A stretch of 64,000 nucleotides of DNA from Berberis thunbergii (taxonomy: Eukaryota; Streptophyta; Magnoliopsida; Ranunculales; Berberidaceae): contig QNQO01000595.1 in assembly GCA_003290165.1 (NCBI GenBank), positions 1-64,000 of the forward strand, given 5' to 3'. The notes beneath the pieces were generated by a model that was given only the letters and a program-made list of their open reading frames with translations, searched no databases and was not told where the DNA came from. The position numbers and the translations under genes were made by a program. Positions within the stretch are counted from its first letter, which is position 1; every line of letters begins with the position of its first letter. This document shows positions 1-64,000 of this stretch, piece after piece.

Positions 1-249
1 ACTTGAAAGGAAATGCCTAGAATTCATAGGCAACCTAGGCACCGAGGGTACCCCATCACCTCCCCTCACCTCACTTAGCAACTGAGATAACATAACAATT
101 GGAGATATCTTTTGATGTGAACAATAGGGAGAGGTCGATTTCACAAGTGGCTACTAAATCAAACATCACAACAACAATTTGGGGACACAAAAATCCATCT
201 GTCTAACAAATTGAGATGTTCTAGCTAAGTTCTTAATGTGAGATAAAAT

Positions 250-885
250 CAGTGTTCTAAAAAGTTCTAAGCGGTGGGCGGGCGGCGAGCGGGTGCCTAG
301 CGCCCTGGGGCCTAGGCGGACGTCTAGGCAGTTTTAGGTTTTGTATTATAACTTTAATAATATACAAAAGTTACACATAATATTTTATCAATTACATCCA
401 ATTTAATGTCAAGATACATATACAAAATTTATAAACATGAAAAATTAACAATCATGAACAAAATTTATTAAAACTCAAATGATTGAAGTTGGTCATGATG
501 GGTACTTTATACAGAGTTGAATATGTAGACAAATATCCAAACCTACTCTTTTATTTTTCTTCAAATTGCATGAATGACCTCAGTCATGTTTGATAAAATC
601 TACATTACTAAAATTGGTACCGGCAGATCCTTTGAGAATTTCATTAAGAAATCATCAATTGTTACATTCAGACATATACTGAATAAAAAACAATTAAATT
701 GTTTCTTTCCAAAAAGGGGAAAGAAAAATAAAATAATTATTCTTAAAAAAAAAAACTGCCTAGACCCCGCCTAGATTGCCCAGACCCCGCCCAAAACTCG
801 CCTAGGCACCTACCCGATTTTTCACCCTGCCCTGCCATTAATCTGAGCATTTCTCTAATGCCTAGGCCGTTTTTTAGAACACTTG
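250..885. mobile_element. hAT-like non-autonomous element (MITE)
   Basis: The ends are inverted copies: CAGTGTTCTAAAAAG at the left and a matching TTTTTAGAACACTTG at the right. Further in, both arms carry GC-rich CCTAGGC/GCCTAGG motifs (276-330 and 757-870) that again pair as inverted repeats around an AT-rich centre with no coding signal. The flanks GATAAAAT and GATAAAAC overlap the ends and look like an imperfect 8-9 bp target duplication, which suits hAT. Class assignment is inferred from the ends only. Confidence 0.6.
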
Positions 886-1229
886 ATAAAACCATGACAT
901 GTGACCTAGCACCAAAAAGAGGGTAAGGGATTGGGATTTGGTTAGAATCATCCCCTTGATTGATAAATTAGAAGCAAAGCTAAGCCAACGCGAAATGTTT
1001 GGGTACGTGACCACTCATCGAGAAAATTCACGCAAAGAATTGTTATGACTTGAGTTTCTGACTTCCCCTTCCATGAATGATTTCAACTTTACCCAAGTCT
1101 TTCTGGAGCAAACAAAACCCTCCATGAGAAAACGTTCTTATAGGGGACTGTTGCACATGGGTGGGTACATTTTTTAGTACACATGCTGGACAACCTTGAT
1201 CGGAGGGATCTGATCACTGTAGACCAGTG

Positions 1230-1520
1230 CAGCTCATAAGGATGAAGAATCTATCTCAGTATTCTTCTTGCGCACTTTTACGAGAGAGGTATGGGAAAAA
1301 AAATTTGCTACGATGTGTTTAGGTCACGTCCCAAAAGCAACTTCACTGACCGCATCGATTGATTGGACAAAAGAGGGTGTTCTCCTCAGCTGAAATCTGG
1401 TTATGGATAGACTTTTGGTAGATATATGAAAAGACAAAATAATAGGATTTCCGAATGGGATGCTAACAAGATTTGTAATCGTATCAAATATATTGTATGG
1501 GAATAGACAATACCATGGGA
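1230..1520 (+). pseudogene. LINE 3' remnant (zf-RVT-like)
   Basis: Translating in shifting frames gives a phrase of the type FTREVWEKKF followed about 50 residues later by IYEKRQNNRI. This matches the spacing of the zinc-binding region after a LINE reverse transcriptase, where a W-x-E-K-x-N-x-R-x-F phrase is typical. Stop codons and frame changes are frequent. The surrounding 886-2350 holds no other gene I can recognise. Low certainty. Confidence 0.35.
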
Positions 1521-2349
1521 AATCCTAAAGGAGTCTACCTCCAGTCAATGTATTTTCTCATAGGCAGGTTTGTTTAGCCCAACTTTGTAAGTTGTCTTAC
1601 TCGTAATACTTGTGAGTTACTCACCTAACTCTCATTCGATATAATAAAACCTACTCTATGTCTTAGCCTATAAAAATAAAAATAAATTAAAAAAGTCATT
1701 ACATAGAGGACCATGTAGTCGATGATTTTGACGTCTCAATTGATACCTCATTATCATTGTGCCTCAACTCTCGAACAGTAGATAGAGATGGCCCAAGATG
1801 GAGTTCATCAACCATCCCATTAGAGTACACAGTTTATGCTTCAAGCAGTCGAAATTCATCAAATAGAAATAACTTGACCAATTTGCTCTGTTGTGTCTTT
1901 TGTCGATGTTCTGCACTTTTGTACCCCAAGAATCCACTCCATACTTCATCTTCATGCTCTTTGAGTGGCCAACACAACTCCTCAAGCCATTGGTATTACC
2001 ACTATTAAAACCACCAACATCCCTAAATGGCAGACCATAAAAAGTTGAGTCACTCTTACTCATCCACAGAACATATTTGGTACAGAGCATGTTGGAGATC
2101 TTACTCATCCATAGAACATATATGGTACAGAGCATGTTGGAGATCGGAATTTGTCTGCTTGTACAAATTGCACTTCCCCTTTTTTTGGTTCTCTAGCTTG
2201 TTTACTTACAAGCACACTCTCTTGTTTTGTTGTTCATTATAATATACACTTCCATGGACAGTGTGAACATTGGTGGTATAGCAAATTGTAGTGACAAAGG
2301 AAAGAAGTTCTATTAGAAAAAAATGGAGTGGGAGACGATCTCGCTCATT

Positions 2350-2560
2350 CAAAAGAGGAATAAAAATTCACCATACAAGATTCAACTTTAGCTAACCCGA
2401 ACAGAAAACTAATTAAACTTCTCATATTCCCATATCCCAAAAGCCACGCTCCAATGCCAAATTCTTGTTTTAATAGCTGCAAAGATATGCCTTTTGTTTT
2501 CAAAGAGCGTCTTGTTCCTCTCTTCCCAAAGGATCCATGTAATCGGGTTAATAAAAAACT
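2350..2560 (-). pseudogene. LINE 3' remnant (zf-RVT-like)
   Basis: On the minus strand 2480-2550 reads as WILWEERNKTLFENKRH, the typical motif between the zf-RVT and RNase H domains of plant LINEs. Nothing longer stays open. 2561-3570 has no recognisable gene; it is AT-rich with short variants of a phrase like AATGTAAATAGCATTAA at about 3015 and 3190. Confidence 0.45.
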
Positions 2561-3547
2561 AGTCGCAAGTGCCTGCTAAGCGTGCATAAAAAATACTTAT
2601 TTCATGTTATTTATTTTCTTGATTAATTGTCCATCTTTCCACTATTTTGCATTCAATTTATATGCATTGAGCAAGTTGTTGATTTATACAAAAATGAAAG
2701 TGTTAATACTTAAATTTTGTGTATCACCGGGGTATGATTTTTTTTATCAAGTTGATTATGTAGTGATTAATTATCAATTTGTAAACATTAGATTGTTGAT
2801 TTGAATATTGGTCAAACAAAAATATTTTGAATTACGTGTTGTGTGAGACGCACGCTATTCATACCCTTAAATATTAAATGGTTTAAATCAATACATTAAG
2901 TTTTAGGTTTATTCAAAATACAATAAAAATTAGGAAAATTAAATTCATGAATAATATTGGAGGCTTAGGCTTAGGTATAATTATATAATGTTGGAGAGGG
3001 ATTGGTTTTAAATGTAAATAGCATTAAGTTGGGAGGGCAAAATAGAAAATACAAATGTTAGAAATAGGTCCTATTTATAATTTACAAATACTTGAAGGGC
3101 CTCAATAAATTATATTAGGGGCTTAGATATAATTAGCAAATGTTTAGAAGGGCTGTGGTGTAATTATATAATGCAGAAGAGGTTGAGTTTAAATGTAAAT
3201 AAAATTAAACTATAAGGGCAAAATAGGAAAGAAAATCACGTTAAAGACAATTCACTAATTGTCGTTATAACTGTTACGATATATGGCTATCTAGCAATAC
3301 ATATCAAATTAATAAACAATGAATCAACAAAAACCCACTCATCAATGGACTAGGAGAAGCCCAATGCAAAACTATACCTACAACTTCCAAATCTAACTAA
3401 GGGGAGTGAAAAAAATTCCTTTGTTAAATGATATATGCTTGTATCACACCGATGGAGAACCGGGGAAATAATTGGTTGAGACATAATGCTTGCAGGAACC
3501 GCATTTTATAAACATGTTTGAAATAAGTGACTGTATGTTTCTGTTTA

Positions 3548-7943
<4,396 letters not shown>

Positions 7944-8186
7944 CGATCAATATGTCTGATTTCAGAAAAATATTGGAGAAGAGATTTGCCGTTTGCGATT
8001 GTTTGGGGCTGCTCTTCCTGCTTTCACTTTGTACTCTTGTGATTCCAAATTGGTGAGGTGTTGCAGGTGCAGAGCATCGATGAACCGGGCGGGTTGATAA
8101 AATTGCTGAACCGGAGCTCACGTTTGGGCTGATGCCCAAATACACCACAAGGCCCCCACGAATAAGAACATTACCTTCTTCGAGTC
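7944..8186 (-). promoter_or_regulatory. Upstream region of TRAPPC3
   Basis: The 240 bp before the TRAPPC3 start are less AT-rich than the surroundings. Around 8120-8155 they carry TGGGCT, GCCCAAA and GGCCC, which resemble the site II/TCP-type elements of plant housekeeping promoters. No clear TATA box is visible. Inference only. Confidence 0.35.
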
Positions 8187-8500
8187 CAGGAATGTGATTT
8201 TTCGAAATACGTCGAAATTTATATACTTATTTTAAAGAAATGAATGTGATTTCACGACAAATGTCAAAAATAAATATTTCTCAGTTTCGAGTTACCGAAA
8301 TTTCTTTCAAAATCTGAAATATTCATTTCTTTCGTAGGCCAATCTCAATTCCTTATACTTTAAGCCATTTTAATTTTAGTTTAGTATTAAAATTTCTGTT
8401 ATATTATAACCGAATTTCTTACTTTTTCTATACATAACAAAATATTTTTTAAAATTAACTTATCAAAATTACTTTGAAAAACGAAATCACAATCCTTGTT
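8187..8500. repeat. Dispersed repeat ending in GAAATCACAATCCTTG
   Basis: The left edge reads CAGGAATGTGATTTTTCG and the right edge CGAAATCACAATCCTTG, an imperfect terminal inverted repeat. Relatives lie at 12763-13283 and about 36640-36817. The CAGG/CCTTG ends suggest hAT, but I see no target duplication. The AT-rich stretch 8501-8732 holds nothing recognisable. Confidence 0.4.
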
Positions 8501-8732
8501 TTGAAGTTAATGGAGATTTTATGAGAAACAAAAAAATAAAACAACCAAAATTGATCAACCAATAAATATTTTATATTTTTAATATCCTATAATATTATTA
8601 CTTTACCAAAAAGTTTGTTATTTCAGTGATTTTTATACAATATAATTATAATAATTATATTATTATTGTTTTTATTTTTGGTAAAGCATTAAGCATATAT
8701 AGATTAGCAATAATCATACAGACCTTGGCCAG

Positions 8733-10300
8733 CTAAGGCTGCCAATTGAGCTTCAGAATTAAGATCCCTACTAATATATTTACACAGTCAATCCGTAAGC
8801 AAAAAAACAAGACACCCAATACTCCAAAAAGAGGACGCCAAGCCCAGTCAAGAGCAAAAGGCGAGTGAGCATCATCATAATGAAGTGTCTTCATGAAGTT
8901 GGCAAAATTACAAAATATATGATATGTCCTCCATCGTTGGGCCTGAATAAACAGAAGGGCCGCTTCCTCTGCATAGAACTCGCCCGTGGTGTTGTCCAAC
9001 ACTTTCCCATAAATCGTACTAGAAACAAAAGCCATAATGTTTCCGTTCAGATCCTTAGCAATGACTCCAAGGGCTCACAGCTTAGTATGGTAAAAAAAAA
9101 ATTTAACAATAACCATGTCAGGATCAAGAAGGTTAGGAAAGTTAAGAAAGGGGGAAAATCGAAGGTTAAGGACATGGGTTTTGGCAAACTCAGTTTGTGT
9201 TTGAATGAAATCCATACAGGTAGCTACAACTACAAGTGCAAATGGGGGGGGGGAGGCACTGATTGCAGGGAAAGCCTAGTATTAGCCGAGTCTGGATCAG
9301 TTTGAAGAGATGACCAATAAGACCAGGTATGAAGAAGGATTGAGAAAAAGATTTGGGTTGAATTTGAATTTGTTGAAAATCTTGTCATTACGGAGACGCC
9401 AAATAGACAAAAAAATGGTCGTAAACTGGGAGAAAATCTCACCAGAAGAGTTTGGTTGCACCGTAGCGGACTTCCATAAAAATTGGAAGAACTTCATGAC
9501 AGTAGGCGAACTGAGGGAGGGGTTGTACCAATCAATGGGAAGGAAAAACACTAGCCAAAGCCTACTAATCACGCGACAAAGGAAGAAAAGGTGCAAAACA
9601 TCCTCCGGATGGTTGAGACAAAAAACACATGTTATCAATAGGAACATGGACCCGAATGGGGTTGGACACTATAGGAAGCAGGTCCTGGCTGCCCTTTAAG
9701 AGATAAAGTTTGGCATTTAGAAGGGCTGGAATGTGCTAGAGTTGGAAAAGAATTTTGGGATCGAGAGAGGAGTGTGAGAGTGCGAGGAATAACTAATATT
9801 CGGCGGCATGGAGAAAACTTGAGTAGCATTCTTAACAGTGAAAATGTCTTTATTGTCCCCCAACCAAATGAATCTATCAGGGCAGACTGTATGACAAAGA
9901 CAAATGTTGAGAATATCCTGTGCAATAAAGGCTAGGATTCGGGACTAATGAGTTTCATATTCCAATGAAAGGAGTTTGAAGGAGAGACCGTCCAAAGGTC
10001 GGGGAGAGAGGAAGGAAGATCAAGAACTTGTGGATCCATATCACAGTCAGTTAACTAAAGTCCAGGTTTAACCCAAACATCATTCTAGAAGTCAATTTGC
10101 TTACTAGAAAGAACTTGCCAGACAAGTAAATGTTTTGTTATAGAAAAAAGCTTTCAAGGCACTTCGCCAAGCCAATGATGCTTGGGATAGAGGTTTGAAA
10201 AGGCGGAAAAAAGCTTTTAAAGTGGAAATAGATAGCCTTGAAATGGCACACTTCTGTGTGAGAGGACCGGAGATTGTATGCCACACATTTTTTTGCCATA
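8733..10300 (-). pseudogene. LINE 3' portion (RT tail, zf-RVT, RNase H remnants)
   Basis: Reading the minus strand from about 10300 down gives, in broken frames, WQV...KQIDFW (RT-downstream region), RFIWLGDNKDIFTVKNA near 9870 and CVFCLNHPEDVLHLFFLC near 9620. Further on come a W-RLRNDKIF phrase and a ribonuclease H-like stretch KVLDNTTGEFYAEEAALLFIQAQRW near 8950. That is the domain order of a plant L1-type LINE 3' half. Several frameshifts make it inactive. It separates TRAPPC3 from the J-protein gene. Confidence 0.65.
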
Positions 10301-10585
10301 AGGGCGAGATATTATTGTTATGCGAGTAACTTTCAACTTAAAATTAGAATAGAATTTTTTGTGTTTTTATACATAAAACAAAATATTTTACGAATATAAT
10401 CAAGGGACCGACATTAAGTGAAAAAGAAATCAACAGTCCTTGCTTCGACCTTCGAGTCGACTAAGAATCAAGGTTATTACAGTCATTTCAGTTTCGCAAA
10501 GACAGGTTTACATCAAGCCATCTTAAACACGGATTCAATTCCTTTCGGAGCGAAGACTGAAAACAGAGAGAGCGAGAGAGGCGCG

Positions 10586-13500
10586 ATGGCGCCACCATGG
10601 TTTCATTCGTACAGAATCGATGCTCTCCTCCTATTCTCTCTTCTTCTTCTTCTTCTCCCTTCTTCATTCGCCATCTATTGTGACGAAGACGATTGTTACG
10701 ATTTACTTGGGTAAATCTCTCTCTCTCTCAATTTATATATTTTCATTTCCCATTTTGCCCATTTGTCGCTTTTCAATTTTCAAGAATTGCCATCTCACAC
10801 CGATGGTTTTGTAGGGTTACACAGAGTGCTAATGCGTCGGAGATCAAGAAAGCTTATTACAAACTTTCCCTGAAGCAGTAAGTGCAAATTTTTTTTAGAT
10901 TTATTGCTTTGGATCTTATTTGATTGATTGAACCAGATTCTGATTTTGTGAATTTTATTTGAACATTTTCAGTCATCCAGATAAAAACCCGGATCCCGAA
11001 TCGCGGAAAATTTTTGTGAAAATAGCAAATGCTTATGAGGTATTTTTGATCTTTTTGATATTTTTTCTCCATCTTTGAATCAATCTTTGGGTAATTTTGT
11101 TCAGTATATTATTGGATTTGGGTGAGGTTTACAATTGGCTACAATTACTAATACCCAAACTTAAATTTTCAATGTCATGGATCAAATTTGCATTGTAGTG
11201 TTACCGGCACCGCAATGGAGAATGAAATATCCAATTTTCATGCCGATAAAGATATTTGGGCAAATTTAGACATGCATGTTAGAGAAAATCAAATTTATCT
11301 TCAATTTAATTGATTTTGGAAAAACTCAGAAAAACCAAAAGAAAAAAAATTAAAAATTATTAAAAAACAATGAGTATGTATGTGAGGGAAGAGTATTACA
11401 GGAAGTGACACTTCACTGTTATTTATCAAATTGAGGGGTGAAGCCAATTCTTCTATCCTATAGAAAGAAGAATGTCTGAATTTTGACTCTGAGAAATTCA
11501 GAATTATGAAACAATGTAACCCAAATTGTGAATATTCGGTGACCAGAAACCTTAGGCTTACCATTGGTACCCTGCCACTTTGATCTAGATGATAATGAGA
11601 AGTCCATTCTTTGAGTTTGGTTTCATTTTGCTTAGTAAAACCATCCTAAAGTCCCTAATGTTTTTCTTTAACACTTTCTTAGGAAGGGCATGAGTTTTTC
11701 GTGTCCTCTGTAGTATACTCTTTGATAGAGATTGGCCGAATGTCCCACTAGCTACAACTCATATACTCCTTTAATGGAATTTCCCCACTTCTCCTGTACC
11801 TTGCCAGTGGCTTTGGTAAACTCTCCATCGAAGTCTCCTTTTTAAGTTTAGACATTAGCTCATAGGCGTGCTCTACAGTTGATAACCTGGTCAAGTGGGG
11901 TTTTATACTGGTTAATAGATGGGTGCTTTGTAATTGTGAAGAAGATTCCCGTCGATCATGTTTTCTTTTGATGCTCTTTCTCCTTGGGAGTTTGGAATAG
12001 TCATTCATTATTGTGGAGGTGTGTTGGCTTACAGGAATTCGCGTCACTGAATGGGGCAGGAAACGGGGAGGGGAGTGGATTTGGGATCACACCTTCTTAG
12101 CAGGTCTGTTGCTTATTTTGAAGGAGAGGAATCTAAGAATGGGGCAGCAATTGGCAGATGCGTTAAGTCAGTGGTTTGGCATTAGGGGGATTGTTTGAGT
12201 AATACTCAAAGGGGTAGAGTTCCATGATTGAATGTTCAATTAGTTAGATGTTCTGTTTTCTTAATCAAAATTTTATTTTTTCTCTGTGCAAGTGTCTTAC
12301 GCGCGCCTTTATTATCAATATAATGCTTGCTTTTATGTTTTGCTGCTCAAAAAGATATTATAGTTTCCAAAGTTTAATTGATTATTAACAAAAGTAATTC
12401 CCAGGAATACGTTTTTCGAAAGTTTAATTGATTATTTTATCGAAAAATTACTTTTAGGGTCTACTTTTTCACAAAATAGACAATTTAGATACCATAGTTG
12501 ATGTAATGGCTATTTTGTACCTGCTTTTATACTTTTATAATCAAAGACTAATTCATTAACCTAGGTTAACTCATAAAGTTATATGACATATTTCTTCCTA
12601 AAAAAGTAGAAAACCTAATTTTATACTTTCATGACCAACAATGACTCTTTTATTAATGATTTTTTTTAGATACTCTTTGTGTTCAGTTTCTTTTATTCCT
12701 TTGATACTTAAGACCATTAATGCTATAAAAAATCAACATAGAAGTTGTAAGTGTGGCAACGACAGGGATTGTGATTTCGCGAAATTACATGAAATTTTCG
12801 TTCTTTTGAAATTACGAAAAGAAAAAATTGCATTTTTTGAGGGTTTTTTCATAAATTTCGGGATTTTCATAAATTTATTTTTTCATAAAAGTACAAAAAT
12901 AGCTACTAAAAATTACATTTTTCGAGGATTTTTTTCAAGAAATTTCATAAATAGCGAGTTTTTTTTTTCTTTCTAATTATCATTTTTCTAAGTATTTATT
13001 GATTTTTTAAACCACCCCCTAATTTCTTAATTAATATTTCTTCTACTTATATATTGATTTTTGAAACTAACCCAGATTTTCGAATTATAGGTATTTTGTT
13101 TTCATTTAATATGTTTAATACATTTATTACTTGCATCTTATTTTTCACATATTTAATATACTCTCGAAATTCATTATTTGTATTTCATTTATCCTTGAAA
13201 TTTTTACGTTTTTTCTTTACACACCGAATATTTCTTTAAAGTAGGAGATCGACATTAACTTGAAAAAACGAAATCACAATCCTTGGTTATAATTCCATTG
13301 GAATATAAAAAAATTATGACAAGTTAATCAAATTGATTTTATTAAATAATTAAAACCAAAGTTCTAATCATTTTAACTACATTATGAAAAGTTTACCAAA
13401 ACTTAGCATTATAATTTGATTAACTTGTCAGATATTGAAAACTTAAAAAAACTTATAATTTGTTGTTCATAATTAGAATAATTAATATTGATACCTACCA

Positions 13501-16500
13501 GCGGCATGGGGGAGGGGTTAAGGGTTAAAAAAACAAAAATAAAAACAAAAAAATATAATCATGAATAAAAGAGTCCTTGTTGGTCATAAAAGTATAAAAT
13601 TAGGTTTTTTTATTTGTTTAGAAAGGGTAAATATGTCATATAACTTTATGAGTTAATAAAATAGTCATTGTCGGCAATAAAAGTATAAAAGTAGGCACAA
13701 ATTAGCCATTACACAAACTAAGATATCTAAATGGTCTCTTTTGTGAAGAAGTTGGCCTTAAAGTCATTTTTCGTTATTTTATTTGCTTGATGGTATATAT
13801 GTTTGATCAGCTTATTCTTTCTAGCGTTCTCATTAGGATTTCCTTGGCCTTCTCATTGTAGTCAGTCTATCTTCATCTGTGTTTTACTAATTGTAACTTT
13901 GTAACAAAGTAGCTGGTACACTCTTATTGCAGATTCTGAAAGATGAAGCCACACGGGAACAATATGATTATGCAATTGAACATCCAGAAGAGGTATATTT
14001 AAGGGGTTTCTTTGTGCAACTCTGTGTTTGTTTTAAACTAGAAGTCCTCATTCTATGGCTGTTCCTGTCAGTATGACTTGTGAAGCTTACATTTGAATGA
14101 ATCTATAAGAAAGAGACTAGGTTACATTAGATTCAGTGATTGAAGAATTTCAATGCTACTTCAGTTAGATTCTGCAACATTTATTTAAATTTTGGCTTAG
14201 AGATCATATCTCGAGGTATCATACACACCTGCCTTATGTGACACCAGAGTTTTTTAGTCAATAAAACCATGCAGGTCAAACATAAATTGTTCTGTATGCC
14301 TATGGCATCCAATACACCCTTTCCACATAAACCTTGTAAGATGTGACTGCAGCATCCAAAACCTTCTTTCCAAACACACACAACACACAACCCTGTGCTA
14401 TCAGATCCGTTCTCCTTTCTCATATTATCATCTGCTACATCTGTAGGAACTTTGTATGCGATTATTGGAAAATTTGTTATCCACTTATAGACAATACTCT
14501 CATAATATGAACAGTTGAATACCCATTTTCTATACAAAGTAGGATCATATTCTTAAAGTGAAATGCTTTCAGAATTTTCGTGTTGCTGAATCCTTCACAA
14601 TACTTTTCTTTCAAAGGTTTATACCTTCCAAACTGCTCTATGTGGGATTGAACAGATTTTTTCAGTTGCTTTAAACAATAATATTATTTATTTTCTGTCT
14701 TTCAGGTATTCTACAATACTGCCCGCTATTATCATGCATATTACGGGCACAAAACGGTAAGAGATTTAGGTCCTTACGTTCGGAAAGAATAATTTCATTC
14801 CGAAGTTCCATCTTATAATTGGATATTCTGGTAGTAGGTAGAAAAGCTTTCTCTTGTTGTTGTATCCCTAACTTATACATTTATTTTCTTCCAGGATACT
14901 CGTGCTGTTCTAGTGGGTCTGCTTATAGTTCTCTCAGCATTTCAATATCTTAATCAGTGGACAAGGTATACACAGGTACCGAGATAAAATCTATTGTAAC
15001 TGAGACATTTCAGTAGTATTTCCTTTCATTATGCAGTTTTCAACTGATCTGGATAAGTAATTCTGTGGATAAGAGATGAATTAAGATCTAATTTCATCAT
15101 GTATATGTGTGCTGATGTCACAAACCTGGTTAGCCCTCCTTGGAAAATTTGGTTATCCCCAGAAAGATGGGAATTGTTCGATGGTAAAAGTTAATATTTT
15201 TCTCCATCCTTTTTTGGAGTAGATCTTACAGTAGTAAATAATAAATTAATATGTTTGCGGCCTGTGATATCTTTTTGGTTGAGTTTTATATTTGTCCAAA
15301 CAAAATGCCCTTATGCAGGAAAAAATAATAATAATGGTTTGCAGTTTATTCTCCTTTAGGCCCTGATAATATACAACAATCATGACCTGGGAATCCGGGA
15401 TAATATGCAACAACTCATAACCAATCAATTACTCAAGAGAACCAAAAAGACAACCCTTAAGAGACAATCCCAGATGGAGAAACTAACTCTAATATGTTTT
15501 GATCTTCTTGACCTCTTCAACAAATAATATAGGTATGACAGCTGCATAACGACACTATAGTGTTTCGGTACATATCGTGTCTAATACTCATGTTCACGCG
15601 CACGGCTACCCTCATCGGACACTCCATGCTTAGATCATCAATTTTTTCACATATCTTTGAAAAGTTTTAGTTTTATACTAATGTTAGAAGCATTCTATCC
15701 CAAGTAAGTAATGCATATTGACCTACAAGTGAATGAATATGACTAATACTTCAAAAGTTATTGCTAAAATGTAAACAATATAATGTACGAGTGTGTTCCT
15801 AGCGTATCTCGTATTTTATTTTATTTATTTATTTTTCTTCTGACCAACACGTCCGCCACTTTGTATCTGTGTTAGGTTGAAAGGAAATACATCACACCAC
15901 TCTTGATCTTCTTCTTCTCCGTGTCACCTTGAATTTTCTCTACTCCCTTTCTAATGTCTACATTTTTACGCTTTAACTTTATGTAGAACAATTCCTAAAT
16001 TAAGAAACAATTTCAATGTCATAGACCAATGTAACGCAATCAAAGTAGAAACTGTACTCAAGATAGGAGGTGGAATTCCAAATTTAGGAATTTTCAGAGA
16101 ACTGGAAATTACATCATCCGTTTGATTGAGCAGCTGTGCTACTTGTGTTCCTTTGGATCATTTCTGCTTTTCTCTTCCAACCTACGAATATTGAGCTATC
16201 CTCTCCACCAATTACTCCTGTGTTAGTGGGAAACGTTCCTACTCCTGATTTTCTTTTACCTTTCCGTTTTACATTGCCTACTTAATGATACATCTTAGCA
16301 TATTGATGACCTTTTCGATAAGATTGCCGAAAAGTATCATGATCCTGATATAATCTGCGATATCTTAAAACCTAGACACTGCTTTTAGGACCACAAATGA
16401 GTCCGACATATGTCTATTTACTTCTGAAAGCGGAATGAATCAATGCATCAGTACTTCACTAGAAGAAAATTGCTGAATACAATCATGCATTCATATTTTA

Positions 16501-17968
16501 TCCTACTTTCTCTGGAGACAGTTGCTTGTAACAAATTGCTTGCTCTTTCATGTATTTTCTTTCCGTTTTCCATATTTAATCATAGGAAAGTGTTTATTTC
16601 ACTTCAATTCAATATTTTGAAGTACTCTTCACTTGTTTCAGGCCATAAGTATGGTAAAGAAGACACCGGCTTACAAGAATAGATTACGTGCGCTGGAACT
16701 TGAACGCAATGGTGGAGTGGCTAGCAAGAAAAAGGGACACAAGCAGATAGACAAGTATGTCTTTATCATAACTCTCGCTCATTGGACTGTTTAAATGTTC
16801 TGGGTTACAGAAACTGTCAGAATTGTAATCAAAATGATGTGTTTCATTATAATTTTTCATGGTGGTGCCTAGCTTTATTTTTTCCATTCAGACTCGTATC
16901 CTTCACTGTTCATGGCTCGTTTTGTATGTATTTGAAATGCACTTAAAGACCTTCATTTGCTCACTACCAGGAAGGCAGGAGAAGATCTTGAGAAAGAACT
17001 TGATTTGCAGATTAAAGGAGCTGAAAAACCCTCCATATGGGGACTTCTAGGTGTCCAGTTTGTTCTCATGCCATACACTCTCAGTAAGGTCAGAATATCC
17101 ATATCAGCAACAAAAAAGCATAAAATCTTCCGATTGATTGTTAAGATGTTTTCTTAGTTCTGTTAATAGCTTCTGATTTATCCTCTTTACTCTATGCAGT
17201 TACTACTGTGGAGTAGCTGTTGGTTCTGGAGATACCAAGTTAGAAAAGCTCCATACACTTGGGATGACGCTTGTTATTTGACACGAAGGTCCCTTAGAGT
17301 GCCTCTTGACACATGGATAAATACTGGTAAGCTCAAGAAATTAGTTCCTGATACTTTATTTCTGTGGATTTCATAAGTGGAAAGATTTAATGATCCCAAG
17401 ATATCCCCACAACAACTGCCATAATGCCATCCTATTTACTGAAATTTGCATTTCAATGATTTGATAATTGCAAAAAAAAAAAAAGAAGAAGATATTATTG
17501 AATTAGTTCCTTTGACCTCAACAAACTTGAATCCCCTTATGAACAGTCCAGTTGCTTTTGAATACAAAACAATTCCGACACAAACTCACAAATTAGTTGA
17601 CAATGGTATTGAAGAAATTAGTAGACCAAAACCCCTGACTTATTCGAATTACCGTCTGCACTTTGTTAATTAATTAATTTGATCTCAACTTTCTACATTA
17701 GTTAGACTTAACTGAATAGCATCATATAATTCCCATTTTCGGCCAGTAAACATGCATGTTTGGTAACCTTTTTCGTGTTTTCCATCCTCTGCATTATGTT
17801 ATGACCTACTGGTCATTTCAGCTTTACCCCGTATATGCCCTACTGAACATATAATTTTGAGCAGATGAATCAACAAAAGAGGATCTCGTTCAAAGACGTT
17901 TGTGGGAGAAACCCAACATGGAGAACTATATGGCAGAGTTACGCAAAGAAGTAAAGCGTAGAAGATAG
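10586..17968 (+). CDS. DNAJC25: ER-membrane J-domain protein, DNAJC25 / plant dnaJ 50 type
   Basis: A co-chaperone that would stimulate Hsp70 ATPase at the ER membrane. Ten exons: 10586-10710, 10815-10877, 10973-11039, 13933-13992, 14706-14756, 14895-14975, 16642-16754, 16971-17088, 17200-17326 and 17865-17968 (stop TAG). All introns are GT-AG and all phases agree, giving 302 residues, the usual family length. A Leu-rich signal peptide (residues 1-28) is followed by a J domain of about 70 residues with the catalytic HPD at 64-66. A membrane segment (about 125-143, VLVGLLIVLSAFQYL) follows. Next come a basic stretch (KKKGHK), hydrophobic segments around 209-238 and a C-terminal KRRR. I chose the start because it directly precedes the signal peptide. 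Intron 3 (2.9 kb) contains a Mutator-like element. No damage is seen. Confidence 0.93.
12441..13773. mobile_element. Mutator-like element (MULE) in J-protein intron 3
   Basis: Terminal inverted repeats of about 215 bp (12441-12660 and 13555-13773) share roughly four bases in five. Examples are CTACTTTTTCACAAAATAGAC on the left and its inverted counterpart at 13715-13755. The perfect 9-bp direct repeat TTATTTTAT flanks both ends (12432-12440, 13774-13782), the target-duplication size of Mutator. No transposase is encoded. The centre contains another repeat (12763-13283). The element lies between exons 3 and 4 and does not touch splice sites. Confidence 0.8.
12763..13283. repeat. Nested dispersed repeat with CAGGGATTGTGATTTCG ends
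   Basis: It begins CAGGGATTGTGATTTCG and ends CGAAATCACAATCCTTG, an inverted pair. The right half (13070-13283) closely matches 36650-36817, including a shared TTTTTTCTTTACACA-type phrase, and its end matches 8477-8500. It sits inside the MULE, so it inserted there or was carried by it. No clean target duplication is seen. Confidence 0.45.
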
Positions 17969-18950
17969 ACAATTTTATTCAGAGGTTGTGATAGCAATCA
18001 CATCTGTTTTGCTGTTTGTATTCTTTTTCCGGCAATGTCCACTGAGAAATAGTTTTACAGTATTAGATCAAAATTAAACAATGTACATCGAATAATGTAC
18101 TGATTTTAATATCCTGATTGATCAATCTATACATAATTTGAAACTTTGAATCAGAACGAGTTTGTATTCTGTTACTAGATAGATCATGATAGTCTTCTGC
18201 CATGTTCAAGATATCTTAATGAAACTTGTTGGATGACCTATTGGTAATCACTGAACATTGAAAAAATGGGATTAGACTGACTAGTTTTGATTACCTCTTT
18301 TCAAGATGATTGAACATGGTACTCATTAGATCGTAAGTCAGAGAATTGGACAGACAACATGTCAGACCAAGTCCTGAAAAATGTCCTCTTAAACGAGTCA
18401 TCAACTTGGACTAGTTTCCTAGTTGAACTACATTTATAAATGACCATACTCGATGATGCGAGATGTGAAGATACATGCGACACATAAGCATAATTATCTT
18501 GTGATGGTTCTTTGTGCTCACCCAGTGCAATAATGATCATGAATAGTAACTCAGGCCATTTTAATATCCCCCAAATGATAAATAGGTTGTGGGATATTGA
18601 AATGGCTCGAATGCTATTAACGTCAATGAGCATCAACATGTATGTAGCCTTAATGTCTATTATTACACCCAACCAAGTTTGATAATAATGATGTCAAATA
18701 TGTATTGTTGGTTCTAAGTTTTGTCATCTCCTTGAGATACATGTAAGCCTCCTTGCCTTTGTCATGATCTCCTGCAAATCAATTCACAAACACGGGTGTT
18801 TGTAAAATATTTGTGTACAGGACAAACCTAGAGAAGAAATAGAGTGATGAGCTTTCTTAGAAGGCAACTACTACTCCACGCCACAAAAAGCGTTGTCTGA
18901 TATCATTATGTACCATTTTTTTTTTCTATTAACCCATTCTACCCAAAAAA
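17969..18950. other. 3' flank of the J-protein gene, no gene recognised
   Basis: The first ~150 bp after the stop are presumably 3'UTR. A 123-codon open stretch on the minus strand (18301-18672) has no family motif I know and is probably chance. Nothing else stands out. Confidence 0.4.
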
Positions 18951-18954
18951 TTGT

Positions 18955-19730
18955 TTTTGAAAATAATAATAATTTAAAAATAGGGTAATTTTCAACTAAT
19001 TTAAACCCTAAATTGAGACCAATTTTAAAGCTCATCAAAACACGAAAATTATAGTAATCTGAGTTATCTAATAAATACAACTTCAATCACTTGAAAATGT
19101 TTTGAAATGAGCAAATTATGGTCATTTTACTAAAGTCACACAAATCTGTCTCACAATGAAAACATGATAGTGTTCCTGACTTTCAGCCAACTTATATGCT
19201 CAATTGAGATCGATTCTCAACCTCATCAACACATGAAAATTGTAGTACTCTGATTTACCTAATAAACACAATTTGAATCACTTGAAAATGTTTTGAAATG
19301 AGCAAGTTATAATCATTTTACAAAAGTCGCGCAAATCTATCTCGCAATAAAAATGGGATATTATCTTTGACTTTCGGCCAACTTATATGCTCGATCGTGA
19401 CCGATTCTCAAGCTCATCAAAACACAAACATTGTAGTATTCTGAGTTTCCTAATAAACACAACTTGAATCACATGAAATCTGTTGAAATGAGCAAGTTAT
19501 AGTCATTTTACTAAAGTAGTGCAAATCAGCATCGGAATTGAAAATAGGGTAATGTCTTTGACTTTTGGCCAACTTATATGCTCGATTGAGACTGATTCTT
19601 AATCTCATCAAAACACAACAATTGTAGTACTGTGAGTTATCTAACAAACAAAATTTGAATCACTTGAAAATGTGTTGAAATGAGCAAGTTATGGTCATTT
19701 TACTAAAGTCGCACAAATCTGCCTGAAAAA
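18955..19730. repeat. ~190-bp tandem repeat, about four units
   Basis: The phrase CTTATATGCT recurs at 19191, 19382 and 19573, a spacing of 191 bp, with a diverged first unit beginning near 18985. Each unit carries GAGACCGATTCTCAA, an AACACAA..TTGTAGTA block, GAAATGAGCAAGTTAT and a TTTTACTAAAGTCGCGCAAATC-like block. Such blocks occur in plant LTR-retrotransposon LTRs or satellites; origin is not settled. 19731-20400 is low complexity, with two diverged ~43-bp repeats around CCTTGCCTG. Confidence 0.6.
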
Positions 19731-20573
19731 AAGAGTATGTTTTCACCCATTCGCCTAGACCTCTGCGAGATTTTGAAAAAACCTTGCCTGGAACTTTGTG
19801 AGATTTTGCAATAACCTTGCCTGAACCTCTGTGACTCGCATTGTTCATTGCGAGGTTTTTGCAAATTCTTGCATTGTTTCATGCGAACAATATATTTTCC
19901 CTTTAAAATTCTCGCATTGATTCATTTTCTGGCGAACTAGTGAGTAGTGACTAAATAAATAAGGGATTTTCTAAGAAATTGAAATTTCAAATGTTATGTT
20001 AACAAAACATTAATTTCGTGAAACAATCGAACAAATCAAATGAAGGGGGAAAAAGAATCGGGTGTTTGCGATTTGTGTTTTGCATTTTGAATACAATAGG
20101 GAAGATGTGTTGCCTTTGCATTTTGAATGGGGGAGAAAAATGTTGATTTGCTTGTTTATATTGCTTGGAGTCAATTTGCATTTTGCTTTTTGCGTTTTGG
20201 GGAGGTTGCGATTTGGGCTTCGATTTTCAGTGGTTTCAATTTTGAAGGGTTTCAATTTTGACAGATATTTGAGGGTTGGTTTTGTATTTGCAAGAGATTT
20301 GAATATGGGGGGAGAGGGAAGATTTGAATGGGGGAGGGGAAGGGAGACTTGCGTTTCGATTTAAATGGGGAGGAGAAAAATGTCATTTCTTTATTTATAT
20401 AGGTGGTGTGGGAAAGAGTGCTGGTGTGAGAAATAAAGTAGGTCGAGAGAGTTAAACGGTGTGAGAAAACACTTTTGGTGGTGTGGAGTAGTCGTTGCCT
20501 TTTTAGAATTTAGTCTCTATAATTGTCCAATGGCCTCTATTTTCGTGTTGATGTCCAAGTGCATTTAATGATA

Positions 20574-21306
20574 GGCAACCACATTTTTAACACAACATCT
20601 TCTACTGCCCACACCATCAAACCAATTTATTATTTCCCACAACACTTCTTTTATGTCTCACACCATCACTTATTTTCCATACCATCCATAAAAGGCAAAA
20701 CGTAAATTCATCTTCTCTCATCCCAAATTCAAACCTGTGAAAACTCTTTCTCCCCTCCCAACATCCTCTTTTTCCATCCACTCAGATTCTTTCTCTATCA
20801 TCTTCTTCCCTCGACTAAATCTCCTAGTCCTACAACCATCACTCAACCGTCACTCTTTCCCCTAATCTCTCCCGTTCTACTTCCACTCGACTCACCCAAA
20901 AGGATTCATTGCCCCCTCCCCATTACAGTCACCCTCCCCCCACTCTCTCAATAAGTTTCCCATTCTCCGAAAAGCTTCCTGTGCAACCTTCTAGTCGCCT
21001 CTCTCCATTTATCCGCATTTGCACATATAGCCACCATCGCAGCCCCATTTCTTCTATCTCTCGACGTCACTGGTCGTCTTTCACCATCCTTCGCAATCGA
21101 CCACTCCCTTCTTCGATACACCACAACAAACAGGAGCAATGATTGTAGCGGGGTCAAGCTATTATTGTTGTTCTTGAGAAAAGAGGGTGAGAGATAATAG
21201 AAAATAGTAATTTAAATTGGTTGTGTGGGTTAGTAGGTAATTTTTTTTAATAAATTAGTTTGGTGGTGTGGGACAGTAGAAGACGTGGTGTTAAAAAATC
21301 AATGCG
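20574..21306. mobile_element. Short Mutator-like element
   Basis: Inverted termini run about 60 bp: left GTCTTCTACTG-type block at 20589-20625, right mirror at 21250-21290 (GGTGTGGGACAGTAGAAGAC). The 9-bp direct repeat TTAATGATA flanks it (20565-20573 and 21307-21315). The interior is strongly pyrimidine-rich (20710-21080) with no supported protein. A further inverted piece of the same repeat seems to lie at 20400-20500 just outside. Confidence 0.6.
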
Positions 21307-21880
21307 TTAATGATAGGGTAGAAGAACTATAAAAAGAGATCCCTGAGTTTGTTATATGATAATCAGTGACGGAGCCAGGATTTTTGTTGAGGGGGGGGGG
21401 GGGAGTGATGTCATAATTAACTAAATATAATATAAAAATTAGTTACTTTAACATGAATTTTTTTTTAAATATAACAAAAAGGGGAGTACAACAAAGACAG
21501 TCATTGAAGATGATTACTACTATATTCATTGAAGATTATTACTACTTCTAGAAACACAAGAGAAAAGTTTGAATCGTTGATTACTACTACATGAAGAAAA
21601 TGAGGAAGAGATTGAGTTGCTTACGATTTTTTTTGTGGAGATGACCAACACAGTGATTAATGAAGGCACCTGGTACCTAAAAGAAGAAAAATAAGGTGGT
21701 TTGGATCCTACTGGATCTTGTGAAGATGAACTCAAATAACTCAATAGTTATAGATCTTTGAATATGATGAAATAATGGAGTTTCCCTCATCTTATCCAAT
21801 CAATGGAGTGTGAAGAAGAAATTGTGGATTTTGGTTTCTTTAAGAGATTTGAGGGATTTAACATTTATCTCTAACTCTAA

Positions 21881-22263
21881 GGGCGTGTTTGGTTAGCTCA
21901 TTGACCGTCGTAATGAAATTGCTTGACCATTACAATGTAATGGGTCAAAGGCATTCTTGCGTTTGGTATCACATAAAACCATCGTAATAGTCATTCCCAT
22001 TACAGATTTGGTTGTAATGGCCATTCCTACCTCCCCCCTATGAATGGCCATTACCATTCCCATTGTAATGGTCAAAGTTACCTAATGACCATTTTTACCC
22101 TCCTCACACTCTCCCATTTTAACTAAGTGAGGGTATTTTTGGAAATAAGTTTTACATTACCACCTTACCATTTTAAAAGTATACCAAACATACATATTCC
22201 CATTACCATTCCCATTACCATTCCTATTATCATTCCTATTCCATCAAGTAACCAAACGAGCCC
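21881..22263. mobile_element. PIF/Harbinger-type MITE
   Basis: 383 bp starting GGGCGTGTTTGGTTAG and ending AACCAAACGAGCCC, flanked by TAA on both sides (21878-21880, 22264-22266). The 3-bp TAA duplication and these ends are usual for Tourist-like elements. Near its right end it has a repeated CATTACCATTCC motif. No coding capacity. Confidence 0.85.
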
Positions 22264-22453
22264 TAAAAGCAGAGCTTGAATTTGATATGTATATGATTTG
22301 AAGGATGAACTCTTGATTGAAGTGAAAAGTGAGAATAGAGAGGCAAATAAAAAAACTAATTGAGGGACAAATAAATTAAAAAATAAATAAATAAAAAATT
22401 CATAAGTCAGTGTGAATCCGTGCCTGATGATATTGACAAGAGCTTTGCTATGC

Positions 22454-22614
22454 GTCGAGGGAAAGGGCGAGGAAAACAGCGAGGTAAAGGAGGTGGCGGG
22501 GGGTGAACCGTTCACCCCCTCGAGATGTGTGCCGCACGCGCATCTCGAGGGGGGTGAACGGTTCACCCCCGCCACCTCTTTTACCTCGCTGTTTTCCTCG
22601 CCCTTTCCCTCGAC
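22454..22614. repeat. GC-rich fold-back repeat, copy 1 (near-perfect palindrome)
   Basis: Arms of about 73 bp (22454-22527 and 22541-22614) are inverted copies with only a few mismatches, around a 13-base loop. The arm begins GTCGAGGGAAAGGGCGAGG and includes GGTGAACCGTTCACCCCC, itself a smaller palindrome. It is far more GC-rich than its neighbourhood. Related copies lie at 26303-26448 and 37030-37201. It has no coding sense; open frames here exist only because the hairpin lacks stops. Confidence 0.85.
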
Positions 22615-23989
22615 ATTTAGAATTCCCGTATTGACAAACTTGCAATTCGGCCCAAGTAGCTGTCAGGTCTATTCGACTAAGGTGGACTAATTTATGTTTA
22701 CTCCAATTGGCTAACCTTCCCACCATGTCGACCATTTTTCTATCCACCCATTGGTCCTAGCTTTGTTGTAGTTCCTTCTGTGATGATCTACCCCCGTATT
22801 TGACCTGAACCATTCTATATGTTGAGCACGAGTATATCCTGGAATAGTGTCTCATGCCCATCACATGATGCTTTGGCCTCACATCGTGCATGTGACCATG
22901 AAATCATGGTACAAACAACGCTCCACTCAACCCCGCCAGCTTAACTTGTCGAAAATGGCTTGGTTGTGGACTCTCAACCATTACCTTGAATTGCTTACCA
23001 TGTTAGAGGTCTGGGATAAATTTGACATGCCAGTAACCATCAACCTATCCTTCCTGGAAGTCAGTGGTGAACTCATCACAGTATCTTCAACCCTGGCCCA
23101 TTTGCATATGTTTTGGCCAACTCAATGTCGACTTATCTTTACCATTTACTTCTCTAGTTTGTGAAGTCTTCGACTTCTACAACCTTTGTTCCATCAAATG
23201 TATTGGGAGTTTTTGGAGACTAATGTGTGCGGTGGAGCGCATCAATGCTCGTTGGGGAAACAAATTGGTCTACACAAGATCTGTGTCCAATACTACTTGG
23301 AGGCGACCCTTGCTCTCACAAAGTACCATTATTAACATCTACCATAACAGATGATTCGATTGTTAGGAAAGTAGTATATCTGCAAAACACTTGTTAGAAA
23401 ATAACACAAAACACTTGTTATTAGACTATAACATATAAATATAAAATATCAAAATGCGAATATAATAAATGAAGTTTTTGCCTTAAGATTGATATCACCA
23501 ATCTAAGGTGCTAAATTGTTTAATGGCGAACGCCTCCCAAGATACAATGACATGCCTTCTCAAATTAGAACCAACTCTGTGTTTAACTCTTTCAAGAACA
23601 GCTGAGCAAGACAATGCAACAATATGAAGATAATGCATTATTTAATTGAATGATGAAAACAACAAAATTGGTGAAATTTAATAGATGTGAAGACACCTCT
23701 TGAAAAGGTGTCATGGTGGCTATTAGAAGGAACACCAAGAGTTATAGAAGAAGGATATGGAAAATTGCCTTAGCTTATTGAAGATACCCTTGCCTTATCA
23801 CAACAAACTTTTAGCAACACACGAAACAACTTTAGTTGGTGTAAAATATAATTAGTTTAATGCCCTCTTATTTAAAGAAAACTCTCTTTAGACCTTTTTT
23901 TAATAAAAAAATTTAAAAGGAAAAATCATTCAGGTTCAAAGTACATCTCATCTCAAAGTGATTATTGCTACTATTACTACTACTACTAC
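22615..23989. other. No recognised gene
   Basis: Open frames of 105 and 96 codons at 22847-23354 (plus) show no family motif I can name. 23360-23990 is AT-rich with an ACT trinucleotide run at 23960-23995. Confidence 0.4.
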
Positions 23990-25790
23990 TACTATCATAG
24001 ACTGATGCAGTCAGCCGACGGACTGTTAAGTTCATGTTTCTTATAATATGAATTGCTTTGAAACATTCAAAGATAGCTAGTTTGTGTTCTAACCGATACT
24101 GTTAGATTATCTTCTACTGCCATGATGAGTGTTTGCTTCTGCCATTGATCGCTTTCACAATGTCTTTGCCATCGGTTATCACTATAACCTTTTTGTACTT
24201 TTTCATCATCACTCAATCACTTGCTAGTCTGACAGCTTCGATTTCAGTTTCAAAACTTGTTGTCATGCCTTTCCTACACCATCTTTTATATATTCCGATT
24301 ATTTTACCATCTGCATTAGTCGCGTAGAAAACAAAACATCCATCACCCATGTTCCCGTGAAAACAACATCAGTGATCAACATAATAAAATCATAACCTGC
24401 CATTATTTTTGTCTGCTCAAATATCTGTGAAATATCATAATTGTTCGCATGTGTATCTTGTCGTGGTATGTTAGTGCTGACAACAGTAATATCAGGTTAT
24501 TACTGTTTCATATTACTCTTAAATTGTTTGTGTCAATTTTGTTATCAACTGTACTCAGAATTATTTGTGTTCAAAAACCAAATTGTTTCTAGCCTGCCCA
24601 ATATGATCAAGGACAACAACTGCTTTAACTATGCTTTATTCCCTTTCATACCCGTTGTTGTGCATGTACCATAAAACTCCAGAGAATCATTCTCATGAGA
24701 GAAATCCACTCTATCTCATCTAACCGGAATGTTAGAAAGGCTCCATACTTGAACAACACAAGTACACTGAAAAAGAACATGCTTAAATGTCTTCTTTTTT
24801 GTGTTGATGTTGTTTAAGGACATCTCCATAGGAAGTAGTCATTTGTATATTTTCTAAAGGAAAATTTGAACTCGATGAGGAACCCGAGCTTCCAAATACC
24901 TTGTAGCATTCTCCTATCATCATCTCTGGATAAAGAGGCATTATTTAGAACCGCTACCTCACTCTTGAAAGATCTATAGGCGATTTCATAGTGAAGATGC
25001 ATTTCGTCATGCTTCCAAATAAGCACATCATGCTCCTCTGAATGTCTAATTGGGGTGTCGAGGATGTCCCTAGCTACATGTTGAAGGAAAAAAAGTTTTA
25101 TAGTAGGCTGGGTCATTTTTTATGTCTTCGCTCTTTTTGAATAATCAGATCTGTCACTGAATCAAACAAAGTTAAGGTAGTTGGAGACACAAACTCTCTT
25201 AAAGGAACAAAATCTGATAACCACGGGTCCTCCCATATATTGAAAGACTCCCCATTGGCAACTATCCACAATAAACCTTTACTGAGAGTACTAAAAGTTT
25301 TCCCCAAACTATTTCAAAGGAAGGATGACGCCGATTTGGTGAAACAGACTTGGAAAAGGCTGATGTCTTTGAAGTAAATAGACTTAAGGATTGTTGGCTA
25401 GAGGTCATTAGGTCGTTCTAAAATTCTAACCACTATCTTGGATAGTAGAACACAAATTTTTGGTTTGGATAGTTGAATATTAACCCCTCTTCGCTCCTAC
25501 CAAATTTTTAGGGTTAGACACTAAATCACATTTTGCAAAAAATGAGCTTTACTGTTTTTGGTGTCTCTCCACCAAAATGATCTATTTAAAGAATCCAAAT
25601 TCTTCAGGATGGAAGTTGAGAGTAAAAATGATTGCATAGAATAGATAAGAATGGAAAAAATCCTCTAGACCATCTGTCGATAAATAAAAACTTGAACAAT
25701 GATATATGGCTCATAATTTCCAAATAACTTCACTACCCTTCAATAGACCATTATAAAATTCTACGAGAAGACAAAAGCGCCCCACCAAGT
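23990..25790 (-). pseudogene. LINE 3' portion (zf-RVT and RNase H)
   Basis: Reading down the minus strand, 25113-25307 gives LWIVANGESFNIWEDPWL, the phrase that follows the reverse transcriptase in plant LINEs. 24814-25116 gives HDVLIWKHDEMHLHYEIAYRSF and GIWKL (zf-RVT lead-in). 24130-24340 gives an RNase H fold: ADGKIIGIYKRW, ETEIEAVRLASD and VIVITDGKDIVKAI, with the acidic E and D in their usual places. Stop codons interrupt it. Upstream 25310-25790 is probably degraded RT. Confidence 0.7.
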
Positions 25791-25946
25791 GGTCCCAAAA
25801 TTATTTATATTTTTCCTCCATAATTTTCAAACAATCCCACTTTCTTCTAGAAAGGTTGTGAAGTAACCCGGGAGCTCTTTGAAAATATGATAGGTTAGAA
25901 GTGGGTATACAAATTACATATGAAAGACATGGAGTTTCGTAATTTA

Positions 25947-26169
25947 GGGTATGTTTGGTTGCACGGAAAATACACATGGAAATTGAAACTGTTTTCGTGA
26001 ATCTGATTCCGAGGTTTTTTCCTTGGACTTGATTTTCCATGAGTAGTGGGAAAACAGTCTTACGAAGAATCAATTTTCTTTCAGTAAATAGATAACCAAA
26101 CAATGAAAATTTGCATAACAAAAAAAATGAATTTCATTTCCTTTGAAAAATGGACAACCAAATAGACCC
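25947..26169. mobile_element. PIF/Harbinger-type MITE
   Basis: 223 bp, GGGTATGTTTGGTTGC at the left and CAACCAAATAGACCC at the right, flanked by TTA at 25944-25946 and 26170-26172. Same type of ends as the element at 21881 but a different interior. Non-coding. Confidence 0.8.
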
Positions 26170-26302
26170 TTAGATATTTCAAAAATGAACAAAAAAAGAA
26201 AAGGAAAAGAAAAAGAAAAAAGGTAACTTGAGTGGGAGACAAGTAGAGTCGATAACATGATTACATCATTCCATAGACAATCTACTTTATATCTAACGAA
26301 AA

Positions 26303-26448
26303 TCTAACTGTCGAGGGAAATGGCGAGGAAAACAACGAGGGAAAGGGAGCGTCCATCGTCCTCGAGATGCATGCGATGACTTTTCTTGCATGCATCCCGA
26401 GAGTGATAGAAGCTCCCACCCCCCTCGCTGTTTTCCTTGACAGTTAGA
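26303..26448. repeat. GC-rich fold-back repeat, copy 2
   Basis: Ends TCTAACTGTCGAGG and CCTTGACAGTTAGA are inverted copies. The arms share GAGGAAAACAACGAGGG and the CTCGAGATGCATGC/GCATGCATCCCGAG core with the family at 22454 and 37030, but are more diverged. It sits 550 bp upstream of the polyubiquitin transcription start. Confidence 0.7.
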
Positions 26449-26912
26449 CGGGTTCTTATATCTAACACCATCCAACAAGGCTACAAACTATTGAAAAGAA
26501 GAAACAATCATCATCCTTCCATCAACCCCAACTTGTTAAAAACAATCACAATAATGATCTATATCCCACCAATTTCCAAACAAACTCCACTACTTTCCAA
26601 TAAACAACACCAAAGCCTTACAACTAGACAAACACATCCCTTTCCCTTTCCCTTCCCACTACCTCACAAACTCCTTTTACCTATTTCCACCCCACTTTCC
26701 AAACAGCCCCACCACCACCCATAAAAAATCAACAAAGTCCAACAACTAGACCAAATACATCCCCTTCCCCCTCTCAACCAATCTCCACCGTTCATCCAAA
26801 CCTCCGTCTAATTTGACGAAGCAGAATCTTCTTCACTTGACCGAGTCTCCCGGTTATCTCCGTCAAAAGAACAAGTTGCGTAGTAGGTAAGTAACCTCAG
26901 CCAGCGAAATTT

Positions 26913-26924
26913 CGACACGTGTCG
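26913..26924. promoter_or_regulatory. G-box palindrome upstream of polyubiquitin
   Basis: CGACACGTGTCG is a perfect 12-base palindrome around the G-box core CACGTG, about 75 bp before the TATA box. bZIP and bHLH factors bind this core. Its role here is inferred. Confidence 0.55.
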
Positions 26925-26988
26925 AGGATTTGTTGGTTTGTTTGGAGGTGTTATCTCCACCGCTAATAATTAAGTTAGCAATTTTTTG

Positions 26989-26996
26989 TTATAAAT
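26989..26996 (+). promoter_or_regulatory. TATA box of polyubiquitin
   Basis: TTATAAAT lies about 85 bp before the 5'UTR splice donor, so transcription should start near 27020-27030, leaving a leader exon of about 55 bp. Confidence 0.6.
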
Positions 26997-27079
26997 TGAG
27001 TCCCTTTGTTCCTCCAATCCTTCATTGTTCGTTCTTCAATTTGTTTCAAAGCTATTTTTTTTAAGTTCTCTCTCTCAAG

Positions 27080-29033
<1,954 letters not shown>

Positions 29034-29690
29034 GTGGTGGTCTGTTCTGTTATGGTCAATTGCAACTATTCCCTTATGTTTCTATGATTTCTCTCTTATG
29101 TTAAGAACTTTAATGGCCAAATGTAGGCCTTAGTAGTTGTAATAATAAGTTTGTTTCAGTTGCAATTTAAGTACTATGCCTATTATACTTAATTCTGAGT
29201 TCATCTCGTTATGATGCTTTAGTTTCTTTTGTTTCAATGTACTGGCTATTATGCTTAATTCTGTGAATGTAGTATGTTTAAATGGAGGATTGCATATTGT
29301 GTAAAAAACTGCCCAGTCAGGTCATAAAAACAGAGACATCAGATCGTTTCAAAGAATGGTGATTGCTACTCCTTGGCTAACCTAACCCTTTCCTGGAGGC
29401 TCTCCCTTGCGGCAACATTGTACATTCCTTTCGAGGCATTAAGCCAACAGCCGCAGGCGCAGCAGCAGTTTGTATTCTATGAAACACCACTTTCAAAGGC
29501 GACGCAGCCGTTTGAGTTTAGAATGTAAGATTGCTCCTCCATGGCAACTTGAGTTTTGCCTACTGTCAGCTAACACCTCACCCCCCAAAGTTTAGATGGA
29601 TTTGTTTATGTACCCTGTTAATTCATATTGCCATTTGCTAATATGATTGAATGTCACATTCCTTATTTAACATATGGGAATTAAATGTCG
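29034..29690. other. 3' flank of polyubiquitin
   Basis: T-rich 3'UTR-like sequence to about 29290. Then 29305-29370 is a block (AACTGCCCAGTCAGG and onward) repeated at 29908-29970. On the minus strand 29360-29560 reads in mixed frames as a possible C-terminus (MYNVAARESLQERV) that I cannot assign. Confidence 0.4.
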
Positions 29691-29691
29691 C

Positions 29692-29905
29692 CTCTTGGAG
29701 TTCCCCTTCAACTTGAACTCCACCAAGGCTGCCTGCACAAACGGCCTTTTGTTGTATACTGCTCCAATCACTTTCTAGTCTCAAGTCTTTCATCTTTATC
29801 CCAAACTTTCTGCTCGTATCAGCTTAATTACCATCCATCAAAACACATTGGAGATGAAGAAGATATAAACCTCAATCACAGCAGCAGCTTGTTCCGGAGG
29901 TATAG
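29692..29905 (-). pseudogene. XH-domain remnant, copy 1
   Basis: The minus strand at about 29708-29804 aligns base by base with exon 5 of the NAC-XH gene (32125-32382). It covers the stretch encoding DEEDERLKGLKRDW and the following EVYKAV-like region. Frames are broken by small indels. It is a near copy of 29968-30165, so an XH-bearing segment was duplicated here and decayed. Confidence 0.6.
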
Positions 29906-29967
29906 ATAAAAACTGCCCAGTCAGTTCATAAAAACAGAGACATCAGATCGTTTCAAAGAATGGTGAT

Positions 29968-30165
29968 TGCTTCTCCTTCAACTTGAACTCCACCAAGGCT
30001 GCACAAACGGCCATGTTGTATACTGCTTCTCCAATCACTTTCTAGTCTCAAGTCTTTCATCTTCATCCCATACTTTCTGCTCGTATCAGCTCAAGTACCA
30101 TCCATCAAAACACATTGGAGATGAAGCAGATATAAATTTCAATCACAGCAGCTTGTTCCGGCCCA
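29968..30165 (-). pseudogene. XH-domain remnant, copy 2
   Basis: Second copy of the same segment. In two frames it reads DEDERLETRK then GEAVYNMAVCAALVEFKLKEK, matching the XH consensus (D-E-D-E-K-L, then G-E-E-V-Y-x-A-V). Indels of one to two bases separate the parts. About 200 bp of shared sequence with copy 1, starting at a common CTTCAACTTGAACTCCACC, shows tandem duplication. 30170-31148 has no further recognisable gene. Confidence 0.65.
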
Positions 30166-31148
30166 TGCTAAATGTGGGATTCACTTTATTTTTCACGATA
30201 AGTGGTAAAAGAATCCAACCTTATAAACTCGTGGCCTTTTCTGATTGAGATTCCTGTTCATCAATTGTCTCGTGGGCATCAAAATCTGAATTGCAAAGTG
30301 AGATCGCCACCATTAGTAGGGAGTTTGAATTGGCAAAAAAATATATGATTTCAGGTTTCTGAATGTTATGTAAGTTTCATTATTGGTGCTTGTACACAAC
30401 TGAAAACTCGTAAGAGATTTTTATCATATTTGAGAGTATTATATCATTTGATGAACTAATCATGGATGTCAATAATATGATTATTTCACTTTGTAATTTG
30501 CATCAGTTACAGGACAGTTAAATTGAACCAGAACATATATCCGGGTGGATAGTATTCAGCTTGTTAACTATCCGAAGCTTATAACATTTCAACATCAATA
30601 CTTTGAATTGAGTTTCAAATTAGTATAAAGCATTATTTCTTTCTCATTGAAAATAAACCATACATTATTGGTGAAAATTGTGATAAGCCCTTACTAGATG
30701 GAGAAACCCATCGTTTTTGAAGGCCTAGTTAGTATCTAGTTTAAACTTTCAGAGATTTCTCCGGCATATTATTTGATTGCAGAGAAGCAGTTTCAGAGAA
30801 ATAAGGTGATTACTTGATTTGGGTTTCTTACTACCAAAATGCTAAATTTCTTCATTCGGTTGTCAATTTTAGTCTGCAAAAATATGAAATACATAGTGCT
30901 ACCTTAACCAGATGCCTGCCTAAACACCCTGGTACATTGAGATGGGAAAATGATAATAGCCACAAGCAGTTGATTTTCGACGCAACTTTAGCTAGGATAC
31001 TGCAGCAGTCCCTGTTTAGCTAAGTTCTAACAAAAGTCCATCAGACTAGTTTTTTCATTTGAGGTTCCCAACTGAAGTTACTTCAAAGATTGTCCAGTTT
31101 CAATAAGAAAACAAAATCTGTTTAGAACAATTAATTGCATGACCAGCT

Positions 31149-31167
31149 ACGTGTCTGTAATTATAAA
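31149..31167 (+). promoter_or_regulatory. ABRE and TATA box of the 2S albumin gene
   Basis: ACGTGTC (31149-31155) matches the abscisic-acid response element ACGTGKC. TTATAAA (31161-31167) is 104 bp before the ATG. Together they suggest ABA-driven seed expression, as is usual for 2S albumins. The elements sit unusually close to each other. Confidence 0.5.
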
Positions 31168-31270
31168 GATGTGCCCCCAGCATTTCAAATTTAAGTCCTA
31201 AAATCACCTACATTCCACTGGAGTCTCCTGTACTACATCAATTACTTCCTTTTCTGCATTTGATTGAAAA

Positions 31271-31696
31271 ATGGGTCGTCTCTCAATCGTAGTAGCTCTT
31301 CTGGTGGTGCTGGTGGCCTTAGCAGAAGCGTCTTCCTACAGAACCACTATAACCACCACCAAGATAGGTGATGGGGATCGAAAGGGTGGATGGTGTAGTG
31401 GACAACTTAGTAAGGTCCGGTTGGAGGATTGCAGGCGTTACTTGCAACCAGGGAGGCAGCAATTTACCATTGTAAGAAGCAGTGATGTGCCATATGAGTG
31501 CTGTGACCAGATTAAGCAAATGGATAAGTACTGCAGATGTGAAGCAATCGAGCAGACCATGCAGCGGATCACTGGAACTGGTGGTAAACAGGGCGAGCAG
31601 ACCATGAAAGAGGTGGTGAAGAAAGCAGAATTACTGCCTAACATGTGTGGGATGGAACCTCGTTACTGCGAAATCCATCAAAGTCGAGAAGAGTAA
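31271..31696 (+). CDS. 2S albumin seed storage protein
   Basis: A 141-residue single-exon preproprotein; 2S albumins are stored in seed protein vacuoles as sulfur and nitrogen reserve. Residues 1-20 form a signal peptide (LSIVVALLVVLVALAEA). The eight cysteines follow the prolamin-superfamily pattern: C (WCSGQ), C (LEDC), CC (YECC), C-x-C (YCRCEA), C (PNMC) and C (RYC). The small subunit would be the part with the first two, the large subunit the rest, joined by disulfides. The N-terminal SYRTTITTT resembles 2S albumins of Lecythidaceae/Ericales. An AATAAA lies at 31754. The gene converges with the NAC-XH gene, 428 bp apart. The protein is less Gln/Met-rich than classical members but the fold pattern is complete. 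Confidence 0.9.
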   Translation: MGRLSIVVALLVVLVALAEASSYRTTITTTKIGDGDRKGGWCSGQLSKVRLEDCRRYLQPGRQQFTIVRSSDVPYECCDQIKQMDKYCRCEAIEQTMQRITGTGGKQGEQTMKEVVKKAELLPNMCGMEPRYCEIHQSREE

Positions 31697-32124
31697 AGAG
31701 AGGAAGAGTATGTGGTTTGTAATCCTAATAACTTCCGCACATGCGGCCCGTTTGAATAAATTGATCATAAATTTATTAGGTATTGTGATACCATCCGTCA
31801 GTCTTACCAGCTGAGTTAGCATGCAGGTTTTTTTTTTTTTTTTTTCAAACCATTAAATGCCTTCCGCAAAGTTCGAATTCTGAACTTGTGATACCATCTG
31901 CGACAAGTCTTAATATCATTTTGAACACAACTTATCGTGTTTCCTTCACAAACAACTCTCCCTTGATCTTTTGGCACTGACACAGCTAAGAACCTAAACA
32001 TAACACATAACAAAGTCTGCTCTAGGCATTATAGTAAACAGAATAGATGGACAACAAACTATTACTACAACAAATTCAAACGAACTTAACAGTTCCATTA
32101 TGTAGAAAGCACGGCGAATTAGTA

Positions 32125-34206
32125 CTATATGCCGCCATTTGATCTTGGACGCTTATTCATCGAAGCCTTATGCATTTCCTTCAAGATGTAGTGGATAGTT
32201 TCAGCAAGACTCGCCTTCCTATTTTCCTTAAAATTCCATATATCGGAAATCAAATGTTTCGCCATTGTATTTTTCTTCTTCACTTTATACTCCATCAGAG
32301 TTGCAGTAACAGCCTTGTATACTTCTTCTCCCCAGTCACGTTTCAGTCCTTTTAGCCGTTCATCTTCTTCATCCAGTGTTTCCTGCACATATCCGCAATC
32401 GGTAATGTACATTCATACACAATATAAATTTGCTGATATAACAATATTAGTAATGTGCAAGGTATACGATATACACACATGTGCTTCTCCAAATATTTGA
32501 ACCTTTTTGAGCGGACACCACCATGGGTCATAAATTTTCATTTTCCACATTGATATCAATTCTTGAGCTTTCAATTCTTGTTCTTCAACTGCAAACCTCT
32601 CTGAGCAGGCTTTGCGAAATGGTATCTCATTTAGACCCCATGGACGGTTTATCCAAATCTCAGTTTTGTTAATCAGTTTTGTTAATCAAGTAGGGTATGA
32701 AGTAGAGAAATAATTACCTTGTCATTTCCAGAGGCCAAACCATGGTCATCAGTTTGGGGTTGATTTGAAGCATCTCCCACAGTACTAGGAAGCACTTGGC
32801 CATCATAAGTGGAAAACATAGGCACAGCATTTCTATTTAGATGACGCACCAGCTTTTCGCGATTGGTTTTGTTATCTGCCACGACGCTGTCCCCACTCCA
32901 CCCGTTATCAACAAAAGGTCCACACAAGTTTTTCACACCACCTGAATGGCCTAGGTGACTCTTCTTGAAAATTTTACAAAGAGCAAAAGAATTCTGCAAT
33001 CGAAAATCATTTGGTTAAGTCTTTTGATGGCCACTATTTTAGAGAAAACAAAATCAAAGAAGATGAAAATATTTTACCTTACTGGAAACACCACATCTGC
33101 AGAGCTCTGATTCAGTTAAGGAAAATTCCTGCATCAACCATTCTGTACGTTCACCACTTGGAGCGCAGCCCTCATAACAATTGAATGTGTTCTTGAGTCC
33201 AACTGTTCGTGATTGGAAAGTGATTTCAGTTTCTTTGCCAGTGTTCTTCCAAAATCCATTCCCCGTTGCCATGTTCACACGATATCCTTTCCTATACTTG
33301 TTTTCCCATGCACAAAAGAAGTACCATACTTTATCCTGATTCTTTAGTACTGACTTCTCTATGAATTGTTCAAAATGAAATCGAGTTAGTTAGACTAATT
33401 CAATATCTCTGTAAAAAATAATAAACCTGAAGATAGATCATAAATTGTTTTGCATTCCTCTTTGCAACGATGACTTACCAATTGAACTTTTTGTGGAGTT
33501 AAAAAAAACACCATTATCTAGAGATAAATATTATGTTTATGTTTTGGATCTTTTGAATCTAGAAGTTGAAATTTTAGATACATCTTGAACCAATGGAGAC
33601 TAGAAAAAAAAAATTCAAAAAATAAATAAAAGGATTATTAGTAAATCATAAGGATCAAACTGAAGGTCTGTTCTTAGAGAGTTTAACTATCAACAAAGGA
33701 TGTTTCTTTCTTGCCTACTTAATTAAGAGGCTACAAGAGGATTTTCAACTTTCCATAAATAATATATCCAACAAAAAAGTTTACTCGAAATGGAAATCTT
33801 TTTTTTTTAAAGTCTAATAAATACCCTACCTGATTCTATCAGATTGTTTTTTTTTAAAAGAAAAAAGGGTAATAATTAATGTATAATTTCCTATGAAATC
33901 TTTACAAACAATTGGCATTTTCTTGCTTTGTTTGAGTCATATTTTTTGACAAAAATCAAAAAATTATGTAGTTTTTGCGACAACAATTTAACTTATGGAC
34001 TGAAAAATGAGTCTATATATAGTTACCTGGTAATTCCTCGGGTTCATATTGATACAGATCAATATCTGCAATTATAGCAAGGTTAACGCATGGGAAGCGC
34101 ATGTTTTTCCTTCTGAGATAGTATTGACAAAGCTCTTCATCAGTTGGCAAAAACCTATATCCTGGTGGGAGAAATGAAGGGTTTTTTGTTCAACAGAATC
34201 CTCCAT
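32125..34206 (-). CDS. NAC transcription factor fused to an XH domain (one base missing in exon 1)
   Basis: Five exons on the minus strand: 34206-34027, 33358-33078, 32993-32718, 32658-32479 and 32382-32125 (stop TAG). Exons 1-3 encode a NAC domain: LPPGYRFLPTDEEL, WYFF, ATGNGFWKNTGKE, APSGERTEWLMQEF and ALCKIFKK. Exons 4-5 encode a complete XH domain: GLNEIPFRKAC, a W-K...DPWW phrase, DEEDERLKGLKRDW, GEEVYKAV and IWNFKENRKASLAETI. XH is the C-terminal domain of FDM/IDN2 proteins of RNA-directed DNA methylation. All splice phases agree if one A is added to the run complementary to 34182-34187; without it the ATG frame and the NAC frame differ. The repaired product would be 391 residues (NAC about 13-165, XH about 255-380). 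Intron 3 is only 59 bp, contains TAA in frame and a 13-bp tandem repeat. Function is inferred. Confidence 0.8.
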
Positions 34207-34600
34207 TATATGGTCTTAAATGAGTTCAAGCTTACTGATCACAATGACAAGAAGATGAGAGTGAAGAGTGATCGGAGTGAGACATTCTAGTGTGGTATTT
34301 GAAGGAATTATCTGTCTGTACAAATAGGGTACTTAATCCGTACTTTCCCTTTTAAGTATGCATTTTGTATGAAACAGAATCTTCTTGATAAGATTTGATC
34401 TTCCTCATGATCTTTGGATACAACATCAATGTTTCCCAGATCTCGTCCAAGATTTTGGCATCATAAAATCATTTTGAAATATAGAAAAGAATGAGTATTG
34501 CAATCGAGCTTGATGAATGGTTTTTGATGAGATATTATTCAGTCACTTGGCCATATATTGGCATAGACTAATCCTAGCACGTAAAAGACTTTAGCATATC
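34207..34600 (-). other. Upstream region of the NAC-XH gene
   Basis: No firm TATA box or known element stands out. It is bordered at about 34600 by LTR-like DNA, so the native promoter is probably short. Confidence 0.3.
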
Positions 34601-35090
34601 CCAAGTGAACCCATGCACAAGATTATTGCTCAGCTCGTAAGTCAGACATCCAAGCCCAAGACACGCTAGCTAGCCCCAAGAGGCACGGTCTGAGGCTTGG
34701 CTCAAGACAATAAGGCCCGATAATGATCTCAGAGCTGCCACATGCCCGAGGTTTACTCGCACGAAATCAACTCTAGCCCATCAAGCATTGGGTCCTAATA
34801 AGGCAAGTGTCGAAAAACTTAGAGATGCATAGGTAAGATCTTATGCAAGATTTCCTCCCTCCATCACGCCTCAATTGCAGGGACAATTGGGATGAAACAA
34901 TCACTATAACAGTCGATGAAATCAGGAAGAAGGGTACGCATACTCGTGCAATTTACATATTGTCTTTAACTCTTCATTTTCTCGAGATCTAACTTAAGTA
35001 TTGGAGTGCATTCGGCCACTACAACAATAATCCTTGGCCTAACCGCTTCTAATTTTTTGCAGGTCAGATATCTTTGAGATCAGGTAAGGC
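34600..35090 (+). repeat. LTR-retrotransposon LTR-like relic
   Basis: The run TCGAGATCTAACTTAAG, GGAGTGCATTCGGCC, then a TTTTTTGCAGGTC end is typical of the 3' part of plant Gypsy-type LTRs. The GC content is higher than in the neighbours. No coding domain or partner LTR is visible. 35091-36640 has no recognisable gene; open frames at 35489-35885 look like chance. Confidence 0.4.
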
Positions 35091-36639
35091 ATAACTGACA
35101 CATCAATTTTGAGTTAAAGATATCTTATCTTGAGATTGTTCTTTTGCTCCATATGAATGTTATGGGTTTGTGAAAAACAGTATTACATGAACCCACATAC
35201 TAAAACCTTTTACAAAATGCCGAATTTGGAATGGAACTTTCATTGAATAATAGAGTATGGAAAATAATTATTAATTCGTTAAATTCCATTTCTATATATG
35301 TAGTGTGTGTGTTGCTTATGTCAAAGGATCACTATGTATAAGATTTGTTGTATTCCTTAGAGTATCAATAGTCTTCTAAACCATACTTTACAATTTAGGC
35401 GTTAAAAACTCACCTATGGTCTTCTACATCCTATTCTAAATTTAAATTTAGAAGTCTTCGTTCCCCAAATCCACAACTAGAAGAATTCCTAAGTTGAAGT
35501 TGCCCAAGGAATGAGTTTTTGAAAATTTTCCTGAAAATTCATTTTTTCAATTACGAAAATAAATAAGGCATAATACAAATTCATAGGTTTTCGAGAGCTT
35601 TTTTTTAGTAAATTTGGTTTTTTAGCCGAAACCACAAAAACCAGGGACCAATTTTCCATTTTTTTGGTCGAAACTTTTCGACACCAATGTATCTTCCTCT
35701 TCCTACTCAATCGACAGTGCGTCTTCCTCCTCTCAACCGATCGTGCGACTTCGACAGTGGTCGACCATGGACTTCTACTCCATGATATATTTTACGAGAC
35801 TGCTTTGACAATAGACCCAGACATGCGAGCTGATATGCCATTGTTGAACCATTTTGATTTCTTGGATGTGTCTATCTATCTTTGATGATGCTTAGTAAAA
35901 TAAGTCCGACCTTTGGGACTTTAGTCATGGATATATTTGAGGTTCTTTCCTTTAGTTTGATATCTTTAGCCATAGGTATTTTGTTTTGACCCTTTTTTCT
36001 TTTGATTATTTTGGTATTTCCTTATATCTATAGTTAAAGTCTTTTCTTGGGTTGCTTGACAGTGTCTTCTTCATATGCTCAAATGATCTCTGTTAACTCC
36101 GTTTCCTTGCTCTTCTTCTTGGAGCATTTTTGGGGTTGGGGGTTTCGATATGAGAAGATACCCTGGCCCTAGAGAGAGTGATCAGGACAAACTGATTTCC
36201 AACTAAATTCAAGATCCTATTGTTGACTCTTTTTTCAGAGAGACAGAGAAAACGATATGATGTTACGATGGTGTATGAGTCTTATCTTCTGCGCTATGCT
36301 ATGATCTTCATCCTACATGTAGTAGCTTCACAAATCACTACGTGCTATACCGCTGTGTATTAATGTTGCATGTTACAAAATAATTCTCAGTCCAACAAAA
36401 ATAACCAAAAGATCGATCAATCATATTTGTAAGGCCTAAGTTAAGTGATGCCCAAGTGATAACAAGGCTTGGCTTGGGTTTGCATTTGCAAGGTGTCAAC
36501 TCCTATGCGGGTTTCTATAGAAGAACCTTCTGAACATTCTTTCTAAATAGAAGCCTCTACTTTTATCTTACTTGCAACGCAATGTTTAATTTTATCTTAA
36601 GATACTCCCTGATTCAAGACATAGAGATATTTGATATTT

Positions 36640-36817
36640 AAGCATCAATAATGTATTTAATAAGTTTATTTACTTGTATTTTATTTTTTCACATATTTAT
36701 AAATTCTTGAAATTATTATATATGTTACATGCATCCTTGAAAATTTTATGTTTTTTCTTTGCACATCAAAATATGTCTCAAATCTTTCTTAAAATCAAAT
36801 AACTGAAATCACAGTCC
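36640..36817. repeat. Dispersed repeat (same family as 12763-13283)
   Basis: Shares ATTTTTTCACATATTTA and TTTTTTCTTTGCACA-type blocks with 13130-13250, in the same order. It ends GAAATCACAGTCC like the other copies. The left end is lost or unclear. Confidence 0.45.
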
Positions 36818-37029
36818 GGCCTTTTAAACACCACATGCCTCTTCAAGCGTCACGTTGACTGTTTTATTTTTATAAAATGATTGATACAATTTAGGAACCC
36901 TTCTAAACCTTAGAGGGTTATCAGAAAAAAAAAAAGGTAATAATTTTTTATAAAAAAGAGTAAAACCTTATAAGACTGTTGTCTTCAAGACTCTGACATG
37001 GTAATGATGTAAAAGGAGAAGTGTGATTC

Positions 37030-37201
37030 TACACAGAGGAAAGGAGCGAGGGGAGTGAGGTGGCGAGGTGGGAGCCGTTCACCCCGTTTGGAATGCGCGT
37101 GAAAAGTCAATGCACGCATCCCGAGTGGAGTGAACGGCTCCCACACCCACCACCTCACTTCCCTCGTTCGTTTCCTCGCTCATTTCCTCGACATTTAGAA
37201 T
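37030..37201. repeat. GC-rich fold-back repeat, copy 3
   Basis: Inverted arms: GAGGAAAGGAGCGAGGGGAGTG on the left and the mirror of CTTCCCTCGTTCGTTTCCTCG on the right. An inner GGGAGCCGTTCACC/GTGAACGGCTCCC pair lies around the loop. The right edge CCTCGACATTTAGAAT equals that of copy 1. GATGTAAAA occurs on both sides a little further out and may be a 9-bp target duplication. Confidence 0.7.
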
Positions 37202-37959
37202 TTCTCAAAGGAGAATTCTAATTGGCGAGGAACCAATTAGACAAGCCCGATGTAAAAAGTAGAAGATGAAAGACAATGAATATTGATCATATTTTTCGGT
37301 GTTTAAACACATTAACAAACATAACATAATAAGATAAGAAATCACTGAATTTGGAAATTTAGAAATGATCAACAAATATATTGTAATCTAAACTTATAGA
37401 GCTTTCCAGATTGTATTGTTTTAATCATGGGTTTTTTTTAGTTTGACACTAATTAGTTTATATCTATTAGATTTTGGTCACCGTTTTGAAAACTAATTAA
37501 GTCTAACACTCATTTTTTTACGAAACCATTAAGTCCATGTCATTGATCGTTAAATATTAATTTTTGCACCATTTTACCCTTAACTTTAGGTTTTTTTTAA
37601 TTGAGTTTTTTTAAAACCCTTAATTGCACCATTCTCTCTTATTTCTCCTTCTCCCTTAAACCTCACCTCTAAATCTTAACCCCCATTGTCACAGATGCAA
37701 TGAAAAGAAGTTGATGTTAATGCTAGAAGTTTTGGTTTTTGAGGAATCTAATGGAATTTTGTTTGGGTAAAGTGTTAAAGAAAAGAAGTCTACCTATGTT
37801 ACAAAATAGGAAATGTTACAGAATATGATTCGTTAGGAAATTATAATAGAATAAAAGTCTTAGGTTTCCTATCTCCACAAGGTTAGGTCAGGTTTAGCTT
37901 TATAAGCTTGTATTCAATCTATGAATCAATACAATAATATTTCAATACAATTCTTTTAA

Positions 37960-37971
37960 TGGTATCAGAGC
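37960..37971 (+). other. Primer binding site of the Copia element
   Basis: TGGTATCAGAGC directly abuts the 5' LTR. It is the initiator-tRNA-Met complementary site common to plant Copia elements. Confidence 0.85.
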
Positions 37972-38565
37972 AAGGCTTCTCTGGTTAACCAAACTCGAGC
38001 TGCCACGCCGATAATCCTTCTCGCTTGTTAAAAGTTAACAAGCACCGCCAAACACCGCCTCACACAGCCACGCGATCTCACCATCTCTGCTTCTCCATGT
38101 AGCCACAATACACAAACATTGCAATCATTATCAAAACTTCATCATATCACAACACACAAACACTGCAATCATCAACACACAAACACATCAATCCATCAAC
38201 ACAGGGTGGAAATTGTTGAAACTGCTTGTCAACCACGTTGGTTCCAGTAAAAAGTTTTAGTGTCCGTGCCTGAAGATCATACTCTTCACAGAGGAGTGAA
38301 ATTGGAGACTGAGAAGATTGAGAAGCCTAAAGTGAGAACAAAGCTTCATCAGAATCCATCAGAACACCAATCTGACCAATAAGAGATCATCATCATCAAC
38401 AACATCGATCTGACCGAACACCAACAAGAGATCATCATCAACTAAATCGAACACCAACAAGAGATCAACATCAATCTGACCGAACAATCGTTGAGCATCA
38501 ATAAAACATCATCATCATCAACAAGAGGCCGCCATCATCATCATCAATTTACAGACGCCAGTAAT

Positions 38566-39486
38566 TTTGTTAAGGGTCAAATTCTTTAAGCATAAAGGAC
38601 GGTGTGCGATTAATGAGATAGGCAGCGGTGATAATTGCTTCTCCCAAAAAATGTTTAGGGAGATGTGTTTGAAACAAAATGGCACGAACAACATTCAAAT
38701 GGTGTCTATGTTTGCGTTCCGCCATCCCATTTTGTTGGGGCGTAGAGACACAAGAAGTTTGATGGGTAATGCCTTTTGAAGCATAAAAATCAGTGAGAAA
38801 AAAATTTAAGTCCGTTATCACTGCGAATAGTTTGAATTTTGGAAGAAAATTGGTTTTCAACATAATTAATGAAAGAAATTAAGAGTGTGTGTGTCAGACT
38901 TGTGTTTCATGAGATAAATCCAAGTACATCGTGTATAATCATCAACAATGGTGAGAAAATAACGCGCTCCAGAAAGGGAAGCAACGTGATATTCTCTCCA
39001 AATGTCAACATATGATAAGGAAAAATGAGCACTACTCGAAATATGAGATAAATGAAATTTATTTCTAGTTTGTTTGGCCAAAAGACAAATAATACATTTA
39101 TTGGAAACACAAGTACTAGCATTGCGAAAAGAAACAGGAAGGAGATGAAGAGTTTTATCTGAAATGTGACATAGGTGATTGTGCCATAACACAGGGTTAT
39201 TGTCTCGAGTGATGTGACAAGTGGTGGAAGTTGTGGTGGTGGTGTCGTCCAGATAGTACAAACCATCAAGCTCAGTTGTTGTCCCAATTATCTTCCCCGA
39301 ACGAAGGTCCTGTATCAGACAAGAATTGTTGAGAAAAATGGTGAGAATGAGAGAATGTTTTGTGAGTTTGCTAATGAAAATTAAATTAAGATTAAAAGAG
39401 AGAACACAAAGAACATCATGCAAGGTAAAAGCAGAAGAAAAAGTCATGGTGCCAATGTGTGTAATAATAACGAGTGTACCATCAGG
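38566..39486 (-). pseudogene. Copia integrase, inverted segment
   Basis: Minus strand. From IPDGT and THIG near 39470 the frame runs through the GAG-pre-integrase zinc motif (H near WHNHLCHI and C-x2-C in CIICLLAKQ). It then reaches the catalytic core: D in VDIW, D in VDDYTR and E in [13 protein letters not shown]. It ends at LINRTP...FDP at the inversion breakpoint. A frame change near 38865 splits it. Confidence 0.8.
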
Positions 39487-39488
39487 AA

Positions 39489-41644
39489 TGTCACACCCTG
39501 GTTTTTGAAGAAAACGAAAATCCCAAAATCCACGTAGGATTATCCGTTTTCCCCAAAAGTTGGGACATGAATTGTCATTCACGAAAATAAAAGTTGGCAT
39601 CTACGAGAAATAATCAATTGCACAATTTACCAAATAGAGGAAAAATAAAACAATTGATCTGAAAGTCCATCAAAAGGAAGAAAATTTTAAAACTCGTAGA
39701 GCCAATGCTAACAAGTTCAACAATTTACAAATGTATCTGTCCCAGAAAATAATAAATAACTCCGAGTTCTAATTACAAGAATTAAACTGACACCTACAAA
39801 TAAAAATGATCTAATCTTTCGAACAACGCGCAACTCCCATAAATGCTCGTCACGTGATAAACATCAAGCTAAACACAAACAATACACAAACACACCAACA
39901 TGTAGTTCCCTAATGAGGCAAAAGTGTGATGCAAGAAAACACAGTTTCAAGAATTTAGTTCCTCATTGAGACCATCATATCATCATCCCAATTAAGTAAA
40001 AATGCATTTACTTATACTTCACCTATTGGAGTCGACCATGACAAGTCTGACCTGCAGAATATTAATGGACTTGCCATCCTGCATGAAAATGATTAGAAAC
40101 AATATAAACGTAATTTATTTGTTTTTATTTGAATTTGATTCAACTTTTTAACGGATTGATCACTTAGACGATACCACATTCGCACCACCTCCGTGCCGAA
40201 CATACATGCCCGTATGCCTATCTCATATAAAGGAGGACTACTCCGTCATCCATGCCCAAGTGGGGACATCACATACAGGCATGCATCGTGGATACTCCTA
40301 ACTATATGAGTACCAAAAGCCACTCTTGGGCTATCAATGCGCATAAACTCACGTCACATTTTTTATGGATAAATATCAAAGCCTATCTTAGGCATAACAT
40401 TCACCTCATTTTCGCAAGACTAACCCGAAGGTTATTTTAGTTTCTCTAGTAAGAAATGAGTACCCCAACTCCGCAAGACGACCCACTGGTCATTTAGTTT
40501 CTCTAGTAAGAGAGGGAAAATAATAAACAAAAGAGGTGTGGTAGTTCTAAGTGATACAATTTCAGGTGATTTAAATTTTCAGGAGTCAAAGTTTACCAAT
40601 AGCATTTATTTTTGATATTTCAAAATTCATCCACGATGACATTTTGTCATTTATGAATCGATTCACAATCGTATCCACCCACATTTTTAGGGAAACATAG
40701 CATTTTCATTAATCATGCTCTATAACAACATGGTGATCAAGTGACATTTTGTCATTCATAAGTAAATCAATCCACCCATTATTTTGGAAAAATATAATCA
40801 TGTCAAGATGCATACATACAGAGGAACACCATTAATCTCAAATGATCCTACATCAATAGAATCAACGAGACATCAAAACAAAACAAGCCATAGTGCAAAA
40901 TCAAACACTACTACACATAGTACTCTCCATATGAATGTGATTTTAGGGATAAACACATACATCCTAGTTTGGCAGAAAGTATCTCAAAATCTTAATCCAA
41001 CAAAGCCACTACATGCAATCTCCGAAAAGACAATTTCAATACATAAACATGAAAATGCATGACAATCATGGGTGAACACTAACTGACACCAAAGCAACCA
41101 ACCTCATTCGGCTCCAAACAATATTTTTCTTTACATCAAATGCAACTCAAGACAACCCAAGGCAGACCCTAAACAACTATGTTCCCATCCCAAAACAGTC
41201 AAACAAATAACCTTGCCAACAACACTGAAATGAACAAGCTGTCCTAACCGGACAGCTTGACCAATCATCACTCAAATGTACATAACTCTCACGTTAGAAC
41301 CCCAAATTGCATACCGCTTGGGGCAATGAAAATTAGACACCAAGAGGTTTCCAACCATATAAGGCATACCCCATGATTATGTCTATAACAATACAGATTT
41401 TACAAACAAAGCAGGCCATCAGTCAGCCTTCGGCTGATTTACCTATTGTCGCTAAAATGAGTATATCTTCCGGTACAAAACTCAGATTATGATGCTGTAA
41501 GATTCTTTAAAAACTAGACTCAAACAGAAAACTTTTGGTATATAGCATGATACTGTACTTACTCAAACCGCAATCAAAACCTTGTAGAAACCTACACAAA
41601 ATCAATCCAACTACAAGACGTCTGCTTAATGACGGGGCGTGACA
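39489..41644 (-). mobile_element. Solo-LTR-like insertion in the Copia element
   Basis: The 2.16-kb segment starts (minus strand) TGTCACGCCCCG at 41644 and ends CCAGGGTGTGACA at 39489: TG...CA ends with a longer terminal inversion, as in Gypsy LTRs. Just inside the end is ACGTGGATTTTGGGATTTTCG, another familiar LTR-end phrase. It interrupts the Copia polyprotein between NVKTAL and IPDGT, which belong together. No coding domains lie inside. The 5-bp flanks do not match cleanly, so loss of the duplication or another mechanism is possible. Confidence 0.55.
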
Positions 41645-41769
41645 GCAAAGCTGTCTTCACATTATGGAACAACTTGGTTGATCCTTTAATCATATCTGGG
41701 AGGATCTGTATCAGGAAAATTATGGATATTATGACTACACATAACTGCCAATATGCTACTGAATGTCCA

Positions 41770-42180
41770 TAAGTAAGTTCCAATTTGAATCTTTCTCATT
41801 AATTTAAAAGAACAAAAATAAGGAATGTGCACCTTCTGGTGCTAGTGGATCACACAGGAGAGGAATAAGGAATGCTAGAATAGACATATGTAGGATAGGA
41901 ATATCAACAACTGCCACCAAACTATAGATTTTGAGGTCATATAAACCACCCAAGGATCTGGCTTTGCCTTCAAAATGACAGAATGCATAGTTCTACTACT
42001 CGATATATTGCCCCACTAGCACCACAATGGGATAGACAATGGTTGTGTATGCAGAGGGGTTGAAGTACAAATGAAACCCCAACAACCCTTTTGACACAGA
42101 CCTTCCAATCTGCCTGCATGTACCCAAACCAAATAAAGCAAGCAACGAAAAAAATAAAGCAAAGCAAAGAAAAGAGGCTC
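41770..42180 (-). other. Unexplained segment inside the inverted Copia part
   Basis: Between the protease-like sequence and the LTR-like insertion are about 400 bp with no Copia similarity I can see. One border resembles a splice acceptor (pyrimidine run, then ACATGCAG near 42115). It could be acquired DNA. Confidence 0.3.
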
Positions 42181-42800
42181 AGAGTGTACCCTCATATACC
42201 CAAAGGAGAGGAAATTTTCCCACCAATGAGGTGAGTAAATGAGGATCATGAACTATATGATCAATCGTGCCGCGATCAAGGATATCCATGATGAACGAGA
42301 GCCATGAGATTTGAGAAAGAGTACTTTACCTGTCAATTCTGTAATAAAAAAGGTCATTACCAATATTGTGAGCCTTGGACTTGTTGCGGAGCAAGGCCAT
42401 GATTTGCTTGCACTGCTCGGAAGTGAATGAAAAAGGATTGGATGCATGCACATCAGAAGAAGTGGACACATGGCTCTTTTAAATTTCCAACAATTGTCGA
42501 TAGTGTGGGCTTTCAATCCATAATAATCACAAGTGAGATGAGAACGACAGTTAGCAGCAGTATGACCTACCATGTCACATGTTCCACACTTGACGTTGGG
42601 ATTAAAGGGCTTTCGGGGTACTCCCCGACTTGTCAATGTTGTGTGCACATTTGGGATCAATATTTCGCATGACAAAAGCTGCAGCCAGGTATGTTGGATT
42701 TGCCTGTAGAGATCTCTTGCTGGCATTCGTGACGAAGCACAAGGGAGTAAACCTTGTTGAGTAAAGGACAACATTGTAGGCGTCGGTTAGCCCCATGAGA
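42181..42800 (-). pseudogene. Copia gag zinc knuckle and protease start, inverted segment
   Basis: Minus strand. It contains the gag zinc knuckle C-x2-C-x4-H-x4-C (CGTCDMVGHTAANC) and a second, degenerate knuckle (CDYYGLKAHTIDNC). In another frame comes a protease-like WILDRGTIDHIVHDP, where the active D-S/T-G is altered to D-R-G. Frameshifts abound. Confidence 0.75.
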
Positions 42801-42839
42801 AGTGAGATTGATGCTTTATAAACCAATAACACTTGGACT

Positions 42840-44239
42840 TTACAACCTCTTCCTCCTGGCAAGCATCTGGTTGGTTGTAACTGGGGCTATAAGATCAAAC
42901 TTAATCCAGATGGTAGTGTTGAGCACTACAAAGCCCGTCTTGTGGCTAAATGATATAGTCAAGTTGAAGATATTGATTACAAAGAGACATTTGCTCATGT
43001 TGCTAAATTGACTACTGTTCGTATTCTCTTCGTCCTTGCAACCACACAGGGTTGGAATTTTATGTCAACAATGTTTTTCTTTATGGTGATCTTTTTGAGG
43101 ATGTGTACATGAGTCTTCCTTCTGGATTCGGCCAAAAGGGGGAGACTCGAGTATGCAAGTTGAACAAGTCCTTATATGGTCTCAAGCAAGCCTCGAGACA
43201 ATGGTTTGTTAAGTTATCCTCTGTTATCATATCAGTAGGCTACAATCAGTCAAAGGCTGATTACTCATTATTCGTCCTATCCAAGGGTAACAGCTTTACT
43301 GCAATTCTTGTATATGTTGATGATGTAATATTGGCAGGTAATGATCTCCAATACATTGAAGAAACAAATAAATTTCTGGCTACAAAGTTCAAACTCAAAG
43401 ATATTGGAAAATTGAAATATTTCCTTGGCATTAAAGTCGCGAGGTCATCCAAAGGAATTGCTTTATCTCAACGAAAATATGCACTTGAAATATTGGAGGA
43501 CACAGGGTATCTTGGAGCAAAGCCTTCAAGTTATCCTATGGATAAAAACTTGGTGCGCACATAAGATGTTGGAGATTTACTACCAAATCTCGCAGACTTG
43601 TTGGAAGATTGAGACCATATTTGATTTATTCAGTACATGTCCTAAGTCAATTTATGGACAAGCCCAGGATACCACATTTGGATGTTGCACACAAGGTCTT
43701 GAGGTATATCAAGGTTTCACCAAGATAGGGTATTTTTTTTCTCTTTTACCAACTCATTACAGTTGAAAGCTTATTGTGATGCAAATTGGGCTAGATGTAG
43801 AGATACTAGGAGATCCATTACAGGTTATTGTATCATGTTTGGCGATTCACCAATTTTTTGGAAAGCTAAGAAACAAACTATAGTGGCAAGATCTACAGCT
43901 GAAGTAGCATATGGGGCCATGGCTTCTACATGTTGTGAGTTAACCTGGTTGAAATACATTCTTAATTATTTGCACATTAATCATCCTCAGGCAACTCTCT
44001 TGTTTTGTGACAAAAGGGCTGCACTCCATATTGCATCTAATCCGGTTTTTCATGAGCGAACGAAGCATATAGAGATTGATTGTCATTTGATTAGAGAAAA
44101 GATACAAGAGGGTATTATTCAAACTGAGCATGTTGGAACACTGCATCAACGGCCAGATTTGTTCACTAAAGCTTTGAGCACTTATCAATTTGATAATATT
44201 TTAGTAAGTTGGGTATTACAAACATACTCTTCAACTTGA
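42840..44239 (+). pseudogene. Copia reverse transcriptase and RNase H
   Basis: Plus strand. RT begins LPPGKHLVGCNWGYKIKLNPDGSVEHYKARLVAK and has [12 protein letters not shown] and the catalytic YVDD ([12 protein letters not shown] near 43315). RNase H (43763-44239) has [21 protein letters not shown] and the ...HTKALS.. C-terminal type ending. A stop follows LVAK, and the frame changes near 43060 and 43560-43760. Confidence 0.85.
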
Positions 44240-45339
44240 GGGGGAGTGTTAAAGAAAAAAAGTCTACCTATATTACAAAATAGGAAAGTGTTACAGAATA
44301 GGATATGTTAGGAAAGTCAGAATAAAATAGAAGTCTTAGGTTTCCTATCTCCACAAGGTTAAGTCATGTTTAACTTTATAAGGTTGTACGTATTCAATCT
44401 ATGAATCAATACAATAATATTTCAATACAATTCTTTTCATAAAAAGAAACAAATTCGTCCTTATAATTGAAATTAACATAAAGCACATGAATGATATGGA
44501 TCTAATTGTGTTGACACTATTAGTTGCTTTTGTTCTTGAATATTTTTTCATTGGGGTCGAATATGTTTTTTCAGAAGTTTGTGATGTCAATATTTAAGAG
44601 CTTGATGAAATACTTTGGCCCTTGTCAGCGCCACCAATTTGATATTAGATGATGATTCTAAATGTTCAAATGGGTCTAGAAGGAGGTTGATTTCTGATTC
44701 TCCCTCCAACATCTTTGTTATAGTGCTCGTGGGAGGTCTTGTCTTTAGTAAGTACTAAACTCACCATAAAGCAACATCCTATCGTCTTCTCACTACAAAA
44801 AAAAACTGAAATCAACAACGACAAAAAACCGTTGCTGATTCATTCGTCGCTATTTGAATCAGCCACGGCAAACTTACCGTGGCTAATTCACCACGGCATA
44901 AAACCGTCGCTAAAGTGTAAATCCAAATGGACATTAGTGACGGCATTTTGCCGTGGCTAATTGATTTTTTTTATAAAAAAATTAACATTATTTTTATATT
45001 AGCGACGACATTTTGCTGTGGCTAAATGGTATTTAAAAAAAATATTTTAATGTTAGCGACGGCATTTTGCCGTGGCTAATTGATTTTTTTTTTAAAAATT
45101 TTAACATTATTTTTATATTAGCGACGACATTGTACCGTGGCTAAATGGTTTTTTTTTTTAATTTTACATTATTTTTATATTAGCGACGACATTTTTTCCG
45201 TGTCTAAATGGTATTTAAAAACATATTTTAATATTAGCGACGGCATGTTGCCGTGGCTAATTGATTTTTTTTTTAATTTAACATTATTTTTATATTAGCG
45301 ACGGCATTTTGCCGTGGCTAAATGTTTTTAAAAAAAAAT

Positions 45340-45600
45340 CGATCTATAGAATATCGGAGATCTCTTCGAGTTCTCAGATCTTCGAGATCAGAGATCATCC
45401 GAGATATCAGATCTCCGAGATATCAAAACTCCGAGATTTTAGATCTCCGAGATCAGAGATCAGAGAACTCAGGTCTCAGATCTCCGAGAAAGAGGCAGCG
45501 GAGGAAGGGAGGGGAGAGAGAGGTGGCCGGGATCGGTGTCGAGGAAGCGGCGGGCTTCTCCTCTGTGGGTTTCTTCTCTGGTGGTTGAGAGAATTTTTTT
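45340..45600. repeat. GAGATC-rich low-complexity tract in the CACTA element
   Basis: Multiple AGATCTCCGAGATCAGAGATC variants, followed by a GA-rich stretch. Open frames here (98 and 88 codons, plus) come from the repeat and do not resemble a protein family. Confidence 0.6.
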
Positions 45601-46104
45601 GTTAAGAGAATTTTTTGTTTAAGTTGGTTTGTAGAAAAAATTGAAATTTATATAGAGAAAGGTAATTGAAGGGGATTGGTTGTGTTAGTTTCACGCGGAT
45701 CGATGACGTGGTTTGGGTGTTATTGACAGTTGAGTTGAGGTTTCACGTGGATCGATGATATATACTTTTTAACTATTAGCGACGGTTCAGCTAATAAAAA
45801 AAAAAACCAGCTAATCTCTTTAGTGTTTAATTAATTTATTTTTTTTAAGTCGCTAATATAAAAAATCAAAAACCAAATAGCCGTGGCTAATCTCTTTAGT
45901 GTTTAATTTTTTTTAAACCAATTAGTGACGATTTTTTGCCGTCGCTAATATAAAAAATCAAAAACCAATTAGCCACGACAAATTGCCGTGGCTAATCTCT
46001 TTAGTTTAATTTTTTTTAAACCAATTAGCGATGGTTATTTGCTGTCGCTAATAAAAAAATCAAAAACCAATTAGCCACGACTAATCTCTTTAGTGTTTAA
46101 TTTT

Positions 46105-46990
46105 TTTTTGATCTTCCTTGATCTTCTATGATCTTCTTTGATCTGATCTTCTTTCATCTTCTTTCATCTTCTTTGAATTTTTTTGATCTTCTTTATCTTC
46201 TTTGATCTGATCTGATCTTCTTTGATCTTCTATGATCTTTTTTTATCTGATCTGATCTTCTTTGATATGATATTCTTTGATTTGATATGATCTTCTTTGA
46301 TCTGATCTTTTTTGATCTGATCTGATATTTTTTTATATGATCTTCTTTGATCTGATCTGATCTTCTTTGATCTGATCTTTTTTGATATTCTTTGATCTGA
46401 TCTTCTTTGATCTTCTATGATCTTTTTTTATTTGGTCTGATCTTCTCTGATCTGATCTTCTTTGATCTGATATTCTATGATCTTTTTTTATCTGATCTGA
46501 TTTTCTCTGATCTGATCTTCTTTGATCTTCTATGATCTTTTTTTATCTGATCTGATCTTCTTTGATCTAATCTGATTTTCTTTGATATGATATTCTTTGA
46601 TCTTATCTTCTTTGATATGATCTTCTTTGATCTTCGTTGATCTTCTTTGATCTAATCTGATCTGATCTTTTTTATCTGATATGATCTTCTTTGATCTGAT
46701 CTTATCTTCTTATTCGATCTTGATCATATCTTCTTATTGGATCTTTATCTTATCTTCTTCTTTGATCTGATCTGATCTTCTTTGATATGATATTCTTTGA
46801 TGTGATCTGATCTTCTTTGATTTGATCTGATCTTCTTTGATATTCTTTGATACGATCTGTTATTCTTTGATCTGATCTTCTTTGATATTCTTTGATCTGA
46901 TATGATATTCTTTGATCTGATCTGATATTTTTTATCTGATCTTCTTTGATATTCTTTGATCTGATCTGATATTTTTTGATCTGATCTTCT
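46105..46990. repeat. GATC-rich minisatellite
   Basis: About 880 bp built from GATCTGATCTTCTTT and GATCTTCTTT-like units in irregular order, with point variants such as GATATTCTTT. The 110-codon minus frame across it is a repeat artefact. Confidence 0.85.
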
Positions 46991-47174
46991 GTAAAATAAT
47001 TCATGACTGGTTTAATATACTTAGAAGTCGTAAAAAAAAAACAATTTAGGGGGATTGGAACATGTTTTAAAGTTGAAAGCAATTAAAAAAAATAAAAGAA
47101 AAATAAAGTCGTAAAGAAAAAACAAGTGGCTTGGAGTATGTTTCAAAATTGAAATAAATAAATAAAAAACAATT

Positions 47175-47246
47175 TCCATTGCTGGGATTCGAACTTGGGT
47201 CGCCTGAATGAAAGTTAGGTATCCTAACCGAGCTGGATGACAATGA
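47175..47246 (-). pseudogene. tRNA-Glu-like sequence, copy 1 (degraded)
   Basis: Minus-strand sequence with the same layout as the copy at 47412-47483: GTTAGGATACC in the D arm, CTTTCA in the anticodon loop (TTC, Glu) and GGTTCGAA-type T-loop bases spoilt by changes. Acceptor pairing is poor. Confidence 0.6.
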
Positions 47247-47411
47247 ATTGGTGGTGATTTTATCCAGTGTGTATATTGAGGGTTAGAGCACTATTACAAA
47301 TAGCAATGGCAAACATCCGTAGCTAATATAAAAATAATGTTATTTAAAAAAAACAATTAGCGACGGGTTTTTGCCGTCGCTAATATAAAAATATTAATAT
47401 AAAAAACAATT

Positions 47412-47483
47412 TCCATTGCCGGGATTCAAACCCGGGTCGCTTGGGTGAAAGCCAGGTATCCTAACCGAGCTAGACGACAATGG
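47412..47483 (-). tRNA. tRNA-Glu(TTC)-like gene inside the CACTA element
   Basis: Read on the minus strand the 72 bases fold as a tRNA. Acceptor stem CCATTGT pairs with GCAATGG (one G-U). The D arm contains GGTTAGGATACC. The anticodon arm TGGCTTTCACCCA has anticodon TTC. T arm CCGGG-TTTGAAT-CCCGG is perfect. No intron or encoded CCA. It closely resembles nuclear tRNA-Glu. The same ~100-bp block occurs 235 bp upstream, so it duplicated within the element. Whether it is transcribed is unknown. Confidence 0.65.
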
Positions 47484-47539
47484 GTTGATTGTGATTTTTT
47501 CCAGTTGTTATATATATCTATTTTCTTTATATGTTTATA

Positions 47540-47570
<31 letters not shown>

Positions 47571-48506
47571 AATTTTTTTTTTTAAAAACTATTAGCTTCG
47601 GTAGAAAACCGTGGCTAATGAGTTTTATTTATAAAACTCATTAGCCACGACACTTTGCCGTCGCTAACTGTTTTTATATAAATTAAAAAAAAAACAATTA
47701 GCTACGGTAAAACACCGTGGCTAATGAGTTTTATACGGCACTTTGCCGTCGCTAACTGTTTTTATATAAATTTTTTTTTAAAACAATTAGCTACGGTAAA
47801 ACACCGTGGCTAATGAGTTTTATTTGTAATTAACTCATTAGCCACGACACTTTGCCGTCGCTAACTGTTTTTATATAATTTTTTTTAAACAATTAGCTAC
47901 GGTAAAACACCGTGTCTAATGAGTTTTATTTGTAAAACTCATTAGCCACGGAACTTTGCCGTCGCTAACTGTTTTTATATAATTTTTTTAAAAAAAAAAC
48001 AATTAGCTACGGTAAACACCGTGGCTAATGAGTTTTATTTGTAAAACTCTTTAGCCAATAAAATTCTTTAGCCACGTCACTTTTGCCGTCGCTAAATGTT
48101 TTTATATAATTTTTTTTAAAATCAATTAGTTATGGTAGAAAACCGTGGCTAATGAGTTTTACTTGTAAAACTTAGTGACGACACTTTTGCCGTCGCTAAC
48201 TGCTTATATATATATATAAACCCATTAGCGACGGTATCCTACCATAGCTAATCAGTTTTATTTGTAAAACTTAGCAACGGTGAAAATGCCGTCGCTATTA
48301 TAAGCGTTAGCGACGGTTTTGTGCCGTCGCTAATTATTTAGCGACGATTTTTTATACATATGTGGTGAAACAGTATCGGAGACAGTAGCGACGGTTGGAT
48401 GTCGTCGCTAATCTTTTAATTTGCCATAGCTAATGTTTTAATTAGCGACGATATTAAAAACCATCGCTAGTTTCTGTCGCTAGTAAAGCGTTTTTTTGTA
48501 GTGTCT

Positions 48507-49044
48507 CTTAAAGACCCAATGGAACCACCACTTATGCAACTGCAATCGCAATCACCATGCCTGCTGCCTGGCTATAGAAGAGAGATAGAGAGGGTGAGTG
48601 AGATTGGATCAATAAACAAACAAATAGGGTGGGTGCACTGCGCTAGGTATAGATTGATTGACGAGCAGATTATAGCTAAGCTAGGGAAGGGAAGGGGAAA
48701 GGAAGAAAAAATGATTGATTATTGACGTCGACAAATAAGGAGATTTATTTGGTGATGGAGAAGAAAGAATAAACAGTAAGCAGCTATGCTTTATTAGACA
48801 CAAACACGACATGACATCTCCTTTCTTTTTGTAACTCTCTCTCTCTCCCAAGTCTTAACGCCGCTCTCCTCTTCTTTTCTGGAGCTAGCCGTGGGAACCA
48901 ACGAGAATGCAAGTAAATACAGCTCAGAGCCCTCATATTCTTTGCCTTTGCTTCAAAACCTAACCTCCACCCTTTCTTTACCCAAACAAAACTCCATTAG
49001 ATTCCTAAAAAATCAATACCTCTAGCACTAACATCCACTTTTTC
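48507..49044. other. Interior of the MULE right of the CACTA element
   Basis: No recognised protein. A 74-codon plus-strand frame at 48501-48725 partly overlaps the CACTA end and is unsupported. Confidence 0.35.
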
Positions 49045-49947
49045 ATTCCACTTGTGACAATGGGGTTGGAATTTGGGATGGGGTTCAAGGGAGAAGGAGA
49101 AAGAAGAGAGAATGGTGCAATTAAGGGTTTTAGGGTTCAAAAAATCAAACTCAATAAAAAAACCCAATGTAAGGGTAAAATGGTGCAAAAATTAGTCTTT
49201 AATGGTCAATGGCGTGGACTTAACGGTTCGTAAAAAATTGAGTGTTAGACACAACTAGTTTTCAAAACGAGAGCCAAACTCTAATAGGTATAAACTAATG
49301 AGTGCCAAACTAAAACCCTTTAATCATCTAAGGAAATTGATTAGTACACAAAATTATTTCACATATTTTGTGTTCATTTGAGAAGTTCATAGGTTTGAAA
49401 TTCAGATGGAGATCATTGTATACTTTATATATCATTTACTTCTTATTTGCCCTTTTTGATAAGTTATAAAACTCGAACCTTTATATTAATAAATCAAAGG
49501 AAAGGAAGAATATCGGTGACGGTCCTTCGGTTTGTTTTCTACTTTGTGTCCACCATCCCGACGAGCTTCATGTGGAAACTAGTTCCAGCTTCCAGGAAGG
49601 CAGTGATCTACCACTTCCAATCCAAAATAAGGATGACCATAATTTATAGAACCAATCTCAAAGAAAATTCATGTATAGGTTGACCTATCAAATCTTCCAA
49701 CAGTTCTGGTTTAAAACTTTGTATTTTCAATTACCATCTGAATGATCAAGAGGTTGTTAAAAGAGCTTATTTACAAAAGGTCCTTGTCAACCAATGAACT
49801 AAACATTCCCAGAGAAAAAATAGGAGGTGCGCTGCGACGTTTTAATGTAGCTTGGTTAACTGAATAAAAGAGTTGGATAGAGTATAGCATAGCAAAGGAT
49901 GTCGTTTTTATCTCCATTGGTATTTTTTAAAAAGTGTCGGGGAGCAA

Positions 49948-52318
49948 CAGGGATGGTAGGGGGCGAATTTTCACGGATATCGTACTCCACCCAAACCATT
50001 AATTTGGGTTTACCTTAACGAATTTTGGGGCGAATTCGATGATCCAAATTGTATTCAACCCAAATTTGGGATGGATACAGATTTAACCACATCCGCCCCG
50101 CGAATATCTGCCCCACCTAACTTATTTAAATAACACTCTAAATAGAATCTTGTACAGAGATAGATTAAAAATTAAAAATAAATAAAGTACCTACCCTCCC
50201 ACCTAGGGGTGGGCACGGGACGGGATGGGACGAGATATACCCATCCCTATCCCATCCCGTTCATACGGGATTAGGACAGGACGGGATGGGAAAAACCCCA
50301 TCCCGACCTCGTCCCATCCCAAACGGGTTCGTTACGGGACTGGATCAGCATGCTAATATGGACATATCAACTAGAAGTTTGAACATAATCAACTAGAATA
50401 CATTCTGAACAAAAATTATCAAAACATAATATAACTATCTAAGAACGGAAGGTAAGTGAAGAGTTAGAACTTACCAATGATCTCTTCATCTTTGGATTTG
50501 TGTGTAGGATTCAAAATTCCAAATTGGGGGTTTCTGAAATCCTAGTTCTTCTTCTTCTTGATCAGTGTAAGGGCTCCTATAAAACAAAAGGGCAAGCTAA
50601 CAAGGTGAAAATTTCTTTAAACAAATTTGATCAAACAAATCGAGTCTATCTCATTGAAAGCTAAAAGCCTAAAAAAATTAGGACCCTGTCACACAAGTTT
50701 CTTTAAACAAAGACCTAAAAAAGTTGGATCTTACCTGTAAAAATCGACGGATTGTGTAACAGAGAGCTAGAGAAGTTGGGTGAAGCGGAAGCAGGAAGGG
50801 AGGAGGTGTGTCGTCATCGTCGTGGGCCGTGTGCGACTGCCGACCGTGTTGTTGGAGTCGCCGTCTTGGATCTGAGCGAGAACACTTTGGATCGAGGGGA
50901 CGAGGTGTGTCGTCGTCGTCGTGTGCTGTGCTGCTTTTGAATATCTCTTCTTCTTCTTGAATCTCTCTTCAAGAACACAGTGGTGGCCTGGGTTCTTGGT
51001 TTCTCAGTTTCTCTCCTCTTGGACTTGAAACTCGCTTCTTTTCTTTTGTTTCTCGGTTTCTTGAATCTCTCTTTTGTTATTTGTTGGCTTCCCTTTAGTA
51101 ACCCTAGCACCTAACTAAAGGAATGAGAGATCAGAGAGAGAAGTATATTTACCATCAAAAGATTAATCTAGAGATGTGTGTGAGAGAAAAATTGAGATGC
51201 TAAAAATGTTATATACATCAGTGAATTTGTATGGGCATCCACAATCCTAAAATAAATAAATAAATAAAATATTAATAATTAATATTAAAAAATTAGCTTG
51301 GGATTGGCGGAATTGAAAATCTTCATCCCATCCCATCCCATTCTAGCTCGGGACGGGACGGGATCGGGATGAAATTATTCAATCTCATTAAGACCCAAAA
51401 AAATTGGGACGGGATGGGACAAGATCGGGATCGCGGGATGGGATGCCCACCCCTACTCCCACCCACCCATTTTTTATAGAGAGTGTCACGCTGTCATCAC
51501 CCCAATTCAAAGTCAATATCTCTTTTCCTCTTTTTATTCAAATTCATTTTCATACGGAGAGAAGTGAGAGATCTCATTTCATCCATCCATCACACACAAC
51601 ACAAAAAAGAAAATAAAAAACACCTCATACAGAGAAGAGAAAGAGAAAGAACAAAGAAATCCCTTCCAACTCAAACTCATCAAAAACTTTCTTCTCTCTC
51701 AAACCACACTAATTCCATAATGGGTTTCACAAATTTTGTCGACACCCTTTTCTTTAGTTACCTCCTCTTCACACAACACAATACAACAACAGAGACAAAA
51801 GGAAGAGGGGCGAAATTGGGGAATGGGTTTAGTGGGGTTTGAGAAAACCAACCAATAGACAAATAAGAAGAATAAGAAAAGAAACCCAAAACTTAGCAGA
51901 TTTATTTTGTATGTGTTGTGATCAATGATCATGACGATAAAAAATCAAAGGGTTTGATGTAGAACCGTATACATACTAGGGCTACTGTTTTTGTAGCAGA
52001 TTTATTTCGCAAAGATTTGATCACATTTCAATATTTTATTGAAATATTATTCTTCACTAGATTCCATTGAAGAAACCCTAATGTTTTTATTCATCTTCCT
52101 TTCTTAGCAGAGACAATCAATGAAACACACACAAGTCTTGGTTCTATTCTTCTTCTCCCTTCCTCTTTTTCTTTCTCAGATTTTTTTTTGGTTAAACGGG
52201 GGGGGGGGGGGGGGGGGGGGAATGATTTAAAAAAAATATGATAAACGGATATTCCTGGATCTGCCATCCCCAGCGGGTGGGGATGATTTGCCCAAATCCG
52301 CCCCATTGCCATCCCTAG
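49948..52318. mobile_element. hAT-like element interrupted by a second hAT
   Basis: Left end CAGGGATGGTAGGGGGCG, right end CCGCCCCATTGCCATCCCTAG: inverted ends of the kind common in plant hAT MITEs. Flanking 8-mers match only partly. A 22-base G run (52199-52220) lies near the right end and may be misassembled in length. The interior outside the nested element has no recognised gene; 51723-51840 is a short open stretch without support. 49328-49947 shows nothing. Confidence 0.5.
50204..51455. mobile_element. Nested hAT element with perfect 8-bp target duplication
   Basis: Ends TAGGGGTGGGCACGGGACGGG and GGATGCCCACCCCTA are inverted. CTCCCACC flanks both sides exactly (50196-50203, 51456-51463), the 8-bp hAT signature. 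Subterminal parts are rich in GGGACGGGATGGG and its complement. The centre (50750-51110) is GC-rich with an Arg-rich minus-strand frame that resembles nothing known to me. 1252 bp, no transposase. Confidence 0.85.
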
Positions 52319-52319
52319 G

Positions 52320-53600
52320 GAATAAGGGGATGGTGATTGTTTTGTTGTTGAAGGATTCAGTAATTAGAAAGCAAAAAAAAATCTGAAACTCATGTAGCAA
52401 AGCCTAGTAGTTTGCACACTCAAGCCTATATAAAGAGTCAAAGTTTAATGAATAAAAAAATTCATATCCAATCATTCTATTCCCAAGCAATCTAATCAGC
52501 TTCAGTTGATTGCAGTCGGTGTTTTGCATAGTCATTCATGTATTGTTTAAAATTTAAAAACAAATTATGTTAGAGTTATTAATTATTATATTATCTTTAA
52601 TTAATTATGACTCATCACTACTTCACCCCCTTTAATAAAAATCATGGTTCCATCATTGCCCCATTACCAATCACTAGTGTTGTAGATAGTCAACCAATTG
52701 TAACTCATTTTAGCCGAACATCTATAGTTTTTGTTAGAGGTTGCGGGTTCAAGACTCACAGGTGAAATCTAGCGAGTTTTCACTATATAATTACGAGCAC
52801 ATGTGCTCAGTCCTTAGAAGGCTTCATACAATGCTCGAAGGCTACATCACTGTCACCATAGGGGTAACCAAACCATGCCCGAAGGCGCCATCGTTGTTGT
52901 CACTTCATTCAAGTCGCCTCCACCTCCCTTGAATACTTGTTTTAGCTCTGATCTATCGCTTCCACGTACCTCACAGGAAGACTTGCTTTCTTCCAATCAT
53001 CTAAGCGGCTAATTCAATAGCCTCGAATACTAATTGATGCATCCAAAAATCGTCCTTCTGTGAGTTTGACTTGCAAAACAACTGTTAGACAGCGAATGAC
53101 CACCTATATGGTGGACGAAGGCATTCCAATGCTTAAAGTAACTCTATTGGAAGGAGGATGTAAATCTGGACAAAACTCAGTTAAAGTTACATACCTTTTG
53201 TCGAATGTTCCCTTTACCTTTAATGATGGACGCGGTTAATTCTCTACGTGACTTAAGCATGTGAAGCACAACAGAAGGAGATGTTTTTGTAACAGTCTCC
53301 TTCTTTATGGACATGCGTTCATGGAGTCGTAAGCCCCATGATGACTATTTATTGGTGCAATGTTCTCCTTATTTATGAGGGAACTCGTGTTGGGCTTGGA
53401 TCCGTATTCTAATCCGTTTGGGTCTGGATTTAGGTCTTGAATGTTTTCCCTATTAGCGGGCCTCATCTGGGCCTATGTGATTGGCTTTATTTCTATCAGG
53501 CTTCATGATCTAGCCCAATAGGTTGTTCGCTGTATCCTCGTGATGGGTCTCTATGCCACGTATACAACCGTGATGATCAGTCTATTTTGATGTACCATCA
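52320..53600. other. No recognised gene
   Basis: AT-rich to 52680, then average composition. Short open frames only. It ends at the CACTA-type terminus. Confidence 0.4.
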
Positions 53601-54013
53601 CACTACACCAAAAACCCCCTTTAGCAACGGTTCTGTACCGTGGGCGTAACCCATTGCCACGGCTAAGAGCCGTTGGCTACAGAGGCGTCGCGAAATTTGT
53701 TGCAACGGCTATAAACCGTTGCTAAAATGTTTAGCAACGGTTTTATGTTTGAGTAGGGGTGGTGATTTTCAGCATTTAGCCACGGTTTTAAACCGTTGCA
53801 AGGAGAATAGCAACGGTTTTTAGCCGTGGCAAAAATAGCCACGGTTTTAAGCCGTGACAAGGTGTAGATATTAGCAACGGTTTTAAACCGTGGCTAACAA
53901 GGTAGCAACGATTTTTAGCCGTGGCTAACCCTGGCCACGGTTTTAAGCCGTGACAAGATGTAGCTATTAGCAACGGTTTAAAACCGTGGCAATTTTTTTT
54001 TTTTTTTTTTTTT
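53601..54013. mobile_element. CACTA-type terminus with subterminal repeats
   Basis: Starts CACTACACCAAAAACCCCC, the canonical CACTA opening. About fifteen copies of AGCAACGGTTTTAAACCGTGGC, many self-complementary, follow up to 53990. A 22-base T run comes next. Core and layout resemble the subterminal array of the element at 44791, but the unit differs (AACGG against GACGG), so it is another family member. No matching GTAGTG end with repeats occurs before 64000, so either this terminus is a fragment or it opens a very long element including the gene pieces that follow. Confidence 0.8.
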
Positions 54014-54036
54014 GCTATCAAATGACTTTGAGTCAT

Positions 54037-54147
54037 TGAGTCAAAATCTATCAAATAATGGAGGCAAAGTAATGTAATTAATGGAGGCAAAGTAATGTAA
54101 TTAATAAGAAAATGTATTACATTGAGTCAAAATCTATCAAATAATAT
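54037..54147. repeat. Short interleaved direct repeats
   Basis: ATGGAGGCAAAGTAATGTAA occurs twice in tandem (54058-54102). ATTGAGTCAAAATCTATCAA occurs on both sides of it (54037 and 54122). These look like slippage or repair scars beside the CACTA array. Confidence 0.6.
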
Positions 54148-54314
54148 CTCAAATACAAATATCTAGGAGGCATATCTAAGCTTGTTTCATCCAAATTTCT
54201 TCTACTGTTTGAATCTTGACTTTTCCTTGTTAAACTTTGTTGATTGTTCATGTGAGTACCACTATAGTTCTTCATATGGTCAATGAGAGTCTTTAAGCAT
54301 ATCTAGGAGGCATT

Positions 54315-54645
54315 TCATATTTAAATCCTCCTTAGCGGTCCCTATCATCAGCAACCTCATCCAATTTTTCGAGAAAACATTTCCTATCTTGGATATCAAG
54401 TGGATGATCCTTCTCACCCTGCACCAGTTTAAAGAAAAATTCATAAGATCTTCTTAATATGAGAAAGTGTTCTCGTTTAGGTAAACTCAATGCAGTCATC
54501 AAATTTGCGAAAATCTTACATCCTGAAAGTTTGGCCAGATTTTCTCAGGTTCCACCAAATCCATATTTTTGCTGTTGGCTAATGTCTTGTACCTGTTCAT
54601 AGCCAATAGTCAATGACGAGGTCAATCATAAACGCTACTTCGGGT
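54315..54645 (-). pseudogene. Unassigned captured coding fragment
   Basis: Minus-strand stretches look like exons. One, after a TGGTGCAG acceptor, encodes GEKDHPLDIQDRKCFLEKLDEVADD; another ends at a GT donor after FYQPEVAFMIDLVIDYW. I do not recognise the parent genes. Both share strand and context with the named fragments further right. Confidence 0.35.
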
Positions 54646-54990
54646 TGATAAAAGCATTTATGAAAGAAATATATTTGTAGTAGAGTTGTCAATTATGGAA
54701 TGAAATGAAGTTCAACCTTGAACCTAGTACTCTAGAAAACAACTGCAGTTCATTTATTGTTTCTGTTTGTATAAACTTTGGCAGCAACTGTGGAGAAATG
54801 ATTGGTTTCAAATATCGATGATTTTCTTGGTTTTTAGTTTTGGAAGAGAAGTTTGAATTTCAGTATGTTCTCCATTATAAAATGAACAAGAAAAGAGAAT
54901 TTACATTGAATACCGTGATGAACAAGAAAAGAGAATTTCAGTATGTTCTCCAGTATGTCCTGAAATGAAGCAATTAAAAATGAACTATAC

Positions 54991-56512
54991 CTCATCAGAA
55001 ATGAAGTATGTGAAGTAAGGAACTAAGGGATGAAGTCCTGAATCTGTAGCCAAACTTGCTAATGCTTATTTGAATAGAACCGTGTCAGATTTAGTGACAG
55101 TCAGCTCTGTGATTTTATCAAAGTATAACTGCAGATACAATCAATAAGCATTTCATTCAAGTTGATTGATGGAAGTTAATAAGAAAATTGCAATACATAT
55201 ATAACACTGTATACCTGAAGTTCCCTAGATAATACGTGCTTAACAGGTAATTTAATTTCAACAGGTAGCGCATCCTCTTTGTGTTTTGACTTTCTGTTCT
55301 CAGTCGGAGCTACCAGCGCTACAAATGAAGCATGGCAGTTAATTTCCCCTCTTTATAAAAAGAAATTAAACTTCTAAATATATTTTTGGAAAGGAGTGAC
55401 ATCCACATGATCAGAGCAATATAGAGAAAGGAAACAAGATGCTATTACTTGCTTCTTCGTTCTCAGGCTACTTCTCATAAAACAAAAGGGAACAAAACAA
55501 CTCTAATGCAATTCTTTGATTCTAACTTTTTTTGTTCATTCATTTAGCAGTTGCAACTAAAACAAGGAATCAAAAGATAGAACCAATTTTCTCTGTAATG
55601 TTTAGTTTCTAACTATGATGGGGTTCTTGGATTAATTTGAAATACATGCATGTGATGTTGAAAATGTCAATGTTAAAAAAATGACAATGTAAAAGGTTGT
55701 CTCAAACTCTTTATACGAGTAATTTTTGTATAAGGTGAAACTGGAGCTAAGAGACAGACCTTCAACTGGAGCATTTTCTGGAATGGCTGGTTGTACACCT
55801 TCAATAGCAAGCCAATGAGCTACAACTGATGTATCTAGAGGGGCTTTCGGCAGGGGAGCTTCGATCACCTACACAATCGAATACTGTGTGGGATAGAACG
55901 AATCTGAAAATAGTTACAAATAATAATCTGGAGTTAACAAGACGATTGATTCTTACATCTTTAAATTCGACATCCTTGTTGTCAATGTAGAATAAATCCT
56001 TGTGACCTATAGCTCTTTTGAAGCGCAAAGGATCTCCAGTAGCAAAGCCATAAATTGGCTGAAGTAACAAGAGTTGACATACATAAGCAAATGGAAATCC
56101 TGTAATAAAATTTATATAAATTTACTTTGAGAAAAGAAAACGAATACTTCCCAAATAAAAACACCATACACATGCAGAACCATTGAAATGAAGTACATTG
56201 GAACCCTTAAACATCAACAAATACCTTTCCCCAAGGCAGAAATGCAAATAAACAAAAACCATTAGAACTTCAGTGGGAAAGGCAAAATTAAACATTTGCA
56301 GTTTCTGGATGCGAACGTGTACGTTCTCCAGATAACAAACAAACAAAAACAGACCTAAGAATAGCAAACAGGCAGGTAAAAACACTCAATTCTTTAAGTA
56401 TTTTATCATTTTAGCAGTTATATACCTCCACATTGCGTAATTTAAGTGCACTATCCACATCATCTGTTGTCAAAATAGTTCGCTTTGAGTGTCGCATGCA
56501 CTTGATTGCCTC
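54991..56512 (-). pseudogene. TAF6: TAF6 (TFIID subunit 6) fragment, five exons
   Basis: TAF6 is a histone-fold and HEAT-repeat subunit of TFIID. Five consecutive exons with introns survive on the minus strand: 56512-56426 (end of the histone fold, EAIKCMRHSKRT and DDVDSALKLRNVE), 56058-55957 (PIYGFATGDPLRFKRA), 55868-55760 ([17 protein letters not shown]), 55318-55215 (PVEIKLPVKHVLSRELQ) and 55128-54991 (DKITELTV, DSGLHPLVPYFTYFI). Phases fit throughout. The first exon of the histone fold and everything after the fifth exon (more than half the protein) are absent. A stop, TAA at 55068-55066, replaces a conserved Gln codon (C-to-T on the coding strand). It is a truncated, dead genomic copy. 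Confidence 0.9.
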
Positions 56513-57102
56513 CTGTGATTGTGGAATGATAGACGATGTCAGTTCCTTTGAAATGACTAATTTGTTGAAGTAAATAATTATAAAGGGGACTTTTAACAAA
56601 GTTTTGTAAAAATTCTGCGACATAAGATGGTTTAAGGAGTTTGGTAAGGCTGCCTTTCAAAGTATTATCTTTTTAACTGAATAATTTAAAGGAGCTTGAC
56701 CCCAAGAAAAAGTGTTTGGGAATGGGATGATAAGTCGGGCAAATTTTTAGGAGCTGCTACTCCTTTCTCTGAGATCAGGGCTTCTCATATCTCTGAGATG
56801 GGTTTAGAAAAAAACATCTAAAAAACCAGCCACTTAATCATTAAAATAACGTGAACATGGCACTGGATTAGATTTAGTCCCCAAGTTACTCATCCAGAAG
56901 CTATTGATCCATACCTAAATTAGCAGAGAATTCTGACAGCAGTCTGATAGAGATAAGTAAAGAATGCCGCAGCTGACAAAATCAGACTGATGATTGTTAA
57001 GACTGCTGCAATATAGAAGCAGCCCATTGGTTGCATTTCGTGCCAGCTATAAAGAATTTAGGCCTAAACATGATAAAAGACAATTAAGCTTAACAGGCTC
57101 AC

Positions 57103-57193
57103 CAAAAGAGATGATCCCCACTAGATGCAGTCTTCTCTGATATCCAGTCTGGAACTAATTCTTGTAAAAACTTCAGCTGCTCTTCAAATTCAG
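57103..57193 (-). pseudogene. CDT1: CDT1 exon fragment
   Basis: One 91-bp exon with AG acceptor and GT donor encodes FEEQLKFLQELVPDWISEKT and SSGDHLF, matching the C-terminal winged-helix region of the DNA replication licensing factor CDT1. No other CDT1 exon is nearby. It lies where the first TAF6 exon should be, so unrelated gene pieces are joined here. Confidence 0.75.
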
Positions 57194-57537
57194 CTGTAAA
57201 TCAAAACATAATTATTAAGTCTTCATCAAGGTTTAGAATCTGTTTGTGTTGGTTGTTTCTTAATAACCAACAAAACCTTACCTCTATCTAAACATCAGAA
57301 CTGATGTAGCTTCTTCTTCTAGTTTTTGTAGTTTGTAATGTATTCTACAGGTTGGTTCTGTTTTTCTCTATGCTCAAAATAATCCATGAAGGAGTTTGAC
57401 ATAATGAAGACATATTATGGAAGTTGAACTCAGTATATGGTATATGTATTCAACATATCACATAAGAATATAGACATTTTGAGTATAGCCAACATTTCAA
57501 ACTTACATAAGAAGCGGCACATTATCTCAGAACTAAC

Positions 57538-57779
57538 CTGCATCAAAATCATAGCCAAAGTTTCACCAGCTGGTGCAAGACGGCCAAATTCTGCTGGAAA
57601 CATAGTCGCAAGTATTGCTACAATTGCTGTGACGAATGGGAGGTTTCCTCCTTGGATTCTCAAAGATTTTGTGAGGTATGTGGCAACCTTGCAGATGCCA
57701 AAGGACACAGCAAGAGCAGTAGCAGTCTCTAGAACAGGTAGCTTGTTTCCAGGCTTCGACCCCATATCCGCAAGATCAT
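57538..57779 (-). pseudogene. DUF819 membrane-protein exon fragment
   Basis: A 242-bp exon, open throughout, encodes GNKLPVLETATALAVSFGICK, IQGGNLPFVTAIVAILATMFP and LAPAGETLAMILMQ: hydrophobic segments of the plant DUF819 family (bacterial YjcL-like integral membrane protein). Acceptor CAG and donor GT are present. The rest of the gene is absent. Confidence 0.85.
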
Positions 57780-58324
57780 CTGTCACAGTTATGATCACTA
57801 TCAGAACTCAGAAGACAACATTTTTAAGATTCTACTATCCACATTTAGCTGCATTTCTTTTTATAAATTAAATTTCAGCTTCAGATGGTCAGCCACTACG
57901 ATTTAATCTATTATCTTTTGCGAAGTAGTTAAGGTATTGAAAGCTAATACCTTAAAAGTGTTTCCTGCGTATCATGATGTGGAAAACCAACACATTTAGT
58001 GAAAAATCATAGATGATAGATTAATGTTGGGAAAAACAACACAGTGAGATCTTCATTCCATCATTTTCTTTATAACCACAAGACAACAAAACTATCATCT
58101 CATGGTATAGACAAATATAAGACCTCAAAAATTTAATGGCAATGAGCTATTCCTATGAAAAACATGAAAACTCTAATTTATCAAAAACTGATTTACAAGA
58201 AAAAATAAAATACAAGTCATGTATATTATTTTTATATAGAAAATACGAACATTATCAACAGTGTTTTGGTAATTCTGACACAACAATTGAAAAATTCTGT
58301 TCGAAGACATGAACATGAACAATT

Positions 58325-58440
58325 CTAACCTCTCATCAGAAGTCTTTTAAGCTCAGCTGTTAAAGAAACCATTTTTTCGTACACACATCTCTCGTTCAGC
58401 CAACACTATGAAGGCCATCGGATTCCACGTGCCATTTTTT
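58325..58440 (-). pseudogene. Unassigned exon-like fragment
   Basis: On the minus strand, YEKMVSLTAELKRLLMR precedes a GT donor near 58330. Upstream the frame is broken. Parent gene not recognised. It abuts the CAG-rich island. Confidence 0.3.
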
Positions 58441-58499
58441 GGTCGCTGCATATACATTTGATTGATAGCAACATCTTGATATCCGAAACAGTCACATGC

Positions 58500-58720
58500 A
58501 ATGCATTGCAACATCAACGCCGCGCAGCAACAGCAGCATCAGCAACAGCAGCATCAGCAACAGCAGCATCAGCATCAGCAACATCAACAGCAACAGAGCG
58601 CAGCAACAGCAAGTACGCCAGTCCGCCCCCGCATGAAACAGCAGTAGAAAAAAAAAGATGCACTCTGTTTTGCAACAGAGTGCTCTGCCTACACAGCAGC
58701 AGCAGCATCCCCTGCATGAT
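58500..58720. repeat. CAG/CAT-repeat island 1
   Basis: Dense CAGCAACAGCAGCATCAGCAAC units. Similar in make-up to 60480-60835. The open frames through it (Ala/Ser/Thr- or Gln-rich) are repeat artefacts. 58721-59552 has no recognised gene. Confidence 0.6.
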
Positions 58721-59552
58721 TGTAAATTTTTTTTAGAAGCAAAACTTTTGTCTTTTCTGGCATCCGAAACTACATTAGTAAAGGATATCGCTATCTACTA
58801 CATTGATTGTTTTGTTTTATCCAACATTCGAACCTACCTTAGTTAAGAATATCACTACTCTACAATTTAGGTTATCTTACATCAATTTATTTGTTTTTGT
58901 CTATCGATGTGAACTACCTTAGCCAAGGATATCGCTAGTTCATACAAGAGTTAGGTTAACTTATACCAATTTATTTGTTTTTGTTTCTCTGACATTAAAA
59001 ATTACCTTAGTCAATGCTAAGGCTATTCCATATGTGCAAAAGTCCAAAGGCCAGGTATCTTGTTCTTTATTGTTTTTTTTTTCCTTAAAAAGCAATACTA
59101 ATGACCAAAGGCTAGTGTACAACTACTGATTGTTGCTTCTAATATGATCCCTCAGTGTTTAATCATAGTTCTATGCAATAATAATAACATTCTATCCCAA
59201 TACTTTGTGATTTATGGTCAGGCGAATCTCGAATTTAGGCTTATAGGATAACGAACAGGCTAGTGCGATAACTCGAGACAAGCACAGAAACTCGGTCTGT
59301 TGTGAAGGTAAGAACTATACCTAATACAGAATTACATTCTTAATTAATGATATGCATACAGGTATGAAAGTTATAAACATAAGCATTTATCATTGTTTGA
59401 AATAGCCAATGTCAAAGCTTTAGACTAAGATATATTCATTGGACTAATGAAAAAAGTGCTAGAAATGAAGGTCAAGTCATCCATAGTACATCATGTATTA
59501 ATGAAAATATCGACACAAAAAAGATGAGTGTTCAAAATGTTTAATTATTCAC

Positions 59553-59783
59553 CTTTCCATTAAGTGTAAGCTTTGCACAAGTTGGGTTCTCAGGATCTGT
59601 CTTGCCGCAAGTTCCAAGAGGGAACTCACTGAGTGTAAATGAAGCCCTTGAATCATTCAATGCATTACTTGCAGTAGGGTCAAGAGTGGTCAAGTAGAAG
59701 TATGGGATGCCCCAGCCTTTAAACGCAGCAATAGTGTGTTCAACACATCCAGATTCATTTAAGGTGTCAGCGTGAAGGTTAAC
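59553..59783 (-). pseudogene. CREG-like exon, chimeric at its 5' side
   Basis: The exon has a TCTACAG acceptor and an AAAG|GTGAAT donor. From the middle it encodes [40 protein letters not shown] and LTLNGK, the flavin-reductase-fold CREG family (PNPOx-like secreted glycoprotein). The first 28 codons ([21 protein letters not shown]) do not fit CREG and may come from another gene, fused within one open exon. Other CREG exons are absent. Confidence 0.8.
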
Positions 59784-60479
59784 CTGTAGAAAGATATCAT
59801 TAAGGCTCGATAGTATAGAGCATTAATATTTTATGAGAAGCATCATTCTCACTCAACATGTTTGTTTAATGAATTATGGATCACAGGTTTTGTTTTGAAC
59901 TATTGATGACTCAATTTGAGAATTTTCACTAAATATTTGGAAATCAGCAATGTTGGGCAGTGGAATCAATGTTTGATTGTGAACCCAAGGGCAGTATCTC
60001 TCACTGTATTTAATTCCATCCACTACATAATTTATCAAGTTTTCTTTGCTCAAAACATTCATACATGAAAGGCTTACTCCTTACACCCTCATGTCGTGAC
60101 TCATGAGACATTGCATGATTGTAACACTCACAATCCGCCTTCATGTTTATAAACCTTGTTTTTGGGAAAATAAACAGATAAATAAAATTACAAAATATAT
60201 ACACCCATACAGATATAAGATATGCATATCCAAAGCAAAAATGTCCTAGGAAATATAGCTGTGTCTGCGCCAAATATACAAATTAACCATAGTATAACAT
60301 CAGGCATGGTGAACACATACCACAAAGAAAAGGAAAGGTATCCAGCACACCAACTTTTCCTCTTGACCTGTCAGACAACATAAACTTCACATTTGAACAA
60401 TATTGTGTGTGTATCATTGAAAAAACAGGAATGAATGAAAAAATCTAACCTGTATTTCTGGCAACAAACCGGAGGTATT

Positions 60480-60835
60480 GCAAACAAGAATGGCAGCAAT
60501 GGCACCAGCAACTGAAATCAGCTCACTGTCAATTCCCAGCAATCCGGACAGCACCAGCAATCTCTCAGCCATAGAACACGCAGCACACGCGCGTTTCTGT
60601 TACAAATCCCGAATGTACACCGGGCTGCCCAATCAGCCAGCATACACACGCTCCAACCAAACGCTGCTACATACAGCAGCAAACGCGTCCCAGCAGCAGC
60701 AAACACAGCAGCAACAGCAATGCAGCACAACATCAACAACAATGCAGCACTGCGCCTCAGCAGCAGCAGCAACGCAGCGCAGCAACAACAGCATAACCGT
60801 GTCGCAGTCGCGCTTTCGCTGCATTTGTCAACCCA
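60480..60835. repeat. CAG-repeat island 2
   Basis: CAGCAGCAGC and CAACAGCAATGCAGC units, more GC-rich than the neighbourhood. Open frames on both strands (120 codons plus, 84 minus) follow from the repeat. 59784-60479 and 60836-61159 show no recognised gene. Confidence 0.6.
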
Positions 60836-61159
60836 GATGATCTTCCCACATTTTCAATACGATCAAGCTTCCTCTAAAGACACCATTAAATCACAAGCAT
60901 TGAATATCACACAAGTTTGGAAGGCACCAAACCATAACACAGTATCAATTATCAAATATGAAAAACATCACAATGCAATTGTAGTGTGACATGTACAAGT
61001 GGCATGAACCAAAAAGGAAATGTTTTAAGGCTGAACATGAAGAGCTGCGTTGATCCATGGAAAGAGTTCTCTTTACTACTAACTTTCTGTGTAATTCATA
61101 TATCCAATACGAGTCGTGAGCTTACAATATCACTATATGGACTAAAAAAAAATGAATAC

Positions 61160-61321
61160 CTGAAATTCTTGTTGCACCAAGCAATTGCCTCCACGTACAT
61201 TCAAGGGACATTTCAACGCCAAGTCTTCTGAAATAAAACCCGTGCCATCAGTATGTATCAAGGCTTCCCCATCATCAACATAGTAAACTGAGCATCCTTC
61301 CAGTTCTTGATCAAAACATCA
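61160..61321 (-). pseudogene. RNA-dependent RNA polymerase exon fragment (RDR3/4/5 clade)
   Basis: A 162-bp exon with a TTTGCAG acceptor and GT donor encodes VYYVDDGEALIHTDGTGFIS then EDLALKCP, a conserved region ahead of the catalytic motif in plant RDRs of the RDR3-5 type. It is open in frame. The catalytic part and all other exons are missing. 61322-62403 includes an open minus stretch at 61431-61700 that I cannot assign. Confidence 0.8.
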
Positions 61322-62403
61322 CTGCAAATCCAAACTAATCAAATACAAAAGTCTGAAAACCCAATAATGCATATTGTTACAATGTGCTAAAGATCAATGG
61401 ATCAATTTCATTTGTAAGTAGAGCATTATTTTAAGGACTTCCACAAAACTCAGATTGGAAAGACTCGATTAAATATAAGCACACCTTCTTTGACAGTATG
61501 GAGTTTGCAGAACAAAAACTGAACTCTCGTTGACAGACATTGGCAACTTGATACACTGAACTCTGTTGCATAAACAGAAAAGTCTTTAGCATAAGGTTCT
61601 TAGAATCTAGCATCTGGTTCTTGAAGTGTACATGCCTACAATACAATTTCATGCATCTTCGTGGCACTTCTCCCAGCCTTGCAAAATTTTCTATGGTCAA
61701 AACACCAGATTATAATAAAAATAATTGTACATGTTGATGATATTAGAGCGGGGTATTATAAGTTATCCTAGCTAAGCAATTCAATCACTTCAGGTCATCT
61801 TATGAGTGACCCATTCCTGGCACGACACTTCTTATAATAAGCTTTCCGAGTTCATAATCATCACAGATAATCATGTGTTAGAAATGAAAGGAAGGTGATT
61901 AAAGGAATTCGTATCCACTCTGTACACAGATTTCCATCCTATTCCTTAAGGTAACATGAACTTGGTATTTTTGTTCATATTTCATACTGAATCTAACTGT
62001 GCAATGCATGAAATATGAGACCAACACAACGTAAGTGGTAAATGTGATTATGCATGAATCGGGCAGATTATAATAAACTTCTTGTGTGCTAAGGACTTAT
62101 GTGTTCAAAATACTTTTCAGTGATTCAAAGTTATCGCGGAGCACACCAAGCAGTCAGTACTAAGCACAGTATCAGTACTAGTAGTGAGCAAATTCCACAC
62201 TACGATACATTCAAAGTGGGTGTGCTTATATGAGTCTTCTCATTCTCCAATCAAGTCTAATTTGGTTTACTAGAAAATCCAAAAAGGAATGGGACCTTTG
62301 AAAAAAATATGATTGCATGCATACTTAAAATGACTAAGTATTTGATCAAAAATCTCAGCAAATGTGTGTTGAACACAAACACATTAATTGCAACTAAGTC
62401 TCT

Positions 62404-62552
62404 AAAATCCTTTGGGACAAGAATTCCAGATGCAAAAGTCTTTATAAATGTGAGGTTCTTCAGAAGGGAACCATATGTCTGCTTGGTTGAAGGCTCAATC
62501 CTGTCTGGCTCTAGAAAGCGAAAAACGAGTTTGGTCTTGATTGGTTTGAAAG
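62404..62552 (-). pseudogene. Glycerophosphodiester phosphodiesterase fragment (SHV3-like)
   Basis: Encodes [16 protein letters not shown] and [18 protein letters not shown] then [10 protein letters not shown], a conserved stretch of plant GDPD-like GPI-anchored proteins. The frame stays open but family homology stops at KDF; the catalytic His/acid residues are elsewhere and missing. Confidence 0.8.
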
Positions 62553-62914
62553 CAAAAATACTTCTTAGGAAGCACACCTCGGGTGAGGAGATGTAATTGA
62601 CAATAACTCATCTTGATATAGAGATCACATAACTTCTCATACTCAGATTATGTTGTGCAAAGAATGTGTCGTACTGAAATTAAAAGAGCGAAAAAGACAT
62701 GATGCATGAGTAAGGCATATTCTGTGCATTTCAACATATATGTATGTGTGTGTGTATTTCTGAAGTAAAGAGTTATTCATTACCCAAATGGCATAATAAT
62801 GGTAATCAGATAGAAGAAAGAAGTTACCAATGTTTGGAAATCTTTCGCCATCAAATCAATATTGGACTTCTAGTCTTACTTATTAGCTCTAAGTTTAGAC
62901 AATATGAAACTTAC

Positions 62915-63247
62915 CACTATAGCGACCCATTAACTTCACGACACCAATACAGTTTTAAGAACTTTCAGCTTCGACATGTGCTGCATTAATTGCACGTTGA
63001 GCCTCTTCAACAACAGTATCAAAACTGAATGATTTGTCAATAACCTAAGCCAACAGGAAATCATGACAAAAATATGAGACAGATAATATTTGGATTAACT
63101 CACAGTTTTAGAACTAATTAGAAAATCAATAAAAATTGGTTGAATATCAAATTTGCAGCTACAGTCCTAACAAGTACCGGGTATGTCATTATCAATAGTC
63201 TTGGGAACTCCTGCAACTGCAACTTTGAGACCGCGTCTTTTGATTTC
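62915..63247 (-). pseudogene. PFK: 6-phosphofructokinase fragment, two exons
   Basis: Exon 63247-63178 encodes [23 protein letters not shown] and exon 63044-62915 encodes VIDKSFSFDTVVEEAQRAIN then AAHVEAES and VVKLMGRYSG. They are adjacent exons of plant ATP-dependent phosphofructokinase, including the TIDND substrate motif and MGR loop. In the second exon a TAA replaces a codon after ES (expected VEN), so it is dead. The remaining exons are absent within the window. Confidence 0.9.
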
Positions 63248-64000
63248 CTGCATAAATAAGATAACTACAAGATCAGAAACTATAGCTAAAGATAACTGAC
63301 TGTAGAGTCGGATCTTGATAACATCTTAACCAATGTTATACTGTTAGGAACTTAGGACTTTGGATAAAGGACTCAATTTAGCAAAAGATCATTGAGTGGC
63401 TCACTCTCCCAGAGGCTAAGAACTTATCACATCGGTTAGGAAAGGGCGAGGGATTGGGCGAGGCGAAGAAGGTGCACCCCTGATGTGATTGAAGAGCCTG
63501 TAGTTGATTCAGGACCAAGGTCAGATGATATCATCTGCCTACAGGTATCAGGGAGCGCAGGAAGGACTGAATTCGTAAGGCTGCGCAGGATAAAAAAAAA
63601 TATCAAAATGAAAACAACCAGCTATAGCAAAATTATTACATGTTGTATCATTCTTATGCCGATAGTGATTGTTATAAACTTGAAACTGATGGAGAAGTTA
63701 TAAAACAGATCATCCACACAGCCTTGAAACCACAAATCAAACTAAAAACACCTTAAAATGAAAGCATAAGAAATCCATAACATCTAAAAAGCAATTACTT
63801 CATCTCATACTTCTATCATTAGCATTGAAAAGTGTCCATGCCAATTTTAGCATCTCATTGATAGTTGATACATGGACTCTGTATTATGCCAAATTGTATA
63901 TTTTCAAAATACGATAGTACCAATACTTCATAAATACTTATACTTTCCCATTTCCACATCCTAAACAAGGAGAAGGAATCTGCTTACTATGGCTTTACCA
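63248..64000. other. No recognised gene at the right edge
   Basis: A 72-codon plus-strand frame (63485-63703) has no family motif. No CACTA right terminus is seen. Confidence 0.4.

Follow-up and report, generated by a model that had tools for sequence, protein, structure and literature searches.

Predicted NAC–coiled-coil–XH gene family in plants, with apparently intact and damaged copies in Berberis thunbergii

Small RNAs and chromatin marks guide RNA-directed DNA methylation (RdDM) to its sites. Two described protein families lie closest to the locus reported here: the FDM/IDN2 proteins (XS-XH; FACTOR OF DNA METHYLATION) and the NAC (NAM/ATAF/CUC) transcription factors, such as ANAC019 and ANAC092 (ORE1). 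NAC domains bind DNA as dimers, and typical NAC factors carry an unrelated C-terminal region. In IDN2, the XH domain alone suffices to bind the paralogues IDP1/IDP2, with E600Q breaking this binding in yeast, W616A leaving it in place and both changes failing in the plant; self-pairing of IDN2 needs the coiled coil rather than XH, and some IDN2 relatives or XH proteins do not bind IDN2 (PMC3342958). A second study reports that FDDM1 binds FDDM2 via XH, that changing both W520 and E532 abolishes this interaction, and that FDM1 is bound by its own XH domain, a positive control (PMC8872474). A survey of 160 species lists 45 or more types of NAC chimaera, and XH is not among the second-domain names in the abstract, passages and legends covered here (PMC7147800); in passages of a further paper, NACs appear solely among the proteins predicted to bind the promoters of IDN2-like and FDM1-like genes (PMC6631971). 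Judged by titles and the opening of abstracts, the papers listed by our literature search include no description of a NAC protein with an XH domain, in agreement with the sequence-only reading, which knew of none, and the architecture is apparently new.

The locus described here lies in a 64,000-nucleotide window of the Berberis thunbergii assembly (C595:1-64000), within 2,239,400,495 bases in 11,732 contigs that we searched. The fusion resembles FDM/IDN2 proteins in its last three exons, in its junction phases and in the docking W and E as placed from spacing; unlike them, it has no zinc finger or XS domain, carries a NAC domain in front and, in the Berberis thunbergii copies, has lost the EYNPSG motif. 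It resembles NAC factors in matching the full NAM profile (1-122) and, for the independent protein P0014, in a predicted fold that matches solved NAC domains, and it differs from them in its C-terminal coiled coil and XH domain. As in the chimeric NAC proteins of PMC7147800, NAC is joined to a second domain; here the NAC-XH joint is backed by a second source, by selection and by an exon origin. The features of the window, several of them defined by comparison with an intact paralogue and with P0014, are as follows.

34027..34206, minus strand: exon 1, encoding the N-terminal portion of NAC, with the NAC frame open only from 34189
33359..34026, minus strand: intron 1, 668 bp, GTAACT...CATAG
33078..33358, minus strand: exon 2, NAC DNA-binding core (PF02365, 50-122), for which solved NAC relatives exist
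32994..33077, minus strand: intron 2, 84 bp
32718..32993, minus strand: exon 3, completing the NAC module; its linker contains VVADNKTNREKLV, common to P0014
32691..32717, minus strand: what is left of intron 3 at its 5' end, identical to the paralogue at 26 of 27 bases
32659..32690, minus strand: sequence that once coded within the XH exon, now including a 13-bp duplication and the deletion junction
32479..32658, minus strand: N-terminal half of XH (PF03469)
32383..32478, minus strand: intron within XH, placed and phased as in the FDM genes of Berberis thunbergii
32125..32382, minus strand: C-terminal half of XH and stop codon
29640..30165, minus strand: two degenerate tandem copies of the XH C-terminal exon with frameshifts and stops; matching sequence also lies beside the paralogue

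The three NAC exons (minus strand, 34189-34027, 33358-33078 and 32993-32718) are phase-consistent, and the two XH exons (minus strand, 32658-32479 and 32382-32125) continue in phase with them, giving 385 codons free of stops up to the terminal stop; the other two frames hold 20 and 36 stops. Single exons match NAM at E values of 4.7e-13 and 3.6e-17 and XH at 8.5e-10 and 1.3e-21, and the joined exons match NAM at 5e-35 (121.1 bits, curated cut-off 27) and XH at 2.2e-34 (118.7 bits, curated cut-off 22.2). The open, phase-consistent series, the Pfam scores and the stop-filled alternative frames together argue that the observation is not due to chance. The earlier description of five phase-consistent exons running from NAC to XH thus stands for the exons, their phases and both domains, but not for the NAC/XH joint, which is no normal intron. 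Nor is the XH domain complete, as had been proposed: it covers positions 6-128 of the 131 in the profile, its EYNPSG motif is replaced, conserved residues at the domain start are lost, and of the 24 columns with conservation of 95% or more across 122 further XH domains it keeps 15, compared with 22 kept by P0014. In the core NAC motif GYRVNRAT, the second R aligns with M in the window and is R in both the paralogue and P0014. Pfam searches for XS (PF03468) and zf-XS (PF03470) gave no match in the window protein, the paralogue or P0014, so the fusion has no dsRNA-binding part. Among 20 further window open reading frames, three matched Pfam, none of them NAC or XH. Pfam also marks Copia-type pieces (gag_pre-integrs, RVT_2) at 38869-39600 (minus strand) and 43007-43561 (plus strand), the latter region resembling sequence near a broken NAC-XH copy on contig C1766 (L010).

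The assembly contains 51 XH matches. A search with the fusion protein (132 matches; 107 of 435 candidates scored) placed NAC and XH together at the window contig, twice on C1766 and once on C1877, and showed no second haplotype of the window copy among the scored candidates. One of the C1766 loci is an intact paralogue (C1766:58,635-61,126, corresponding to 6126-3635 of locus L009). Read from an in-frame ATG, its six exons of 229, 281, 279, 192, 213 and 258 bases encode 483 amino acids, with GT donors, acceptors ending in ACAG, GCAG, GCAG, CTAG and GCAG, and Pfam matches to NAM (8.9e-39, 133.2 bits) and XH (1.3e-35, 122.6 bits). Exon 4 encodes a coiled coil that aligns with that of P0014 (30% over 57 amino acids), so that the domain order is NAC, coiled coil, XH. 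The window and L009 share the flanking order polyubiquitin (93%), degenerate XH exons, 2S albumin region (79%) and gene, and this collinearity identifies the window copy as a segmental duplicate.

A third copy lies on both C1766 and C1877. Its exon 3 contains a stop, exon 4 lacks one base on both contigs, exon 6 is split on both and part of exon 2 is absent; its exon 1 was not found in the stretches read. On C1877, exon 6 is interrupted by a 5,397-bp insertion with TG...CA ends (L012 1427-6823), the exon halves overlapping by 5 bp, which is probably an LTR element. The third copy is a pseudogene.

In the window, an intact 2S-albumin-like gene (31268-31693, plus strand, PF00234 at 3.5e-12) lies between the XH pseudo-exons and the NAC-XH gene; the stretch of L009 that matches it (2151-3200) holds no plus-strand open frame above 90 amino acids. 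The XH pseudo-exons themselves, in tandem, alike in orientation and found beside the paralogue as well, represent an older XH exon duplication.

The second source is P0014, a 491-amino-acid protein found in three contigs, the longest of 1,977 bp; contigs this short carrying so long an open frame suggest that P0014 derives from a transcript. It ranked first in a profile search (445 matches from 6,326 candidates, with domain make-up read for the 120 listed) and comprises NAM at 20-147 (3.7e-43), a coiled coil of FDM type (NRELQDARKEF...) and XH at 358-479 (3.5e-45). It also shares the linker DNxTNREKLVxxLN with the window (46% over 39 amino acids, E 3.7e-4). A second protein combining PF02365 with PF03469, for which the sequence-only reading had advised a search, therefore exists, but P0014 is the sole such protein among the 120 matches listed; earlier protein searches with the fusion gave both domains in 0 of 11 and 0 of 2 matches, and plasmid and viral collections gave no match. 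Other XH partners among the matches listed (P0124, P0029 and P0033) include PF14111 (Dionaea) and PF09331 (Papaver bracteatum), possibly gene-model joins.

An XH tree of 124 rows joined the window and P0014 with support of 97/83. XH branches are long, and the tree tool warned of long branches meeting in both XH trees; we did not regard the pairing of P0014 with the window copy as sufficient evidence of common ancestry, since this first tree had joined two long branches, and for the same reason each was left out in turn. In the leave-one-out trees (quick method), the window and P0014 had the same five nearest rows, and no starred set held either. An 87-row tree, in which 42 of the 124 earlier rows were left out (those above P0080, save five), five were added and values were taken from four of seven focus rows, placed the window, L009 and P0014 in one clade (100/91). 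NAC identity is 52% between the window and P0014 and 53% between P0014 and P0002, and a six-row NAC tree resolved no kinship, so that the NAC halves alone do not settle it. The structural model of P0014 has a mean pLDDT of 68.8, mostly about 90 or more across XH, with a poorly modelled NAC start and a helix at 289-345 that corresponds to the coiled coil before XH. A PDB search by fold with this model yielded nothing but NAC domains at E of 0.001 or below (13 matches, TM scores of 0.77-0.87 by target length), including the solved ANAC092 and ANAC019 domains; a search by sequence with P0014 gave five matches, four NAC and one tRNA ligase (E 0.59). No XH structure was among either set of matches. 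The intact paralogue and P0014 together indicate that NAC–coiled-coil–XH is a real gene family in plants.

How the two domains came together is suggested by the FDM genes of the same genome. In five FDM loci (L033-L037), with junctions read by eye, the coiled coil and the N- and C-terminal halves of XH occupy separate exons; the coiled coil/XH junction is in phase 0 and sits at one and the same codon in every locus (three with residue N, two with E), the acceptor of the C-terminal XH exon reads GCAG|GA in all five, and the donor of the N-terminal XH exon is in phase 0 in the four where it is in view. Exons 4-6 of the fusion break at these FDM positions and in these phases, which points to a NAC gene and three 3' FDM exons joined through introns. 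A retrocopy origin of XH is ruled out, as the introns are kept at the FDM places. A NAC gene would thus have acquired, through breakpoints in introns, the three 3'-terminal exons of an FDM/IDN2-type gene, which comprise the end of the coiled coil and the two XH exons. A segmental duplication would then have produced the window copy and its paralogue, the window copy keeping its frame, probably through selection, over a large part of the ensuing time.

Comparison of the window with L009 over 382 codons gave a dN/dS of 0.38 (NG86) and a pN/pS of 0.40 (Fisher 2e-6), indicating purifying selection. By part, pN/pS was 0.36 for NAC (p 4e-4), 0.41 for XH (p 0.006) and 0.48 for the linker (p 0.08, no significance), with introns differing at 13 of 84 and 16 of 96 sites. 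Polarised by P0014, 14 residues are derived in the window and 13 in L009, with 33 undecided, and these near-equal counts suggest that constraint probably acted on the window copy during much of its history. Within XH, the window has a terminal branch of 0.14 versus 0.038 for L009 in the 87-row tree, and six derived changes versus two, a weak hint of relaxed constraint.

By analogy with the published XH biochemistry, the earlier proposal that such a protein brings an FDM-like partner to NAC sites is plausible. The corresponding docking W and E, inferred from spacing, are kept in the window, the paralogue and P0014, with the first docking E shifted by two residues in the Berberis thunbergii copies. 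The intact protein would dimerise through NAC, perhaps also through the coiled coil, and bind NAC sites, where its XH domain could dock IDN2/FDM/FDDM-type proteins; a NAC dimer with two XH hooks would then tie factors of small-RNA-guided methylation or demethylation to particular promoters. Given that EYNPSG is absent from this genome's copies and that some XH relatives do not bind, docking may have been changed or lost.

The main rival to docking by a NAC dimer, which we hold to be rather unlikely, is that the intact fusion counters silencing, its XH domain occupying IDN2/FDM partners as a decoy without the dsRNA-binding XS, or that XH merely pairs the fusion with itself. The paralogue and P0014 do lack XS and zinc-finger domains, PF03469 stands alone in many of the 120 matches listed, and the self-binding of FDM1 through XH offers a precedent for self-pairing. 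A decoy, however, needs no DNA-binding domain, yet the NAC part is constrained, and the self-pairing of IDN2 depends on its coiled coil and not on XH.

Docking by the intact protein is a separate matter from what the window copy now encodes. The sequence-only reading had joined NAC to XH there across a 59-bp intron (32717-32659), with exon 3 ending and exon 4 beginning in phase 0. Aligned to L009, this interval is a deletion scar: its first 27 bases are the start of intron 3, fused to the inside of exon 5 at a common CCCTA and followed by the 13-bp duplication, and the remainder is former coding sequence of the XH exon, ending in GAG. In paralogue terms, 386 bases are missing from the window, namely the remainder of intron 3, the exon for the coiled coil, intron 4, and the acceptor and first 14 bases of exon 5. 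A tblastn search of the window for the coiled coil gave no further match below E 0.1, and the window copy has no coiled coil. Unspliced, the window frame runs ...GNDKVIISLLHTLLD and then stops. With the true acceptor deleted, a transcript that finds no cryptic acceptor would run into this TAA, the in-frame stop already noted in the sequence-only reading. The proposal of a single NAC-XH protein therefore holds for the family, as the paralogue and P0014 attest, but probably fails for the window copy, which most likely now encodes a NAC protein ending at the scar TAA, or nothing. On this comparison, we interpret the window locus as a damaged duplicate of an intact NAC-XH gene.

The start of the window copy is also irregular. 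The ATG at 34206 opens another frame (MEDSVEQKTLHF...) than that of the NAC domain; in the NAC frame, a TGA directly precedes TKNPSFLPPGYRF, and no in-frame ATG lies between this TGA and the NAC domain. The neighbouring polyubiquitin gene (27662-29033, plus strand) has six units, four of which encode perfect ubiquitin, units 3 and 6 each lacking one base in the window; the last unit beside the paralogue is intact. Such one-base gaps fit base-level assembly errors in the contig, but also a decaying block, and the out-of-frame ATG may be an assembly error.

It is unlikely, in our judgement, that the window copy still makes a NAC-XH protein, lacking the coiled coil and dimerised by NAC, through a cryptic acceptor. 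Of the 12 AGs in the 218 bases after the window donor, four are in phase (59, 92, 119 and 215 bp), and the 59- and 92-bp candidates would leave nearly all of XH. Both are phase-0 introns, all exons are open, pN/pS and the near-equal derived residues on both sides fit a functional copy, and the irregular start could be an error of assembly, given the two of six ubiquitin units that lack a base. Against this, the true acceptor is deleted, both candidates end in GAG, and the six-versus-two changes and the longer branch hint at relaxation in XH. GAG acceptors are rare, and 59 nucleotides is below the usual minimum for plant introns. Finally, that two neighbouring genes, or a chance neighbourhood, were taken as one is highly improbable: two stray degenerate XH exons do lie about 2 kb away and the window joint has no normal intron, but this reading, which the sequence-only reading had also rejected, is ruled out for the family by P0014, a single 491-residue protein with like order and linker, and by the paralogue with its six phase-matched exons and normal splice sites.

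The explanation that we consider probable overall combines exon joining, an intact copy, a damaged window duplicate that later would have lost the coiled-coil exon together with the splice acceptor of the XH exon, and docking by a NAC dimer. More tentatively, and with some doubt, we propose that exon shuffling created a conserved plant factor that recognises DNA sequence and serves as a dock for IDN2/FDM-type complexes, a sequence-specific entry point for RdDM or FDDM-type demethylation at selected promoters. The family offers a clean case of a new transcription factor arising by exon shuffling between two plant families, with intact, truncated and insertion-broken NAC-XH copies held in one genome. 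If the proposal is true, a transcription factor with an RdDM docking domain would form a direct bridge from promoter sequence to the RdDM machinery.
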